Source of the DNA: Rubripirellula reticaptiva
GTDB lineage: Bacteria; Planctomycetota; Planctomycetia; Pirellulales; Pirellulaceae
Length of the DNA: 64,000 nucleotides
Direction: 5' to 3'
Assembly: GCF_007860175.1 (NCBI RefSeq)
Contig: NZ_SJPX01000003.1
Coordinates: 569,380 to 633,379 of the forward strand
The position numbers were made by a program, and so were the translations under genes. The notes under the pieces were generated by a model that saw only the letters and a list, made by a program, of their open reading frames with translations, was not told the origin of the DNA and did not search any database. Shown one piece after another: positions 1 to 64,000 of this stretch; the stretch's first letter is position 1; every line of letters starts with the position of its first letter.

Positions 1-1187
1 AGTTCTTTGCCAGTCATCGTGTACTTAGCCGATGTTTGATCTGAAGTGGCCACGACGACTCCGATCCGGTGCTCGTCAATCGACTCCGATTCCTTTCCAT
101 CCTCGCTGGATTGATTTGCAAGGGATGCGATGAAGTCCGTTCGATAGGTAACGCCAGGCTGTGCGTCGATTTCGATTGCCAGAGTTTTTGTCGAGTCATC
201 GAAACGTACGTCGGTCAGCGAAACACCGCTGGACGCATAGAAGTCGCCCCGCTTCATCGCGCGAATCAAATGCTCGGGTGTCAAATATCGGCTGCGAACC
301 ATTACCCATCCGCGACCCGGACGCGAGCCCGGTTTGCCGTGGTACTCATGGGAATCATCGGTGGCGATTCCCATCATTGGTGGAATATTCAGCGAGTTTT
401 GCCGGATCGCGTTGATCAGATCCCACATTCGCTCGATGCTGGGGTGATCATCGTCACCGAGTTGGTTCACACCCGGGTGTCCGTTGTAAACTTCGAAAAA
501 CTGTTCAGAAATCACCGCCGCCAAGTCTTCCGCTGTGATCGCATATCCAAAGTTGGGATGATTCACGTGAGGCAGGACTTCACGTCCATGCGACTTCTCG
601 TGTTCTAGGATTGCTCGCAGATTGTTTTCGATGGTTTCGCGAACCGTGTCGCCACCGACTGGCTGTAACGCTTCGGCAACGTTGGTGGCATTGATGTGGA
701 CCGGCTTTCCTTCGGATTTGTCGCTAATCTCCTCTGCTGGAATTAGGATGAATTTTCCCGATTGTTCCAGCAAATATCGAAATTCGTCGAGCGGTTTCAA
801 ACGCACTTGATGGTCTTTTTCGCCGGTCTCGCCGGTTGTTTCGACCCAGTCCTCGCCAAACCGCTGGCGATACCGATCCAAGATTCCAGCGTCACTTCGC
901 TCGATAATTTTCGCCATCGGCATCCAACGCATCCCCTCGCTTAGCACGTTGTGATCGGTGAGCGCTAGAAAGTGGTAGCCTCGTTCGCGATACCAGTCCG
1001 CAATCATTTCGGGGAACTGGTCACCGTCGCTCCAAAGCGAATGCGTGTGCAGATTCCCTTTCCACCAAGTTGCAGGCAGCCTGGTGGAAGGTGGATCAGT
1101 GGAAGGAAGTTGCTTTTCCGGTTCGTCTGCAAAAACGTTGCACGCAAAAGTTAACGTCAAAACGATCAAAAGTGTCCACGGTCGCAT
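1..1187 (-). CDS. PHP-domain (CehA/McbA-like) metallohydrolase, C-terminus cut by window edge
   Basis: Read by translating the reverse strand from an ATG at 1187; the frame stays open to base 1, so the C-terminus is missing. Residues 1-20 are a signal peptide ending NVFA. Residues 44-54 read GNLHTHSLWSD, the HxH motif of the PHP metal site (His47, His49), followed by LTDHN near 77-80, an IPAEEIS glutamate motif, HVNHP and a DDSHEYHG segment. These match the trinuclear-metal ligands of PHP phosphoesterases, and the exported CehA/McbA-like branch is the closest type. Substrate unknown. It lies 23 bp downstream of the SLC13 transporter on the same strand and could be cotranscribed with it. The fold is clear; the exact reaction is not. 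Confidence 0.85.
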   Translation of the reverse strand, partial: MRPWTLLIVLTLTFACNVFADEPEKQLPSTDPPSTRLPATWWKGNLHTHSLWSDGDQFPEMIADWYRERGYHFLALTDHNVLSEGMRWMPMAKIIERSDAGILDRYRQRFGEDWVETTGETGEKDHQVRLKPLDEFRYLLEQSGKFILIPAEEISDKSEGKPVHINATNVAEALQPVGGDTVRETIENNLRAILEHEKSHGREVLPHVNHPNFGYAITAEDLAAVISEQFFEVYNGHPGVNQLGDDDHPSIERMWDLINAIRQNSLNIPPMMGIATDDSHEYHGKPGSRPGRGWVMVRSRYLTPEHLIRAMKRGDFYASSGVSLTDVRFDDSTKTLAIEIDAQPGVTYRTDFIASLANQSSEDGKESESIDEHRIGVVVATSDQTSAKYTMTGKE

Positions 1188-1210
1188 CGCATTTATCTTT
1201 CAGTGGAGGG

Positions 1211-2629
1211 CTAATTTCCGATGCCTGATTTTAGATCAAGAACGAAGTAACAAACTGCGGTAATCACAACGACGCCGATCAAATTAAGTGCAAAACCGGC
1301 TTTGACCATTTCTCGAATCGTGATCTGGTCCGATCCAAAAATGATCGCGTTCGGCGGCGTCGCAACCGGTAACATGAAAGCACAGCTGGCCGACAGGGTG
1401 GCGGGAATCATCAACGCCGACGCATCGAATCCCGCACCGACCGACGCTGCGCCTAAAATAGGCATCAGCAATGTCGTGGTTGCCATGTTGGATGTGACTT
1501 CGGTCAAGAAAGTCACCGTCAAGCAAACGATGCCGATCAACAGAGCCGGATGAATTCCGTCTAGCATCGCTAATTGGTTTCCAATGCTCTGGGACAATCC
1601 GGTGACCTCAGCCGCTTTGGCGATCGCCAGTCCACCACCAAACAGAATCAGTATGCCCCAGGGAATGTCGTGTGCGGTTTCCCAGTCCAGTAGTGGTTTG
1701 GGACTGCCCTGCGAGTCGACTTCGCCGCTGGGGACCAAAAACATCAGCACGACAGCCGCTAGTCCCACGGTCGCGTCATGTGCCATCGGCATGTCCAGCC
1801 ATGCCGCCCAGCCGCCAAACGGAGCGCTGCGAGTCATCCAAAGCACGGCAGTGCCGGCTATGATCGCCAACACTCGCTTTTGCGCCGGTGTCCAAGGCCC
1901 CATTTGATCGGTTCTGGGTGTCACCGCTTTTCCCAAGCCTCGAGTCAGCCAGGCACCGGCGACAACCAACATCAACGCCGAAACCGGAACGCCGATTTTC
2001 AGCCAAGAGAAGAAGTCGACCGTGCGACCGGTCTGTTGTTCATAAATGGATACGAAGACCCCGTTAGGTGGCGTTCCAATGATGGTGGCCATGCCACCGA
2101 GGCTGGATCCGTACGCCACCGCCAACAGCAACGGCGCGCTAAGCTTCGCATCCTTTTGTTCTTGCAAAACGGCGATTGCAACTGGCAACATGATTAGCGC
2201 GGTTGCAGTGTTGGAAATCCACATGCTGCAAAATGCAGGCGCTAGCAGAAAACCTAACACGACGCGTCGTTGGGATCCGGTGCCCAACAAATGCATCATT
2301 CCATGGGAGACTCGCAGGTGGCTTTCGGATCGTTCGGCGGCACGCGAGATCATGAAACCGGCCAAAAACAGCAACACGAACTTGTCGCCGTACGCCTGTG
2401 CCAACTGTCCGTGGTCGAGCACACCGGCAAACGGGAACACGACAAACGGAACGAGCGACGTCACCGGAATCGGGACCGCTTCGGTGCACCACCAAACGCC
2501 ACACAAAAGTGTCACCGCGGCAGTCACGGCCGTCGGATGCGATACTCCGAACGTCGCTGTGCAGACGCCATACGCGATGATTGCCAAAACGGACCCGGCT
2601 GCGATGGCGATCCAGCGGAAGTGTTGCAT
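1211..2629 (-). CDS. SLC13/DASS-family sodium:anion symporter
   Basis: A 472-residue polytopic inner-membrane protein of normal family length with about eleven hydrophobic segments. It carries both inverted-repeat substrate motifs of the DASS family: SNTAT at 139-143 and SNMATTT at 380-386, each with a Pro-rich partner (GTPPNG at 185-190 and ATPPNAIIFGS at 423-433). The N-terminal TEAVPIPVTSLVP at 49-61 is also typical. Characterised members carry di- or tricarboxylates, or sulfate, with sodium. The second motif has Met where INDY-type proteins usually have Thr (SNM, not SNT), so specificity cannot be read directly. A sulfatase and a PHP hydrolase are nearby, so sulfate or organic anion uptake is possible, but that is inference. 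Confidence 0.88.
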   Translation of the reverse strand: MQHFRWIAIAAGSVLAIIAYGVCTATFGVSHPTAVTAAVTLLCGVWWCTEAVPIPVTSLVPFVVFPFAGVLDHGQLAQAYGDKFVLLFLAGFMISRAAERSESHLRVSHGMMHLLGTGSQRRVVLGFLLAPAFCSMWISNTATALIMLPVAIAVLQEQKDAKLSAPLLLAVAYGSSLGGMATIIGTPPNGVFVSIYEQQTGRTVDFFSWLKIGVPVSALMLVVAGAWLTRGLGKAVTPRTDQMGPWTPAQKRVLAIIAGTAVLWMTRSAPFGGWAAWLDMPMAHDATVGLAAVVLMFLVPSGEVDSQGSPKPLLDWETAHDIPWGILILFGGGLAIAKAAEVTGLSQSIGNQLAMLDGIHPALLIGIVCLTVTFLTEVTSNMATTTLLMPILGAASVGAGFDASALMIPATLSASCAFMLPVATPPNAIIFGSDQITIREMVKAGFALNLIGVVVITAVCYFVLDLKSGIGN

Positions 2630-2736
2630 GAGAGAAGGTTTCGTTCAAAGGCTGGTCGGCAAGGTCGAAGCAACATTCTAGCTTCAACTGAGTGCTCGTA
2701 GTTTTGCAAACTGGACCAGACCAAATGTCGAATTAG

Positions 2737-3477
2737 CTATTTCAAACAGCTTGTGAATTGTTGGCACGCCATCGAATTAAGAAGCTGGGCGAGAGCCGGA
2801 TCGTAGCGATGACCTTCGTCGCGCATAAAAGCGTGCTCGCCATTGAATTCGTGCCAAGTGAACCGAGTTTCGGCGGCTGTCATGGTGTCGTAGATCAATC
2901 GACGACCTTCGCCCGGGATGTGCGGATCTTGACGGCCCCAAATCATCATCATTTCGCCACCGATTTCAGGAACGCGGGCAAGCGTATCGTCGGCCATTCC
3001 CAAGCCGAGACTGCCTTTGTGAATATCGGTCGCGTAAAAGCAAACCCCGGTTGCAACTTCGGGATTCATTGCGGCGCGAAATGCGAGGTGTCCGCCCAAG
3101 CAGATTCCAACGCTGCCGATTCGGCCGGTGCACCCTTGATCGTTGCCAAAGAAGTCGATCACGGCTCGTGCATCAGCGTCGTAGCTTGCCAGTTCTTTCT
3201 TGGTCTTAAGATCGTTGCCGCGATCGGTCCCTTCTTTGTCGTATGCGAATGCTTCACCAGGTTTCGTGAATTCGTGATAAACATCGGGAACGGCGACCAG
3301 GAAACCATGTCCAGCGATCATCGCTGCGGTGCGAGCAATAGGGCCGGTCATTTGATAAATCTCGGCGAACAACATCACTCCCGGAAATTTTCCCGGACGA
3401 TCGGGCCGGAACAAATGCGTGTGCATCGGGCCGTACGGAGTATCAAGTTCGACAGCAGTGACAGGTTGGATTCGCAT
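2737..3477 (-). CDS. Dienelactone hydrolase family protein
   Basis: A 246-residue single-domain alpha/beta hydrolase of the usual family length with no signal peptide, so probably cytoplasmic. The catalytic triad can be placed: nucleophile Cys126 in GICLGGH (124-130), Asp184 in GRQDPH and His215 in NGEHAFMR. A cysteine nucleophile is the hallmark of dienelactone hydrolases; ordinary esterases use serine. Known members open the lactone ring in chlorocatechol breakdown, but many relatives act on unrelated esters and no catechol genes are nearby, so the substrate is unknown. The gene stands between the SLC13 transporter and an unknown exported protein, with gaps of about 107 and 53 bp, on the same strand. 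Confidence 0.85.
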   Translation of the reverse strand: MRIQPVTAVELDTPYGPMHTHLFRPDRPGKFPGVMLFAEIYQMTGPIARTAAMIAGHGFLVAVPDVYHEFTKPGEAFAYDKEGTDRGNDLKTKKELASYDADARAVIDFFGNDQGCTGRIGSVGICLGGHLAFRAAMNPEVATGVCFYATDIHKGSLGLGMADDTLARVPEIGGEMMMIWGRQDPHIPGEGRRLIYDTMTAAETRFTWHEFNGEHAFMRDEGHRYDPALAQLLNSMACQQFTSCLK

Positions 3478-3530
3478 GCGGTGCTATTCGAGCAGGAAGG
3501 GGGGAAGTGTTTGCGTTGACGGTTGATTCT

Positions 3531-4442
3531 TCACCGTCGTTTTTCAGCCGACATCGTCTTTACGTCTCGTCGATCGGTCAGCTTGATTGTAAAGATTTGT
3601 TGCTCTTCGAGATGCACGGTTGAATCGACGCCCATCATCGACGTCGCGACGGTTCCTTTGGCATGGAACGTTTCAGTAACGTCAGTGACCCATCTCCGTT
3701 TCGTGTCAAAAAGGATCTCGCCACGCGCATGATACAAACGGAATTTTGCGTTCTCGATCGAGAAAGGAAGTTTGGATGACGGGACCGTGTCTTGCGGCGT
3801 TGGCGGTCGATATTCCAGTTCGTGAGTGTATTCGAATCGTTGCAAGTTCCGGCCTTGAGAGCGACCTCGGTAATTCGTTCTGCCATACCAGCTGCCCAAG
3901 TTTCCCCAGTCGTGAGTCGACTTGCGAATGAATGGCTTGCCGATCCGTTCCGTTTTTCGAGGCTCGAAGAATGTCAACTGAGCGATTTCTTTCCAACCGT
4001 CCTGGTCGATCACCGTCGAAACCAACACGGATTTCGATTCCGGTGAATCGACTTCTTCGACCTTGCTGTCATTGGTGAATCCCGACATCGAAACGACTTC
4101 GCCTGCTTGGTTGATGAAGTAGGTGAATTGGCGTCCCCGCAGTTCGCCAAGCGCCTGAGTGAACATGCCTCGCGACATCAAGTCGGCTTCAATCAACTCA
4201 GTCGTTTCGACTGTTTGCAAAGCCTTTCGCAGTCCATGCTCATCGGGCGCGAACAGGTCCAGAGAAGAAAAAACTTGATAGTGGATCTGTTGTTTGATCG
4301 CTAAACCCTGCACCACAAAACTTGGTGCTCGCCGAATGTCAATGTGCTGATAGAGCCGCTCGACAGGCTCGTCGGCAATCACAATCGCCGCAAAGCAAAG
4401 AGAGCACAGTACGGAAAGTAGACGGTTCATGGCGGCGCTCAT
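3531..4442 (-). CDS. Exported protein of unknown function
   Basis: A 303-residue protein I do not recognise. A hydrophobic N-terminus ends FAAIVIADEP near residues 17-26, which fits a signal peptide, so it is probably periplasmic or outside the cell. The rest is soluble, rich in charged residues and beta-prone, with no cysteine motif or obvious catalytic signature; the tail is basic (KRR). Two starts are possible: ATG at 4442 with AGAGAGG directly against it, or an in-frame ATG at 4430, which gives a more typical signal peptide (MNRLLSVLC) but places the same purine run 12 bases away. It sits between a hydrolase and a sulfatase on the same strand. Confidence 0.7.
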   Translation of the reverse strand: MSAAMNRLLSVLCSLCFAAIVIADEPVERLYQHIDIRRAPSFVVQGLAIKQQIHYQVFSSLDLFAPDEHGLRKALQTVETTELIEADLMSRGMFTQALGELRGRQFTYFINQAGEVVSMSGFTNDSKVEEVDSPESKSVLVSTVIDQDGWKEIAQLTFFEPRKTERIGKPFIRKSTHDWGNLGSWYGRTNYRGRSQGRNLQRFEYTHELEYRPPTPQDTVPSSKLPFSIENAKFRLYHARGEILFDTKRRWVTDVTETFHAKGTVATSMMGVDSTVHLEEQQIFTIKLTDRRDVKTMSAEKRR

Positions 4443-4488
4443 CCTCTCTATAACGATCTGCGAATAATTCGCTCACTAGGGAAAGGGA

Positions 4489-6024
4489 CTATCGCATCTT
4501 GAATGTCTCGTCGTATCTCGGCATTTTGTTCTCGATCCAGCTATTCAGGCCGTTTTCCGTGTCGTGCCACTGCGGATCTCGGTGCGTCTTGCTCCACTCT
4601 AGGCCGTCATCGATCATGCTGCTGAGGACCGCTTTGTGGGACGATGCCACGTTGTCCAATTCGCCAATGTCAGTCGACATGTCGAAGACTTTCCAAACGG
4701 CAAAGTTTTTGCGGTAGGCCTTTAAGTTGCCGCGACGGAGTGAAACCTCGTTCCCGCCGCCGTGATGCCTTAGCCAGTACATGGTCTCGTTTTCGTGCGA
4801 GTCCTTACCTGCTAGGAAATTCTGCCAGATGTCCTTCCCATCCAGAATCTTATCGCTCGGCACGGTGGCGCCGGCCAATTGGGCCAGCGTCGGATACAGA
4901 TCGAGTGCCAGCACGGGATAGTCGAACACGGATGCCGCAGGAACCTTCGCGGGCCAGTGCATGAACATGGGAACTCGAATGCCGCCTTCGTGCGTCGAAC
5001 CTTTGTCGTCTTGCAGCGGCGCGTTGCTGGCACCCTGAGCGATCTTGCCTCCGTTGTCGCTCAGGAAAACGATTAGCGTGTTGTCCATGATCGAGTCAGT
5101 TTTATCGGAATCGCCGTTCGGGTCTTCCAGTGCACTGACGATTTGCCCAACACCGCGGTCAACGGCATACATCATCGCAACGTAATTCTGGCGAGTTTCG
5201 TAGTCGCGGTAGTCCACTCCATTGCCTGGATTCTTTGGCTGATGTTCGGGGTACAAAAACTTCAAGTCTTCTGTCTTCGCCTGCAGAGGCGAGTGCGGCG
5301 CGTTGTAGGCAAGGTACAAAAAGAACGGCTTTTTCGCGTCGGCGTTGGTCGAGACAATACGAACCGCTTCGTCAGAGAACATGTCGGTTAGGTAGGCACC
5401 CTCGGGCGACAGGTAGTCTTTGCCGTTTCGTTCCAAGAAATATTGATAGTCGTTGATTTTGGGTTCGACATTGTCCGTCACCGATGGAAAGTACTGATGC
5501 CCGCCGCCCACGAATCCAAAGAACTGGTCGAAGCCGCGTGTGTTGGGGTGAAACGGCTTGCTGGAACCGAGGTGCCATTTGCCGACACAGCTTGTCGCGT
5601 AGCCAGCGTCCTGCAAAACGGTGCTGATCATCGTTTCGCTTTCCGGAATTCCCTTCGAGTTGTAGTCCTCGAGGTGCTTGGCAACATCGGGCAGATTCTT
5701 TTGTCCGCCAAAGCAGTGCTGCATCCGTCCGGACAGCAGCCCCATTCGGCTGGGTCCACAAAACGGGTGCGTGACGTAGGCTTGTTTGCAAATCGTGCCA
5801 CCGCGAGCGAGGGCATCAATGTTAGGCGTCACCACATCGGTTTTAACGCCGAATAAGTCAGCATTGAAACCAACGTCGGCGTACCCGAGGTCATCGCAGA
5901 AAATCAGAACGATGTTCGGCTTGTCGGTGGTCGCAGGTGTTCGCGCGACGGCGGTAAGGCAGGGCAAGCTTGCGATCAACCCTATCAATAATGCGGATGC
6001 GATTGACGCAGTTTTGGTTTTCAT
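4489..6024 (-). CDS. Sulfatase (arylsulfatase A-like, formylglycine type)
   Basis: A 511-residue exported sulfatase with a signal peptide over about residues 1-27. PNIVLIFCDDLGYADVGF (36-53) supplies the calcium-binding Asp44-Asp45. CGPSR at 89-93 is the C-x-P-S-R signature, in which Cys89 is oxidised to formylglycine by a separate maturation enzyme not in this window. KWHLG and a later NAPHSP supply the Lys and His that hold the sulfate group, and FLSDNGG gives the second metal site. Planctomycetes carry many such enzymes, thought to strip sulfate from algal polysaccharides. Which glycan this one uses cannot be seen. The next gene upstream is 97 bp away, so it is probably transcribed from its own promoter. 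Confidence 0.93.
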   Translation of the reverse strand: MKTKTASIASALLIGLIASLPCLTAVARTPATTDKPNIVLIFCDDLGYADVGFNADLFGVKTDVVTPNIDALARGGTICKQAYVTHPFCGPSRMGLLSGRMQHCFGGQKNLPDVAKHLEDYNSKGIPESETMISTVLQDAGYATSCVGKWHLGSSKPFHPNTRGFDQFFGFVGGGHQYFPSVTDNVEPKINDYQYFLERNGKDYLSPEGAYLTDMFSDEAVRIVSTNADAKKPFFLYLAYNAPHSPLQAKTEDLKFLYPEHQPKNPGNGVDYRDYETRQNYVAMMYAVDRGVGQIVSALEDPNGDSDKTDSIMDNTLIVFLSDNGGKIAQGASNAPLQDDKGSTHEGGIRVPMFMHWPAKVPAASVFDYPVLALDLYPTLAQLAGATVPSDKILDGKDIWQNFLAGKDSHENETMYWLRHHGGGNEVSLRRGNLKAYRKNFAVWKVFDMSTDIGELDNVASSHKAVLSSMIDDGLEWSKTHRDPQWHDTENGLNSWIENKMPRYDETFKMR

Positions 6025-6120
6025 GCTTATCTGGATTTAGGCAGAACTAGGAATCAGTGCCATGATAGCCACTCGAAGAGGTTGCGGACTTGATCGTTAA
6101 ACTGCCGTTTAAACCGTCGG

Positions 6121-6777
6121 TTAGCGTGTTGGCTTGACGTCTTCGAGCAGTTTTTCGAGCTGCCGCATGCTGCGGGACAGCAGCACGCGAATCGCGACGT
6201 CGGTTTTGCCAAGCTGTTCAGCGATTTGTTTGGTTGCTAAGCCATCAGCGTATCGCATACGAATCACAGACTTCTGTTCGTCGTTAAGGCTGGCGATGGC
6301 CAGTTGCATTCGGTTTAGGCGTACGTCTTGGCTGAATGCCGCGCTGGGCGACGTCATGCTGGCCGCCAACAGTTGTTCGAGTCCCATGTCTTGATCGCCG
6401 CCACCGTTCGGTGCATGCAGCGATTGCTGGCGGCGCGAATCACGTCGCTGGGCACCGAAGTAATAGCGGTGTGCATCAACGACTCGGCGTCGGGCAACCT
6501 GTTGCAACCACTGCATTGGCTCGTACTGGTCTAGCGGGGCCGTGTTCAGGCTTGAAACTGCCGACGTCGCAACTTCCTGCAGCAGATCATCTAACTCGAC
6601 GGCGCTCAACAGACGTGCCGTCGTGATCGATCTTAGGAAACCGATCAACTGGGTTCGGTGGCGTTCGATGTAGTGACCAAGCGATTCAGAATCATGCTGT
6701 TTGATCTCAGCAATGAGTTTCGCATCGATCGCATCGAATGATTTTTCTGCGTCACTGGCGGATTCGTTCGACGTCAT
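6121..6777 (-). CDS. ECF-type RNA polymerase sigma-70 family factor
   Basis: A 218-residue sigma factor with only regions 2 and 4, as in ECF factors. Region 2 includes VELDDLLQEVATSAV and an aromatic, basic stretch ending VVDAHRYYFGAQRRD, the core-binding and -10 recognition parts. Region 4 covers about residues 165-212, with LNDEQKSVIRMRYADGLATK and helix-turn-helix IAEQLGKTDVAIRVLLSRS for the -35 element. An acidic N-terminal extension of about 40 residues precedes region 2. No anti-sigma gene is adjacent; instead a serine/threonine kinase is divergently transcribed 123 bp away. ECF sigma factors linked to kinases are frequent in Planctomycetes, so control by phosphorylation is plausible but inferred. 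Confidence 0.88.
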   Translation of the reverse strand: MTSNESASDAEKSFDAIDAKLIAEIKQHDSESLGHYIERHRTQLIGFLRSITTARLLSAVELDDLLQEVATSAVSSLNTAPLDQYEPMQWLQQVARRRVVDAHRYYFGAQRRDSRRQQSLHAPNGGGDQDMGLEQLLAASMTSPSAAFSQDVRLNRMQLAIASLNDEQKSVIRMRYADGLATKQIAEQLGKTDVAIRVLLSRSMRQLEKLLEDVKPTR

Positions 6778-6900
6778 GATTGGTACTTTGAAAATAGAAT
6801 CTTGTTGCTTCCGGCGGGTGTTGATCGCGGACGATCAACGGAGGAAGTATCTTGAGCTAGAATATCGCATCTCCAGCCGCCCATCACACTCGAGTGAACC

Positions 6901-9165
6901 TTGAACACTCCGATCGATTCTGATCCAGAGCCGAAAGATGGCAACACGACGGCGCAAGTTCCGGGAAATGCGGTATCAATCGACGCAGACGATTGGCTTG
7001 ACGTTTGCTTGAACCGGCTGGCCGAGCATGGCAGTGTTGCCGATCCGGTGGAGTTGCGTGCGTATTTGCCAGACCTGGATCGAGACGGCCGCCGCACGTT
7101 GCTGATTGAACTGGTCAAGCTGGATATGGCGATGTCGGCCGATTCCGGAAGAATTCGTCTGATCGCCGAGTATCTTTCGATCGACGAATGCTTGTTGTCG
7201 GCGGACAGCGTTCCGATTGATTTGGTGATGGAAGAAATGCAGCTGCGAATGGAAATCGGCGATCCACCCGATGCCAGCGAATATCAGCTTTGCTATCCGC
7301 ATTTGGCGACGATGCTGACACCACTTGAGCAATCAATTGCAGGGATTCCTTCGGCAGTCGAGATGAAGGTGCCGCCCGAGGCGAATTTGGGCGATCAGAT
7401 CGACGATTTCTTGATTCTGCAAAAGCTTGGGCGTGGGGCTTTCGCCCATGTCTATCTGGCTCAGCAAATTTCGATGCGGCGGTTGGTTGCTCTGAAAGTC
7501 TCGCGTGGTAAAGGCGGCGAGTCACAATCATTGGCCCAGTTTGATCATCCCAATATTGTTCGTGTGTTTGATCAGCGGCTAATCGAAAATTCTTCGCTGC
7601 ATCTGCTGTACATGCAATTCGTTCCGGGCGGCACGCTGGCCGATGTGGTGCAGATGTTTCGTTCGTGCCGTGCCCAGGATAACGAGTGCAAAATCGGCGG
7701 AGCGATCTTGCTGCGATCGGTCGATGAACAGTTACTCGAGGCTGCTCAGGTTGTCCCCGATCAGTCCAGCACTCGCGAATGGATTGCCGATTCACAGTGG
7801 CCACAAGTGGTGGCTTGGGTTGGCTTTCACCTTTGCCGGGCGCTGCATGAAGCGCATTCGCAGAATATTTTGCATCGCGATGTAAAGCCGGCCAACGTGT
7901 TGCTTTCCGCCGAGGGGATTCCGAAACTAGCCGATTTCAATGTCAGTTTTTCGGACTCGGCCGAACAGGCTGGCCAAGCTGCTTCGTTGGGCGGTTCGCT
8001 TGGCTACATGTCGCCCGAACATGTGCTGGCGATCATCGACAACGATGCTGGTGCCCAAGACAAAATTCGCGAACCGGCTGATTTGTATTCGCTTGCGGTG
8101 TTGTTGTGGGAACTGTGGCAAGGACAGCGGCCATTTCCAACTGCTGCGGCTGCCACGTCGTGGAAGCAAGCCGCCGCCGACCAGTTGGCCGCCCGCCATC
8201 GACCGATCGTCATGCCCGACTGTCAACACCAGAACTCTGATGCGGCCGAACGCGTGTTGGCAAAGACGCTATGCCGGGCGTTATCAGTCGAGCCGTCGGA
8301 TCGTTTCGCCAACGGCGCCGAAATGGCGGGCCGTTTGCGGTTGTCGTTGTACCCGCAGGCGGCGACTCTGTTTGATCCACCCGAATCTTCGTGGCGAGCT
8401 TGGCTGTCGCATCAATCGCCTTGGATGATGGCGTGCGCGGTGCTGCTAATTCCGCATGCCTTTGCGGGCGGATTGAACTATCAATACAACATGAACGAAG
8501 TCATGCAGACGGATCAGTTGAAGTCCGCACTTCAGTCGATTTCGTGGATCGTCAACTTGACGTACTTCCCACTAGCAACCGTCTTTGCGGTTTTGCATAC
8601 TCGCAGCATGGTGCGGGCCGTCGAGAACGCTCGCCAGAACCAACGAGTCGACAGTCGTGATCTCGGCAACATGCTTGAACTAGGACAACGGGCGGCACTG
8701 ATCGGTGGTTCGATGTGGATATCATCCGGAATTCTGTTTCCGTTGATCTTCCACTCCATGAGTCCTGATTTCCACTGGATGGCATCGATGCAACTGTTTC
8801 TGTCGTCGCTGATATGCGGCGGAATCGCGATGGCCTATCCGTATTTTGGAATGGCTTGGTTGGCGACGTTTGTGTTCTATCCGCTGTGTTTACGGAACAC
8901 GATGCAGGACGCTGACTTTGATGCACGGGCCGCTCGGATGACGAACCGAGGCGAAGTCTACACCTTGATCGCCGCAATCTTGCCGCTAGTGGGTGGCGTT
9001 TTGATGATGTCGAGTCCGTCGTTATCTCGATGGTTCATGTTGACGGCCGTTGTGGCAGGCATGTTAGGTCTAGTGGTTGCCACGTCCATCCAGCAACGAG
9101 TCGTGAAGGCATGGACGCAAATGGGACAAGTTCTGTCGACCAAAGTTGCAACGATCCCAATCTGA
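6901..9165 (+). CDS. Membrane-anchored serine/threonine protein kinase with DFN in place of DFG
   Basis: A 754-residue protein: N-terminal helical region (about 30-155), kinase domain (about 168-490), then six hydrophobic segments (about 505-745) that anchor it in the membrane. Kinase motifs are Gly-rich loop GRGAFAHV (177-184), Lys199 in VALKVS, Glu207, HPNIV at 216-220, HRDVKPAN at 325-332, and YMSPEH at 369-374. The magnesium-binding DFG reads DFN (345-347), so activity may be altered although the Asp is kept. The start is a TTG at 6901, two codons after an in-frame stop, with no clear Shine-Dalgarno and no in-frame ATG for a long way, so the N-terminus is uncertain. Divergent from the sigma factor gene. 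Targets unknown. Confidence 0.88.
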   Translation: MNTPIDSDPEPKDGNTTAQVPGNAVSIDADDWLDVCLNRLAEHGSVADPVELRAYLPDLDRDGRRTLLIELVKLDMAMSADSGRIRLIAEYLSIDECLLSADSVPIDLVMEEMQLRMEIGDPPDASEYQLCYPHLATMLTPLEQSIAGIPSAVEMKVPPEANLGDQIDDFLILQKLGRGAFAHVYLAQQISMRRLVALKVSRGKGGESQSLAQFDHPNIVRVFDQRLIENSSLHLLYMQFVPGGTLADVVQMFRSCRAQDNECKIGGAILLRSVDEQLLEAAQVVPDQSSTREWIADSQWPQVVAWVGFHLCRALHEAHSQNILHRDVKPANVLLSAEGIPKLADFNVSFSDSAEQAGQAASLGGSLGYMSPEHVLAIIDNDAGAQDKIREPADLYSLAVLLWELWQGQRPFPTAAAATSWKQAAADQLAARHRPIVMPDCQHQNSDAAERVLAKTLCRALSVEPSDRFANGAEMAGRLRLSLYPQAATLFDPPESSWRAWLSHQSPWMMACAVLLIPHAFAGGLNYQYNMNEVMQTDQLKSALQSISWIVNLTYFPLATVFAVLHTRSMVRAVENARQNQRVDSRDLGNMLELGQRAALIGGSMWISSGILFPLIFHSMSPDFHWMASMQLFLSSLICGGIAMAYPYFGMAWLATFVFYPLCLRNTMQDADFDARAARMTNRGEVYTLIAAILPLVGGVLMMSSPSLSRWFMLTAVVAGMLGLVVATSIQQRVVKAWTQMGQVLSTKVATIPI

Positions 9166-9199
9166 AAAATCCGCCCGGTGTCAAATGATGCCGGACGGA
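9165..9199 (-). terminator. Rho-independent terminator of the CARDB-like gene
   Basis: TCCG-c-CCGG (9170-9178) pairs with CCGG-a-CGGA (9191-9199), with one mismatch and a 12-base loop. On the minus strand the stem is followed by TTTTTC (9169-9164), which fits termination of the minus-strand gene ending at 9231. Its T-run overlaps the stop codon of the plus-strand kinase gene, so the two convergent transcripts meet here. Confidence 0.6.
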
Positions 9200-9230
9200 T
9201 ACAAGTTTCGGGTCTTGGATACTGCTTACC

Positions 9231-10061
9231 TCATCGAGACGTCACGGCAACTTCCGTCGACTGGGCGTTCAACTTGTCCATGGCGTTGCGTAGTGCATCG
9301 ACGTTGACGCTATCTGTTTCCGTTGGTAACGAATCGTTTGGCGATAAGGGAGCGGGGGTATCCGTCTGCGGTGTCGGGCTATTGGGAGCAAGTTCTAACT
9401 CTGCGGCTGGCTGAATAGTCTGCTTCACCGTTTCCGAAACGAATGGTACTGCGGACGCCGCGATTGCTTGCACGTTGTTAGCTTCGTTCGTTTCAATCCA
9501 TTCGTCATGACAGTCAATGACCACAACTAGCGATTGGAATTCGATCATGGTTCCGTTGCGATTTCCCATCGATAGAGCTTCGTTGGGAAGCACAACCTCG
9601 ACTTCGACGGCGGTGCAAGGTTCGATGGCACAGGTGCGGACGGTTGCACTAGGACAATGCGGATGGATGGCACCCAAGAGTGCCACGACTGAGACGTCGA
9701 CACCGTCAACTTTGTGCTGGCTTTGGTTCATCACCGTGATCATGAACCGCGGTCCACAAATTTCGGCCTCATCAACACGCCGATGAACCGAAACGATTTG
9801 CAGATCGCCGAGGTCGGTTGCTGGGACCGATGCGAAGCCGAAGGGCGTTGCCGCGACGGTAGAAGCCGCTATCGAGTTGTCGACGCTCTGGTTGACTCCG
9901 TGACGACGGATTTGTGCGATGACGTGGTCGCAGCGCGGATTGCCACGTAGAACTTGCCATGTGTCGACGGTTTGGCTTTTGGCGATGGCTGCGAAACAGA
10001 TCGCGACGGTGGTCGTGATACAAACGATGACTGAGAAGCGGATGGCTTTGGAAATAGGCAT
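9231..10061 (-). CDS. Exported protein with CARDB-like domain
   Basis: A 276-residue protein when started at ATG 10061, which has AGG eight bases upstream and begins a clean signal peptide (MPISKAIRFSVIVC to AIAKSQ). The same frame extends further upstream, but that stretch overlaps the next gene and lacks a start signal. The middle part (about residues 95-190) has the beta-sandwich pattern of CARDB domains: a phenylalanine-rich strand FMITVMNQSQHKVD, then a closing DEWIETNEANNVQA, close to the usual E-x-N-E-x-N-N ending. CARDB domains occur in exported adhesion or scaffold proteins. The C-terminal 80 residues are Pro/Thr/Ala-rich. Likely periplasmic or surface-located; partner unknown. Confidence 0.75.
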   Translation of the reverse strand: MPISKAIRFSVIVCITTTVAICFAAIAKSQTVDTWQVLRGNPRCDHVIAQIRRHGVNQSVDNSIAASTVAATPFGFASVPATDLGDLQIVSVHRRVDEAEICGPRFMITVMNQSQHKVDGVDVSVVALLGAIHPHCPSATVRTCAIEPCTAVEVEVVLPNEALSMGNRNGTMIEFQSLVVVIDCHDEWIETNEANNVQAIAASAVPFVSETVKQTIQPAAELELAPNSPTPQTDTPAPLSPNDSLPTETDSVNVDALRNAMDKLNAQSTEVAVTSR

Positions 10062-10177
10062 GAGTTTACCTGTGAATGATTGGGCATGCGGTAGAAACAA
10101 AAAATCCTGGCAACCCCATCGAGAGAGTTGCCAGGCATGGAGTGGAACGTTGTGGGCAATCGCCGCGTCGGTCTTGC

Positions 10178-10591
10178 TTAGTAGCAACCCCAGTAACTGG
10201 TGTAGCAAGGTGTGTAGCAAGAGTAGCTAGGCGTGTAGTAAATCGGTGTGTAGCAACTGCTGTACGAGTGATAGCAGGGGTTGTGCCAGTTCGTGTAGCA
10301 CGAGCGGTAAGACGATCGGTGTTGGTAACCGCCATAGCTGCCGTAGCCACGTCCGTATCCGCCGAAACGTCGGAAGCAAGCGGCGATGGCGTCGCTGTCG
10401 TTATTTTCATCGTCGCCCAGTAACGCGTCGACGTCGGCTTGGCCGAGTTTATCGGGTGTGGATTCGGCGTCGGTCACGTTGTTGCTAGTGGTGTCCATCT
10501 TGGCGATGGCAGAAAGCAGGTCATCATTTGCTTGAACCGAGCAAGCGAGCAACATCATGGGGGCGATTGCGAATAGGGCTGTCTTGAACAT
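10178..10591 (-). CDS. Small exported Tyr/Cys/Ser-rich protein
   Basis: A 137-residue protein started at ATG 10591, with GGAG about ten bases upstream (CCGGAGAACTCTACG). Residues 1-21 form a signal peptide; LLAC at 14-17 could also be a poor lipobox, which would make it a lipoprotein. Residues 22-70 are acidic (DDLLSAIAKMD, ALLGDDENND). Residues 74-96 are Gly/Tyr-rich and 96-137 are a tandem of CYT/CYH-type units with nine cysteines and about fourteen tyrosines, ending WGCY. Such sequence suggests a cross-linked, metal-binding or structural surface protein; no known family is recognised. The gene is divergent from the lipocalin-like protein gene at 10823. Confidence 0.75.
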   Translation of the reverse strand: MFKTALFAIAPMMLLACSVQANDDLLSAIAKMDTTSNNVTDAESTPDKLGQADVDALLGDDENNDSDAIAACFRRFGGYGRGYGSYGGYQHRSSYRSCYTNWHNPCYHSYSSCYTPIYYTPSYSCYTPCYTSYWGCY

Positions 10592-10822
10592 CGTAGAGTT
10601 CTCCGGAAATTGGCAGAGTAAGTTGAGAAAGCGATCGTGAGTCTGCCGTGTCTCGTCGTCGCTGGGCGTCACTTGACTAACCGACCAAGCGACGGCGGCA
10701 GGGATGTGTTACGAGAAAGTTTGGAAAATTATTCGGTCGCCTCTGCCATGTAACAAAACGCCCCTTCTCTCGCTTGGATAAGTCGAACCCCCATTCGTCT
10801 TTACTCTGATGCGAGTTTTCCG

Positions 10823-11773
10823 ATGCGATACCGATTCCCTTGCGTGTTGTTGGCTGCTAGTCAATTCTTGCTGGCACCGAACTTTCTAGGTCAACCTTTC
10901 GACAACGAAGCTAGGGGCGATGATCCTCTGTTTTCTGAGATTGCGATGGAGTCCGTCTTTGCCAAGTCGGTCACCGCGTCGCCAGTCGTCGCGACCAAGA
11001 ATGATTCGGCCGACTTTGGCCGGATCACGGGGCCCAGCTCGTTAGCGACGGTGCTGAAGTCGTCCGGTTTCGAACCGAAACAAGACAAGGAAAGCGTTTC
11101 CTTTGTGGTCGCACGAACGGGATGGAAGCTGCCGGTTGCGATGAAGGTTGATGTTCAACAGGATCAGATTTCATGCCACATGTCGCTGACCAAGATCGAT
11201 CCTGATGCGAGTCTCAGCAGCGAAACCATCCTTTCGTTGATGGCCGCCAGCAACCAAGCCGAGCACGCCACGTTCGTCTATGACGACGATCGGAAAATGA
11301 TCCAACTGCGATGTTTGCTGTCCAACCGCGACGTCACGATGCAGTCTCTTCAAGATCGAATGACGACACTGGCGGACATCGCCATTGCAAATTCAGTGGT
11401 CTGGATGGCGTTGAAGACGTCACCAACTCTGACCTCAATATCTGCCAGCCGATCGCCCACTGATGGCAAGACGTTGGTCAGTCAGGCATCCGTTTTGGGA
11501 CGGTGGGGGGCCAGTTTGCCGTCCAATGCGTCGATTGCGATTGAGTTTAGTAGTAACGGGACTTTCAAAATGGCTCATGTCGCCGGCAAGCAGTCGGCCA
11601 TTTCGTCAGGAACGGTGCAGCGTGAATCCAACCGATTGACGCTTTCGGAAACCGGGAAACCCAAGGTGGTGTTCCAAATTGATTCCGTCACAGCGACGGC
11701 AATGGAACTGCGTTTGATCGATACGGCTGGCAAGTCAGGGCTTTTGATCAAATTTACGAAAGTAAACCCGTAA
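10823..11773 (+). CDS. Exported protein with C-terminal lipocalin-like domain
   Basis: A 316-residue protein with a signal peptide over about residues 1-32. The middle (about 75-205) is a mixed alpha/beta region with no recognised motif. The last 90 residues, from LGRWGASLP to LLIKFTKVNP, form a beta-rich unit with the spacing G-x-W, then IEFSSNGTF, SGTV and LTLSE. The same pattern ends the protein at 13271-14077 (SGTWKVSLP, NDNGQF, AGTF, LTLVR). This suggests a lipocalin-like barrel shared by two proteins of one cluster. Ligand unknown. It is followed 75 bp later by a trypsin-like protease gene on the same strand. Confidence 0.7.
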   Translation: MRYRFPCVLLAASQFLLAPNFLGQPFDNEARGDDPLFSEIAMESVFAKSVTASPVVATKNDSADFGRITGPSSLATVLKSSGFEPKQDKESVSFVVARTGWKLPVAMKVDVQQDQISCHMSLTKIDPDASLSSETILSLMAASNQAEHATFVYDDDRKMIQLRCLLSNRDVTMQSLQDRMTTLADIAIANSVVWMALKTSPTLTSISASRSPTDGKTLVSQASVLGRWGASLPSNASIAIEFSSNGTFKMAHVAGKQSAISSGTVQRESNRLTLSETGKPKVVFQIDSVTATAMELRLIDTAGKSGLLIKFTKVNP

Positions 11774-11848
11774 CACTTTCGCACGCCTTTCGCTTGTCTA
11801 GTTATCCCCGCTCCGTTCACACCGACATGGCCATCGAGGTTACCAATC

Positions 11849-13054
11849 ATGTTCGCAATTAGCCCCCTCTTAGCCGTCATGGGCACCGCCGCCCTAGCGA
11901 ATCGTTACCTGTTGATCGCCGCACTAGCGATCACGGCTGCAACCGCACGCGGCGACGCCGACACGTACGCTCGAGTCGTTCAATCGACTGTTTGGATCGT
12001 CACCAGCGACGCAAACAACGAAACCGCCACCGGTACGGGCGTTTTGGTCGACGCTGAAAAGCGAATCGTCATAACCAACGCTCACGTGGTCGGCGACAGC
12101 CGCACAGCGGTCGTGTTTTTCGCTGATATCAAAGACGGTTTGCCAAACGTCAAACGGAAACACTATTTGGACAACGTTCTGAAACTGGCCCAGCCCGGCA
12201 AAGTGGTCGCGGTTGATCGACGCCGCGATTTGGCACTGATTCAGTTGCCAAATCTGCCCGACGGCGCCAAGGCGATCGAGATGTCTGAAAATGGCACCAA
12301 GCCAGGCTCGACGATTGAATTGGTAGGAAATCCTGGGAACAGCGATGTGATGTGGGTGTCCACATCCGGGTCGGTTCGGGCCGTTTATGACAAGAAGTTC
12401 AAGTCAAACCATGGGGAACACAACTTTCGTGCTGTCGAAACGCAAAGCCCTATTCAACCCGGCGACAGCGGCGGTCCTATCGTTGACGGTGAAGGGAAAC
12501 TGGTCGCACTGGCCCAGTCGTTCTCACCCGACAATTCGCTGATCAGTTTCTGTGTCGATATCACCGAGATCCGGGCCTTGTTGGACAGCAGTTGGAAGCA
12601 AGCACCGATCGCAAGCAAAAAACTACTCCAAGACGCCGATATCCAGCACACCGTCACTGCAGCCGGGCACTATCAAGTCGACCATCCGCTGGCCGATAAG
12701 ACGACGCAAACGGTTTTTGTGGCTAAGGACACCGAGTACTTCGAGCGAGCAGATGTGCGAAAAATCTGGTCGCTCGTGCAAGTCAGTAAGGACCAGCCAT
12801 CGACCGAACTGATGAACCGTCTGCTACGCCAAAGCTCGGTCACCAAGATCGGTGCATGGGCCATCGAGAAAAATGATGCCGGTGAACATCTAGTGATCTA
12901 CGTCGCCAAGCTTGATGCAACCGCGCCGGACGAGGCGATCAAAGGAACGATTGAATATGTCGCCCGGATCGCTGCCGCGATGGCAAAGGAGTTGAAACCG
13001 AAGGCGGACGAAAAATCGGCTGCCGAAACGCTGGCTTCTTGGCTGGCAAAGTGA
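11849..13054 (+). CDS. Exported trypsin-like (S1C/DegP-type) serine protease
   Basis: A 401-residue protease with a hydrophobic signal region (about 1-35) cleaved near TARGDA. The chymotrypsin-fold domain spans about 40-230 with a complete triad: His79 in ITNAHVV, Asp127 in RRRDLALIQL and Ser207 in QPGDSGGPIV. This matches the HtrA/DegP catalytic domain. The C-terminal 170 residues show no PDZ signature (no GLG-type carboxylate loop), which sets it apart from true DegP and suggests another regulatory or binding region. GAGG lies about 13 bases before the start. Flanked by two proteins that share a lipocalin-like domain, so it may process or protect surface proteins of this cluster; that is inference. 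Confidence 0.87.
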   Translation: MFAISPLLAVMGTAALANRYLLIAALAITAATARGDADTYARVVQSTVWIVTSDANNETATGTGVLVDAEKRIVITNAHVVGDSRTAVVFFADIKDGLPNVKRKHYLDNVLKLAQPGKVVAVDRRRDLALIQLPNLPDGAKAIEMSENGTKPGSTIELVGNPGNSDVMWVSTSGSVRAVYDKKFKSNHGEHNFRAVETQSPIQPGDSGGPIVDGEGKLVALAQSFSPDNSLISFCVDITEIRALLDSSWKQAPIASKKLLQDADIQHTVTAAGHYQVDHPLADKTTQTVFVAKDTEYFERADVRKIWSLVQVSKDQPSTELMNRLLRQSSVTKIGAWAIEKNDAGEHLVIYVAKLDATAPDEAIKGTIEYVARIAAAMAKELKPKADEKSAAETLASWLAK

Positions 13055-13101
13055 GTTTTTGCGGTAAATAACGTGTGTGAAGCGATGGGGTCGCTCGGAA
13101 G

Positions 13102-13150
13102 GAGACGCGGATCGTTCGAGGTAACTTGAACGGTGCGCGTCTCTTTTTTT
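13102..13150 (+). terminator. Rho-independent terminator of the serine protease gene
   Basis: GAGACGCG (13102-13109) pairs exactly with CGCGTCTC (13136-13143); an inner GTTC (13114-13117) and GAAC (13128-13131) can also pair. Seven T follow at 13144-13150. It lies 48 bp after the stop of the protease gene. Confidence 0.85.
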
Positions 13151-13270
13151 GTTTTTCAAGAATCTCGGTAACACATCCAAGGTGCCGACGCTTGGATTGT
13201 TAGCGGACAATCGTTCGCGAAAGAAAGTCATCCAGAAATCACGAATCCCTTCAAAGTAGGAAACCAAGCC

Positions 13271-14077
13271 ATGACCAAGAACTTCAAACGACTGATGATC
13301 GTCGGCGCCATTGTCTGCAGCACCGCCCAAGTCTCCAGTGCCGGCGGATGCGGCGGCGGCAGTCGGGGCGGCTTCCGAGGGGGCATCAGTATCGGCTTTG
13401 GGGGCGGCGGAGGCATCCGAGCGAGCGTTCGTGCTCCTCAAATTTCGCATCAAGTTCATCGTCCGATCCAACATCATCACGTCATTTCGCAGCCGACCTA
13501 TGCTGCTCCCATTTACACCCAGCCGACCTACATCCCGCCGGTTTACCAACAGCCAGTGCAATCGCAGCCCGCTTTCGCTCAGCCGGTCGACTCTCAGCCA
13601 GTCGTCTCTCAACCCGCTCCGGCATCACCAGTGGTTTCGTCAGCTCCTGCAATATCATCTGCTCCGGCGAATTCTGTAGCAACGCCGGCGGCTCCATCGG
13701 CGCTACAAATGTTGGCTTCCCTGACGAATGAGTCCGCCAGCGAAACCGACGCTGTCTCGGCGGCGACAAGTATCCCCGAATTCTCTGCGACGACATCGTC
13801 CGTGCCGACAACCAGTTCGGGCACGTGGAAGGTCTCACTGCCTGGCGATCAGTCAGTCGAACTGATCTTGAACGACAACGGACAGTTCTCGTGGACGGCG
13901 ACCAAGGCAGGTGCAACCAGTTCGTTTGCCGGCACATTCCAATTGGATGGCGATCAACTGACTCTAGTGCGGTCAACTGACCAACAGCAAATGCGAGGTA
14001 CTTGGACGGCAACCGCAAACGGATTCACGTTCAAGCTGGACGGTGCAACCACCGGCGGGCTTGCATTCACTCGCTAG
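13271..14077 (+). CDS. Exported Pro/Gln/Ser-rich protein with C-terminal lipocalin-like domain
   Basis: A 268-residue protein with TAGGAAA nine bases before the ATG. Residues 1-24 are a signal peptide ending SSAGG, followed by a Gly-rich stretch (25-50), a His-rich stretch (60-70) and then imperfect repeats of the type P-T-Y-x-x-P and S-Q-P (75-118) that become an Ala/Ser/Pro-rich linker (118-180). Residues 185-268 form a beta-rich domain like the one ending the 10823-11773 protein. The repeats suggest an extended, wall- or surface-spanning arm with a small ligand-binding barrel at its tip. Not assigned to a family. Its TAG stop lies within the CTAG shared with the convergent gene at 14074. 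Confidence 0.72.
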   Translation: MTKNFKRLMIVGAIVCSTAQVSSAGGCGGGSRGGFRGGISIGFGGGGGIRASVRAPQISHQVHRPIQHHHVISQPTYAAPIYTQPTYIPPVYQQPVQSQPAFAQPVDSQPVVSQPAPASPVVSSAPAISSAPANSVATPAAPSALQMLASLTNESASETDAVSAATSIPEFSATTSSVPTTSSGTWKVSLPGDQSVELILNDNGQFSWTATKAGATSSFAGTFQLDGDQLTLVRSTDQQQMRGTWTATANGFTFKLDGATTGGLAFTR

Positions 14078-16377
14078 ACCCTGCTTGGATCGGACGCTAA
14101 CAAGCGGTCTTCATAGCCATCACCGGTTTCGACGATGATGGCGGAATGGTGAAGGTGCTTTTCTTCTTTGACATTGACCGCAAAACACCGAGTTTGGCAT
14201 AGACCGCATCCGACACAGCGGTCTGCAAGCACGACGGGGGCGAGAAACCCCGTTCCTTCGACCGGCACGCCGCTCGAATCGACTTCGGTATGAACCTGAG
14301 TGTATTCGATCGCGTGATAGCCGGCCGCGTTGCATTCTTGGACACAAAGATCACATTCGCCGGTCGCGGCGAACGGCAAACAAGTGGACTCGTTGACGAT
14401 CGCCAGCCCCATGCGAGTTGTCTTCTTTTCGACGAGCGGCAACGGGCGAATCGCGCCGGTCGGACAAACTTGGCCGCAGGCATTGCAACTTGATTCACAT
14501 CCCGCCCAGTCCGCGTTGACCAGCGGAGCCCACAGCCCCTCGAGTCCTTGTTCGAATCCTTCGGGTTGCAGCACGTTGTTCGGACATGCTTTGAAACACT
14601 CGCCACAGCGAATGCACATTTCCAAGAATTTGTCTTCGGGGACGCTGCCCGGCGGACGGACAGGGCGAACGGCGTCTGCAGCATCAAGGTTGGCACCAAA
14701 CGCTTTCGTTGTTGCCGCGACGCTGATTCCACCCACCACCGCAGCCGATCCGCCGGCCGCCAGCGATAAGAAACCTCGGCGACCGAGCGATGTTTCGCCA
14801 GTCGGCGGATCGTTCGGGATTTTCAGTTCAACGACGTTCCATCGCTCGACAAACTTGATCGCATGAGTCGGACAAACGCCGCCGCAGGATTGGCACATCG
14901 TGCAATCGGAGGTGCGAGTGGTGAAGTCGGGCTTGATCGCATCGAAAGGACAAATCTCGACACACTTGTTGCAGTTGATGCAGGACGATTCGACCTTTCG
15001 CTCGGTCACACGAAACAAGTTTCCCAGCGAAAAAACGGCGCCGCTTGGGCAAACGTATTTGCACCAGAACCGCGGACGTAGAAAGCCTAATCCAAGCACG
15101 ACCGCGAACATCACAATCGAAATGACCTGTCCGACGCCGATGCGGGGAACCAAGTGCCAGCCTCGTGTCGATCCGCTGACAAGGGGATCAACGATAAACA
15201 ACATCGCTCGCGTGATCACGGGAATCGCAGAAAAAAATCCCGATACTAAGACACCGGCAACCGCCGCAACCAACGTGCCGGCCAACAAATAATATTTGAT
15301 GTGAACCCACCAACCATCGTCGGAAACTCGAAACCGTTTCGTTCGGCCGGCGATGGCCCAATCAAAAAGGTCGATGGTGGTTCCGAGAGGGCAGAGGTAT
15401 CCGCAGAATCCTCGCGGGATCAAAACGCAGACGATCAGAATAACGCACGCGGAAACTAATGATCCGACCCAACTGCGAGAGGCAATGGCCGTTGAAAGGC
15501 TGACCAAGGGGTCGATGATCAGAAACGTTTCGGCAGGGATGACTTCTTTGCTGGCCAGATTGTCAGTGTAGTGAGATGACCAGGTGTTCGGGTCGGACTG
15601 GTAAAGACGAAACGAGCCCGAACCGGTAAAGAATGCATCGAACACTTCGGGCGACACCTCACCTTGAAGATTCAACCAAACCTGATCGTCGTGCTGCTGT
15701 GTCACTTCAAATTCGCCAATGCAAACGACGCTCTGATTACTCGCGGCGGCGCTTGCAATCATGTCATCGGCGACGAAGACATGGAGGCCGCTGGCGACTG
15801 TTGATTTATTGTTAGACGGTTTCGACAGTACGAAATGTCCTGACACATCATCAATGGTTTGGAAGGTCCAACCCGCCGATGCTTGTGGTGCTGGCATTGG
15901 CCTCGCGCTGTATGGCCAACAAACATACAGAAAAAGCGTTAGGAACGTCAGCAAACAAAATGACTGAACGACTCGGCGTACGGGCGATGCCAGCCACGAA
16001 ATCCCAAGTCGCCTTAGAAACTTCCGAAACAGACCTCGACGTTTTGTGGCATGGTCAGATTGCAAAACACCTGGCGTCACCGTCCGCAGAAACCGTGCAG
16101 CGAGCGACGATGAAGCCGGTTGGCCTTTGCGCAGCTTTCGCAGCGCCGGAACGAACCAGTCTAAACGAATCATGGCTGACGAACGACCGCGATCAAAACT
16201 TGTCAGGAACATGATCACGCTGGCGGCGATCAATACCAATCCAAGCGAGATCGCCAATTTAAAACGATCGTGGAAGACGCGTTGGTAGGCAACGTGTCCG
16301 GTCACAGCGGCCGTGACGATCACGCCACCGAAGATTCCAGTGGCGAAAGCAATTACTCGGGATCGAGTTGGATTCAT
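14074..16377 (-). CDS. NapH-NapG-like polyferredoxin (membrane 4Fe-4S protein, C-terminal half of a NosR-like system)
   Basis: A 767-residue protein started at ATG 16377, with GGAGGAAA upstream; a longer in-frame start at 16455 has no such site. Order: membrane helices near 10-60 and 135-155; a periplasmic domain (165-285); a NapH/NosR-like membrane core with GFCGYLCPLG (323-332) and FWCKYVCPSG (437-446); two 4Fe-4S motifs CINCNKCVEICP (466-477) and CTMCQSCGGVCP (492-503); a twin-arginine segment GRRGFLSLAAGGSAA (532-546); then a NapG-like module with CIRCGECFKACP, CNACGQVCP, CDLCVQEC and CVGCGLCQTRC (588-731). Family knowledge: such proteins pass electrons from quinol to periplasmic enzymes. 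It reads as a NapH-NapG fusion and is paired with the FMN-binding gene 119 bp upstream. Confidence 0.88.
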   Translation of the reverse strand: MNPTRSRVIAFATGIFGGVIVTAAVTGHVAYQRVFHDRFKLAISLGLVLIAASVIMFLTSFDRGRSSAMIRLDWFVPALRKLRKGQPASSSLAARFLRTVTPGVLQSDHATKRRGLFRKFLRRLGISWLASPVRRVVQSFCLLTFLTLFLYVCWPYSARPMPAPQASAGWTFQTIDDVSGHFVLSKPSNNKSTVASGLHVFVADDMIASAAASNQSVVCIGEFEVTQQHDDQVWLNLQGEVSPEVFDAFFTGSGSFRLYQSDPNTWSSHYTDNLASKEVIPAETFLIIDPLVSLSTAIASRSWVGSLVSACVILIVCVLIPRGFCGYLCPLGTTIDLFDWAIAGRTKRFRVSDDGWWVHIKYYLLAGTLVAAVAGVLVSGFFSAIPVITRAMLFIVDPLVSGSTRGWHLVPRIGVGQVISIVMFAVVLGLGFLRPRFWCKYVCPSGAVFSLGNLFRVTERKVESSCINCNKCVEICPFDAIKPDFTTRTSDCTMCQSCGGVCPTHAIKFVERWNVVELKIPNDPPTGETSLGRRGFLSLAAGGSAAVVGGISVAATTKAFGANLDAADAVRPVRPPGSVPEDKFLEMCIRCGECFKACPNNVLQPEGFEQGLEGLWAPLVNADWAGCESSCNACGQVCPTGAIRPLPLVEKKTTRMGLAIVNESTCLPFAATGECDLCVQECNAAGYHAIEYTQVHTEVDSSGVPVEGTGFLAPVVLADRCVGCGLCQTRCFAVNVKEEKHLHHSAIIVETGDGYEDRLLASDPSRV

Positions 16378-16496
16378 CGATGCTTTTCCTCCAACCTCAG
16401 CCGCCCGAATTGAAACAGGTTTATTCGCCAACGCACTGGCTGGCCACTCCGCCATCGCTTACTTTTGTCAGCTCGACTCGCGACGTTCGCTAGCAG

Positions 16497-17795
16497 TCAC
16501 TTCGATCCATCGGCGAGTGCTTTTGCAGTTGCAGCGATGATGGCTTGCGATGTGATTGTCGCGCCGCTGGTGCCGTCGACATCTTTGATGCCTTGTAGTT
16601 CAATGATCTGCTGTGGCGTATCTGTCAACGCTGCGTAGAATTGTTTTTCGCGGTGCTTGGTTACTCGAACCTGCAGGATTTTTGCTGACGCCACCTCGAC
16701 TTCGACTTCGACCTGGCCGTTGTAGCCCATGCTTGACGCCGTGTACGTTCCGTCGGCAACTCGTCGCACATCCGCGCGATCAAACAATCGAATCGCTTCG
16801 ATCGCGTCACTTGCTCGGCCTTTGAAACGAGCTAGGTATTCTTGGTTTCGAGCTTCGTCGCGATCGATCACTTGCTGGTAATACGTGATCGCTTCGTCGA
16901 ATCGCCCCGCGCCTCGAAGGGCATCGCCTGCGTTCAAAAACGCTTCGTTGAATTGCCGTGTTTTACTGTACACGTCGGTCACGGCAAGAGCTTTGTCGAT
17001 TTCGCCCATGTCGCCGAATAACTTGATGGCGCTAAAATGCACTTGTTCGCTGTCGAGCATGGATAATGCCATCGACCGATTGCCTAATCGCCAATAGCAC
17101 TCTGCCAAATAGACTCCGACGGGATTAGCAGCAGTCGCGTCGGATTTCTGCAGCCAAAAAGCAGCACGAGAGTAGTCGCGGAAAAGCGTAAAGTACATGT
17201 CGCCGAGCTTTTGCATGTCGCGGCTTAGCAACTCGTGGTTGCCCTGGTGCAGCTTCATGCACTGATAAACCAATTTCAGCCCAGGCTTCCACCTTCCCTC
17301 GTTCGGGTTCACTCGCCCCCAAATGTACTGGCCTACATTTTTTGATTCGTTCCACGGGCCGGGCGACTTCAGCGGCCAATTTAATTCCAGTGATTGCGGA
17401 TGATTCAGTTCGGTGGACTCAAGCCACTTGGGCGGTTGGCTGCCGACCGACTCGATCAACGCGAGTACTTCGTCGCGGGTGCGTCCGCCATTGTTATCGG
17501 AATTGCCGTCCAGCGATGTCTTCTTGCCGGCCTGAGTGACCGAACGGATTTTGGAGAACGGATAGGTCCGCTGAAAGCTTCGACTACCAATCTTCGTAAG
17601 GAAGTCGATCTCGCTTTCTTCCTCGCGAATCTTGATAATTTCGCCGTTCATCGTCGACCCGTTGATGAACTCGATCGAGTCCTGAGCAAACGTCGAACCG
17701 GCCAATGACAAATACAGCAGTCCCAAGCCGACCATCGGGCGGAAAAATTGGGAAGCCGTTGGAAACGCAATCGAACGATGGGATGGAGTCTTCAT
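16497..17795 (-). CDS. Exported FMN-binding protein with TPR-like middle
   Basis: A 432-residue protein started at ATG 17795; the frame extends to a TTG at 17837, which is less likely. Signal peptide about 1-37, ending GSTFAQ. The N-terminal part (38-90) resembles a small beta domain, the middle (about 155-340) has repeating amphipathic helices like TPR, and residues about 345-432 are an FMN_bind domain. Its TSGATITS (409-416) contains the S-G-A-T motif in which Thr413 would carry FMN by a phosphoester bond, as in RnfG, NqrC and NosR. Together with the next gene this rebuilds, on two chains, the FMN plus NapH-like layout of NosR. Attachment of FMN would need an ApbE-type transferase not seen here. 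Confidence 0.83.
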   Translation of the reverse strand: MKTPSHRSIAFPTASQFFRPMVGLGLLYLSLAGSTFAQDSIEFINGSTMNGEIIKIREEESEIDFLTKIGSRSFQRTYPFSKIRSVTQAGKKTSLDGNSDNNGGRTRDEVLALIESVGSQPPKWLESTELNHPQSLELNWPLKSPGPWNESKNVGQYIWGRVNPNEGRWKPGLKLVYQCMKLHQGNHELLSRDMQKLGDMYFTLFRDYSRAAFWLQKSDATAANPVGVYLAECYWRLGNRSMALSMLDSEQVHFSAIKLFGDMGEIDKALAVTDVYSKTRQFNEAFLNAGDALRGAGRFDEAITYYQQVIDRDEARNQEYLARFKGRASDAIEAIRLFDRADVRRVADGTYTASSMGYNGQVEVEVEVASAKILQVRVTKHREKQFYAALTDTPQQIIELQGIKDVDGTSGATITSQAIIAATAKALADGSK

Positions 17796-17921
17796 GGCGA
17801 AGATTCTAGCGACTGACAACACGTAGTGCGTTGTCAACCGATCAAATTATCACGATTTAGAGCGCTCGCTCACAATCGATCGTGTGCCCAACTTGGTCTT
17901 GCGACCACAACCAACTCGCGA

Positions 17922-20900
17922 TCAACGAGTCTGTTGATTTTGTAGCGCGATTCGCGGTGCATCTTCTTCGCTCAGCGCGATCGCGATCCATCCGCCTCGC
18001 AGTTCCAGTTGGCTGACGGCAAGTCCTTTGGTGGATGGGTGCTGGGTCAGCGCGGGCAGCGTCAACGGCAGCGGACGGCTTTGTGCCAGCACCTTATTGA
18101 AGATTGCTCGCACTGGCAATCGCTCTCGCATCGACATGCCTGGTCCACTGATTCGCAAGTGTCCATCGCGGACCAGCGAAGCTTCCAAACCGTTGATCTG
18201 CGGCACGTACGATGCACGGACGATGAACTGAGTCAGGTCGACTCGGCTACCTTGATTCAACCGAACGATTCGCATCGTGACCCAAAGCTTGCCTTCTTCG
18301 ACTTCGACCGTGATCGGACGAGTTCGTGCGAATTGAATCGTGACGCCTTCGGGCATGTCTGCAGGCATCGCAATGGTTTGTCCGAACAAGTTCGCGGCTC
18401 GGTTGACGACTTGCGAAATTTCCATCGGCTCGTCACGAGGAACCAACTGTTCAAGCGTGTTGTTAATAGCCGACTGGTGAACTTGCAGACTCAGCAAGTT
18501 TGACTGCGGTGCACGTGGTCGTGGCGTGAACGCGGCAAGTTGCCAATCGCCCGCCAATCGGTAACGAGCCAGCAAACGATTGTTGGTGGTTTGCATGTCG
18601 ATGACTTGCGGGTCTAAGTGCAGTTTGCCCAAGGGACCGAGGACCAAAGTCGACAGCTTCTCGGTTGCCGAACCCACTTGTTCGTTCAGTCGCGTTTGGA
18701 CTTCCGAACCGACTTCAATCTTGATCTTGTTCGACGCGATACGGTTGGAAATCGGCGATGACTGGTCGTAACGTGTTTCAGCGATTGCTCGGACCAGGCT
18801 GCCGACTAGCGGCCACGAATCGTATTCCGATCGGACTCCGCTCAGCCGCGTCCCACCTTGGACGTCGACCGAAACATTGCCGGTTTGGATACCGTCGCGA
18901 GTCACTTCGATCGGGGTCGCGGCGGCGAAACGCGAGGTTCCGCGAGTTCGAATGGCGACGGGGCCATTGATGCCAGTCGAATTTGTCGAAACGTTTCCGT
19001 TGGTTTGCAACTGCAGTGACCAACGATCCCGTGACGGGCTTAGCGAGATCGCCAGGTCACTGTCGATGTAGCTGGTTCCGCGAATCCGTGTGCCCAACAT
19101 GGTCGTGTTGAGCGGAACGCTTTTCGGATCAATCGATGGCAACATTCGGTTTAGCATGTCTTGGCTGATTGCCATGCGTACGTTCGCGTTGCGATAGTAG
19201 GCGCCGAGCGAATTCGAGATCTTCACAGACGCAGGGTTGTCGGCAAAACGAAGCGTTTGCACTGCGTCAGCGATTTCAATCGCAGCCATGTCGATCGCGT
19301 CGCTTTCTTGTCGTTCAATCTGAGCCAACAGGTCAGCGTAGTCGACGGCACCACGTGCCCAAGGACGAATCGTGCTAGACAATTGACGAACGCTCTCACG
19401 ATCCAACCAGCCCAAATGGACTTCCTGCAAAGCGTGCCAACTCAGACGCGAAAGCAAACGCTGAGCCACCAACGAACGTTCTTCGCGTTTCGCAATCTCA
19501 CGAGAGTTTGAAATCGCAGCGGATTCGATCTCGTCAAGCAACAAGTACGACGACCAACCGGCTTCGTCGCCCGTCTTGGGCAGTTCGCCGCGAACGCTCG
19601 CGATCGCTGCAATCACGTCGTCGATGGACGCCGTTTCGCTCGAGTTGGTTTGGTCGGACACCATCCAAGTGGGTTGGTTTTCGCGAGTGATCTGCCAAAT
19701 GGGATTCCAGACTTGAACGCGGCGATCGAGAGCGTGGACGGCACGCAACCAAGCAACCTGGTCCTCACGATCCTGCAGTTGTTCTGCGGCGACTTCACCA
19801 GTCCGCGTCAGACTTGTCAATTGCTCAAGCACCGCACCGGCTCGTTCGTCACCCAGTCGTGGCAACGTTCGCAGTTCGAGCATCTGTTCCGAAACCTGGC
19901 GACTCCATACAGCAATCGATGGATCGTTAGTCGAATCGATCAACGCGGCAAGTTGGCTGTCCAGTTGACTGGTGACCGGCCATCCGGCGGGCCAGGTTTG
20001 AGTTGAATGTTTCGCAACAGCAGCAGGTTTTTTCGCCGAACTGTGTGCGTACGTCTTGATCTGCGGCAAATCGGTCGCGTAGGACTGAGTCGGGTCGTCG
20101 TCGCTAGTCGATAGCGTTTCAAGAACCGGCTTCTCGATCCGTGCGGGCTTGGCGAGGATTCGGTTCGATTCTGGCAAGCTGGACTTTCGCACCGACGGCT
20201 TCAAAACAAACTCGTTGGGATCAAGCGAGTTGTTGGGCGAGGCCATGATCATCACGATTGCGTCATCGTCGACAACGACTTCATCCTCAACGATCGGCGG
20301 GACCGTCAGCACCCGAGTTCGGTTGCGGAGACTTTGCAGCGTTCGGCGGTTAAGCGGCGAGTCGCTGACAATGCAAGTTCCTTCGGCTAGCCCTGCCCGA
20401 TTGAAGTTGATGTCGGATTGAAGGCTTGACGCGGCGGCTTTCAATTCCTTCGCCAGTCCGGCCAGTTCGTGCTGCGACGTGCGGACTGGCGCCATCAAAG
20501 GCAAGCGATCTCCTTTTCCGAAAACATCTTGCCCAAAAACAGATGCGACTCGTTCGGGCAATGGTACTCCGCGAGCACCGTGTTCGTCGCGATCGCTGAC
20601 GTCGGACTGGCCGATCACAAGTGACGGCAAGCTAGCCATCGGGAAGGCTTGCGTATTGGAAATTCCCAGTGACGCACCCAAATCGGACGCGTCGGAACCA
20701 AATGACGCGAAGTTCGACGCAAGCATGTCCGACGCACGGCGTGCCGGCGGCAACGGCATCGTCCAAAACGCATCTTCGGGCGTTTGGAGCTTGGGTTTCT
20801 GCAAGTCCGTGGTCCAGCATTTGATGGCCGTGCGGCAACCCGACACTTTCGTCGCGGCCAGCGTGATCGGACGCTGGATCTGAGTCATTGCGGATACGGT

Positions 20901-21005
20901 GCTGTTAATGGCGGGCAAATTTAGTCCCATCCATGACACAGCCGTTACCGCAGCCGACGCGGCGGCAGGCCATAGCAATAGCGATCGTTTGACTTCCTTA
21001 CGCAT
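17922..21005 (-). CDS. Large membrane-anchored or exported protein of unknown function
   Basis: A 1027-residue protein started at ATG 21005 (AGAGGG directly upstream; the frame continues to 21104). One hydrophobic segment lies at about 8-28, behind Arg/Lys residues, and acts as an uncleaved anchor or signal peptide. Residues 30-400 are low in structure and Ser/Asp-rich; 400-620 are helical; 620-1027 are beta-rich with repeating patterns such as GTSYIDSDLAISLSPS, GLEASLVRDGHLRISG and GGWIAIAL. No catalytic motif or known domain is recognised. The repeating beta part might be a lipid-binding or scaffold region, but this is a guess. It is monocistronic in appearance, with 126 bp to the next gene downstream. 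Confidence 0.7.
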   Translation of the reverse strand: MRKEVKRSLLLWPAAASAAVTAVSWMGLNLPAINSTVSAMTQIQRPITLAATKVSGCRTAIKCWTTDLQKPKLQTPEDAFWTMPLPPARRASDMLASNFASFGSDASDLGASLGISNTQAFPMASLPSLVIGQSDVSDRDEHGARGVPLPERVASVFGQDVFGKGDRLPLMAPVRTSQHELAGLAKELKAAASSLQSDINFNRAGLAEGTCIVSDSPLNRRTLQSLRNRTRVLTVPPIVEDEVVVDDDAIVMIMASPNNSLDPNEFVLKPSVRKSSLPESNRILAKPARIEKPVLETLSTSDDDPTQSYATDLPQIKTYAHSSAKKPAAVAKHSTQTWPAGWPVTSQLDSQLAALIDSTNDPSIAVWSRQVSEQMLELRTLPRLGDERAGAVLEQLTSLTRTGEVAAEQLQDREDQVAWLRAVHALDRRVQVWNPIWQITRENQPTWMVSDQTNSSETASIDDVIAAIASVRGELPKTGDEAGWSSYLLLDEIESAAISNSREIAKREERSLVAQRLLSRLSWHALQEVHLGWLDRESVRQLSSTIRPWARGAVDYADLLAQIERQESDAIDMAAIEIADAVQTLRFADNPASVKISNSLGAYYRNANVRMAISQDMLNRMLPSIDPKSVPLNTTMLGTRIRGTSYIDSDLAISLSPSRDRWSLQLQTNGNVSTNSTGINGPVAIRTRGTSRFAAATPIEVTRDGIQTGNVSVDVQGGTRLSGVRSEYDSWPLVGSLVRAIAETRYDQSSPISNRIASNKIKIEVGSEVQTRLNEQVGSATEKLSTLVLGPLGKLHLDPQVIDMQTTNNRLLARYRLAGDWQLAAFTPRPRAPQSNLLSLQVHQSAINNTLEQLVPRDEPMEISQVVNRAANLFGQTIAMPADMPEGVTIQFARTRPITVEVEEGKLWVTMRIVRLNQGSRVDLTQFIVRASYVPQINGLEASLVRDGHLRISGPGMSMRERLPVRAIFNKVLAQSRPLPLTLPALTQHPSTKGLAVSQLELRGGWIAIALSEEDAPRIALQNQQTR

Positions 21006-21346
21006 CCCTCTGTCTCTTCCTTGCAGGAGGTTTCTCTTACGCTTGCTCGCTAATCGGGCCCTCCGAATCAACGACACTCGCGTAAAGTCACCAATCGGCA
21101 GCATCCGCTGACTGATCTAGTGTCCCCTACCATCGTCCCCCAACCGCAAAAGACGCCTCAAGATGGACAACCGGGATAACCCGATCCCATTTCCCGATGG
21201 TGCAGGTCTGCGGTACTTATTTGAAGCGAATTATCGAAAAAGCTTCACTGCATTGCCCCTATAACCGATCCAGTTCGCCGCTGGATGTCGCGGGACGACG
21301 CAATTCCACCATTCCAACCGATGAAAAACATGATTAACCTCTGGGG
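21006..21346. other. Divergent intergenic region
   Basis: 341 bp between the start of the large unknown protein and fcl. I find no open frame with coding character, no tRNA and no strong hairpin. GAAGC and GCTTC (about 21222-21226 and 21240-21244) could form a short stem. It presumably holds promoters for both flanking genes, but no box can be assigned. Confidence 0.5.
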
Positions 21347-22300
21347 ATGAATACTGAACTTTCAGGAAAGATTTTCGTTGCCGGACATCGAGGGATGGTC
21401 GGTTCGGCGCTCTGTCGGCGACTGGCCGATTCGGATTGCCAGATCCTGACGGCTGACCGTCGCGAGCTTGACCTGTGCGATTCAGCCGCTGTCAGCGATT
21501 TTTTCGCGACACATCGACCTGATTCCGTCATCTTTGCGGCCGCAAAGGTCGGCGGCATCGTCGCCAACAATACCTATCCGGTCGAGTTTTTGTCGCAGAA
21601 CGTGATCATGTCGATCGCCGCGATCAACGCAGCGTTCCAAAGCGGCGTGAAGCGGTTTCTCTTTCTGGGCAGTACCTGCATTTATCCACGGAACTGTCCC
21701 CAACCGATCCGCGAAGAGTCCTTGTTGACCGGACCTCTAGAACCAACCAACGAAGCCTACGCGCTTGCCAAGATTTCTGGGCTGAAACTTTGTGAATATT
21801 ATCGCCGGCAACACGGTGTAATGTTCCACAGTGCTATGCCGACCAACTTGTACGGTCCCGGCGACAATTATCACCCCGAACATTCGCACGTATTGCCGGC
21901 ATTGATTCGTCGGTTCCACGAAGCCAAAATGGAATCATTGCCATCGGTGACAATTTGGGGCACCGGTTCGCCACGCCGCGAATTTTTGTTCGTCGACGAT
22001 TTGGCTGACGCACTGGTTCACTTGTGCACTCAAGCCGATCCGCCGAGTTGGGTCAACGTGGGCACTGGGATTGACCAAACGATCCTCGAATTGGCCCACA
22101 TGGTCGCCAGGACCGTTGGTTATGAAGGCGAGATTTTGACCGATGCGTCTCGCCCTGACGGAACGCCCGTCAAATGTACCGATGTGTCGCTACTGCACTC
22201 GACCGGCTGGAACCATAAAGTCGCGCTGGCCGACGGGCTGGCTAAAACCTACCAGTGTTTTTTGACTGAAACTGGCGCCGGAAATTTGCGTTCGGTCTAG
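21347..22300 (+). CDS. fcl: GDP-L-fucose synthase
   Basis: A 317-residue short-chain dehydrogenase-like epimerase/reductase of normal length. It converts GDP-4-keto-6-deoxymannose to GDP-L-fucose with NADPH in the cytoplasm. The nucleotide-binding loop is GHRGMVGS (13-20). The catalytic triad is Ser109 (GSTCIYP), Tyr138 and Lys142 (YALAKISG), and Cys111 next to the active site is the base expected for epimerisation. Fcl-type MVGSA and the AAAKVGGI strand are diagnostic. It is followed 63 bp later by gmd, which makes its substrate, so the two form a GDP-fucose operon supplying surface glycans. The order fcl-gmd is reversed from E. coli. Confidence 0.95.
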   Translation: MNTELSGKIFVAGHRGMVGSALCRRLADSDCQILTADRRELDLCDSAAVSDFFATHRPDSVIFAAAKVGGIVANNTYPVEFLSQNVIMSIAAINAAFQSGVKRFLFLGSTCIYPRNCPQPIREESLLTGPLEPTNEAYALAKISGLKLCEYYRRQHGVMFHSAMPTNLYGPGDNYHPEHSHVLPALIRRFHEAKMESLPSVTIWGTGSPRREFLFVDDLADALVHLCTQADPPSWVNVGTGIDQTILELAHMVARTVGYEGEILTDASRPDGTPVKCTDVSLLHSTGWNHKVALADGLAKTYQCFLTETGAGNLRSV

Positions 22301-22363
22301 TGAGTCTTTTTCGTTCTTTCGATCGTCCGATCCTCGTCTCTACCCTCCCCCAATAATAATCTC

Positions 22364-23380
22364 ATGACAAAATCAGCTCTGATAACTGGCATCACTGGCC
22401 AAGACGGCAGCTACTTGACTGAACTGTTGCTCGACAAAGGCTATGACGTTCACGGACTGGTTCGCCGCAGCAGCACGTTTGCAACCGAACGGATCGAGCA
22501 TCTTTACAAGGATCCTCACACCGAATCACGACTGCGTCTGCACTACGGCGATTTAACCGACGGCCAGGCGCTGACCAACTTGGTTTTGGAAATTGAACCC
22601 GACGAGATCTACAACCTGGGCGCACAAAGTCACGTGCGAGTTTCGTACGACCAACCCAACTACACCTTGCAAACCGTGGGTGTTGGGGCGTTGAATGTGT
22701 TGGAAGCGGCGCGTTTGCTGAACAAGACTAAGACGGTCAAGGTTTACCAGGCCAGCAGCAGCGAGATGTACGGCGAAGTGCTAGAGACGCCTCAGAAAGA
22801 AACGACTCCATTCAACCCACAGTCACCTTACGCATGTGCCAAGGTTTATGCGTATCACCAAACCGTCAACTACCGCCGCGGGTATGACTTGTTTGCAAGC
22901 AACGGGATTTTGTTCAATCACGAATCCGAACGCCGTGGCGAGACTTTCGTGACTCGCAAGATCACGCGCGCGGCCGGCCGAATCAAAGCTGGCCTGCAAG
23001 AGAAACTGTATCTGGGCAACTTGGACGCCAAACGTGACTGGGGTTACGCCAAAGATTACGTCGAAGGCATGTGGCGGATCCTGCAACATGACGAGGCCGA
23101 CGATTTTGTACTGGCGACCGGACGTACCGAGTCCGTTCGTGACTTCTGCAAGTTGGTGTTCGAGCAGTTGGACTTGAACTACGAAGACTATGTCGAAATC
23201 GATCCGCGTTATTTCCGTCCTGCGGAAGTTGACCTGTTGTTGGGTGATGCATCAAAGGCGAAAGCAAAGCTGGGTTGGACAGCAACGACCAACCTTGAAG
23301 AGCTTGCGAGGATCATGACCCAACATGACTTCGAACTGGCCCAACGTGAATCGCATGCCAAGAGTTTCGTGCCGAGTTGA
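22364..23380 (+). CDS. gmd: GDP-mannose 4,6-dehydratase
   Basis: A 338-residue enzyme that makes GDP-4-keto-6-deoxymannose from GDP-mannose, the first step to GDP-fucose and other deoxyhexoses. The NADP-binding loop is [11 protein letters not shown] (8-18). Active-site residues are Ser132 and Glu134 in QASSSEMYG and Tyr156/Lys160 in YACAK, matching the numbering of E. coli [18 protein letters not shown] and the [16 protein letters not shown] segment are strongly conserved in GMD and bind the sugar nucleotide. No clear ribosome-binding site is seen before ATG 22364, which is common in this window. Acts with fcl just upstream. Confidence 0.96.
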
Positions 23381-23444
23381 GTTATCGACGTTCAGGCTGT
23401 AACTTCACGGCTTGTTCACAAAAAGGATGACCTTCGGAGTAACG

Positions 23445-23777
23445 ATGGGAAAAAAGAAAGCCGCTGCTACGTTTGAGTACGTCGAACCTATCGGCGACCG
23501 GGTTCTCGTTCGCAAGGACGAGCCGAAACGTGAAACGCGCGGCGGAATTGCGCTGCCCGATGCAGCCGAAATTCCCACGATCACAGGGCGGATTGTCACG
23601 ATCAGTGCCGCCGTCGAGAACGACGAGGAATTGCCGTTGCGGCAATACGACAAGATCCTCTTTCATCCCAAAAACGCGATCCCCGTCGACTTAGAACACG
23701 ACAATCAGCTGTTTGTCGTGCCGGTCGACGATATCGTCGCGGTTTTCCGTCGTTCGCCGTCTCAGGACGACGAATAG
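23445..23777 (+). CDS. GroES-like co-chaperonin
   Basis: A 110-residue Cpn10-family protein started at ATG 23445, with GGAG ten bases upstream; the frame opens earlier at a TTG (23412). The GroES fold is shown by GDRVLVRKDEPKRETRGGI (about 17-35), then LPDAAEIPT as the mobile-loop region, VPVDDIVAVFR as the last strand. The N-terminal ten residues are Lys/Ala-rich. GroES normally caps GroEL, but no groEL lies nearby, so this is a solitary, possibly divergent copy; planctomycetes often carry several groES-type genes. It is 64 bp after gmd and might share its transcript. Partner unknown. Confidence 0.83.
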   Translation: MGKKKAAATFEYVEPIGDRVLVRKDEPKRETRGGIALPDAAEIPTITGRIVTISAAVENDEELPLRQYDKILFHPKNAIPVDLEHDNQLFVVPVDDIVAVFRRSPSQDDE

Positions 23778-23985
23778 TCGCTGGGCGACTGATTTCGGCT
23801 GCCACTGAACTCGGGCTGCCAATCTCTCCGGTACCCGCCCCAGCCAAGGTTTGTTTCTTGTGTTGGGCGATTGGGACCGAGTTTGCTAAGCTTCGATTGC
23901 CTTATCTTCGCAGTTTGTCTGTCGAACTGCTGCAATCGAAAATGGGATGGTTCTGCGATGCTATCCCAATTTGCTTAGGACCAGC

Positions 23986-26457
23986 ATGAATATCTTGATG
24001 CGAAACCGCAAGAATTCCCGGCACCGTCGCCGATTGGATTTCCAATCTCTGGAACGTCGGCAGTTGCTGGTCGCCGAAGGCGACGTGTTCAATCTTTCGG
24101 CAAATGTCGATACTGCGGGCTTGGTAGGCAATGCGTCCGCCAAGATCGACTGGGGCGATGGGGTGGTCACTGCCGCTGAAATCGCAGGGGGGAATTCGAC
24201 TGGTCCGATCAAGATCTTATTCGACTACTCCCTCGACCAAACAAAGTTCTTTGGTACCAGTGCCAATGACCCGCTGCGGGTCATGCTGCAGCAAGCCGCC
24301 GATTCGCTGACATCACGATTCAATGACACGCTTGATGCAGTGTCCCCGAAACAATTTGTGAAGGTAAAGCCGAGTATCTTTCATCCGTCGCAGGGTTCGC
24401 CCAATAGCGCCGCGGGTGATCTTTTTGCCCTGCCAGAAAACCCCACGATCGCAGCAAACACGATCATCGTCTATGCGGGTGCACGCGATTTGCCGGGTGA
24501 TGTTGCTGGTGTGGGCGGTGGAGCATCGATAAGCTTCAGCCGAACCTGCATTCCCGGGCCACAGTGTGATCAAGCGATCGCCAATCAGAATGCAACCTTT
24601 AGCCGAGGCGAGGCGGGGGTGTTGGCATCGCCAGCCACGGATGTCGCCCCATTGTTCGGATCGATCAGTTTTGATTCACCACGAAAGTCGCTTTACTACA
24701 CCGGTGACGATCCAAGTGCGGTCCCGCCGGGTGGTTTGGATTTCTTTAGCATCGCAACTCACGAACTCGCGCATGCACTTGGTTTCGGAACGTCGGATTC
24801 CTGGAACACGTTCGCGTCGTCGGGCTCATTCACCGGGCCCAAAGCCAAAGCCGCGTACGTCGGATCTGGGAATGTCCCCCTGTCGCCTTCACACTGGGCC
24901 GATTCGGTGTTTGATCCTGTCACGCAACCGACTTTGATGAGGCCGATAATCAACGGTGAAATTCGAACTCTATTTTCGCCACTCGACTTTGCCGCAATGG
25001 ACGACATTGGATGGGAAGTCGTTGATACATCGGCGATTGTCACTGCATCGCATCGATATTTAGACGACGGAAACTATACGCCGGTGGTCCTGTTGGAAGG
25101 TTCGTCGCTCGGGCGTTTGACTCAGAACGGTCCAAGTGTATCCGTCACCAACGTGGCTCCGACGTTGACGGTCGCAAGCGATGAAACGGTCACGATCGGA
25201 GAAGCCATCTCGATTCAGGAAATCGGCAGGTTCACGGATCCTGGTGACGAGCAAGAGTACACCTTCTCGATCGATTGGGGCGACGGCACCAGCGATGATG
25301 GTAACGCCACGGTCCAGCAGCGGGCCACGGCAAGTGGCGGTGATAGCGCCGGTGCCTTTGGCGGCAGCCATACTTACGCCGAAGTGGGATCCAAAACCGT
25401 CACGATTCGAATCCAGGACGACGACGGTGGATTTGACCAAGAAACGATGACGATTAATGTTCTTCCGGCGCCGTCGCTCGCGCTGGAAATCAGTCAGTCG
25501 AGAATCAAAGAGGATGGCGACGTTGATGCTGCATCGTTGACTGTCCGACGCAGTGGGGCCGCAGCCAACGTCGATACCGTCATTTCGCTTTCGTCAGACG
25601 ATGCGACCGAGGCGACGGTGCCAGCTACTGTGACGATCCCGGCTGGTCAAACAACGGCTACGGTTTCGATCAGTGCTGTGGACGACAATTTGTTAGACGG
25701 CGATCAAACGGTGACGTTGTCTGCGTCTGGGGCGGGCATCGCATCGTCCACCGCCCAGTTGGTCGTGGGCGACGCCGAATCGATTTCAGCAACCGTGACG
25801 GGCAACATGATTGCTGAACAGGATGCTGGGTCGGTTTTTCTTGTCCTGGCGAGAAGCAACACGGACGTTGGTGACGCGATCACGGTGAACATCGCTGGAT
25901 TTGATCGGTCTCAACTGGACCTAGCGGCAAGTGTCGAAATCGCCGCCGGACAACAAGAGGTTCGAGTCCCGATTGTTCCGGTCGATGACAACGTTCCCGA
26001 ACTGACTCTCGCGGTAACGTTGACGGCGTCGGCTGTGTTTTATGAATCGGATTCAGTGGACTTCGAGATCCTTGATAACGAACCGCCGAAGTTTCAGAAT
26101 CCCGTTTCTCGGTACGACGTCAACGGCAGGAATGGTGTGACGGCGCTCGATGCTCTGCGGGTCATCAATCGCTTGGCGATCCAAACGACGCCGCAGCTTG
26201 ATCCGAGTACAGCCGAACCCAACGGCGTTTTCTTAGATGTTAACGGCGATTACCGAGTGACAGCGGTCGACGCACTTCAGGTGATCAATCAACTGTCGAG
26301 TGTGGGTGACGCTGGCAGCGGCGAGACGCTGGCAGCCGATGCGGTCGATCTAGTTCTACGATCGCCAATGTTAAGTCCGATCCAGTGGGTCGACTTCGAT
26401 GTTGAAAGCGAAGATGACGACCTGATCCCATTCGAACCGATTCCGTTCCTGACCTAG
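23986..26457 (+). CDS. Large exported protein with metalloprotease-like motif, PKD, Calx-beta and dockerin repeats
   Basis: An 823-residue protein started at ATG 23986, with AGGA nine bases upstream. Residues 12-28 (RHRRRLDFQSLERRQLL) are the planctomycete pattern seen before exported proteins, in place of a classical signal. HELAHALGFG at 259-268 is an HExxHxxGF zinc motif; the metzincin third ligand position holds Thr, though Asp271 is near, so activity is uncertain. A PKD-like WGDG unit lies near 400-500, Calx-beta-like units near 505-705, and paired calcium loops DVNGRNGVTALDALRVINRL and DVNGDYRVTAVDALQVINQL near 711-780 form a type I dockerin. It is probably a surface or complex-bound protein; no cohesin partner is present here. 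Confidence 0.82.
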   Translation: MNILMRNRKNSRHRRRLDFQSLERRQLLVAEGDVFNLSANVDTAGLVGNASAKIDWGDGVVTAAEIAGGNSTGPIKILFDYSLDQTKFFGTSANDPLRVMLQQAADSLTSRFNDTLDAVSPKQFVKVKPSIFHPSQGSPNSAAGDLFALPENPTIAANTIIVYAGARDLPGDVAGVGGGASISFSRTCIPGPQCDQAIANQNATFSRGEAGVLASPATDVAPLFGSISFDSPRKSLYYTGDDPSAVPPGGLDFFSIATHELAHALGFGTSDSWNTFASSGSFTGPKAKAAYVGSGNVPLSPSHWADSVFDPVTQPTLMRPIINGEIRTLFSPLDFAAMDDIGWEVVDTSAIVTASHRYLDDGNYTPVVLLEGSSLGRLTQNGPSVSVTNVAPTLTVASDETVTIGEAISIQEIGRFTDPGDEQEYTFSIDWGDGTSDDGNATVQQRATASGGDSAGAFGGSHTYAEVGSKTVTIRIQDDDGGFDQETMTINVLPAPSLALEISQSRIKEDGDVDAASLTVRRSGAAANVDTVISLSSDDATEATVPATVTIPAGQTTATVSISAVDDNLLDGDQTVTLSASGAGIASSTAQLVVGDAESISATVTGNMIAEQDAGSVFLVLARSNTDVGDAITVNIAGFDRSQLDLAASVEIAAGQQEVRVPIVPVDDNVPELTLAVTLTASAVFYESDSVDFEILDNEPPKFQNPVSRYDVNGRNGVTALDALRVINRLAIQTTPQLDPSTAEPNGVFLDVNGDYRVTAVDALQVINQLSSVGDAGSGETLAADAVDLVLRSPMLSPIQWVDFDVESEDDDLIPFEPIPFLT

Positions 26458-26605
26458 CAATCAATCGAGGCATAAATTTCGGCGAGATCTCGTTGCCCGA
26501 ACGCTGGTTGTCCTCGCCGATTCTCAGTTTTCGTCCTATCGCTTAAGCTTTGCGATCGAATGCACCACCAAGCAATCTGTCCGCAATCTGTTCGCGATCG
26601 GCTTC

Positions 26606-27571
26606 ATGAGACTCGAATCACTGCTTTTTACCTACTGTGTCGTGATCGTCATCGCTTCGATGGCCGGCGGATGGCTGCCGGCGTTGATGAAAATGACTCA
26701 CCTGCGGACTCAACTTCTGATGAGTTTTGTGTCGGGGCTAATGCTCGGCATCGCGACTTTGCATCTTTTTCCTCATGCAACGGTGGAATTGAACTCCGCT
26801 AGCAAGGCAGGAACCGGTGCACTTTGTGGGATCCTATCGATGTTTTTGCTGATTCGCTTGTTTCATGTTCATCAGCACGACGCTCCCGCGATTGAGTCGG
26901 GTAAAGCCGAACAACTCTCGCACGTTCACGACCACGCCGCCGGATGTGATCACGACCATTCGCATCACAAGCCGCACAACCATGCCAACGCTGGCTGGGG
27001 TTGGCTGGCCATGCTGTTTGGGCTCGGGCTGCACACCTTGATCGACGGAGTCGCTTTAGCGGCCAGCGTCGTGGCTGACGCACAGCACGGTTCCTGGCTG
27101 CCACTTGCGGGCGTGGGGACATTTTTGGCCGTGGCGCTGCACAAACCCTTGGATGCGTTCTCGATCACGTCGGTGATGCAGAAAGGCGGATGGACGCCCG
27201 GGCAACGCACGTTGGCCAACATGACGTTCGCGATGGCCTGTCCGATTGGCGCCGCGCTGTTTTACTTTGGTGTCATGCGGATCGACGGTGGTTCGACTTA
27301 TCTAGGTTGGGGGCTCGCTGTTTCCGCAGGTTTCTTTATCTGCATCTCGCTCGCTGACTTGTTGCCCGAAGTCGCCTTTCACGATCACGACCGCGGAAAG
27401 TTGACGGCGGCATTGCTAATCGGAGTCGCCTTGGCCGTCGCGGTTGAGAATCTGCCGGGACACCGGCACATAGCTCCTAAATCCTCGACAACGATCAATA
27501 CGGTCGAGCCGAGCAGCGATACGGCCGAACTTCCGGTAATCAAGCCTTCGCCCACCGAGGCGAACGATTGA
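26606..27571 (+). CDS. ZIP-family divalent metal transporter
   Basis: A 321-residue membrane protein with eight hydrophobic segments. A long His-rich loop between segments 3 and 4 (about residues 88-130; HVHQHD, HVHDH, CDHDHSHHKPHNH) is typical of ZIP zinc transporters. Segment 4 carries GLHTLIDGVALAA and segment 5 LHKPLDAFSI, the paired His/Asp metal path; the usual Glu of segment 5 is here Lys-Pro-Leu-Asp. ZIP proteins move zinc, iron or manganese into the cytoplasm. There is no metal-responsive regulator nearby. Its stop is 13 bp before the end of a convergent gene. Confidence 0.88.
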   Translation: MRLESLLFTYCVVIVIASMAGGWLPALMKMTHLRTQLLMSFVSGLMLGIATLHLFPHATVELNSASKAGTGALCGILSMFLLIRLFHVHQHDAPAIESGKAEQLSHVHDHAAGCDHDHSHHKPHNHANAGWGWLAMLFGLGLHTLIDGVALAASVVADAQHGSWLPLAGVGTFLAVALHKPLDAFSITSVMQKGGWTPGQRTLANMTFAMACPIGAALFYFGVMRIDGGSTYLGWGLAVSAGFFICISLADLLPEVAFHDHDRGKLTAALLIGVALAVAVENLPGHRHIAPKSSTTINTVEPSSDTAELPVIKPSPTEAND

Positions 27572-27584
27572 TGAGTCCTGCCGG

Positions 27585-28304
27585 TTAGCTGGGCAGGTCG
27601 TTCGATTCGTCGCCATCAGCAGCATCATCGCTTTCAACATTAGCTTCGGCGACCTTCGAGACCTGTTCTGGTTCGCCGCCGACGATCATTTCTCGCGGGA
27701 TCTGCGACTCGACCCATTCAACAATTCGGTCAGTGTTGTCACGGTTGTATTTCAGATCGTCGACCACAAACTTGCGAGCAATCCCGTCATCCGTTTTGTA
27801 GTGAAAGACGCCGATCCCTTTCTTTTCCCATTTCGCTTTGTTGAACTGAGTGATTTGGGAGATCTTCATTTCGACGCCGGAGCTGTTTTTCAGGCTGTCC
27901 TCGGTCGATTCGATCCAGCTTTCCTTGTCCATGAAGTACTTCGCCAGCATTGGCAAGCCAATCAGAATGCCCAGGACCAAAAAGATGTACTGGTCGAAGA
28001 TTTTACCGTCCAGCGCTTCGCTTGATTCGTCGCTGCTCGGTCGTCGTTTGCTGTAACCTTCGCGCTGGGCGATCTCTTCCCACCGCTCCTTCAGATCTTC
28101 GTCGTCCAGCCCCGGGCTCGATGCGACTTCCTCTTTTAGCTTTTCCCAGGCATGCAGCCGCGGATAGCCTTTCGGATATTTAACGAATCCATCGTATGCG
28201 GACAGCGCCGCGAAACCGAGCAGGCCGAGCGAGATCAACAGGAACTTGAGTAGAAAATTCGACTCGGGGACGGCACGGAGATTCATCAGCAGTCTTCGCA
28301 GCAA
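27585..28304 (-). CDS. Two-pass membrane protein of unknown function
   Basis: A 239-residue protein I do not recognise. Hydrophobic segments lie at about 18-37 (NFLLKFLLISLGLLGFAAL) and 107-125 (IFLVLGILIGLPMLA), joined by a charged, helical loop rich in Glu, Lys and Arg. Residues 130-215 are soluble with Tyr and Trp, and the C-terminal 20 are acidic (ESDDAADGDESND). A second ATG at residue 7 is possible. It lies 137 bp downstream of cysNC on the same strand and could be cotranscribed with the sulfate-activation genes, but nothing ties it to that pathway. Confidence 0.65.
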   Translation of the reverse strand: MLRRLLMNLRAVPESNFLLKFLLISLGLLGFAALSAYDGFVKYPKGYPRLHAWEKLKEEVASSPGLDDEDLKERWEEIAQREGYSKRRPSSDESSEALDGKIFDQYIFLVLGILIGLPMLAKYFMDKESWIESTEDSLKNSSGVEMKISQITQFNKAKWEKKGIGVFHYKTDDGIARKFVVDDLKYNRDNTDRIVEWVESQIPREMIVGGEPEQVSKVAEANVESDDAADGDESNDLPS

Positions 28305-28441
28305 AAATGAGTTCAGCGGACGAGCGTCGGCGACTTAGCACTGGTTGCTTGTCTGTTTCCGTTTGGTCGTGCAGGTTGGCTGCCCGCACTACGGCATTGA
28401 GGATTCACGCATTCCTGAGCCGTTCAACTCGACCGACACCA

Positions 28442-30388
28442 CTAGCGAATGATCGACTTGGATCGTAACAGCTCGATCACTTGGTCGGCACACTGGTCGA
28501 CCGATTGCGTCGATGTGTCGAGAGTTAGATCGGCATTCGTCGGGGCCTCGTAGGTCGCGGTGACGCCTGGGAAGTTTGCTAGTTCGCCTGCGTCTGCCTT
28601 CGCATACTGGCCCTTGGTGTCTCGTTGGCGACAAACTTCCACTGGTGTGGCTACGTGAACGACCAGGAACCGGTCTGCACCGATCAGCTTGGCGACCTTT
28701 TGCCGCACGTCATCCGACGGCGCTACAAAGGACGCGACACAGATCAATCCAGCATCGTTCAGCGTGTGAGCCAAGTGGCCGCTGCGGCGCAGGTTCTCGC
28801 TGCGATCTGCGGCAGTGAAGCCAAGGTCGCGGCTGAGTCCGCGGCGGACAGCTTCGCCGTCGATCATTGCGATGGCTCGCCCTTGGTCAAACAGTTTGCG
28901 TTCGACGGCTGTTCCAATCGCGGTCTTGCCGCTGCCGGTCAGGCCCGTCAACAGCACCGTTGCGGGCTTTTGCCCGAATCGTGCTGCGCGTTCATCCGCT
29001 GATACCTGCGACACTTCGGTGGCGTCGCCGTTGTCGCCTGACTCTTCGTCGTCCCAAACGGATTTTGTTTTTGCATCGCCCGACTTGTCCAGGATCATCC
29101 CGGCGGCAACCGTTGCATTAGTGATGCGGTCGATCACGATGAACGCACCGGTGCTGCGGTTGCGGCGATACGGATCCAAGTGGATCGAACCGGTCAACGA
29201 AACACTGACTCGGCCGATTTCATTCAGCTCTAGCGTCGGCGCGGGACTCCGATGCAACGAATTGACATCGACTCGGTATTTCAACGTTTCGATTGTTCCC
29301 GGCAGAGTCTGCGTGGTGTGCTTGATCAGGTACGTTTTGCCAGGAACCATCGCATCGGCATTCATCCACACCAACATCGCGTCAAAATCCGACTTGGACC
29401 GTGGCAGGTTGCCTGGTTTGACCATCATGTCGCCGCGGCTGGCGTCGATTTCGTCAGCAAGCGTCAGCGTGATCGATAGTGGCGCGAACGCTTCTTCGAT
29501 GTCTCCGTCGAAGGTGACGATGCGTTTGACCGTTGATTTTTGACCGCTCGGCAGCACCATGATTTCTTCGCCGGTGCGAATGATGCCGGACGAGATCGTT
29601 CCGCAGAAACCGCGGAAGTTCAGGTCGGGTCGGTTCACATACTGGACCGGCATGCGGAAGTCTTGCAGGTTCCGATCGCTGCCGATGTAGACGTTTTCCA
29701 GGAAGCTCATTAGCGTGTTGCCGTTGTACCACGGCATGTTTTCGCTGCGATCGACGACATTGTCGCCGTCCAGAGCACTGATCGGAATGAAGTGCAAGTC
29801 GGGCAAGTCCAACCGCGTCGCAAAAGACCGGTAATCGTCGCAAATCTGTTCGAAACGTTCTTCGCTATAACCGACCAAGTCCATCTTGTTGATGGCAACG
29901 ACGACGTGCCGAATACCCAGCAAAGATACGATGAACGAGTGACGCTTGGTTTGGGTGAGCACGCCGTGATCTTCGCGCGCGTCGATCAGGATGACGGCCA
30001 AGTCAGCGGCTGACGCACCGGTCGCCATGTTGCGAGTGTATTGTTCGTGGCCGGGCGTGTCGGCGATGATGAATTTGCGTTTGGCGGTGCTGAAGTACCG
30101 GTACGCAACGTCAATCGTGATGCCCTGTTCGCGTTCAGCTTTCAAGCCGTCCATCAACAGCGCTGTATCGATCTTACCGCCCGTGGTGCCGACCAGTTTG
30201 GAATCGACTGCCAACTGAGTCAGGTGGTCTTCGTACACCATCTTGCTGTCGTATAGCAGCCGACCAATCAGCGTGCTCTTGCCGTCGTCGACGCTGCCAC
30301 AGGTGATGAAGCGAAGCAACTGCTTCTGCTCATGCTGTTTCAGGTAGGCGTCAATGTCGGTCGCGATGAGATCAGATTTATGTGACAT
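28442..30388 (-). CDS. cysNC: Bifunctional sulfate adenylyltransferase subunit 1 / APS kinase
   Basis: A 648-residue fusion. Residues 20-435 are the CysN GTPase: P-loop GSVDDGKS (31-38), DTPGHE (110-115) and NKMDLVGYS (167-175). Residues about 475-648 are APS kinase (CysC) with a P-loop GLTGSGKT (482-489) and [19 protein letters not shown]. With CysD it converts sulfate and ATP to APS, then the C-terminal domain phosphorylates APS to PAPS. The acidic linker (445-470) is short. No cysH or cysI is in the window, so the fate of PAPS (assimilation or sulfation) cannot be told. Gene order is cysD-cysNC with 113 bp between them. Confidence 0.95.
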
Positions 30389-30414
30389 GGGAAGGAAGTC
30401 GGTTCTAGTAATTA

Positions 30415-30487
30415 GGTTTTAGGTTTTAGGAAAAACGAAAGCGTTAGAGGAATTTTGGTTGAGGCATTTGTCCTAACACCTAAAACC
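30415..30487. repeat. AT-rich inverted repeat between cysD and cysNC
   Basis: GGTTTTAGG occurs twice, overlapping (30415-30423 and 30422-30430), and its exact reverse complement CCTAAAACC lies at 30479-30487. Related CCTAACACC/CCCTAACACC units flank the right arm. The base composition is unlike the GC-richer surroundings. The arms could form a 9-bp stem with a long loop inside the cysD-cysNC transcript. Confidence 0.55.
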
Positions 30488-30501
30488 AAATCCCTAACAC
30501 C

Positions 30502-31413
30502 TTAGAAGTATCCTCGCCGTTTCTTTTCTTCCATTCCTGCGCCGCCTTCGTCTTGGTCGATGATGCGGCCCTGGCGTTCGCTGGTGGTGGCCAACAACAT
30601 TTCTTGGATGACTTCTGGCAACGTGGTGGCCTCGCTTTCGACGGCGCCGGATAGCGGATAGCAACCGAGTGTCCGGAATCGCACCATCTTGGTCTCTTCC
30701 TTTTCGCCGGGCAGCAACGGCATGCGCTCATCGTCGCGCATCAGCAACACGCCATTGCGATTAACCACGCGGCGAGGCGCCGAAAGGTACAGCGGCACGA
30801 TTGGAATGCTTTCCAAGTGGATGTATTGCCAAACGTCGAGTTCCGTCCAATTGCTCATCGGGAACACACGGATCGATTCGCCCTTGTTGACTCGGCCGTT
30901 GTAAAGATTCCAAAGTTCGGGCCGTTGGTTTTTCGGATCCCAGCGGTGCGACTTGTCACGGAAACTGAAGACGCGTTCCTTTGCCCGACTCTTTTCTTCG
31001 TCACGGCGAGCACCACCAAAGGCGGCATCGAATCCGTACTTGTCCAGTGCGGCCTTCAACGAGTCCGTTTTCATGATTTCTGTGTGACGCTCGCTGTCTT
31101 CCCACGGTTTGATGCCCAGTTTTAGCCCTTCTTCGTTGATGTGAACCAACAAGTCCAAGCCGAGTTCCTTGCGCGCATACTGTTCGCGGAACTCGATCAT
31201 TTCGCGGAACTTGTACGTCGTGTCGACGTGCATCAGCGGGAAGGGGGGCTTGGCAGGGAAGAACGCTTTGCGAGCCAAGTGGACGAGCACGGCCGAGTCT
31301 TTGCCGATGCTGTACAGCATCACCGGTTTTTTAAACTCGGTGATGACCTCGCGCATGATATGGATGCTTTCCGCTTCAAGTTGCTTGAGGTGCGTGAGGT
31401 TGTAGTCCGACAT
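30502..31413 (-). CDS. cysD: Sulfate adenylyltransferase subunit 2
   Basis: A 303-residue PP-loop ATP pyrophosphatase-type enzyme of exact family length. [15 protein letters not shown] (34-48) is the PP-loop, and the C-terminal [19 protein letters not shown] is nearly invariant in CysD, as is the closing [13 protein letters not shown]. It joins sulfate to AMP, driven by GTP hydrolysis in Cys[12 protein letters not shown]-type residues and LLVHINEEG match the family throughout. It is the first gene of the pair, transcribed toward cysNC, and is preceded by rsmG on the same strand 81 bp upstream. No CysB-like regulator or site is visible. Confidence 0.96.
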
Positions 31414-31494
31414 GTCGCCAAAGATTTGAGTGTGCGAGAGATTGCGAGAACGCGATTATAAACGGCGTTTTGAGGGATAGTAGTCCGACCGCGA

Positions 31495-32160
31495 TCAGGT
31501 TTCCTGGAACCGCGTCGACTCTTTGGGCCATAGCTGAAGGATGACGCCTTCGGATTCTTCGGCATCACCGAGTGGGTAAGTTGCGACTTTTCGCATTTGA
31601 AGATTCGCCAAGACGCCCAAATGGCGTGCTTCGCCCCGTTCCTCTATCCACTTGGGGCCTTTCACCAACAGTAGCCGGTCGACGTTCTGCCACCGTGGTT
31701 CGATCCAGCGACAGAATTTGGCAATGCTGCCGACCGCTCGCGAAACCACGGTCGTGAACCGAAAATCTTCCAGCAGATCTTCACCGCGAGCACCATAAAC
31801 GGGCACGGGAACGCCGATCTCCGCCACAATCTCGCTCAGCACTTTGGCTCGCTTGGCAACCGATTCGGCCAAAGAGACTTCGATGTCGGGCCGCAGAATC
31901 GACAGGGGGATCCCTGGAACTCCGTTTCCGCTGCCCAAATCCAGGACTTCTTCACCGGCTTCCAGCAAGGGTGCCAGTTGCAAGCAATCGCGAAGATCAC
32001 GGCTGACGAACAGTTCCCACGTCGTATGCCGGGTCAGATTGATATCTTCGTTCCATCGCCACATGACGGTCACGTAGTTTTGCATCCGCAGCGCGGTCGC
32101 CTCGTCCATTTCGATCGAGTGATTTGCGAGAGCGGCAGCGAATTCGGGGTCGAGCGACAT
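31495..32160 (-). CDS. rsmG: 16S rRNA (guanine-527 N7)-methyltransferase
   Basis: A 221-residue Rossmann-fold methyltransferase of normal length. The family motifs are present in order: NLTRHT near 43-48, VLDLGSGNGVPGIPLSIL near 70-87 (SAM-binding loop), LAESVAKRAKVLSE, then VVSRAVGSIAKFCRW with the SRA of RsmG, and LLLVKGPKW. The enzyme methylates G527 of 16S rRNA in the cytoplasm; loss of it gives low-level streptomycin resistance in other bacteria. It lies upstream of cysD on the same strand. It is not next to mnmG (gidA), parA or parB, its neighbours near the origin in many bacteria. Confidence 0.92.
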   Translation of the reverse strand: MSLDPEFAAALANHSIEMDEATALRMQNYVTVMWRWNEDINLTRHTTWELFVSRDLRDCLQLAPLLEAGEEVLDLGSGNGVPGIPLSILRPDIEVSLAESVAKRAKVLSEIVAEIGVPVPVYGARGEDLLEDFRFTTVVSRAVGSIAKFCRWIEPRWQNVDRLLLVKGPKWIEERGEARHLGVLANLQMRKVATYPLGDAEESEGVILQLWPKESTRFQET

Positions 32161-32253
32161 GGTCAGTGGGTTCGCGAGAAGGCGAGGAGTCGGAAATATG
32201 ATCGGTTTGACGGTAAGATCATGACATATCGTACCTAGTTACCGAAACCCATC

Positions 32254-32679
32254 ATGATTGACCACGTTTTTGTTTACGGCACACTCAAAACAGGCCAGTG
32301 CCGAGGCGGCTTGTGGCCGGCAAAGCCACTATCCGTCCAGCCCGCCTGGGTGCGTGGGACGCTGTATGGTCGACACGACTATCCCGCCATGATGCCAGGA
32401 AATGACCGCGTGTTGGGCCAAGTCTGGAGTTTTGACCCAAGCGATATGACTACCGTGATGCGCGTCCTGGATCAAATCGAAGGCACCAGCCAACCGGGGT
32501 ATCCGGATCTGTATGTCCGAGCGACGTTGCCGACCTTCGGTCTGGATAACGCCCCGATCGCGCTGGCCCACGCGTACCACTATGCCAAACCACCCGAGCT
32601 TGACGGGTTCACGAAAATCGTTGCAATCGACGACCCACCGGGATTCGCACAATGGCCCGCTGTTTCGATGCCATCATAA
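32254..32679 (+). CDS. Gamma-glutamylcyclotransferase-like (AIG2/GGCT) protein
   Basis: A 141-residue protein with the BtrG/GGCT barrel signature: HVFVYGTLKTGQCRGG at 4-19 (YGTLKxG binds the gamma-glutamyl group), GTLYGRHDYPAMMPG near 37-51 and DQIEGTSQPGYPDLYVR near 73-89, whose Glu is the usual acid/base. Members release 5-oxoproline from gamma-glutamyl peptides or amines. Cytoplasmic, no signal peptide. It is divergent from rsmG (93 bp) and convergent with the HAD phosphatase. No glutathione genes are near, so the true substrate is open. Confidence 0.82.
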   Translation: MIDHVFVYGTLKTGQCRGGLWPAKPLSVQPAWVRGTLYGRHDYPAMMPGNDRVLGQVWSFDPSDMTTVMRVLDQIEGTSQPGYPDLYVRATLPTFGLDNAPIALAHAYHYAKPPELDGFTKIVAIDDPPGFAQWPAVSMPS

Positions 32680-32707
32680 AACCTCAGGAGCGAACCCTGC
32701 GTCCGTT

Positions 32708-33301
32708 TTATCCAGCCGGGTAAAACGGTCGGACATCGATCCATTTCATCCCAGCCTTCTCGGCCGCCTCGAAACCGAGCGGCGAGTCTTCGAACACCAA
32801 ACATTTCGTCGGATCGACGCCGAGTTGCCGAGCGGCTTCCAAAAAGACGTCCGGTTCTGGCTTGTGTTTTTCAGTGTCTTCGGCCGTCACGATGGAACCG
32901 AACAGTTCGGTGATCCCCATCTTTGCCAATTGCCGATCAATGATCGGGCGAATTCCACCGCTGGCGACCGCCATCGGCAACTTTCCGTGATGGCGGCGAG
33001 CAACATCGACGACTGCATCCAATGTTGTTAGTTGGTCGATCAGTTCAGCAAACCTGGCTTCCTTTTTCACCGCCGCTTCATCGGAGTCGACGTCGATCCC
33101 CTGCTGCTCGGACAACACCGCGATGATTTTCTCGCTTGGCATTCCGCCCATCGAATAGAACTGACCTTCGGGAAACGCGATCCCGTAAGTCTGCATCGTT
33201 TCTCGCCAAGCCACATAGTGCAGCGGCATCGAATGACTAAGCGTTCCGTCGCAATCAAAAATCAAGCCATCAAACTTGTCTGTAAAATCTTCTGTCAACA
33301 T
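32708..33301 (-). CDS. HAD-superfamily phosphatase/phosphomutase (beta-phosphoglucomutase-like)
   Basis: A 197-residue HAD hydrolase started at ATG 33301; the frame extends upstream to 33367 but that part looks non-coding. Motif I is FDCDGTLSHS (15-24) with Asp16 nucleophile and Asp18 acid/base; motif II is the Ser in VASGGIRP; motif III/IV is the conserved Lys before PEPDVF and VFEDSPLGFEAA. A four-helix cap follows motif I (HYVAWRETMQTYG), as in beta-phosphoglucomutase and sugar-phosphate phosphatases. Asp18 plus such a cap allow either a phosphatase or a mutase. No sugar gene is adjacent, so the substrate is unknown. Confidence 0.85.
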   Translation of the reverse strand: MLTEDFTDKFDGLIFDCDGTLSHSMPLHYVAWRETMQTYGIAFPEGQFYSMGGMPSEKIIAVLSEQQGIDVDSDEAAVKKEARFAELIDQLTTLDAVVDVARRHHGKLPMAVASGGIRPIIDRQLAKMGITELFGSIVTAEDTEKHKPEPDVFLEAARQLGVDPTKCLVFEDSPLGFEAAEKAGMKWIDVRPFYPAG

Positions 33302-33403
33302 CAACGACTGCCACCCAAGGTGTTTCCACGACGTCGCTCGCGAATTGAAAAAAAACGATCCCTGCACGCGACGTTGCCAGGGGCCATGACTGGTTGCTGG
33401 TGG

Positions 33404-34690
33404 CTACTGGCCGATTCGGACCAGTTTGCTGCCTGTGCGAACAAGAAAGCCGTTCGCCAGTGGGACGACCGCGTACTGGATCTCGCCACCGAAGTTACCG
33501 GGTTGGGCTTCGCCCGTTGAAGTCCACAATCGATTCTCGGCCACGATGTCCAGTTCCGGCCCATTTGCCAAGACTGCGGTGGTGCCGTCCTTACCAAACA
33601 CGAAAACATGTTCACCGATACCAACCGGCGTTGCCCAATTGGATTCGGGAAGCCGGCCGGTGTATACCGTTTCGCCAGTCGCCATGTCCAGACAATAGAC
33701 CACGCCGGCGCGATTGGTATAGTAAGCATATTCTCGGTAAACCAGCGGCGAGCCGAATGAGCTGGTCGCCGACGTGTTTCGCCACACGACTTCGGTCGAG
33801 TACTTGTTCTCGCCGTCGATTGCGTTGACCTTCATCAACAAGTTCGATTGTTTCGCACCTTCGGATTCTTCGCCGTTGCGTCCTGGCGATGCACCGATCA
33901 AGAAGCTGTTGTTTTGTGCCGCGATCGGAGACGCGACAGTGTTGCCGCCGACTTCATCGAATGTCCAAAGCAATGCACCGGAGGCTGGATCGTAACCGTC
34001 AACACTGCCAGCGGAGGAAACCACCACCTGTGGCTTTCCATCAATGGCGATCATCATCGGCGACGACCACGAAATCCTTGGCGAACGGTCTGTCTTCCAC
34101 GCGGTCTTTCCGGTCGCTTTTTCAAACGCGGCGAGATAGGCCGGACCATCGTTGTCGGCCAAAACAAACAGATGCTTATCGTCTTGCGCGACTGAACCGC
34201 CCAAGCCAAACCGGCCTTCGTACTTGCCGTAATCGTCAATCAGGTTTCGTTCCCAGCGAACGTCGCCGCCGGGCGACAGAGCGACCATGTCGCCGCTTTC
34301 GAAGAACACATAAACACCATCGGCATCGGCGACAGGTGATGGCGCGGCGCGGCTTGTGTAGACGTCGTTCTTGACCTGCAGCGAGCTTGGAAACGACTTT
34401 TCCCATTTCTTGGAACCATCGCCCAGCGAATAACACATCACCAAATTTGACTCTTTCATCGGACCATCGACGGCCGTGATGTAAACGTTGTCACCAATCA
34501 CGATCGGGCTGGATTGGCCGTGACCTGTCAGATCCGCCGTCCAGGTGATGTTGGATTCCGGTGTCCACTCGATTGGCGGATTGAACTCGGAAACTTGCGT
34601 GTCACCGCCAAGGAATGTTGGCCAGTCGGCCATGGCTACCGAAGCCGAAGCCGCGACAACCAGGAGAGCAAGAACGGTCGGTTTAAACAT
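33404..34690 (-). CDS. Exported PQQ-like beta-propeller protein
   Basis: A 428-residue protein with a signal peptide ending SVAMADW (about residue 22). The rest consists of repeating propeller blades with the PQQ-repeat pattern A-x-D-x-x-x-G-x-x-x-W, for example YDPASGALLWTFD and FEKATGKTAWKTD, and with GQSSPIV, SSPMMI, GSPLVYR and ATPVGIG as strand starts. Such proteins include BamB and quinoprotein dehydrogenases; the dehydrogenase metal and PQQ ligands are not evident, so a binding or scaffold propeller is more likely. Common in planctomycetes. It ends 103 bp before the HAD gene and starts 77 bp after mfd ends, both on the same strand. Confidence 0.87.
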   Translation of the reverse strand: MFKPTVLALLVVAASASVAMADWPTFLGGDTQVSEFNPPIEWTPESNITWTADLTGHGQSSPIVIGDNVYITAVDGPMKESNLVMCYSLGDGSKKWEKSFPSSLQVKNDVYTSRAAPSPVADADGVYVFFESGDMVALSPGGDVRWERNLIDDYGKYEGRFGLGGSVAQDDKHLFVLADNDGPAYLAAFEKATGKTAWKTDRSPRISWSSPMMIAIDGKPQVVVSSAGSVDGYDPASGALLWTFDEVGGNTVASPIAAQNNSFLIGASPGRNGEESEGAKQSNLLMKVNAIDGENKYSTEVVWRNTSATSSFGSPLVYREYAYYTNRAGVVYCLDMATGETVYTGRLPESNWATPVGIGEHVFVFGKDGTTAVLANGPELDIVAENRLWTSTGEAQPGNFGGEIQYAVVPLANGFLVRTGSKLVRIGQ

Positions 34691-34766
34691 GGTCGAATCC
34701 TAAATTTCAGTGCAAAGTTGAAGGGAGGCGACATGCTTCGCCATCATAGATTTAATCGCTTGCGAT

Positions 34767-37700
34767 TTACCCCAAGTGCAGGGCAGCCCGAGCGAGTTGC
34801 AGCCAGCTTGTGCCGGCTGCATCGGCGTTCATGTCATACGCCTTTGTTGGAATGTACGCACGCTTAGCGTCAACGATTCGAACGGGGACTTTGGTGTGCT
34901 TTTCGAGCTGTTCGATTCGTCGTTTATTGGCGTAATGCAGCACGATGAAGCGATCGTTCGTTGTGATCGCCGCAATCTGCCACGCGGCCGCATCCATGCG
35001 CAGTTCGGCTAGTTCCAGCATCCGATTCGCGGCCGCCGGCGGCTTCCCGAATCGGTCTTCCAGTTCTTCGCGAATCGCACCGATTTCGCTGGCACTATTG
35101 ATCTTGGCAATCCGCCGATACAAATCGATCTTATGACGAAGATCGGGAACATAATCGTCGGGCAAGTAGGCTTCGACGGGCAAATCGATGTCGACGTCCG
35201 CTGACAATTTCGGCGGCAGCTTCTGCAGCGTTCGCACGGCGTCTTCGAGCAGCGAACAATACAGTTCGTAGCCGACTGCCGCGATGTGCCCCGATTGTTG
35301 ACTGCCCAGCAAGTTGCCTGCACCGCGGATTTCCAAGTCTCGCATCGAGATCGCGAAGCCAGCGCCCATCTGGCTGAACTCTTCGATCGCACGCAAACGT
35401 TTTGATGACTCGGGCGACAAATGCTTGTGCTTGGCCACGATCAAGTAGCAATACGCTTGGTGCTTGTAACGACCCACGCGCCCGCGTAGTTGGTGCAACT
35501 CACTTAGCCCGTAACGGTTGCCGTCGTCAATGAACATCGTGTTCGCGTTTGGAATGTCCAAGCCGCTTTCGACGATCGTGGTCGCCACCAACATGTCAAA
35601 CTTGTGCTCGATGAAGTCCACCATGACTTGTTCGAGTTCGCCTTCGGGCATCTGTCCGTGACCGACGCCAATCCGAACCTCGGGCACGATCGCTTTGAGT
35701 TTTTCGACCAGTTGAGGCATGTCGCCGATGCGATTGTGGACAAAGAAAATTTGCCCGCCGCGGTTCAGTTCGCGGACAATCGCGGTACGGATTTGGTTGT
35801 CGTCCCAGCGAACAACTTTTGTTTCAATCGATCGCCGTTCGGCCGGTGGCGTTTCCAAGTTGCTGATGTCACGAACGCCGACCAGTGCCATGTGCAGGGT
35901 TCGCGGGATTGGCGTCGCCGAAAGGGTTAGCACGTCGACGTTGCTGTGCAGCGTTTTCAGTTTCTCTTTGACGGCAACACCGAAACGTTGTTCTTCGTCG
36001 ACAACGACCAAGCCGAGGCTGCTGAACTTGACGTCTTTGCTTGCCAATCGGTGAGTACCAACGACGATGTCGACCTTGCCGAGCTTCAAATCCTGAACGG
36101 TTTGTTTTTGTTCGGCACGCGTGGCGAAGCGGGACAGCTTGCGAATCTCGACCGGAAACTCGGCCATCCGTTCGCGAAAGTTATGATAGTGCTGTTCGGC
36201 TAACACGGTCGTCGGGACCAACACACCGACTTGGTAGCCACTGGTGACCGCCTTGAATGCCGCTCGCATCGCGACTTCGGTTTTACCATAGCCGACGTCA
36301 CCGCAAATCAAGCGGTCCATCGGCCGAGTGGATTCCATGTCGACTTTGAGCGCCTCGATCGCCGTCAATTGATCGGGCGTTTCCATGTACGGAAAACTGG
36401 CGTCAAACTGTCGTTGCCATTCATTGTCGCGGTCGAACGAGATGCCTTGTTTGGTGGTTCGCTGGGCCTGCATTTCCAGCAATTCTTCGGCCATGTCGGT
36501 GACCGCTGACTCGGCCGCTTTTCGCTGGGACTTCCAGGCTTGGCCGCCAATTTTGGCCAGTTTGGGTTGCCGCGTTGTGCCGCCGACGTAACGCTGGATC
36601 AAACCGATCCGTGACGCCGGCACGTAGATCTTGCTGCCTTCATCAAACTCGATCGTCAGATGTTCGAGGTGCTGGCCGTTTTTGTCGATGTTGGTCAGAC
36701 CGCGATAAAGCCCGATGCCGTACGACAGGTGAATGACCAAGTCGCCCGGTTCCAACTGCATCAGACTGTTGATCGGCTTGCCGCGCGACCGCGATCGACC
36801 GCGCCGCACCGGGCTGCGGTGGAACAGTTCCGCACCCGTCAACACCAGGACTCTTGCCGCAACCAACCGGAATCCGCCCGACAGTTCAGCGACCGTCAAG
36901 TGCAAGCGGCCTTCGCGAGTCGCCGCAGTGTCGTGAAGCAGTTCGGTCAAACGTTCGCCGTCGGCCGGTGTGTCGCCGACCAAGATGACTTCGTGTTCCG
37001 CCGCGACAGTGTCGATTTTTGTGAGCGTTTCGTCGAGTGATGTCGCGAACGCGTCGGCCGTGCTGGTTTGCAGATCGACGATGTCTTTCGGTTTTCCTTC
37101 GGCAAGCGAAGTAGCCGAAATGACGGCATGGCCCGATAACGATTTCATCAGCTCGTCATAGCTGATCAGGTTGGCGCCGTCATTGGTTCGGCGAATCAAA
37201 TCGTCAGCCGATTTTTGCGTGCTCTGTGGATCCACCACGATCACGATCGCATCGTCAGGCAAATAGTCGGCGATCGAACCGAACGAGCCCGCGGTCGGTC
37301 CTGCGTCGTCTTCGTCGCTGCTGACGCCAACGGCGGCGATCTCGACGTGGTCAAGCGATTCGATGCTGCGTTGGCTGCCCGGATCGAACTTGCGAATCGA
37401 CTCGATCTCGTCACCAAACCACTCGATGCGGATCGGCTGGGGCTGGTCAGCCGAATAGATGTCCAGCAGTCCGCCGCGAGTCGCAAATTCGCCTGGCAGC
37501 GCCACCGCAGTTGTCGCCGCGAAACCGGCTTCGGCCAACCATCGACGAATTTCCTCGGGGTCGACTTCGTCACCGACTGAAATTCGCCGAGTCGAATCGC
37601 GTAGTTTTTCGGGCGTCGGCACCAACTGCATCGCGCCACCGATGAACGCTGTCACCAACAGCGGTTTTTCGGGCGACTCGTTGCGCTGCAAAAGTTGTTG

Positions 37701-38045
37701 CAGCACTTGCAGGCGGTCCGCGTAATCTTCATCGCGAATCGAAGAAGCCGAAACGTCGGCCGATGAAAGCGGCAACGACACGGCGTCGGCCAAACCGAAT
37801 GCGATCGCGTCGCCGGCGACGATGTCCGCGTCGGCTGCTTGCGGCAACAGCATCAAGATGTGCGGCCGCTCGATCGCGACGGCCGCCGCAAAGACGCCTC
37901 GCAGCGAACCCCAGACGCCAGAAAACGCCAGCGTCTTTTTGGTCGTGTGTTTCGACAAACGCGCGCTGATACCCGCGGCCTTGTCCAACAGACGGGGCAC
38001 GTCAGCGAGTGAATGAACGGTCGTCGAGGAGACGGAATTTGCCAT
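34767..38045 (-). CDS. mfd: Transcription-repair coupling factor
   Basis: A 1092-residue protein started at ATG 38045 (a TTG at 38099 gives 18 more residues). It removes RNA polymerase stalled at DNA damage and recruits UvrA. Domains in order: UvrB-like N-terminal part (about 1-330), the RNA polymerase-interaction domain with LEPGDLVIHLSYGIGLYRGL, the translocase core with GDVGYGKTEVAMRAA (Walker A), VVDEEQRFGV (DEEQ box), SATPIPRTLHMAL and QLRGRVGRYKHQAYCYL, and the C-terminal TRCF domain (about 930-1050). A basic RGRSRSRGKP run before the interaction domain is unusual but minor. Housekeeping gene of normal length. Confidence 0.95.
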   Translation of the reverse strand: MANSVSSTTVHSLADVPRLLDKAAGISARLSKHTTKKTLAFSGVWGSLRGVFAAAVAIERPHILMLLPQAADADIVAGDAIAFGLADAVSLPLSSADVSASSIRDEDYADRLQVLQQLLQRNESPEKPLLVTAFIGGAMQLVPTPEKLRDSTRRISVGDEVDPEEIRRWLAEAGFAATTAVALPGEFATRGGLLDIYSADQPQPIRIEWFGDEIESIRKFDPGSQRSIESLDHVEIAAVGVSSDEDDAGPTAGSFGSIADYLPDDAIVIVVDPQSTQKSADDLIRRTNDGANLISYDELMKSLSGHAVISATSLAEGKPKDIVDLQTSTADAFATSLDETLTKIDTVAAEHEVILVGDTPADGERLTELLHDTAATREGRLHLTVAELSGGFRLVAARVLVLTGAELFHRSPVRRGRSRSRGKPINSLMQLEPGDLVIHLSYGIGLYRGLTNIDKNGQHLEHLTIEFDEGSKIYVPASRIGLIQRYVGGTTRQPKLAKIGGQAWKSQRKAAESAVTDMAEELLEMQAQRTTKQGISFDRDNEWQRQFDASFPYMETPDQLTAIEALKVDMESTRPMDRLICGDVGYGKTEVAMRAAFKAVTSGYQVGVLVPTTVLAEQHYHNFRERMAEFPVEIRKLSRFATRAEQKQTVQDLKLGKVDIVVGTHRLASKDVKFSSLGLVVVDEEQRFGVAVKEKLKTLHSNVDVLTLSATPIPRTLHMALVGVRDISNLETPPAERRSIETKVVRWDDNQIRTAIVRELNRGGQIFFVHNRIGDMPQLVEKLKAIVPEVRIGVGHGQMPEGELEQVMVDFIEHKFDMLVATTIVESGLDIPNANTMFIDDGNRYGLSELHQLRGRVGRYKHQAYCYLIVAKHKHLSPESSKRLRAIEEFSQMGAGFAISMRDLEIRGAGNLLGSQQSGHIAAVGYELYCSLLEDAVRTLQKLPPKLSADVDIDLPVEAYLPDDYVPDLRHKIDLYRRIAKINSASEIGAIREELEDRFGKPPAAANRMLELAELRMDAAAWQIAAITTNDRFIVLHYANKRRIEQLEKHTKVPVRIVDAKRAYIPTKAYDMNADAAGTSWLQLARAALHLG

Positions 38046-38139
38046 CGGTAGCAGCTTACCGGATACGTCAAGCTTGACTAGCGACCATGCCTCCAACAAT
38101 TCACGGAACCGGACATTCCGTCGCCCCTTTCAGTATTTG

Positions 38140-40710
38140 CTACTGGACCATCAAACGTCGACGAAACACTGTGTTTCCGTTGGTCACGTACAAATACTCG
38201 TGATTCGCACCGGCCAGCACGCAGCTTGTCAGCGGGTTTGCCGCAATCGGTTTGGGCAGGACACCACACTGACGTCCGGTAGGATCGAAAATCTGTACGC
38301 CGACGTCGCTGGTCACGTAGAAGCGTCCCGACTTGTCGACTGCCATCCCGTCACCACGCGAGGCCTTCACATACGGCGGCGGCTCGTTGAACTTGAAGTC
38401 GCCCTTCGCATCGATCGGCAACCGCATTTCCATCGTCGGCATCTTCGCGTCAAGTGTTCCGCCCGGACCGACTCGGAACGTCCACGTGTGCTCGCCACCC
38501 GAATCCGAAACTGCCAACGTTCCTCCGTCATTGGTTAGTGCGATGCCGTTGGGCCGAGTGATGCCCGTATCGACGACACTGACTTCGCCCGTTTTCGTGT
38601 CGATGCGTGTGACTTGTTGCGACTTGGTTTCGGTAATCAAAACAAAACCATCGTTCGTCACGGCAAGGTCATTCGGCGCCAGCCCACTGGCCAGTTCCTT
38701 GACCTCGCCCGATTTTGGATCGATCGAGACCACTCGCTTGTTCGCACCCTGGCATCCGTACAGCAATCCATCCGGACCGAACTCCAAACCGCTGACGGCC
38801 TCTTTGGCGATCACGGTTCGGGCGCCCGTGGCGACATCGATACGGTAGATCGCAGGCGCCTTCATGTCACAAAAAATGAAGTTGCCGTCCGCGTCGGTGC
38901 AAGGTGCATCGGCAAAACCGAGCCCATCGGCAACAACTTCCCAGGACTCACCTGGAATCAGCAGTTTCAAAATCGTCAGGTCGCCACGCAGGTCACCGCG
39001 AGTGTCGAGTGTGGGGGTGTGTGTTTCGTTTCGCCACAACCACTTCATCGCTTCGGGGAACTTCAGCCCGCCAAAATCGGGACCATGCTTGTATCCTTCG
39101 GCCCAATCGAATCGCACGTCGTAACCCATGTAGTCAAGCGCCGATGCCATCAATTGGTTCGCCCAAGGCCAACTGCCAAACGCGTTGTCGACGTCGCCGC
39201 TGGTGTCTGCCATGTAGACGCGGATCGGTTTTTGTTCGGTTTTGCGAACGAGCGACGGATAAACGTTGCCGCCGCGCAAATTGGTGAAGCTGCCGACGCT
39301 GCTGTAAACCTTTCCGAACTGGTCCGGTCGCTCCCAAGCCGCGGTGAAAGCACAGATTCCGCCGCTGCTGGATCCGCCGATCGCTCGCATCGCAGGCTCT
39401 TTCGCGATGTTGTACTTGGCTTCGACGATCGGCAGGATTTCTTCCATCAACAACCGCGAGTACCGGTCGCCCAATCCGTCGTATTCCAGGCTGCGGTTGG
39501 AGGGTTTTTTGTTGCCGGGTTTTGATTTTGTGTTGCCCGGATCAACGAACACCGCGATCGTCGGTGGCATATCGCCAGCCGCGATCAAGTTGTCAAAAAC
39601 GGTGGGGACACGCCACTTTTGCTTCACGTCAGCAAATCGAGTTCCGTCTTGGAAGACCATCAGTGCTGCGGGTTTGGCGGCGTCATACTGAGCGGGGACA
39701 TAGACCGACCAATTGCGAACGGTATCGACGAAGATCTTCGATTCGAACGGATCCATCTTGGTCAGCGTTCCCTTCGGCACGTCGTCACGCGGCACAGCAT
39801 CGGGATGCGGTTGCCACTCGGGCTTGGTTTCTTTGTTTACGGCGACGTCGGAAACCGAATCCTCGTCCCACAACCAACGAAGTGCACCAGGGAATTCTTG
39901 GCCGGCGAATTGGCCGCTGTGTCCGCCTTCGGTGAACACTAGTTTGTGGTGGTAACCTGCGAACGCGAGCGCCGCTGCCATGTCTTGGTTGCCGAGTGGC
40001 CAATTGCCAAACAGATTGTTCAGGTCGTCCTTGCCTTCTTGCAAATACACCTTGATCGGTTTGGCAGAGTCCTTTGTTTTGCGAATCAAACCGGGATAGG
40101 CCCAACCGCCTCGGATGTTGGTGAAGCTGCCGATGTGCGAAATGACTTTGCCAAACTGGTCCGGTCGTTCCCAAGCCGTTGTGAACGCGCAGATGCCGCC
40201 CGAGGAGATCCCAACGACGGCTCGATCAGCCGGGTCACTGGAAACGTTCAGCGAATCTAACGCGACCGGCAGAAATTCGTCGATCAAGAATTTCGAATAG
40301 CGATCACCCATCGAATCGTATTCGAACGATCGATTGCTGCGATCGACCGCACCTTGGAGTGTCTTTTTGACGGTGCCTGGATTCACAAAAACTGCGATCG
40401 TCGTCGGCATGTCGCCCGCGGCAATCAATTCGTCGAAAACCGCTGGAGCACGAAACGCACCGTCTGGTTTCCAATAGTTCTTGCCGTCCATGAACACCAT
40501 CAGCGAAGCGGGCTGATCGGCATCGTACTGTTCGGGAACATAGACGGCGTAGTCTCGAGTTGTCCCCGGGAATACAGTGCTGTTGTCGAAGACGCCCTCG
40601 ATTAGCTTGCCGGCCGGTTCGGAATTCTGTTCGGCGGCGAAAACCAGCGACGTGCTGGGCAAGTGAGTGGCGAGGGCAAGAAAGACGGCGAGCAGGGAGG
40701 CTGGCTTCAT
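38140..40710 (-). CDS. Exported tandem esterase (IroE/Fes-like) plus SMP-30/gluconolactonase fusion
   Basis: An 856-residue exported protein (signal peptide 1-26). Two alpha/beta-hydrolase domains in tandem, about 35-285 and 318-560, are about half identical by eye: each has YAVYVPEQYD or WSVYVPAQYD, FDELIAAGDMP or FDNLIAAGDMP, a GxSxG nucleophile (Ser169 in GISSG; Ser448 in GSSSG) and a late His (His264, His542). Both resemble enterochelin-esterase/EstD domains. The remainder (about 585-856) is a six-bladed SMP-30 propeller with FGPDGLLYG, APNDLAVTND and RPNGIALTNDGGTL. The fusion suggests one protein acting on two ester bonds and a lactone, perhaps on aryl or sugar esters. No iron transport genes are near. 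Confidence 0.85.
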   Translation of the reverse strand: MKPASLLAVFLALATHLPSTSLVFAAEQNSEPAGKLIEGVFDNSTVFPGTTRDYAVYVPEQYDADQPASLMVFMDGKNYWKPDGAFRAPAVFDELIAAGDMPTTIAVFVNPGTVKKTLQGAVDRSNRSFEYDSMGDRYSKFLIDEFLPVALDSLNVSSDPADRAVVGISSGGICAFTTAWERPDQFGKVISHIGSFTNIRGGWAYPGLIRKTKDSAKPIKVYLQEGKDDLNNLFGNWPLGNQDMAAALAFAGYHHKLVFTEGGHSGQFAGQEFPGALRWLWDEDSVSDVAVNKETKPEWQPHPDAVPRDDVPKGTLTKMDPFESKIFVDTVRNWSVYVPAQYDAAKPAALMVFQDGTRFADVKQKWRVPTVFDNLIAAGDMPPTIAVFVDPGNTKSKPGNKKPSNRSLEYDGLGDRYSRLLMEEILPIVEAKYNIAKEPAMRAIGGSSSGGICAFTAAWERPDQFGKVYSSVGSFTNLRGGNVYPSLVRKTEQKPIRVYMADTSGDVDNAFGSWPWANQLMASALDYMGYDVRFDWAEGYKHGPDFGGLKFPEAMKWLWRNETHTPTLDTRGDLRGDLTILKLLIPGESWEVVADGLGFADAPCTDADGNFIFCDMKAPAIYRIDVATGARTVIAKEAVSGLEFGPDGLLYGCQGANKRVVSIDPKSGEVKELASGLAPNDLAVTNDGFVLITETKSQQVTRIDTKTGEVSVVDTGITRPNGIALTNDGGTLAVSDSGGEHTWTFRVGPGGTLDAKMPTMEMRLPIDAKGDFKFNEPPPYVKASRGDGMAVDKSGRFYVTSDVGVQIFDPTGRQCGVLPKPIAANPLTSCVLAGANHEYLYVTNGNTVFRRRLMVQ

Positions 40711-40851
40711 GGCGAGATGTTTGTTTGGCGGGAAGGGCGGGACGATGATCGTTGGACCATGATCATCGTCTGCCAGAGTGCCACAAACAAGTCGTGCAGC
40801 AGCCAGTCGTCACCAAAACCGCCAGCTTCAACACCCCTCTGCCATCAACAA

Positions 40852-41325
40852 CTACGGGAAGCTGCGCAGTTGCAAAGTTGGGTATTGGCTTTGGCGGCGA
40901 CCCGGGAAAGCACTGTCGTACTTGTGTTGCCACTGAAAATATGGGTCGTCTAGCAGGTCGGGCGGGTTGAAGCTGCCGTTTCGGTAAGGATCGTAGCCGT
41001 AGCCACTGAAGCGATAAGAATCGGGATAGCCGAAACCGGGGTATCCGGATCCATAACCGTAGCCGTAACTTGATCCCGCAAAACCGGGGCCAGCGTATCC
41101 ATTGCCGATGCCAATCGAGATTCCGATTCCCGACGACGAGTACCGCTGCGACTGATAGCCGCCGTAACCTTGGCTGCCAAAGCGTTGGTTGCTGTAGCCA
41201 TGTCCAGCACGGCTGCCGCTGCGGTGACTGTGACTGTTGCTTTGATGATGGTGTCGCTGAGCCTCGGCGGCTGAGTTGCCCGATGCCCAAACGACGGCGG
41301 CGACAATGACTAGCAAACGGAACAT
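40852..41325 (-). CDS. Small exported Gly/Tyr/Ser-rich protein
   Basis: A 157-residue protein with a signal peptide ending SAAEAQ (about residues 1-22). After a His-rich stretch (RHHHQSNSHSH) comes a Gly/Tyr/Ser repeat region (about 40-115, with GYGGYQSQRY, GIGISIGIGNG, GYGYGSGYPGFGYPD) and a less biased tail FQWQHKYDSAFPGRRQ. No known domain. Together with the Tyr/Cys-rich protein at 10178-10591 it suggests exported low-complexity structural proteins, perhaps cross-linked through tyrosine. The upstream neighbour fkbM is 134 bp away on the same strand. Confidence 0.72.
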   Translation of the reverse strand: MFRLLVIVAAVVWASGNSAAEAQRHHHQSNSHSHRSGSRAGHGYSNQRFGSQGYGGYQSQRYSSSGIGISIGIGNGYAGPGFAGSSYGYGYGSGYPGFGYPDSYRFSGYGYDPYRNGSFNPPDLLDDPYFQWQHKYDSAFPGRRQSQYPTLQLRSFP

Positions 41326-41459
41326 TCTTGAGCCTTCGTTGAGACGGTGACAGATACCGTCTGAACCCTACAACTCAAACCACGCAATCGCGTTGACAAT
41401 CTCTTCTGATTCGATCGCCAAGCACAACGTCTTCGTCACATTCGTTGCATCCCGTTCGT

Positions 41460-42185
41460 TCATCGCCAACACAACAATTGAGTCTGAACAGCACCGACGG
41501 ATGCCTGCCAATCGCGCAGGTGTGCTGGCAAAGCGTGCTCGCCCAAACGTGGTTCTTGTTCGATCGTGAAACCGGCATCGGCCAACAATCGAGTAATTCC
41601 GGCGACTGAGTTGCGATCGATGCTGTCATCTGTTTCGTGAACTTCGACATAGATCGCTTCGATTCGCGGCAAGCAATCTGCAATCTCCTCGATCACCCGT
41701 TGCTCGGCACCTTCGATGTCAATCTTCAAAAAGCTGACCTCGCGGTCCTTGATGTACGACGACAGCCGAACACCGCGAACGCTTGTCTGTGTCGTTCCCG
41801 CGCGTTTGGCCCAAGCCGGATCGACTGAGTTTCCTCTCGCGTCACCGGTCGTTTGAATATCGCCATAGAAATCGATCGGTCCGTCCTGGTCGACGACGGC
41901 TGCGTTGATGCATTTGACGCCAGGCACGTCGTTGAAATCGAAGTTTTTTTGCAGCACCTTGAACGTGAAGGGATCGGGTTCGAAACAAATGATTTCTGCA
42001 GTCGGCCAGCGCGACTTCCATTCCATCGCCGAAACGCCAATGTTGGCGCCACAGTCGATAATCAGCGGCCGATCACCCTGGGGTGTAAAGAAGGAGGGGA
42101 AGTCGTCGATCTGGCGCACCATCGACTCAGCCGCATCGCGATTGTGAAAGAACAACTGAAAGCCGCGGAATTTCATTCTTTGCAT
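41460..42185 (-). CDS. FkbM-family SAM-dependent methyltransferase
   Basis: A 241-residue methyltransferase. The SAM-binding segment is PLIIDCGANIGVSAM (about 40-54), with an acidic strand end IICFEPDPFTF, and LKIDIEGAEQRVIEE near 170-184 is the FkbM hallmark. FkbM relatives O-methylate sugars in lipopolysaccharide, glycolipids or polyketides, so this enzyme likely caps a surface glycan or lipid. It has no signal peptide. The nearest downstream gene is the Gly/Tyr-rich exported protein; upstream, 224 bp away, is the divergent antiporter. Acceptor unknown. Confidence 0.87.
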   Translation of the reverse strand: MQRMKFRGFQLFFHNRDAAESMVRQIDDFPSFFTPQGDRPLIIDCGANIGVSAMEWKSRWPTAEIICFEPDPFTFKVLQKNFDFNDVPGVKCINAAVVDQDGPIDFYGDIQTTGDARGNSVDPAWAKRAGTTQTSVRGVRLSSYIKDREVSFLKIDIEGAEQRVIEEIADCLPRIEAIYVEVHETDDSIDRNSVAGITRLLADAGFTIEQEPRLGEHALPAHLRDWQASVGAVQTQLLCWR

Positions 42186-42409
42186 GAATGCATCGTTTGG
42201 GGGGGGCTGAAAGCGGACAGCTTAGCGAAGGAATCGCAATTCCGGTGCTTGGGCGATGCAGATTGGAGAGTCAATGGACCTGCACGCACACCCTGCACAC
42301 GTCAATCGAACTCCGTTGGCAAGCTCCCTTCACCCGAAGCCGCCGTTGATTCGATATAACCACGGACTCGCAGAGCGTCCAAAACTGCCGCCCGACCGAT
42401 TTAAATTCA

Positions 42410-44095
42410 ATGACTGATTTTCATCTTCACATCTCCGGCACGCTTGGATTGTTGCTGGGCGTTTGCTTAGCCGCGGGCGTGTTTGCGGATCTGCTGTACC
42501 TGCCCAAGGTGACGGCGTATCTGCTGGTCGGCTTGTTGGTCGGCCCCAGTTTGCTGGATTGGGTTCCGGGCGAGCACCTTGAAATGCTCGAACCCTTATT
42601 GATGCTGGCGATGGCGATCGTGCTATTCAACTTGGGTTCCGAATTCACTTTCACCAAATTTCGGCGGGTGGCGAAACGTTGTTTGGTGTTATCAGCAGCC
42701 GAGATCTTTGCGACGGCGACGCTGGTGACGGTCGGACTGTTGATGTTCGGTGCCTCGCCTAGCATGGCGTTGCTGCTGGGCTGCCTGGCGGTCGCGACGG
42801 CACCGGCGACGACGATTCTGGTGCTGAAAGAGTTTCGCTCGGAAGGCCCGGTGACCGAAAGTACCGGCTTTTTGGTCGCGATGAATAACTTCGCTTGCAT
42901 CTTGATGTTCGAGTTTGGCTTTCTTGCGATTCAGTTGATTCAAGGAAAGATGGAAACGCCACTGGGCGAGCAACTGCTTAGCGTGGTCACGGACATCGTC
43001 GGATCCTGCTTGTTAGGTATCGCGGGCGGTTTGCTCGTCAGCTATGGATGCGGGCTGCTGAATTCAAAACGTTGGTTGGTGTTGCTAGTCGCGACGACCA
43101 CGTTCTTGCTAGGACTAACCGAGTCGCTACACATTCCGTATCTGTTGACGTTCTTTGTGATGGGAGTCACTGTCGCCAACACGTCCGACTATAAATCCAA
43201 AATCGCCGACGAACTGGACCATTTGTCCGGTTTATTGGCAGTGCTGTTTTTTGCCGTTCACGGAACCGGGTTAGACATTGGACAGTTCTTGGCCGCAGGT
43301 ATTTTGGGCGCCGTGTACATCGTATTTCGCATCGCCGGCAAGTGGATTGGCGTTTACGTTGCCGCGCGTGTCACGAAACAACCGATGGAAGTGCGTCACT
43401 GGCTGGGAGCCTGTTTGATGGCCCAAGCAGGCGCGGCAATTGCGCTGTCAGCGATCGCGGTCCAGCGTAACCCCGAACTCGGCAAGCCGGTCCAGGACAT
43501 CATTCTCGGGTCAGTCGTGTTGTTCGAAATCATCGGGCCGCTGCTGATTCGCAAGTCGCTGTTGGAAACCGGCGAAGTCCCCTTGGCTCAAGCCATCAAT
43601 CACACGACTCGCACGCCGATGGAACAGTTTCGCAGCGTGGTGGATCGGTTTCGTTCGAGCATGGACGGCCGAGAAATTGCGCCGTCGAAAAACAGCCGCG
43701 TCAAAGTCAGCGATCTGATTCGCAAAACCAGCGGGATTCATCAATCGGCAAACTTCGACGAAGTCGTTGACCACATCGAGCACAGCCATGACAACACCTA
43801 TCCCGTTGTCGATGACAAGTTTTCGGTCGTGGGAGTGATCCGCTATCCACTGCTCAGTGACGTGATGTTCGACTTGAGCGCATCGACGCTGGTTCGAGCC
43901 GAAGACTTGATCAGCGTCAGCGACGTGATTCTGCATCCCGATGAACCTGCGACACGTGCGTTTGAATTGTTCCAGAACGAAACCGACGACTGCATTCCGG
44001 TCGTAACACGAAACAACCCCAGTGAGTTGCTAGGCGTGGTCCGCCGCAGTGACGTGGTTCACGCGCTGATCAGTCAACGTCGCAACAAGAGATAA
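42410..44095 (+). CDS. Kef-type (CPA2) monovalent cation:proton antiporter with C-terminal CBS domains
   Basis: A 561-residue protein: about twelve hydrophobic segments (5-395) in the CPA2 arrangement, then a soluble tail. Early residues include LPKVTAYLLVGLLVGPSLL, the usual second segment of Kef/NapA relatives, and CLAVATAPATTILVLKE lies at the ion-binding crossover. LGACLMAQAGAAIALSAIA near 333-351 matches a conserved Kef segment. The tail (about 430-555) carries two CBS units (VKVSDLIRKTSGIHQ and FDLSASTLVRAEDLI to LLGVVRRSDVVHAL) instead of the RCK/TrkA domains of true KefB/C, so nucleotide binding could gate it. It probably exports potassium or sodium in exchange for protons. Confidence 0.88.
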   Translation: MTDFHLHISGTLGLLLGVCLAAGVFADLLYLPKVTAYLLVGLLVGPSLLDWVPGEHLEMLEPLLMLAMAIVLFNLGSEFTFTKFRRVAKRCLVLSAAEIFATATLVTVGLLMFGASPSMALLLGCLAVATAPATTILVLKEFRSEGPVTESTGFLVAMNNFACILMFEFGFLAIQLIQGKMETPLGEQLLSVVTDIVGSCLLGIAGGLLVSYGCGLLNSKRWLVLLVATTTFLLGLTESLHIPYLLTFFVMGVTVANTSDYKSKIADELDHLSGLLAVLFFAVHGTGLDIGQFLAAGILGAVYIVFRIAGKWIGVYVAARVTKQPMEVRHWLGACLMAQAGAAIALSAIAVQRNPELGKPVQDIILGSVVLFEIIGPLLIRKSLLETGEVPLAQAINHTTRTPMEQFRSVVDRFRSSMDGREIAPSKNSRVKVSDLIRKTSGIHQSANFDEVVDHIEHSHDNTYPVVDDKFSVVGVIRYPLLSDVMFDLSASTLVRAEDLISVSDVILHPDEPATRAFELFQNETDDCIPVVTRNNPSELLGVVRRSDVVHALISQRRNKR

Positions 44096-44099
44096 CGCC

Positions 44100-44160
44100 G
44101 GCGCGCTTCAAGCCAATCGGATTCTAATTTTGGCTGTTTCTCTTGAAGAGGACTGGCGCC
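44100..44160. terminator. Hairpin between convergent genes, possible terminator
   Basis: GGCGC (44100-44104) and CTTCAAG (44106-44112) pair with CTTGAAG (44142-44148) and GCGCC (44156-44160). The 3' arm has extra bases between its two halves and no long T-run follows on either strand, so termination is weak evidence only. It lies between the convergent antiporter gene and the 1518-residue gene. Confidence 0.4.
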
Positions 44161-44176
44161 CCCATTCGACAAGTGG

Positions 44177-47100
44177 TTACTCAACGATCATGGTTCCGTT
44201 CATGACCATCCAATGGCCCGGAAACGTGCATAGAAACGGGTAGTTGCCGGGAGCGGCAGGAGCGATGAAGTTGACCGTTTGTTCATCACCTGGATCAACG
44301 ATGTCCGTGTGGACGAGTACTGCGTCCGTCTCGGGAATGTAATGACGCGACACTGCGGTGGGGTCAGCGATCAAACGGTTTCCCAATTCGCCGACTTGCT
44401 TTAGCGTTCCCGGTCGCACCAACACCCAGTTATGAGGAACAACGTCTGGATTAGAGAGTCTAAGCGAGATTGGCTCGTTGGCTTTGACCCTGAATTGTTT
44501 CGTCGCGAAGGCCAAATTCTGGCCGGTTACGATCTCGATCTTTCGTGCCGAAGCAATCTCGCTTTGCCAAGGATTCACCTTCTTTACGTTGTCAGCCGCA
44601 AGATCAAACAGCAATGGGTGAACCGCGATCGTTTTCTCGCGTGCGACATATCCGGGAAAGTCAACGAATGGTTGGGCCATCTTGTGGACGGTGACGAACA
44701 AGTCATGCCCCATACCGCTCGGCGAACACGTCAACGTGTCGACTTCGTTGACATGCATACGAAGATGCAATTGATTGACCGGTTGCAGATCCGGAATTTC
44801 AAGAAACACCGAACGACCATCGGGCAGCACCGTTGCCGATGTAATCGACAAATGATCGTGACCCGGCGATCCTGGATGTGTCGTTGACAGCTCCGGCGAT
44901 CCATAGGCGGTGCTGTAGTGGTAGTTCCAGCACTGGGCAAATTGTTGCTCGGGATCTTCGGCAATCGCGGGATCAATCGCAGCGGAAAACGTAACTTGAA
45001 CGCCATTGCTGTGGACGTGAAATCCCGTCGGGACTTGAACTGAATCGCCGGTGTATCGCACTCGCTGAAAACAACCATCGTCGGGCGTGTACGATCCCCA
45101 ACCGTTCATACCGGAAACGTACAACTGTCCATCAACAGGGTTAAATCGACCGCGATGGGCACCTGAAAGGAAATCGCCCGTCATCGGAACAACGGCTCCT
45201 TGCGATTGTCCATCCACTTCGTCACGCAAAACAACGAACCAGGATCCGGTGCCGAACGAGAAATGCACCAACTGTCCGTCGAGCGGGCCAAAGGTATCGC
45301 TCGCAACGTAGGCTTGCCCGCCAGCGCTATTGTCAATTCCGCGGGGCAGATAAACCAACGGCAACTCGGGCGGTTGGCCATCGATTGGTCCTCGGTACCC
45401 AAAGTGGGATGGCGATTCTGACGCCGAGTGACTCGATGGACGAACCAAGTTGATCGCCGAGGCTGGCGTCCATTGCCCTTCCGACACCGGAACGGTCACG
45501 CCACCGTCCGGCAAAATCCCCAATCCGTCTGGATTGCGAAATCCTGTTGCGATGGTTTCCGCTTTTGTTCCGTCACCGCTGATCCGCAGTAAACCCTGGT
45601 TGCCCGATGCCGTGTAAAAGTTGCCCGCCGCGTCTCGTTGCAAGCCGCAAATGAAATCGTGTCCAGCTGGCGAAGTGACAAAGGCGTTGCTGAAACATTC
45701 GTAGAAGTCTGCTTCGCCGTCACCGTTTCGATCTTCGAGGCGTGTCAATTGATCGCGACACTGAACAAAAATCTTCCCATCCGAAACGACCAAGCCGAGA
45801 GGCTGGTGCAGTCCAGATGCGAAACGTCGCCAATGTGCTTTGCCTGACTGGTTTGATCCGAATGTGATTCCCGACACTCGCCAAACATCGCCTTGCATCG
45901 TGCAGACCAGTGCGCTGCCGTCAGGTAGGAAATCGTGGTCGCCGCAGAACAGGGGTATTTTCCACGGATTGTCCGTCGGCAACTCGATCGTATCGATCGC
46001 ATAGGGAGTTTCGGTTCCGAGCACCACGTCGGTCTCCAGCACATCCGGCCACTGAGACGTCCCGCCCGAAATCGCCGCTCTTAGCGAATGTTTATCCACG
46101 GGCGCAACTTCGCGAACGAATTTTCCATCGTCGACCCAAGGTGAATCGAGATACTCGGCGTCGCCGATGCGGTAGGCAAACACAATCCGTTTTCCGTACC
46201 TGTAAAAGCCGTGGTACTGAAATGATTGGTCGGGTGCCTTGGATTTTTCGTGTTTGACGAGTTGGCCTCGCGGTTTCAAGCCGTCGACGAAACCATGACG
46301 AACCGAATTTAGTTTGACAAAACCGCCCGACCAGACTGCGTCGTACGAAAGAGTGTCCGGGTTGAAACAAGTTGCCAACTCGCCGTCATCACCAAGTTGC
46401 ACGCATACGCCGCGAGGAATTGTCAGCCCCTTTGCACGAAAGACACCTGACTGAACCGAACCAAGCTTGGCGTCGTTCCAGCGCCCGTCCGCCCAAGTCT
46501 GTTCGTCCTGGTTTCCCCAATGGCCTTGGTCGCCACCATCGAGTCCAGGGTACGGCGCGATCAACGCGCGAAAATGCGTAGCAGCGCGATAGTGCTCGGC
46601 TTGCTTCGTGTAAAAATCGTACTGTCGGTCACGATTGACGTCGGCACGGCAGTGTGGCCAACGACTCGGTTCAAGTGGCTCGCGTGTGACCTGAAAGTGC
46701 GCAGACTGATGCGAGTGAGCTGTTTGCTGCTGCGTTTCACGGATTGCGTGTTGCAGGGATTCACTTAGCGGTTGGCCGTCGCGTCCCAGTTCACTTAAGA
46801 ACCGAAACAAGTCGACCTGTTGCTCGTCTCGCATCGCGCCGGCCAGTCCGTCTGGCATCACTGTATCACCCGCAATCAGTTGCTCAATATCGTCGGATGC
46901 GATTCGAGTCTCGACGTTTGTGTTGGTGTCTCGCAGTGTCACACCAACTTCGTCGTCAGCGATTTTGTATCCCGACAAGATTGACCCGTCAGATCTTAGA
47001 ATTCGCCACGTCGTGTACTCGGGTTTCACTTCACGTTTGGGCCACAGCACTGATTCAATGATTTGATTTACCGTGCGATCTTTTGCCAAGACCGACAAGT

Positions 47101-48733
47101 CGGGACCAACCGCGCCACCGAGTGATCCCACGCGGTGGCATGACAGGCACGCTGTTTTTGAGTCGGCGAAGACTCTGGCTCCACGTTCCGCATCACCATG
47201 TTTGAGCGATTGAGCGGCGAAGCGTTCCACAATCGCAGCGTCGTAGGGCATCTCCGTCAGGCTCGATTGACTAATTGCCGGCTCCGTCGCTTTCGGGGGT
47301 TTCGCTTCTCCGATCGCGGTGAGGTTCCAGTATCCAACAGTTGCTCCGTCTCGATCAACAATCGTCGCAGCCTCCGCACTCAGTTCGCGAATCCCTTTCG
47401 AGATTCGTACCCAGTCGATCTGGCCATCACAGCGAAACGTTCCTTCGACCAATCTTCCGATCGCAAACGCTCCGGCGACCCTGGTTTCAAGATTGCGTGA
47501 TTCGATTGTTTGATCCGCGACTTGTTTGCCATCGGCATATAAACGCACGCGATGTGCCTCGTAGTGCATCGCAAGTGAATGTGGCTTCCCATCGCAGATC
47601 ATCGACGTGCTACGAACGTGATCAGGAACGCTGCCAGGCAGGTAAACCGTTAGCTCGCCGCTTCCCTTCATCGTGAACATTTCCCAGTGATCTGACGACG
47701 CCTTTGTATCGCTGGCCACCAACAAGTTGTATTGATCGCGACTGTGAATCGTCGCCCGAACTTCAACGGTGATTGGCGGGACGCGATAGGCACTCGCACC
47801 GGGAAAAACACGTCCCGATGATCGGCTGGAATCGTTTGTCGAGGGTTGGGGACCGGTCGGCTTTGGACCGCCGCTGCCAGGTTTGGCGATCTCTTTTCGA
47901 ACCCAGTCCAGTCCATCGCGATTTTCTAACAGCGACTGGCGAGCGTCCAATTCTGGGCGATGGTCGAGGATCCCGATCGGACCTTGGTAACCACTTGCGA
48001 CGAGAGTACGAATCATTGCCAGTTCGTGTTCCCCTTTGCCAATGCCAAGTATCTTTGGCTGAGCCTGTCGGTTCATGCCGTTCAAGTTCACGCACAGCAA
48101 ATAGGGCAGCATCTGATCGAGTGATTCTTTCCAGTCGTCGATATGCCCATGGCCATGATGGAAGTTGTAAACGATGCCGACGTGAGTTTGCCCCAGCTCG
48201 TGCAGTCGCTTGCAAACGGCCACAAGATTCTTTGGCTCGCCGCCCCAACCGCCATGGTTGTACAGTCCGAGTTTGCAATCTATCTCGCTGGTGCGGCGGC
48301 ATAGCGGCAGCAGACTCTTTGCAGCGGCTTGAACTTGTTCGGTTGCTGAGCCTTCGCCAGGAGCCGCAAGCGTTTGCCAAATCTGAGGATGGATCTCGTA
48401 CTTTTTAAACAGCTTGAACGCGTCCTCGTGAACGCTCCAGAATGCAAAGAACTCGATTCCCTGCTTTTTGTATTCCAGAATTTCCTGTTCAAAGGTGGGC
48501 ACATGCTCGTCGCGCCAATCGTAGGCACACCGAGTAATCCTCAGTTCCTTCAGCATCGACGCGCGTTCGGCTGGGCTGCGTTTCGTCGCGTCGAACGGGA
48601 CGATGCACCAAGCCACCTGGTTGTCGATACGAAGCAGATCGGCAGGCTCGGCACACCACGATTCGCCAATGTCCAGTACCGAAAGTAGGACGCTTAAAAA
48701 GATCGGAAATACCGTCGCCTTGGTTTTATTCAT
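44177..48733 (-). CDS. Exported multidomain redox protein: TIM barrel, LamG, cytochrome c, beta-propeller and cupredoxin
   Basis: A 1518-residue protein with a signal peptide about 1-28. Domains in order: a xylose-isomerase-like TIM barrel (about 35-285; LGLYNHGGWGGEP, VGIVYNFHHGHGH, ILDHRPELD), a LamG-like sandwich (about 315-455), a c-type haem site CLSCH (529-533) with distal Met626 in VMPDGL, a long beta-propeller of planctomycete dehydrogenase type (about 690-1390), and a C-terminal cupredoxin (about 1395-1518) with His1434 (PHNW), Cys1502, His1507 and Met1511. The Cys-x4-His-x3-Met spacing is that of azurin. Haem and blue copper in one chain suggest electron transfer from a sugar-type substrate. 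Substrate and partner are unknown. Confidence 0.85.
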   Translation of the reverse strand: MNKTKATVFPIFLSVLLSVLDIGESWCAEPADLLRIDNQVAWCIVPFDATKRSPAERASMLKELRITRCAYDWRDEHVPTFEQEILEYKKQGIEFFAFWSVHEDAFKLFKKYEIHPQIWQTLAAPGEGSATEQVQAAAKSLLPLCRRTSEIDCKLGLYNHGGWGGEPKNLVAVCKRLHELGQTHVGIVYNFHHGHGHIDDWKESLDQMLPYLLCVNLNGMNRQAQPKILGIGKGEHELAMIRTLVASGYQGPIGILDHRPELDARQSLLENRDGLDWVRKEIAKPGSGGPKPTGPQPSTNDSSRSSGRVFPGASAYRVPPITVEVRATIHSRDQYNLLVASDTKASSDHWEMFTMKGSGELTVYLPGSVPDHVRSTSMICDGKPHSLAMHYEAHRVRLYADGKQVADQTIESRNLETRVAGAFAIGRLVEGTFRCDGQIDWVRISKGIRELSAEAATIVDRDGATVGYWNLTAIGEAKPPKATEPAISQSSLTEMPYDAAIVERFAAQSLKHGDAERGARVFADSKTACLSCHRVGSLGGAVGPDLSVLAKDRTVNQIIESVLWPKREVKPEYTTWRILRSDGSILSGYKIADDEVGVTLRDTNTNVETRIASDDIEQLIAGDTVMPDGLAGAMRDEQQVDLFRFLSELGRDGQPLSESLQHAIRETQQQTAHSHQSAHFQVTREPLEPSRWPHCRADVNRDRQYDFYTKQAEHYRAATHFRALIAPYPGLDGGDQGHWGNQDEQTWADGRWNDAKLGSVQSGVFRAKGLTIPRGVCVQLGDDGELATCFNPDTLSYDAVWSGGFVKLNSVRHGFVDGLKPRGQLVKHEKSKAPDQSFQYHGFYRYGKRIVFAYRIGDAEYLDSPWVDDGKFVREVAPVDKHSLRAAISGGTSQWPDVLETDVVLGTETPYAIDTIELPTDNPWKIPLFCGDHDFLPDGSALVCTMQGDVWRVSGITFGSNQSGKAHWRRFASGLHQPLGLVVSDGKIFVQCRDQLTRLEDRNGDGEADFYECFSNAFVTSPAGHDFICGLQRDAAGNFYTASGNQGLLRISGDGTKAETIATGFRNPDGLGILPDGGVTVPVSEGQWTPASAINLVRPSSHSASESPSHFGYRGPIDGQPPELPLVYLPRGIDNSAGGQAYVASDTFGPLDGQLVHFSFGTGSWFVVLRDEVDGQSQGAVVPMTGDFLSGAHRGRFNPVDGQLYVSGMNGWGSYTPDDGCFQRVRYTGDSVQVPTGFHVHSNGVQVTFSAAIDPAIAEDPEQQFAQCWNYHYSTAYGSPELSTTHPGSPGHDHLSITSATVLPDGRSVFLEIPDLQPVNQLHLRMHVNEVDTLTCSPSGMGHDLFVTVHKMAQPFVDFPGYVAREKTIAVHPLLFDLAADNVKKVNPWQSEIASARKIEIVTGQNLAFATKQFRVKANEPISLRLSNPDVVPHNWVLVRPGTLKQVGELGNRLIADPTAVSRHYIPETDAVLVHTDIVDPGDEQTVNFIAPAAPGNYPFLCTFPGHWMVMNGTMIVE

Positions 48734-48814
48734 CGCGACATTGTCTGCGACACCCCATCAGCGATCAAGCGTTTGCGATCAAACCATACGACTCTAACCA
48801 ATCAGACGATCCGA

Positions 48815-49252
48815 TCAGACGGCCGGGCGGCGGTTGACAACGATCATCCGAGCCACTGCATAGCAACCAATCGCGGTTAGGATTCCGGCCGTGTCGGCTG
48901 CGAAATCCATCACGTCCGTTGTTCGGCCAGGTACCAGACCTTGAGTGATCTCGTCAAACGCGGCGTAAGCCATGCCAACAGCCGCGATCATCGCGAACCG
49001 CTTCAGCAACCGGTCGGAGTTCGTCGTATAGCACATCAGTAGCGCCAGGCCAAAGAAAGCCGAGAAATGCTTGATCTTATCGTTGACCTTGGGCGAAAAA
49101 TCGTGAACCGCTGGCAAGTGCGTTCCGGTAAATATCGCGATCCAGTAAATTGCTAGCGCAACGATGGCTAAACGGATTCCCAGGAGCGAAACTTTGGTGA
49201 CCGGGCGCATCGGCGGGTTTTCGATCGAGTAGGCTGGCGAGTAGGTTGACAT
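48815..49252 (-). CDS. VanZ-like membrane protein
   Basis: A 145-residue protein when started at ATG 49252; earlier in-frame starts (ATG 49276, GTG 49309) cannot be excluded and none has a good ribosome-binding site. Four hydrophobic segments are seen. DKIKHFSAFFGLALLM and YAAFDEITQGLVPGRTTDVMDF, then DFAADTAGI are the VanZ-family signature. VanZ relatives are associated with teicoplanin resistance or with cell-envelope upkeep, but most are uncharacterised, so no resistance is implied. The gene is divergent from the DUF1080-like gene at 49429. Confidence 0.78.
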   Translation of the reverse strand: MSTYSPAYSIENPPMRPVTKVSLLGIRLAIVALAIYWIAIFTGTHLPAVHDFSPKVNDKIKHFSAFFGLALLMCYTTNSDRLLKRFAMIAAVGMAYAAFDEITQGLVPGRTTDVMDFAADTAGILTAIGCYAVARMIVVNRRPAV

Positions 49253-49428
49253 CCTAGCGGCAGTGGCTGGGACCATCCGACGTTGAATTGGTTGACGAGT
49301 TTGTAGCACACGTTTACCCGTTTTTCGTAGAAACTGAAAGTCGCCGCATCGCTTTCGGACAAACCGCTTTGACCCTCGCGATCACTTTCTTCCGCACAAG
49401 CTTCCATCGTTCTTATAAGGTGCCTCTC

Positions 49429-50214
49429 GTGAATCGTTTTGCGACATGCTTGCTGTTTTCGACATGGTTGAGTCTTACTCCCTTGTCCCGTGCCGACGAC
49501 CCTAATACCGCCGCAGCGGAATCGAAGGCGGTTTCAACTAGCCCAGTCGGAGGGGCGGCGTCAGAAAAAGAGGCAGCCTCAGAAAAAGGGGCAGCGCCAG
49601 CAAAGCAGTGGAAGCCGCTTTCGGCAAAATGGACGGCTTGCCAGTTCGGCGGCGACGGTCCGACTGAGATCACGCCAAACGAGAAAGAGGGCGCTGCGAT
49701 CAAAGTCGAAATCGGCGATCCTCTCTCCGGAGTCCGCTGGGACGGTGAAGTCGCCAAAGAAAACTACGAAATCGAAATGGAAGGACGCCGCACCGAAGGG
49801 TTCGACTTCTTCTGCGGTCTGACTTTCCCGGTCGGTGACAGTCACGTCACGTTTGTGCTGGGCGGTTGGGGCGGCGGCGTGGTGGGGATCAGTAACATTG
49901 ACGGAATGGACGCTAGCGAGAATGCACAGGCGTTCTATAAGACGTTTGCGAACGGCGAGTGGCAGAAGATTCGCGTCCGCGTCGACCCCGAGCAAATCCA
50001 GTGCTGGATCAACGACAAAGTTGCGATCGAGCAAACTCGATCCGATCACCGTTTCGATCTTCGCTATGAGATGGAAGTCTGTCGGCCGCTTGGGCTTGCC
50101 GCTTACATGTGCAAGGCCGAATACCGGAACATCCGAGTACGTGAGTTGACCAAAGCCGAGCTAGCCGAAGCCAAAAAAGCAGCGGAAATCCGGGCGGCCG
50201 AAGACGATGAGTGA
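49429..50214 (+). CDS. Exported DUF1080-like (LamG-fold) protein
   Basis: A 261-residue protein started at GTG 49429, which has AGG eight bases upstream and begins a good signal peptide (NRFATCLLFSTWLSLTPLSRA); the open frame itself reaches 49288. A Glu/Ala/Lys-rich linker with repeated ASEKEA/ASEKGA units (about 30-65) follows. Residues about 70-245 are a jelly-roll of the DUF1080/3-keto-disaccharide hydrolase type: YEIEMEGRRTEGFDFFCGLTFP, FVLGGWGGGVVGISN, NGEWQKIRVRVDPEQIQCWIND and LAAYMCKAEYRNIRVREL. Many planctomycete paralogues exist; enzymes of the family cleave 3-keto-glycosides, but this member may only bind sugars. The gene ends 24 bp before tadA. Confidence 0.82.
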   Translation: MNRFATCLLFSTWLSLTPLSRADDPNTAAAESKAVSTSPVGGAASEKEAASEKGAAPAKQWKPLSAKWTACQFGGDGPTEITPNEKEGAAIKVEIGDPLSGVRWDGEVAKENYEIEMEGRRTEGFDFFCGLTFPVGDSHVTFVLGGWGGGVVGISNIDGMDASENAQAFYKTFANGEWQKIRVRVDPEQIQCWINDKVAIEQTRSDHRFDLRYEMEVCRPLGLAAYMCKAEYRNIRVRELTKAELAEAKKAAEIRAAEDDE

Positions 50215-50238
50215 TGAACCACGAATGATGCGCAACGA

Positions 50239-50736
50239 ATGATAAACAACGAAGAATCTGAAAAGCTGCTGCTTGAATTTGATACTCACTGGATGACGCG
50301 AGCCCTCGAGCAGGCGTTCGCAGCATCGACGGCCGACGAGGTTCCCGTCGGTGCGGTGATTGTTCGCGACGGCGATTTGATTGCGTCGGCATCGAATCAG
50401 CGAGAATCGCTGCATGATCCGACTGCTCACGCGGAAATGATCGCCATCACTCAAGCAGCCGCGTCCATCGACGATTGGCGTTTGGAGCGATGCACTCTGT
50501 ATGTGACGCTAGAACCGTGCCTGATGTGCGCTGGTGCGATTCTGCAATCCAGAATCCCGCGCGTCGTGTTTGGGGCGACCGATCCCAAGGGCGGTGCCGT
50601 CACCAGCCTGTTTCACGTGTTGGAAGATCCCCGGTTGAACCACCAATGCTTGGTGACCGGCGGGATCCTGGCGGAACAGTCCGGCCGCGTGCTGACGGAA
50701 TTCTTTGCCGCAAAGCGCGCGATGGGCAAAAAGTAG
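50239..50736 (+). CDS. tadA: tRNA adenosine-34 deaminase
   Basis: A 165-residue zinc deaminase. HAEMIAI (64-70) supplies the His ligand and the proton-shuttle Glu66; PCLMC (93-97) supplies Cys94 and Cys97. [19 protein letters not shown] and the [16 protein letters not shown] loop are typical of TadA, which makes inosine at the wobble base of tRNA-Arg(ACG). The C-terminus [14 protein letters not shown] also fits. A guanine-deaminase relative is less likely given PCLMCAGAI and the GA(x)DPK loop. Essential in most bacteria. Cytoplasmic; 24 bp after the preceding gene, so probably cotranscribed. Confidence 0.92.
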
Positions 50737-51081
50737 TTGCTGTTTCTCGTTTGCAGCGAAAAATCAGCTTGGTCGATCGGAAAAGGCCTGATTCAGCCGG
50801 GTTTCGCGCTTTAGCGTCGCTTGGGCAGCATGGTTTAAGTTGTTCCGGTTCTGATGATTCTTACTCTTTTGCCACTTCTATCGCCAAAGAAGCTAAGCCT
50901 TTTCGACTGACCTGGCCGATACTACCGTCATAACCCGAAGTTTTCCGGTTTGACGCGGCTTTTGTGGCCTTGTCGGAAGGAAACGGGGGGCGTCGAAAGT
51001 TGTTTCGGCGATTGGGATGACGGGAATCGGCTGCGGGTCGGTTCCCCGAGAAAAATTAACTGCAAGACGGTGGAACAAGCG
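50737..51081. other. Intergenic region upstream of the outer-membrane protein gene
   Basis: 345 bp between tadA and the next start. The upstream frame of the next gene stays open back to 50950 but reads as non-coding (odd composition, no signal peptide). I see no tRNA, repeat or clear promoter boxes. A GGTGGAA sits seven bases before the chosen ATG. Confidence 0.5.
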
Positions 51082-52287
51082 ATGTCGGTACGGAAGCTGA
51101 CTGCAAGTCTACTCACAGCCCTGGCGTTGCTGGGCGGAGTCGCATCGGTAGGCGCCCAGGAACATTTTCCTGCGGCTGATCCTTTCGCGTTCGATCCCGA
51201 CTTCAATTGGTTCGAGCCCGTCTACGACGTGGACTTGGCCGATATGAAGCCGAGTAAGCGAGCGCCAACAGGTTGGTTCGCGACATATGATCGCTTGAAC
51301 CTTTACGGCTCGCGTCCTGAACTGGACGAACCGGGCACCAACTTGTCAGGCACGACGAATGCCGAAACCAAGTTGGATTCGGGTTGGGGGCACCGATACG
51401 AAATCGGTTACATGCTTCCCGATGCCGACAAAGGCTGGACACTCAATTGGACTAGCAACAACGTTCACCAAGCCTACGCGGTTCGGCGTGAACGGTTTAA
51501 CCGGTACAACGGTGGTCAAGTCACGGGCGGCAGCGGTGACAGCGACGCTTTCGGCGCGTTCGGCTTTGAAACGCCACCCGGTGTCCGGAACAACGAAGGC
51601 TATAGCTATCGATTCATCGATATCGCGACGTCGGAAAACTTCATCAACTACAACAGCTACGAATTGAACAAGACGTGGCGAATGGAACCGTATCACTATG
51701 GTGGTATTCTAGAACCGTTGGTGGGTCTGCGTTGGATGCGAGTGAAGGACTACAACTTCTCGCAAAGCTTTAACGTTGACGTCAGCGACCCACTTCAGGG
51801 TGAGCCCATCGACAGCATTGTCGAGCAAATGACATCCGACAACGCGATCACTGACAACGACTTGTTGGGTGGGCAAGTGGGTTTCCGATACATGAAAGCG
51901 ATGGGTCGGTTCACGTACTCAAGCGACTTCAAGTGCTTCTTCGGCGGCAACTATCAGTGCTCGACCTACGATCGAACGATCGAACGCGTTGTATACGACA
52001 ACCCGGTGACCATCGGTGATCCACCGATCTTCATTGATCACGATAAGGATACGACCCGTCCTCAGTACACTCGCAACGAAGAGTTCTTTGTTGGATTCGA
52101 CGTCCGAGGCGAAGTTGGTTATCAGTTGACCAGGATGCTCCAAGTTCGTGCTGGCTTTCAAGTCATCGACATCGCTCGTGGCTTGTGGCGAGGCGGCTCA
52201 GGCACCGGTGGTGTCGTGTCGGCTGGCGACAACGATCAAGACTATGTCATGGTCGGCGGAACGTTCGGGTTGAGCCTGAACCACTAA
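51082..52287 (+). CDS. Predicted outer-membrane beta-barrel protein
   Basis: A 401-residue protein started at ATG 51082, with a clear signal peptide MSVRKLTASLLTALALLGG to SVGAQ. The mature part is rich in aromatic residues and alternates polar and hydrophobic positions, e.g. WGHRYEIGYMLP, GWTLNWTSNN, GILEPLVGLRWMRVKDY, VGFRYMKAMGRFTYSSDFK, GEVGYQLTRMLQVRAGFQ. It ends YVMVGGTFGLSLNH, like a last barrel strand. This fits the planctomycete outer-membrane barrel families (for example BBP7 type), though I cannot prove membership. The gene is followed by a strong terminator, consistent with an abundant monocistronic product. Confidence 0.75.
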   Translation: MSVRKLTASLLTALALLGGVASVGAQEHFPAADPFAFDPDFNWFEPVYDVDLADMKPSKRAPTGWFATYDRLNLYGSRPELDEPGTNLSGTTNAETKLDSGWGHRYEIGYMLPDADKGWTLNWTSNNVHQAYAVRRERFNRYNGGQVTGGSGDSDAFGAFGFETPPGVRNNEGYSYRFIDIATSENFINYNSYELNKTWRMEPYHYGGILEPLVGLRWMRVKDYNFSQSFNVDVSDPLQGEPIDSIVEQMTSDNAITDNDLLGGQVGFRYMKAMGRFTYSSDFKCFFGGNYQCSTYDRTIERVVYDNPVTIGDPPIFIDHDKDTTRPQYTRNEEFFVGFDVRGEVGYQLTRMLQVRAGFQVIDIARGLWRGGSGTGGVVSAGDNDQDYVMVGGTFGLSLNH

Positions 52288-52316
52288 GAAAAATCGTTAT
52301 CCCAATTGCGAAATCG

Positions 52317-52358
52317 AAAGCGGCTGCTGGAAGGAAACTTCCGGCGGCCGCTTTTTTT
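52317..52358 (+). terminator. Strong rho-independent terminator
   Basis: A 15-base stem (52319-52333 with 52338-52352, G-U pairs allowed, no mismatches) closed by a GAAA tetraloop (52334-52337) and followed by seven T (52352-52358). It lies 30 bp after the stop of the outer-membrane protein gene. Confidence 0.93.
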
Positions 52359-52523
52359 CGTTGCGCCGACAAATTCAATCGCAAAAGCTTCGGCACGTAT
52401 GCTTGGCCGAATGATCATATCTAGGCGCATAAAAAAACCGAAACGATGGCACAGTCCTGAGACTAGCAACCGTTTCGGCGATGTGTGTTCTTCAATCGGG
52501 TCTCGGCCGCGGCCGATTTCGAA

Positions 52524-52706
52524 TTACGCTTTGGTCGCGAGAGCGCGTAGTTCGTCAAGTTCAACCGTCAAGCGGTGACGCAGAGGGCTTTCTGGACGCA
52601 GTTCGTCTTCGAGCAATTCCTCGGCCTTGTCAAAAGTTTCTTCGGTTCGGTCGTTGGTCTTCATCAGTTGCCGAAACATGGTCTCGACGGTGGACTCGGT
52701 AAGCAA
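52524..52706 (-). CDS. 60-residue conserved-looking small protein
   Basis: The open frame reaches a GTG at 52733, but the best start is TTG 52706: AAAAGGGAG, a near-perfect Shine-Dalgarno, ends six bases upstream. The 60-residue product (MLTESTVETMFRQLMKTNDR...) is acidic and helical, with a coiled-coil-like centre (TEETFDKAEELLEDELRPES) and a Leu/Arg-rich end (RHRLTVELDELRALATKA). No domain is recognised. Presence of a strong site together with a coding-like third-base pattern argues it is real. It lies on the same strand downstream of the acyl ligase fusion (205 bp from that stop) and could be read from its transcript. Confidence 0.6.
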   Translation of the reverse strand: MLTESTVETMFRQLMKTNDRTEETFDKAEELLEDELRPESPLRHRLTVELDELRALATKA

Positions 52707-52712
52707 AATATT

Positions 52713-52721
52713 CTCCCTTTT
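52713..52721 (-). promoter_or_regulatory. Strong ribosome-binding site deciding a TTG start
   Basis: AAAAGGGAG on the minus strand (52721-52713), with six bases to the TTG at 52706. It supports the short form of the 60-residue protein over the upstream GTG. Most genes in this window have weaker sites. Confidence 0.6.
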
Positions 52722-52910
52722 AAAATGAAACACGGCAATGCTGCGAGGAACGATGTGTCTCGAATCGCGGACTTAATTAGAGAACCGTCCCTGTCGCCAT
52801 CCGCAGCAATCTCGCACCCTCTAATTCTAGAATAGCGAAACCTGTCTGCAAGGGCTAAAGATCGTTGGGTTGGCTCGAACACCAAAGTAAGTTGTCACCG
52901 CGACTGCAAA

Positions 52911-55900
52911 CTAAACGGCCGCTTTCTCTTCGACGCTGCCGCTACGGAGTTCCGCAATATGCTTGGCGGTCTGCGCGACTGTGAACCGAATCTGTTCTTC
53001 ACTGTGCTCGCTTGTCACGAAAAAACGTAACCTCGCAGCCGATTCGTCGACTGCGGGATACAAAATCGGTTGGACGTTGATGCCATCGGCCTTCAAACGG
53101 TTCGACAAACGAAGCGCGAGCATCGAATTGCCCGTAATGACAGGGACGACCGGCGTTCCGGCGCTATCGCCGGTGTCCAGGCCCGCTTCTTGACAAAGCG
53201 ACAAGAACAATTCGCTGCGACTGCGCAGTCGATCCACTCGGTCGGGTTCGCGCTCGAGCGTGTCGATTGCCGCGAGTGCGGCGGCAACTTGTGCGGGGGG
53301 CATTCCTACGCTGAACACAAAGCCGGGCGCGGTGTAACGCAGCAATTCGACTAACGCCTCGCTACCGGCGATGAAACCGCCGCACGATGCGGCACTCTTA
53401 CTTAACGTGCCCATCCAAATGTCGACGTCGCGTGCGTTGACACCGAAGTGTTCAGACATCCCTCGACCGGTCTTCCCCATCGTCCCGAAACTGTGGGCTT
53501 CATCGACCATCAACATCGCACGGTGCTTTTTCTTGACTTCGATGAACTTCGGCAGGTTCGAAAAGTCACCGTCCATGCTGTAGACGCCTTCGATGACGAC
53601 CAACACGCGACGATACTGATCTCGTAACTCGACTAGCATTCGGTCGAGTGCGTCGTAGTCGTTGTGCGGGAACGGTCGGCGACGCGCCCCGGAAAGCAAC
53701 GCGCCTTGGACAATGCTGTTGTGTGCTAAAGAGTCGTGAATAATCAAGTCGCCAGCACCGACCAAGTGGCCGATCGTCGTTTCATTGGTTGCGTGACCAC
53801 CGACCATTAAGATCGAATTGTCGACTCCGATCCAATTTGCGATCCGTTTTTCCAGTTGCCCGTGGATTGGTTTTTCGCCCGAAACCAAACGGCTGGCCGA
53901 CACGCTGGTGCCGTACTCGCGAACCGCATTGGCCGCAGCATTGGAAACGTCCGGGTGGCCGCTGAGTCCCAGGTAGTTGTAGCTGGCAAAACTGATCAGT
54001 TTTTTGCCGTCAACGATCGTCGTGTCGCCAACGATTCCGTCGTGGACAGTGAAGAACGGATTTGGCACACCGGTCATCAGCATCTGACGCATGGTCGTTT
54101 TCAGTCGACGGTACTCGGCGAACTGTTCAACGCTGTCTTCGGCTTCGACCGGCTCGACTTTAGCGGTGCGGACGCCCGTTGCTGTGATGCGAGAATCAGC
54201 TGTCATCGCATCGTCGTCGTGAATTTCGCCACGCAACATCGCTTCGGCGATCGATTCGCCGCCGGGTGGCAAATACCGCTGGATCGCAACTGCAGTTTGT
54301 CCGATGGTTTCGATTTCATCCAAAACTTGTTCGGGAAAGCGACCACCAAACGTGCGTTCTAGCTTTCTTGCGATTTCCAAACGTTCCAGACTGTCCAAAC
54401 CCAAATCCAACACGATGTTGGTGTCCAGGTTCAATTTTCCTGCCCGTTCGCCAGCGACGTGACGCACATGGTGACCGATGACTTCGACAATCGCGACGCT
54501 GACGTCGGATGCATCGATCGCCTGCGTACCGCTCGCCGAGGCTGCTTGCATCATCGGCGCAGCATCCGTTGGAGCGTTCCCACCGGATTCTTCCCAGCGG
54601 ACCCATTTGGCGATCAATTTCAAGTCGCCGTCTCGAACCGCGTGCAAGCAAGCGTGACGCTGGATTTTGCCGCTGCTGGTTTTCGGGATGCTACTGTTGC
54701 GGACCAAGTAAACCGCGTCCGGAGGTAACTCGTGCTCGGACGTTACGGCTCGCCGAATTGCTTGGATTTGTGAATCCCAATCGATGTTTCGGTCGCGAAT
54801 GACTTCGGCAACGATCACCAACTGTTCGCGACCATCATGCTCCATCGCAACCGCCCCGACCGATCCAGCTTGAACGGCCTCAGACGCTGATTCGACCGTT
54901 TCTTCGATGTCTTGCGGGTATCGATTCACGCCACGGACAATGATCATGTCCTTCAAACGGCCGGAAACGTAGAGCTGGTTTTCGTACAAGAATCCCAGGT
55001 CACCGGTCCGCAAGAACGGCCCGTCGCCATCGATCGTTGTGGCTCGAAACGTTTGGTCTGTTGCCTCTTTGCGACGATAGTAACCTTGTCCGACCGATGG
55101 GCTTTGGACCCAAATTTCGCCGATCGAATCACCCGGCAGTTTCTCGCGAGTTTCAGGGTCGACGATTAGAACCCGTTCGTTTGATAACACGGCGCCACAG
55201 CCCACTAGCTGGCGAGCCGCGTTATGTTCGGACGAAACCGGACGTACGATTTTCTGTTCCAATCCGCGACCGTCAAACGTCGTGATCACTGGACGCGGTG
55301 TCGTCGGTCCGCCAGTGACAATCAACGTGGTTTCGGCCATTCCGTAACATGGCAGCGAGGCGGACGCATTGAAGCCGAGCTTACCGAATCGATCGGAAAA
55401 CTCTCGCAGCGTTGATTCGCGAATAGGTTCAGCGCCGTTGAAGGCGATTTTCCACTGCGAAAGATCAACGCCCTCGAGTTCTGAATCCAAAATTTTGTCA
55501 GCACAGAGCTGGTACGAAAAGTTGGGACCGCCGGAAATCGAGACGTTGTATTTCGATATCCCTTGCAGCCATCGCACCGGACGTTGCAAGAACGTCATCG
55601 GGCTCATCAACACGTTTGGCCGTCCCATGTACAACGGCATCAGGACTCCGCCGACCAATCCCATGTCGTGATACGTCGGCAACCAACTCATGCCGACAAA
55701 TTCGTGGTCTGGTTCAAACGCTTCCAAGATCAATTCACTGTTTGCGATCAGGTTGCCCTGGTTCAGCATCACGCCCTTGGGCGAACCCGTCGATCCGCTG
55801 GTGTACTGCAACACCGCCAACGAGTGCTCGCTAAGTCTTGGGCGTCGCCAGCCGGCTGCGTTTCGGCATTTGGGATCGTCGGTACCAAGCAACTGCACGC

Positions 55901-56348
55901 CGATCAAATCATCGTGCTGTTGGTCGCCGGAAAGTTGTTCAACGATGCTGCGGGTCGACAGTGCCCACCGCGCATTGGCGTCCACCACGATCGAACGAAT
56001 TCGCGAAGCCTTGCGGTTTCGCCGCGGCGGATAGGCTGGGACAGCGATTGCGCCAGCCGCATGACAGGCAAAGAACCCAGTGACAAATTCCAGACCGGGC
56101 GGGTAAACCAACAGGACTCGGTCGCCTGCTCGAACGCGACATTCCGACTGCATGTAGCCCGCCAGCGCGCGCACTTCGTCCCACAACTGGCTGTACGTCA
56201 GTCGTTGTTCGACCGATTCGGTATCGGTGAAGATATACGCAGTGTCGCTCGGTCGGTGCGCAGCCCAATGTTCCAAGACCGATACGAAATGGTCTCTCGG
56301 AGGCGACTGGGTGCCGAAATACGTGTGCAAGTCCACGGAGCGAATCAC
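52911..56348 (-). CDS. Fatty acyl-AMP ligase / acyl carrier protein / alpha-oxoamine synthase fusion
   Basis: A 1145-residue three-domain protein. Residues 1-590 are a fatty acyl-AMP ligase: AVPAYPPRR (102-110), YTSGSTGSPKG (182-192), WLPTYHDMGLVGG (223-234), YGMAET (335-340) and catalytic Lys561 (SSGKIQR). Residues 615-695 are an acyl carrier protein with phosphopantetheine Ser653 in DLGLDSLERLE. Residues 745-1135 are a PLP alpha-oxoamine synthase (BioF/serine palmitoyltransferase type): ASYNYLGLS, VSASRLVSGE, DEAHSFG (949-955) and PLP Lys984 in GTLSKSAASCGG. The expected chemistry is to load a fatty acid on its own carrier and condense it with an amino acid to an amino-ketone. Divergent from the asparagine-synthetase-like gene. 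Confidence 0.92.
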   Translation of the reverse strand: MIRSVDLHTYFGTQSPPRDHFVSVLEHWAAHRPSDTAYIFTDTESVEQRLTYSQLWDEVRALAGYMQSECRVRAGDRVLLVYPPGLEFVTGFFACHAAGAIAVPAYPPRRNRKASRIRSIVVDANARWALSTRSIVEQLSGDQQHDDLIGVQLLGTDDPKCRNAAGWRRPRLSEHSLAVLQYTSGSTGSPKGVMLNQGNLIANSELILEAFEPDHEFVGMSWLPTYHDMGLVGGVLMPLYMGRPNVLMSPMTFLQRPVRWLQGISKYNVSISGGPNFSYQLCADKILDSELEGVDLSQWKIAFNGAEPIRESTLREFSDRFGKLGFNASASLPCYGMAETTLIVTGGPTTPRPVITTFDGRGLEQKIVRPVSSEHNAARQLVGCGAVLSNERVLIVDPETREKLPGDSIGEIWVQSPSVGQGYYRRKEATDQTFRATTIDGDGPFLRTGDLGFLYENQLYVSGRLKDMIIVRGVNRYPQDIEETVESASEAVQAGSVGAVAMEHDGREQLVIVAEVIRDRNIDWDSQIQAIRRAVTSEHELPPDAVYLVRNSSIPKTSSGKIQRHACLHAVRDGDLKLIAKWVRWEESGGNAPTDAAPMMQAASASGTQAIDASDVSVAIVEVIGHHVRHVAGERAGKLNLDTNIVLDLGLDSLERLEIARKLERTFGGRFPEQVLDEIETIGQTAVAIQRYLPPGGESIAEAMLRGEIHDDDAMTADSRITATGVRTAKVEPVEAEDSVEQFAEYRRLKTTMRQMLMTGVPNPFFTVHDGIVGDTTIVDGKKLISFASYNYLGLSGHPDVSNAAANAVREYGTSVSASRLVSGEKPIHGQLEKRIANWIGVDNSILMVGGHATNETTIGHLVGAGDLIIHDSLAHNSIVQGALLSGARRRPFPHNDYDALDRMLVELRDQYRRVLVVIEGVYSMDGDFSNLPKFIEVKKKHRAMLMVDEAHSFGTMGKTGRGMSEHFGVNARDVDIWMGTLSKSAASCGGFIAGSEALVELLRYTAPGFVFSVGMPPAQVAAALAAIDTLEREPDRVDRLRSRSELFLSLCQEAGLDTGDSAGTPVVPVITGNSMLALRLSNRLKADGINVQPILYPAVDESAARLRFFVTSEHSEEQIRFTVAQTAKHIAELRSGSVEEKAAV

Positions 56349-56522
56349 CGATTGGTTTGCGGGAAAAAAAACGAAGGAACTGAGATCGGGCCTAATACGT
56401 TAACCTGTTTCAAACAATCCTTTAGAATACCGAAACGGTCATTGGCGTCATCGTGGCACTGTGAGTTTCGGAAGAAAACGGATCAAACTACCTGATCCCT
56501 ACCGATTCCAAGCTTTGTGCGG

Positions 56523-57998
56523 ATGTCGCACCTGGACAAGCCGAGTCACGATTCTAATCAACCTCAATCTTTCAACCGACTAAAGATGCCGACTTCCAAA
56601 CCAACCGCCGGTAACGAGTCTCAGCAACCAAAACAATCTATAGCCGACATGGAATCCCCCCCGGTGGTTGGTCAGCCGATGGCATTGGTCGACCGAGTGG
56701 TCAACTTGCTTGATCCGGCCGGGAACATCTTTATTGGGACCAGTTTCGATGATGCACGAATTGCCGTGCGCAGCGGTAACGTCGACGCGATTCGTCGAAT
56801 CGGCGGTCAATTCGCGATCTTGGAACAATCCGGCAAGACCCTTCGCATGGCCCGTTCGATTGGCCGCCCGATGCGATATTTTCTGGCCAAACGAGCCGAA
56901 GGGCCGGCGTTAATCGTTGCCGAACGGATGGACGAGATCGCCGAGCAACTTGAAAAAGAAGGGCTGATCGACCAGTTTCGTCCGGCTTACACGCGAATGG
57001 TGCCGGCTCACCATCTGTTGGAACTGCAATTGGTCGGTTGTCCGGATCCCAACCCAAAATTGCATCGGTTTTTTGCACCCCAGCGAAATCGTTTGCCCGC
57101 CAAGATTGACGAAATTGGACAGGCGTACATTGGACGTTTGGCCGAGTCGATCGACGGATGGCTGGAAACGATTTCGCCAGACGAGCCGATCGGCGTGATG
57201 TTCAGCGGCGGCGTCGACAGCGGCGCGGTGCTGATGGTGTTGGATTTCCTGGTCCGACGTCGCGGCCAGTCGCCATCGCGAATCAAAGCGTTCACGTTGT
57301 CCGTCGGCCCCGATTCAACCGATTCACAGCAAGCGGCTGAGTTTTTGAAACGGGTCAATCGCGAAATGTTTTTGGAAGTCGTCACGGTGCCAGTGTCTTC
57401 GGTGTCGTGGCGAGACGCGGTGCGAGTGATCGAGGACTACAAGCCGCTTGATGTTCAGTCGGCGACGATGGGGTTGGCACTGCTGAAAGAAGTTCGCCGG
57501 CGCTATCCGGATTGGATCCACTTGATCGATGGCGACGGTGGCGACGAAAACCTAAAGGACTACCCCATCGAAGAAAACCCGGAACTGACCGTCCGCAGCG
57601 TGCTGGGCAATCGGATGCTGTATCAAGAAGGCTGGGGCGTTGATGCGGTCAAGCATTCTTTGACTTACAGCGGCGGGCAGAGCCGCGGTCATGTGCGAAC
57701 CAGTGCACCGGCTACGTCACTGGGATTTCGCGGATTTAGTCCGTTTGCGGTTCCCGACGTGATCGAAGTTGCCGAGGCGATTCCGTTTGTTGAATTAACG
57801 GACTGGGATCACGAAAAACTGTACGACCTAAAAGGCCAAGTTGTCGCATCCGGCGTTCGTCAGATCACGGGCGCCGAAATGCCAGCTTTCCCGAAACAGC
57901 GTTTCCAACGTGGCGCCGTCGACGCAAAAACATTCGAAGCGATGTTCCCCACCTCGGACCGCGAATATCGCCAAGCGTTTAGCGAACTGTTCGGGTAA
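56523..57998 (+). CDS. Asparagine-synthetase-like protein lacking the glutaminase cysteine
   Basis: A 491-residue protein started at ATG 56523; GTG 56517 and ATGs at 56586 and 56649 are alternatives. Counting from GTG 56517, residues about 65-190 resemble a shrunken class II glutaminase domain (IRRIGGQFAILEQSGKTLRMAR, GRPMRYFLAK), but there is no Cys at position 2 and a 50-residue Gln/Ser-rich leader is present, so glutamine use is doubtful. Residues 205-490 are the synthetase domain: PP-loop MFSGGVDSGAVL (228-239) for ATP and DGDGGDENLKDYP (338-350) for the adenylate site. Beta-lactam synthetases show the same loss of the Cys. It may form an amide from a bound carboxylate. Divergent from the acyl ligase fusion, 168 bp apart. 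Confidence 0.83.
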   Translation: MSHLDKPSHDSNQPQSFNRLKMPTSKPTAGNESQQPKQSIADMESPPVVGQPMALVDRVVNLLDPAGNIFIGTSFDDARIAVRSGNVDAIRRIGGQFAILEQSGKTLRMARSIGRPMRYFLAKRAEGPALIVAERMDEIAEQLEKEGLIDQFRPAYTRMVPAHHLLELQLVGCPDPNPKLHRFFAPQRNRLPAKIDEIGQAYIGRLAESIDGWLETISPDEPIGVMFSGGVDSGAVLMVLDFLVRRRGQSPSRIKAFTLSVGPDSTDSQQAAEFLKRVNREMFLEVVTVPVSSVSWRDAVRVIEDYKPLDVQSATMGLALLKEVRRRYPDWIHLIDGDGGDENLKDYPIEENPELTVRSVLGNRMLYQEGWGVDAVKHSLTYSGGQSRGHVRTSAPATSLGFRGFSPFAVPDVIEVAEAIPFVELTDWDHEKLYDLKGQVVASGVRQITGAEMPAFPKQRFQRGAVDAKTFEAMFPTSDREYRQAFSELFG

Positions 57999-58016
57999 AA
58001 GTCAGCTGGCAAGCTG

Positions 58017-59177
58017 TTAACTGAGCATCCTGCGTGCGGCAAGCACACGTTCTTTGGCCTCGTTGCCACTGTCGGCCGTGATCGTCAGGTGGCCCATCTT
58101 GCGGCCCGGTTTTGCTGTCCGTTTGCCATACAGATGCAGCGAAACGGCGCCGTCTTTCAGCACCGAATCCCACGCAGGCGGGCGTCTATCGTGGACCCAA
58201 AGGTCGCCTAGCAAGTTCGCCATCGCTGCTGCGCCACAGCGCAGGCTTGTCGATCCCAGCGGCAGACCACAAACGGCGCGAACGTGTTGTTCGAACTGGC
58301 TGGTGTGGCACGCCTCAATCGTCAAGTGAGCCGAATTGTGCGGCCGGGGCGCGACCTCGTTGATCATCACTTGATCACCGGCAACGAAAAATTCGACGCA
58401 CAACAATCCGACCACGTCCAGCGTCTCGGCGGCGATCGTCGCAATTCGACGTGCTTCATTCTCGATCGCCTGGGACACGGTAGCAGGGACTACCGAAACG
58501 TCCAACACATGGTTGGCGTGCGAGTTTTCGAACACCGGAAAACACTCGCTGACGCCGTCATGTCGACGCGCGACCACGACCGAGACTTCGCAATCAAACG
58601 GGACCCATTTTTCAGCGATCCACGAATCAAACGAAGACCAAGGAACAGTGTCTGCGTCGTCGGCTGTTTCAACTTTGTATTGGCCTTTGCCGTCGTAACC
58701 ACTGCGGGCCGTCTTAACGACTAGCGGCCAACCCAACGTTTGGCTTGCCGCGACTAAGCTTGCCGCGTCTTTGACTTCCGCGAACGGAGTCACCGACAAG
58801 TCGGCGTTTCGCAGCGTTGACTTTTCGACCAGCCGATCCTGAGCTGCGGCCAACACTGACGACGATGGGAATGTCGGTGCAAACTGGCTGCAACGGGCAA
58901 TCGTTTCAGCTGGGATGTTTTCAAACTCTAACGTGATGACATTGCACTGAGCCGCAAACGCATCGATCGCGTCTTTGTCATCTAGTTTTCCGACCACACT
59001 GCGCGTAGCAACCTGCGCGGCAGGAGTATCGACGCTTTCGCAAAAAATCACAACGTCGTAACCCATCGACGCGGCAGCCATCGCAAACATGCGGCCAAGT
59101 TGTCCGCCGCCGACCATGCCGATCGTAGAACCGGGCAGGATCGTTTTCATCTTTGTTTTGTCAGTATTCACAATCAT
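58017..59177 (-). CDS. purK: N5-carboxyaminoimidazole ribonucleotide synthase
   Basis: A 386-residue ATP-grasp enzyme. It carboxylates AIR to N5-CAIR in purine synthesis with ATP and bicarbonate. IGMVGGGQLGRMFAMAA (19-35) is the PurK N-terminal signature; LEFENIPAET and LVVKTARSGYDGKGQY are the ATP-grasp loops; EIAPRPHNSAHLTIEAC-type residues (VAPRPHNSAHLTIEAC) give the metal site, close to the usual EIAPRxHNSGH. ATG 59177 is eight bases after the purE stop, so the two genes form one operon. A second ATG at residue 10 is possible. The gene converges with the asparagine-synthetase-like gene (18 bp gap). Confidence 0.94.
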   Translation of the reverse strand: MIVNTDKTKMKTILPGSTIGMVGGGQLGRMFAMAAASMGYDVVIFCESVDTPAAQVATRSVVGKLDDKDAIDAFAAQCNVITLEFENIPAETIARCSQFAPTFPSSSVLAAAQDRLVEKSTLRNADLSVTPFAEVKDAASLVAASQTLGWPLVVKTARSGYDGKGQYKVETADDADTVPWSSFDSWIAEKWVPFDCEVSVVVARRHDGVSECFPVFENSHANHVLDVSVVPATVSQAIENEARRIATIAAETLDVVGLLCVEFFVAGDQVMINEVAPRPHNSAHLTIEACHTSQFEQHVRAVCGLPLGSTSLRCGAAAMANLLGDLWVHDRRPPAWDSVLKDGAVSLHLYGKRTAKPGRKMGHLTITADSGNEAKERVLAARRMLS

Positions 59178-59185
59178 GTCGATTC

Positions 59186-59692
59186 TTACAGGTCGGCTGA
59201 GTCCAAGACCGCGTCGGTTTGTTTCCGGACAAACAAGTCTAACTTCGCTCGCAGCGTGTCGTCCGACAGTGCCAGGATCCGTGCCGCCAGGATACCAGCG
59301 TTTCTTGCACCGGATGTTCCAATCGCCATCGTTGCCACCGGAATTCCACCCGGCATTTGAACAATCGACAAAAGCGAATCGAGTCCCTGCAACGCGCGGC
59401 TTTGTACAGGAACCCCGATGACCGGCAAATTCGTTTCCGAAGCGACCATGCCAGGTAAGTGAGCCGCTCCGCCGGCCCCGGCAATGATGACTTTCAATCC
59501 TCGCTCGGCCGCACCGCTTGCGTACGCGACCATACGAGCGGGCGTACGGTGAGCCGACACGACGTGCTTTTCGTGCTTGACGCCCAATTCGTCAAGGATT
59601 TCAGACGCGTGACGCATTGTTTCCCAATCATTGCGGCTGCCCATGATGACACCCACCACTGCGTCCGTCGGGCCAAAATCAGACTTCGTCAT
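59186..59692 (-). CDS. purE: N5-CAIR mutase
   Basis: A 168-residue class I PurE that moves the carboxyl group of N5-CAIR to give [18 protein letters not shown] (13-26) is the phosphate-binding motif, with Asn in place of the more common Ser of GSx[15 protein letters not shown] (42-53) holds the catalytic His, and [15 protein letters not shown] and [16 protein letters not shown] are near invariant. Class I PurE works with PurK, which follows after eight bases. The protein normally forms an octamer in the cytoplasm. Confidence 0.96.
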
Positions 59693-60034
59693 CGGTGAAT
59701 TCTTTGATCGGGGAACGGGAAACGCGAAACGCAGGTTTTAAGCGATCGGAATACGGTTGACCATGGATGGACGAGATCCGCGGCGAGAACTGACAAGTTC
59801 CGAACAAGGCAAGTCGAAGCTTTGTCCGGTCGTGCCGGATATAGGTTTCGATTCGCCACTTGTCAAACAACCCAGGGTTTTTCTTTCAGTCAATCTTTAA
59901 TGAAGGGGTAGAGTTTACCGAACAGGTACTTAGCACGACTTCCGTTGTTGAGTTCACGATCCTGCATTTCGTGATCACAGAACCTTGTCGTTGAATTTCC
60001 GATGGATCGGAGTTTTCCAGATTAAGTGTGGCCA
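59693..60034. other. Intergenic region upstream of purE
   Basis: 342 bp between purE and the divergent RNase H-like gene. A 63-codon minus-strand frame from TTG 59870 runs into purE but has a poor start and no family pattern, so I leave it as non-coding. The T-rich stretch at about 59873-59895 and the following AT-rich part could hold promoters. No purine operator or riboswitch fold could be recognised by eye. Confidence 0.5.
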
Positions 60035-60781
60035 ATGACGACGGCGAGTCGTTGGTTGCACGCCAGACCCATCGTAACCGGATTGATTTCTGTGAACGCT
60101 ATCCCCACGCCCGATCACGCATCTGACGACCGACTCGCGAACGATTCGAAACCGATTGACGCTTGTGCCGAATACCTATTGGTTTGCCAGGCTCAATCCA
60201 TTGAATTGAATCAGGGCAGTTGGCGATTCACACTTGAATCGGCTGATGGCGAATTGGTTCTCGAAGCCAGTGACGATGAAATCGGTGACTTGAACCGGCT
60301 AACTTTGTTGGCGACGGTTCGGGGACTTGAATCCATCGAAGGCGCATCACGAGTCACGTTGCTTAGCACGAACCGCTACCTGATTCGGTCGTTGTCGGAT
60401 TCGCTGCCGCGTTGGCGTGAGAACAACTTTGTTTGGGAACACTTCGGGCGCCGTATCGACGTTCAGCATGCCGATCTTTGGCGCCGTGTTGACCGAGCAC
60501 TTTCGATTCATCGTGTCGAAGCTTGTTTGGTTTCGTCACGTTTGGTCAGCAATGTTGAACCCACTGCACCGGTTCGACGTGATCTCGAAACGTCAGGTGG
60601 CCAACTGAATCTGCGAATCGATAAAGGACACGCGGGTGTTCCAAGTCGAACGCGACAAGCCGGCCAATCCAACGGCGGACCCAAAGATCAACTGCGACGT
60701 TGGTTGATGGGAACTGCCGAGACGTCCGAGGCCGCGACTGCGCGCCGCCGTTTTTCAGCCGCCGATCTGTGTTCTTCCTAA
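60035..60781 (+). CDS. Degenerate RNase H-like protein without catalytic acids
   Basis: A 248-residue protein started at ATG 60035 (GTG 60026 is an option). Residues about 45-165 align by eye with RNase HI: GSWRFTLESADGE (first hairpin), LNRLTLLATVRGLESIEG (helix A; the usual N-R-M-E-L-M-A reads N-R-L-T-L-L-A), SRVTLLSTNRYLIRSL (the T-D-S-x-Y motif reads S-T-N-R-Y), RWRENNFVWEHFG and VQHADLWRRVDRAL (the DLW motif). The Glu and Asp of the active site are both replaced by Thr, so no nuclease activity is expected; nucleic-acid binding may remain. The C-terminal 80 residues are Gly/Arg-rich and unstructured. It is 91 bp before glgB. Role unknown. Confidence 0.72.
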   Translation: MTTASRWLHARPIVTGLISVNAIPTPDHASDDRLANDSKPIDACAEYLLVCQAQSIELNQGSWRFTLESADGELVLEASDDEIGDLNRLTLLATVRGLESIEGASRVTLLSTNRYLIRSLSDSLPRWRENNFVWEHFGRRIDVQHADLWRRVDRALSIHRVEACLVSSRLVSNVEPTAPVRRDLETSGGQLNLRIDKGHAGVPSRTRQAGQSNGGPKDQLRRWLMGTAETSEAATARRRFSAADLCSS

Positions 60782-60872
60782 GTCACGATCTTCCAAGTCA
60801 TCACTCGCGAAGTTCCAGCGACTGACATTTGCCACATTCCTTACCTACCTGTTAACTTCGAACTGCCTCCCC

Positions 60873-63176
60873 ATGCAAACTCAAGTTTCGCTGTCCAGCA
60901 TCGGACGCCTCATCAACGGAACTCACGAGAATCCCAGCAGCGTGCTGGGGCCACACCGTATCGATTACCGTGGTGAGTCCGCGATCGCTGTGCGAAGTTT
61001 CCTGCCGGATGCCCACGCGGCATGGATTATCGACAATGCCAGCGGAACACGGCGGCCGATGCGGAAACTCCATCCAGGCGGCTTTTTCGAGGCAATCTGC
61101 ACCACTATGGCAACCGACCAGGCCGCCCCTGTCGACGCGTGCGATCGAGCGGGCGAAGATAGGGGGACCAAAAGTACATTAACATCTAGTTTGACAGCCT
61201 TGACCGCTTCACCCTACCGCATCCAGATGACCAACCGAGACGGCGAGATGATTGATATGCCAGACCCCTACGCAGCACCTTCGATTCTGACCGACTTCGA
61301 CCGGTACCTCATCGGCGAAGGCCGGCACCATCAACTCTACGAACGGCTCGGTGCGCAGCTTCGCACGGTCGAGGGAGTCAAAGGTGTCAACTTTGCAGTC
61401 TGGGCACCAAACGCTCGGTCGGTGCAAATCGTTGGTGACTTCAATGGCTGGGACGGTCGCTCGCACGTCGCCCGCGGTAGCGATTCTGGCATCTGGGAAC
61501 TGTTCGTTCCAACTGCTCAAGCCGGCGATCGCTACAAGTTCCGTTTGCACGACATGAATGGTCACTGGGTCGACAAATCGGATCCCGTCGGTTTCGCCGC
61601 CGAGTTGCCACCGCTGACTGCTTCGATCGTGGTCGACCTGACCAAGCACACTTGGTCGGATGACGAGTGGATGGATTCACGTCGTCAGTGGAATCCGATG
61701 CACGAGCCAATGAACGTGTATGAAGTTCACTTGGGCAGTTGGCAAAAAGGCCCGGGACGGACTCACGGTTGGTTGGACTATCGTGACCTCGCCGTACGCT
61801 TGACCGATTATTGCAAGCGGATGAACTTCACGCATGTTGAACTGATGCCGATCAACGAGCACCCGTTCACCGGATCGTGGGGCTATCAAGCGGTTGGATA
61901 CTTTGCGCCGACCAGCCGTCACGGATCGCCCGATGATTTCATGTTCTTTGTCGATCACTTGCACCAAAACGGAATTGGGGTGATCGTCGACTGGGTGCCC
62001 GCTCACTTCCCCAAAGACTCGCATGGCTTGGCCAAGTTCGACGGCACGCCGTTGTATGAGCACGCCGACGTTCGTCAGGGTGAGCATCCGGATTGGGGCA
62101 CGTTGATCCCGAACTATGGACGAAACGAAGTTCGAAACTTCTTCGTCGCCAACGCACTGTTTTGGTTGGACAAGTATCACATCGACGGTTTGCGAGTCGA
62201 TGCGGTCGCTTCGATGTTGTACTTGGACTACAGTCGCGAAGACGGCGAGTGGGTGCCGAATGAACACGGTGGCCGCGAGAATCTAGGTGCTATCGATTTC
62301 TTGCGTGAATTCAACATGGCGGTTCACGAAAAGTACCCAGGTGTTGTTACCGCCGCCGAAGAATCGACTGCTTGGCCAGGCGTATCGCGTCCCGTTCATG
62401 ACGGAGGACTCGGTTTCACCTACAAGTGGAACATGGGCTGGATGAACGACTCGCTCCGTTACTTCCAAAACGAACCGATTCACCGTCAGTATCACCACAA
62501 CGAATTGACGTTCAGCTTGATCTATGCGTTCACCGAAAACTTCATGTTGCCGCTATCGCATGATGAAGTGGTACACGGCAAAGGTTCGCTGCTGTCGCAA
62601 ATGCCAGGCGACATGTGGCAGAAATTTGCGAACCTGCGTTTGCTGTATTCGTACATGTGGACTCACCCGGGCAAGAACTTGCTATTCATGGGGTGCGAGT
62701 TCGGTATGTGGAATGAATGGAATCACGACGATGGTCCATCGTGGATGTTGTTGGACTTCGAGACTCACCGTGGCGTCCAACAATGTGTTGCCGATCTGAA
62801 CAAAGTCGTGATCGAGAACAAGGCACTGCACGACTTGGACTTCTCGGGTGATGGCTTCGAGTGGGTTGATTGCATGAACAATCAAGACAGTGTGTTGGTT
62901 TACCTGCGAAAAGGCTTGGATGATGCACCACCCGTCTTGGTGTGCTGTAACTTCACGCCTGTCGTTCGCCAACAGTACCGCGTTGGTGTGCCGAAGTCGG
63001 GTCATTGGAAAGAAATTTTCAACAGCGATTCGATTGCCTATGGCGGATCGAACCAAGGAAATGCCCCTGGTTTGAACACGATTGGCGCCGGTCACCACGG
63101 TCGTCCCGACAGCATCGAAATTACGATGCCGCCACTCGGCGTATCGATATTCCGGCTTGAATCGGACAGCGCATAG
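60873..63176 (+). CDS. glgB: 1,4-alpha-glucan branching enzyme
   Basis: A 767-residue GH13 enzyme that makes alpha-1,6 branches in glycogen. An N-terminal N1 domain (about 1-150) has an unusual acidic/Thr-rich insert near 82-112. CBM48 (about 165-265) shows GVNFAVWAPNARSVQIVGDF and NGWDG. The barrel follows: NVYEVHLGSW (281-290), VDWVPAHFP (372-380), GLRVDAVASMLY with nucleophile Asp443, TAAEEST with acid Glu496 or 497, and LSHDEVVHGKGS with Asp564. The all-beta C-domain ends PPLGVSIFRLES. No glgA, glgC or glgP is in the window, so it stands apart from the other glycogen genes. Confidence 0.96.
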   Translation: MQTQVSLSSIGRLINGTHENPSSVLGPHRIDYRGESAIAVRSFLPDAHAAWIIDNASGTRRPMRKLHPGGFFEAICTTMATDQAAPVDACDRAGEDRGTKSTLTSSLTALTASPYRIQMTNRDGEMIDMPDPYAAPSILTDFDRYLIGEGRHHQLYERLGAQLRTVEGVKGVNFAVWAPNARSVQIVGDFNGWDGRSHVARGSDSGIWELFVPTAQAGDRYKFRLHDMNGHWVDKSDPVGFAAELPPLTASIVVDLTKHTWSDDEWMDSRRQWNPMHEPMNVYEVHLGSWQKGPGRTHGWLDYRDLAVRLTDYCKRMNFTHVELMPINEHPFTGSWGYQAVGYFAPTSRHGSPDDFMFFVDHLHQNGIGVIVDWVPAHFPKDSHGLAKFDGTPLYEHADVRQGEHPDWGTLIPNYGRNEVRNFFVANALFWLDKYHIDGLRVDAVASMLYLDYSREDGEWVPNEHGGRENLGAIDFLREFNMAVHEKYPGVVTAAEESTAWPGVSRPVHDGGLGFTYKWNMGWMNDSLRYFQNEPIHRQYHHNELTFSLIYAFTENFMLPLSHDEVVHGKGSLLSQMPGDMWQKFANLRLLYSYMWTHPGKNLLFMGCEFGMWNEWNHDDGPSWMLLDFETHRGVQQCVADLNKVVIENKALHDLDFSGDGFEWVDCMNNQDSVLVYLRKGLDDAPPVLVCCNFTPVVRQQYRVGVPKSGHWKEIFNSDSIAYGGSNQGNAPGLNTIGAGHHGRPDSIEITMPPLGVSIFRLESDSA

Positions 63177-63216
63177 TTCTACCCGCCTCACGCGGAGGTC
63201 GTGCAGCTTTCCTTCA

Positions 63217-63310
63217 CCCTCCTGTTCAAGGAGGGGCGGCTCTCCCTGAGGATGAGTGGAGTAAACGCCTATGGAATAACACCTGAAAAACACCCGCCAT
63301 ACTTTGGCGG
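63217..63310. repeat. Two hairpins between glgB and the nuclease-family gene
   Basis: CCCTCCT (63217-63223) pairs with AGGAGGG (63229-63235) around a GTTCA loop. Further on, CACCCGCCA (63291-63299) pairs with TGGCGG-A-GTG (63305-63314) with one bulged A and a five-base loop. Neither is followed by a T-run, so they are not classical terminators. They may be a degenerate copy of a dispersed repeat. The rest of the 232-bp gap (63177-63408) shows no gene. Confidence 0.5.
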
Positions 63311-63408
63311 AGTGAGGGGAGGCAACGAGATTTGTACCGAGAAATGGTATACTGAAGCCAATACTCCACTGCACTTCTCTCTTTCAATTCACTGGCTACC
63401 CCAGCGTT

Positions 63409-63822
63409 ATGCCCGTCAAAATGCAACTTGCTCGGATCATCATTTCCGAGCTGACCGAGAATCAAGTCATCTACTTGCAAGAAGTCGATGGGCAGCGTGA
63501 ATTCCCGATTTTGATCGGAATCTTCGAAGCCACCAACATCGACCGACGCGTCAAAGATGACTACGAACCGCCACGTCCGCTGACTCATGATCTGATCGTC
63601 GCCGTTGCACAGTCGCTCGGGGCGACACTGCAAAGTGTCATCATCAGCGATCTGAACCAAGCGACTTATTACGCAAAGCTTGTCTTGCAAAAAGAGGACG
63701 GTGAAACCATCGAAATCGATTCTCGGCCGAGCGATGCGATCGCGATCGCTGTGACGTTCTCGCCGCCACTGCCGATCTTTGTGGCCGAACATGTGTTGGA
63801 CGAAGCGACCTCGTCGCTCTAG
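63409..63822 (+). CDS. Bifunctional nuclease family (DUF151) protein
   Basis: A 137-residue protein of the BFN/DUF151 family: MPVKMQLARIIISELTENQV, LQEVDGQREFPILIGIFEA, RPLTHDLIVAVAQSLGATLQ, YYAKLVLQKEDGETIEIDSRPSDAIAIAV. The plant founding member is described as a nuclease with RNase and DNase activity, and many bacterial relatives are of unknown role; the strand and DSRPSDAIAIA motif are the best-conserved part. Cytoplasmic, no signal peptide. It ends five bases before panC, so the two are likely cotranscribed, although no functional link is known. Confidence 0.87.
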   Translation: MPVKMQLARIIISELTENQVIYLQEVDGQREFPILIGIFEATNIDRRVKDDYEPPRPLTHDLIVAVAQSLGATLQSVIISDLNQATYYAKLVLQKEDGETIEIDSRPSDAIAIAVTFSPPLPIFVAEHVLDEATSSL

Positions 63823-63827
63823 ATCGC

Positions 63828-64000
63828 ATGCAAATCATCCACAGCGGCGATGAAGTCCGCCAATTGGTTTGGTCGATGCGTGGCCGTGGCAAAACCGTGG
63901 GCGTTGTTCCAACGATGGGCGCGCTGCACGATGGGCACGTGTCGTTGGTGCGCAAAAGTGTCGAACTGTGCGACCACACTATCGTCACCATCTTTGTGAA
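63828..64000 (+). CDS. panC: Pantothenate synthetase, C-terminus cut by window edge
   Basis: Only the first 57 codons are present. The N-terminal region reads MQIIHSGDEV, then VGVVPTMGALHDGHVSLVRK with the PTMGALHxGH ATP-binding signature of PanC near residues 28-37, and TIVTIFV at the edge. The enzyme joins pantoate and beta-alanine with ATP in coenzyme A synthesis. The start ATG at 63828 lies five bases after the stop of the preceding gene. Confidence 0.93.
   Translation, partial: MQIIHSGDEVRQLVWSMRGRGKTVGVVPTMGALHDGHVSLVRKSVELCDHTIVTIFV

Follow-up and report, generated by a model that had tools for sequence, protein, structure and literature searches.

What does a single polypeptide make that joins a fatty acyl-AMP ligase (FAAL), an acyl carrier domain, and an alpha-oxoamine synthase (AOS), and does the asparagine-synthetase-like protein encoded opposite it take part? 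Both questions are raised by a divergent gene pair in the window, that is, the whole stretch of 64,000 nucleotides of Rubripirellula reticaptiva DNA that was analyzed. The fusion gene is referred to here as FUS and the gene facing it as ASN.

52911..56348, minus strand: FAAL-ACP-AOS fusion gene (FUS), a single ORF of 1145 aa with a GTG start
54609..56276, minus strand: fatty acyl-AMP ligase domain of FUS, residues 25-580, with the C-terminal Lys561 (Pfam AMP-binding and AMP-dom_DIP2-like, motif positions)
54291..54467, minus strand: acyl carrier domain of FUS, residues 628-686, with the phosphopantetheine Ser653 in DLGLDSLE (Pfam PP-binding)
52986..54002, minus strand: AOS domain of FUS, residues 783-1121 (Pfam Aminotran_1_2, tree, conserved columns)
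56517..57998, plus strand: ASN, an asparagine-synthetase/beta-lactam-synthetase-like protein of 493 aa without the glutaminase Cys

The initial annotation had read a FAAL, a carrier, and an AOS in this order, and Pfam bears it out within the 1145 aa: AMP-binding at 25-424 (226 bits), AMP-dom_DIP2-like at 467-580, PP-binding at 628-686, and Aminotran_1_2 at 783-1121. Domain types of an acyl-ACP ligase, a carrier, and an SPT-type AOS are combined in the single chain, and the positions first given for Ser653 and Lys984 are exact. Several of the top NCBIfam matches of the FAAL part are fatty-acid--AMP ligase models, every one under its cut-off. In the conserved columns of the AOS family, all the expected residues are there (PLP Lys984, stacking His876, the Asp949/His952 pair, and Arg1108). 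These domains and residues would imply the chemistry originally proposed, in which the acyl group is transferred without CoA to yield an amino-ketone.

FUS is a conserved gene and not a chance arrangement, because relatives are found in at least 91 of the 119 family genomes. At least 81 of these, the source genome included, show a relative that is continuous over more than 1000 residues, with 47-78% identity except for G063 (36%); 10 further genomes have it in two pieces of one frame. A search of the phylum, with two candidates scored in each genome at E <= 1e-100, matched FUS in 21 of 246 genomes, and at that limit no fusion was seen in the 12 genomes of the neighboring family f3. For Blastopirellula, a close relative, the domain layout has been on record since 2013, without a function in the entry concerned. 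Proteins with the layout A-CP-PLP2 were tabulated for Blastopirellula marina (A3ZWL3) and Microscilla marina (A1ZVW4), with no product given in that table (PMC3870968, Table 2); their likeness to FUS is one of layout. In the open-licence literature, we found no description of a fatty acyl-AMP ligase joined with an oxoamine synthase.

The AOS domain was placed in a main tree of 40 of the 67 AOS rows, and a quick tree was made of all 67. It lies on the SPT/SulA/LCB2 side as sister to plant LCB2a (support 95/94), apart from BioF, KBL, and HemA (support 93/92), and an AU test against its grouping with these three gave a p value of 0.030, in agreement with the non-BioF phylogeny anticipated by the initial annotation. 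On the tree and the AU test, we rejected a BioF-type biotin enzyme, a reading that is hardly credible even though TIGR00858 (bioF) is the best NCBIfam AOS model for FUS (350 bits, under the cut-off of 426). The same genome encodes a separate BioF-like gene with a better match (401 bits, also under the cut-off) and a separate HemA/KBL-like gene, and no biotin gene was recognized by eye among the listed window ORFs. For FUS, the identity of a cysteate acyl-ACP transferase of the SulA type, as in sulfonolipid synthesis, is also very improbable. SulA shares its side of the tree with FUS and, according to an excerpt of PMC9304779, uses acyl-ACP as well; the Legionella AOS row groups with SulA in the quick tree, and on a Legionella lytica plasmid the AOS adjoins a gene annotated as phosphosulfolactate synthase, the source of the FAAL-like part of the match. 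Nevertheless, SulA identity was rejected on the position of SulA Lys281, which is Lys in 0 of 47 FUS-clade rows, and on the separate clade of the SulA rows (support 100/100).

On the SPT/SulA side, FUS belongs to a separate clade and does not fall inside the clade of bacterial SPTs included in the tree. Also in the FUS clade are AOS domains from long proteins of PKS size and, on a Pseudomonas plasmid that carries capsule genes, an AOS that stands alone next to a PKS. The FAAL part is nearest to cyanobacterial FAALs (47-48% identity, versus 32% for AasR), several of which are annotated as NRPS. Where SPT has an Ala in the pocket, 32 of the 47 FUS-clade rows have Val (Val1014 in the window FUS) and 9 have Ala. 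In the window FUS, GTLSKS stands at the place of GTFSKS, a motif given as characteristic of SPT in an excerpt of PMC10196870. According to an excerpt of PMC8895605, an SPT-resembling AOS made no 3-keto-sphinganine. The company of PKS-type proteins, the NRPS-annotated FAAL relatives, and the Val at the pocket position would fit an amino-ketone that is a signal or natural-product block, built from an amino acid such as Ala or Gly as by a polyketide-offloading AOS, and no sphingolipid precursor. We consider this possible but rather doubtful, given how widespread FUS is in the family, the co-occurrence of a YghO/CerS-type gene (see below), and the neighborhoods of 41 FUS loci: in this survey of recurrent neighbor families, only ASN, an outer-membrane barrel gene, and a few others in deep-branching loci were found.

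It is fairly probable, in our view, that FUS acts as a self-contained synthase of long-chain amino-ketones (sphingoid-base type) and feeds a sphingolipid-type lipid, with ASN outside this pathway. We infer its reaction, donor amino acid, and lipid product as follows. (i) The FAAL domain would adenylate a free fatty acid and load its own carrier domain, on the phosphopantetheine of Ser653. (ii) The AOS domain would bind the donor amino acid at Lys984 in the form of a PLP aldimine and attack the acyl-thioester. (iii) CO2 would be released and a 2-amino-3-ketone freed, which with serine as the donor would be 3-keto-sphinganine. By analogy, FUS may work as the separate AasR, AcpR, and SPT of proteobacteria do. 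An excerpt of PMC9386255 reports for Caulobacter crescentus and E. coli BL21 that AasR acylates AcpR and that SPT prefers acyl-AcpR as substrate, which corresponds to the functions predicted for the FUS domains: acyl-ACP synthetase, dedicated carrier, and a PLP-type decarboxylating condensation of fatty acid and amino acid; the E. coli genes of that paper, yghO included, match the annotated locus L154. However, these are three separate proteins, whereas FUS is one chain with 32-35% identity (32% with E. coli AasR and 35% with SPT) and a different AOS clade, and its carrier domain does not match E. coli AcpR significantly (E value of 5). FUS also has the AOS family and the catalytic residues in common with plant LCB2a (PDB 7yjo), its nearest reference in the tree, albeit on a long branch, and with Sphingobacterium SPT (PDB 3a2b). 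Plant LCB2a takes acyl-CoA, and neither enzyme is known to carry a FAAL or an ACP domain in its polypeptide. Sphingobacterium SPT takes acyl-CoA, too, according to PMC10196870.

The product of FUS would most likely enter a sphingolipid-type outer-membrane lipid via a YghO/CerS-type N-acyltransferase encoded elsewhere. A homologue of this enzyme (cerS, yghO/aca) is present in at least 118 of the 119 family genomes (E value of 5e-67 in the source genome) and, in family f3, in 0 of the 12 genomes, in none of which FUS was seen. Because YghO homologues occur in 95 of the 246 phylum genomes, versus 21 with FUS matches, this co-occurrence is weak evidence. The homologue gene lies away from FUS, and its protein falls outside all Pfam and NCBIfam models. 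No sphingolipid operon was found around it at 20 loci (with the homologue ORF picked in 19); its sole recurrent direct neighbor is a beta-ketoacyl synthase gene, which follows it directly in 9 of the 19. A query with CerR, an epimerase-like reductase, gave five weak matches in the source genome, the best with 28% identity and an E value of 1.6e-15.

The gene that recurs beside FUS is convergent to it and encodes a putative outer-membrane protein.

50950..52287, plus strand: BBP7-like gene for an outer-membrane beta-barrel, in convergent orientation to FUS (Pfam, AF2, Foldseek, adjacency)
52316..52355, plus strand: terminator-like hairpin of 18 pairs, located between the barrel gene, which it follows, and the convergent FUS

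The Pfam match to BBP7 (24.9 bits) is just under the cut-off of 26, the AF2 model has an N-terminal helix followed by long strands, and Foldseek matches are porin/OmpT-type barrels; a signal peptide from the M at 51082 is probable. The barrel gene, which was absent from the initial annotation, adjoins FUS in 37 of 89 genomes and 26 of 56 genera. The count used 94 FUS genomes, with G063 and the cut copies G005, G034, and G079 omitted and G002 and G043 added. The HMMs for the barrel were built from FUS-adjacent barrel genes, and the adjacency count is independent of them; with only the best match per genome taken, 102 genomes reach E <= 1e-5, in part through short, weak matches. The barrel protein may have a role in the FUS pathway. 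The hairpin is a pattern match only, because 10 such sites occur in the region versus 8.3 in shuffles.

ASN has the Asn_synthase domain as its sole Pfam domain (222-356), with the SGGxDS and DGDGGDEN columns invariant among 32 aligned sequences. The glutaminase Cys is absent, as first noticed, and no conserved Cys exists in the N terminus across a 60-row alignment (in which the window gene and some loci occur twice), but the N-domain is also a truncated glutaminase-type fold and not merely Cys-less. Foldseek matches 1mc1 (E value of 3e-12) and 9b6c (4e-12). ASN is like beta-lactam synthetase (PDB 1mc1) in its fold, its ATP-pyrophosphatase motif, and the missing Cys, and like asparagine synthetase (PDB 1ct9 and 9b6c) in its fold and motif; with about 16% identity and a truncated N-domain, it is clearly nearer to neither. 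A glutamine-hydrolyzing asparagine synthetase was rejected on the missing Cys, the truncated N-domain, and a TIGR01536 score of 40.8 bits, versus a cut-off of 267. Because relatives align from about residue 52 onward and residues 1-56 have a pLDDT below 50, the true start is probably the ATG at 56649 (M45) or 56679 (M55), so that the spacer between the two genes is more likely about 300 bp than the 168 bp given previously.

ASN had been suggested as a protein that might close or cap the FUS product, which the comparison of neighborhoods speaks against. Both genes are seen in 60 of the 119 family genomes and are adjacent in only 10 of the 60; FUS occurs without ASN in 36 family genomes, and the co-occurrence has a p value of 0.06. 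ASN was counted without FUS in nine genomes, but in at least two of them (G002 and G076) FUS is split over contigs. A two-gene pathway was set aside as the main reading on these adjacency and co-occurrence counts. ASN has other partners: a RaSEA-like radical SAM gene is present in 66 of 69 ASN genomes (p value of 1e-28; one member of the set, from G014, is a 211-aa fragment) and adjacent in 46 of the 66, and ASN also tracks a halogenase-like flavoenzyme gene. The flavoenzyme was counted at E <= 1e-30 with G065 (E value of 1.5e-44, 28% identity) omitted; including it, the flavoenzyme set is 71 and the genomes with the flavoenzyme but without ASN number 6. In family f3, where the phylum search saw no FUS, ASN occurs in 9 of 12 genomes, with the radical SAM gene alongside in 7 of the 9. 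In the source genome, both partner genes sit on another contig than ASN. Judging by its sequence, the radical SAM partner is RaSEA-like and not the archaeosine RaSEA (TIGR01210, 70-110 bits versus a cut-off of 212 in the three proteins scanned).

A functional divergent pair, in which ASN, alone or with the radical SAM enzyme and the flavoenzyme, amidates or cyclizes the FUS product, would fit the head-to-head layout and the single clade formed by the fusion-adjacent ASN genes, with one gain and one loss of adjacency. This is seen in a quick tree without L025, whose ASN is interrupted by a stop, and without repeated ASN rows; its 13 fusion-adjacent rows stand for 10 genes, of which three were entered twice. 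The adjacency is kept in four genera (g1, g12, g29, and g55), in which most other neighbors changed, and in G083, for which the matches listed include no close partner of either type, radical SAM or flavoenzyme, ASN still adjoins FUS. Considering the rarity of the adjacency, its loss in the sister genus g37, the genomes with FUS alone, and the ASN genes of family f3, where no FUS was seen, we regard such a pathway as unlikely. The FUS-ASN pair is an inherited, lineage-limited neighborhood, and ASN probably belongs to a different pathway. One proposal, evenly poised in our judgment, is that ASN is one of three members of an undescribed set (Cys-less amide/lactam synthetase, RaSEA-like radical SAM enzyme, and halogenase-like flavoenzyme), widespread in Planctomycetota, which would make an amide-bonded metabolite or modification with ASN as the amide-forming member, and that it was captured beside FUS in one lineage. 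No description of a set of asparagine synthase, tryptophan halogenase, and radical SAM enzyme in planctomycetes was found in the open-licence literature. ASN relatives are present also in genomes labeled Rhodothermales, and none was found in plasmid records (E value of 1e-5). The wider survey of ASN neighborhoods covers the best 80 of 548 relatives, which are biased to the nearest kin of the window; the ASN ORF was obtained in 75 of the 80, some genomes overlap the 119, and flanks end at contig ends.

The sphingoid-base synthase reading of FUS singles out the outer-membrane barrel protein beside it and leaves ASN for study with its real partners. A Black Sea survey counted SPT-like genes in 138 Planctomycetota MAGs (PMC11334938). 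If our reading is true, the genes of this survey could be pursued by way of a testable enzyme, and the majority of planctomycetes in the family studied here would make long-chain bases by a channeled, CoA-free, one-polypeptide route.

The genes concerned lie in a 64-kb window on contig C3 of the 7.85-Mb source genome (G000).

52911-56348, minus strand: FUS, the fusion protein, 1145 aa
FUS residues 25-580: fatty acyl-AMP ligase (FAAL)
FUS residues 628-686: carrier domain, with Ser653
FUS residues 783-1121: alpha-oxoamine synthase (AOS), with Lys984
56517-57998, plus strand: ASN, asparagine-synthetase-like protein facing FUS, 493 aa
50950-52287, plus strand: BBP7-like putative outer-membrane barrel gene, at the 3' end of FUS

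The initial annotation of FUS facing an ASN that lacks the glutaminase Cys is confirmed, and its active-site residues, Ser653 and Lys984, are both correct by motif position. The N-terminal domain of ASN is truncated: relatives start aligning near residue 52, and in the AF2 model (mean pLDDT, 82.7) residues 1 to 56 score below 50. Translation more likely begins at ATG 56649 or 56679, which would make the spacer to FUS about 300 bp and not the 168 bp first reported. Two PDB entries lead the matches of the model and are inseparable as the nearest fold: beta-lactam synthetase has E = 3e-12 and a TM of 0.56, and human asparagine synthetase has E = 4e-12.

FUS and ASN had been proposed to form a divergent pair, and their cohesion was examined in 119 genomes (68 genera) of the family. 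FUS is present in at least 91 of these genomes and strong ASN relatives in 69. With five cut FUS copies taken in, 60 genomes have both genes and 36 have FUS without ASN (Fisher p = 0.06 for co-occurrence); another 9 have ASN but showed no whole FUS, which in G002 and G076, at least, is split over contigs. The two genes are adjacent in only 10 of the 60 genomes having both (G000, G046, G092, G116, G055, G011, G075, G109, G028, and G083). Among 75 public ASN loci (the 80 top-ranking of 548 relatives, minus five), FUS is near in 9, a radical SAM gene in 25, and a flavoenzyme gene in 23; seven of the 9 FUS-bearing loci are titled Rhodopirellula or Rubripirellula, and the others are titled Planctomycetes bacterium K23_9 and Planctomycetota bacterium. 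Adjacency is thus rare and ASN keeps other partners, so that FUS and ASN as one system is not supported. Pure accident is argued against because the fusion-adjacent ASN genes form one clade in a quick tree (16 rows; SH-aLRT, 92) and adjacency is held in genera g1, g12, g29, and g55, though most other neighbors differ. One gain and one loss (in g37) suffice on that tree, and the order radical SAM-ASN-FUS occurs in G109 and G055. The pair appears to be a neighborhood inherited within a single lineage, and there is a small chance that the pairing is functional.

The radical SAM protein and the flavoenzyme are real partners of ASN. ASN and the radical SAM gene occur together in 66 family genomes, with ASN only in 3, radical SAM only in 1, and neither in 49 (p = 1e-28); ASN and the flavoenzyme gene occur together in 65, with 4 and 5 discordant (6 with G065 counted). 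The radical SAM gene adjoins ASN in 46 of the 66 genomes, and the loci read usually have ASN first, then the radical SAM gene, then the flavoenzyme gene, all on the same strand. In a neighboring family of the same class (f3), ASN is present in 9 of 12 sampled genomes and is flanked by the radical SAM gene in 7 of these 9, and no fusion was seen in the 12 genomes at the limit used. No published description of this three-gene set was found in the literature searched. In G000 itself, the two partners, a RaSEA-like radical SAM gene and a halogenase-like flavoenzyme gene, overlap each other away from ASN (L133:9946-12215; G000:C4:789945-792214). G083, in which neither a close radical SAM partner nor a close flavoenzyme partner was found, has a fast-evolving ASN adjoining FUS (L080; G083:C1:5043110-5044429).

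The link between FUS and the barrel gene is far wider than that between FUS and ASN. The AF2 model of the barrel gene product (mean pLDDT, 70.7) has an N-terminal helix followed by long strands to the C terminus, and Foldseek retrieves a T4SS porin (1.8e-7) and OmpT-type barrels, with FadL weaker; the product is very probably an outer-membrane barrel, judging by this model, with a Pfam BBP7 score (24.9 bits) below the cutoff of 26. Relatives (E ≤ 1e-5) occur in 102 of the 119 genomes. Of the 89 genomes having both genes, 37 (from 26 of 56 genera) have the barrel gene no more than 3 kb from FUS, and in 52 it is not beside FUS. Read by eye, the two genes converge at the 3' end of FUS in 36 of these 37 genomes; in the remaining one (G081), they share a strand. 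The barrel gene lies within 2 kb in 14 of 41 fusion loci, versus 2 matches in 1,052 kb of other loci, by HMMs trained on those same barrel genes. Because other neighbors are also common to deep-branching loci, this adjacency partly reflects slow rearrangement.

The AOS domain was placed, as initially suggested, by phylogeny (IQ-TREE; 40 of 67 rows). FUS groups in a single clade (100/98) with the AOS domains of long, PKS-sized proteins and with an AOS standing alone on a Pseudomonas plasmid. The sister of this clade is plant LCB2a (95/94), and both fall in the part of the tree that contains bacterial SPT and SulA; BioF/KBL/HemA are separate (93/92). The LCB2a link is tentative because the tree has several long branches. 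Grouping FUS with BioF/KBL/HemA was rejected (AU p = 0.030), and G000 carries separate BioF-like and HemA/KBL-like genes. Catalytic residues are kept in 45 to 47 of the 47 FUS-clade rows. The SulA lysine (PMC9304779, in excerpt) is found in none of the 47, and the position of the SPT alanine (PMC10196870, in excerpt) is occupied by Val in 32 rows and by Ala in 9.

Fusion relative L097 (G001:C13) has no PLP lysine in its AOS (GSLGTTL) and, judging by column counts, has probably also lost the stacking His; from its sequence, this domain would be dead or repurposed. Open frames of about 2,560 to 2,650 aa, PKS-like by size alone, carry a FUS-like ACP-AOS or AOS part in G009, G018, G020, G043 (where that part is C-terminal), G062, G073, G080, G090, G104, G107, and G114. 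On the Pseudomonas plasmid (L153; NZ_CP016850.1), a type I PKS gene precedes the stand-alone AOS, 55.6% identical to that of FUS, amid capsule-type genes. A Legionella lytica plasmid (L155; NZ_CP071528.1) may encode a capnine-type route: its SulA-type AOS adjoins a gene that is annotated as phosphosulfolactate synthase and has a FAAL-like match as well. G000 has another FAAL-type gene (L203; G000:C4:738728-740545; 725-aa ORF).

The chemistry initially implied for FUS is plausible by analogy and has a direct precedent. In Caulobacter and Escherichia coli, AasR loads a fatty acid onto AcpR, and SPT prefers acyl-AcpR (PMC9386255, in excerpt); these are three separate proteins, whereas the matching activities are predicted in one chain in FUS. 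The E. coli genes, with yghO adjoining, were found in a plasmid-collection record, and PMC9386255 gives YghO as the N-acyltransferase. YghO homologs occur in 118 of the 119 genomes of the family, versus 0 of 12 sampled from f3. Because they occur in 95 of 246 phylum genomes, versus 21 with a fusion-search match, this co-occurrence is supportive only. From the precedent and this distribution, a free fatty acid would be converted to acyl-AMP, then to acyl-ACP on Ser653, then at Lys984 to a 2-amino-3-ketone, which the YghO homolog may N-acylate. Caution comes from an SPT-resembling AOS of Nostoc that formed no 3-keto-sphinganine (PMC8895605, in excerpt). The reductase CerR gave weak matches only. 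Caulobacter gene functions and order follow PMC11324152. A beta-ketoacyl synthase gene lies directly 3' of the YghO homolog in 9 of 19 loci, one of them the locus of the YghO/CerS homolog of G000 (L224:9499-12159; G000:C1).

The FUS architecture was already published in 2013: PMC3870968 lists A3ZWL3 (Blastopirellula marina) and A1ZVW4 (Microscilla marina) as A-CP-PLP2, there without an assigned product. Spt-like proteins have been counted in 138 Planctomycetota MAGs (PMC11334938, in excerpt). The new pieces are the family-wide spread of the one-chain enzyme, its outer-membrane neighbor, and the radical SAM and flavoenzyme partners of ASN.
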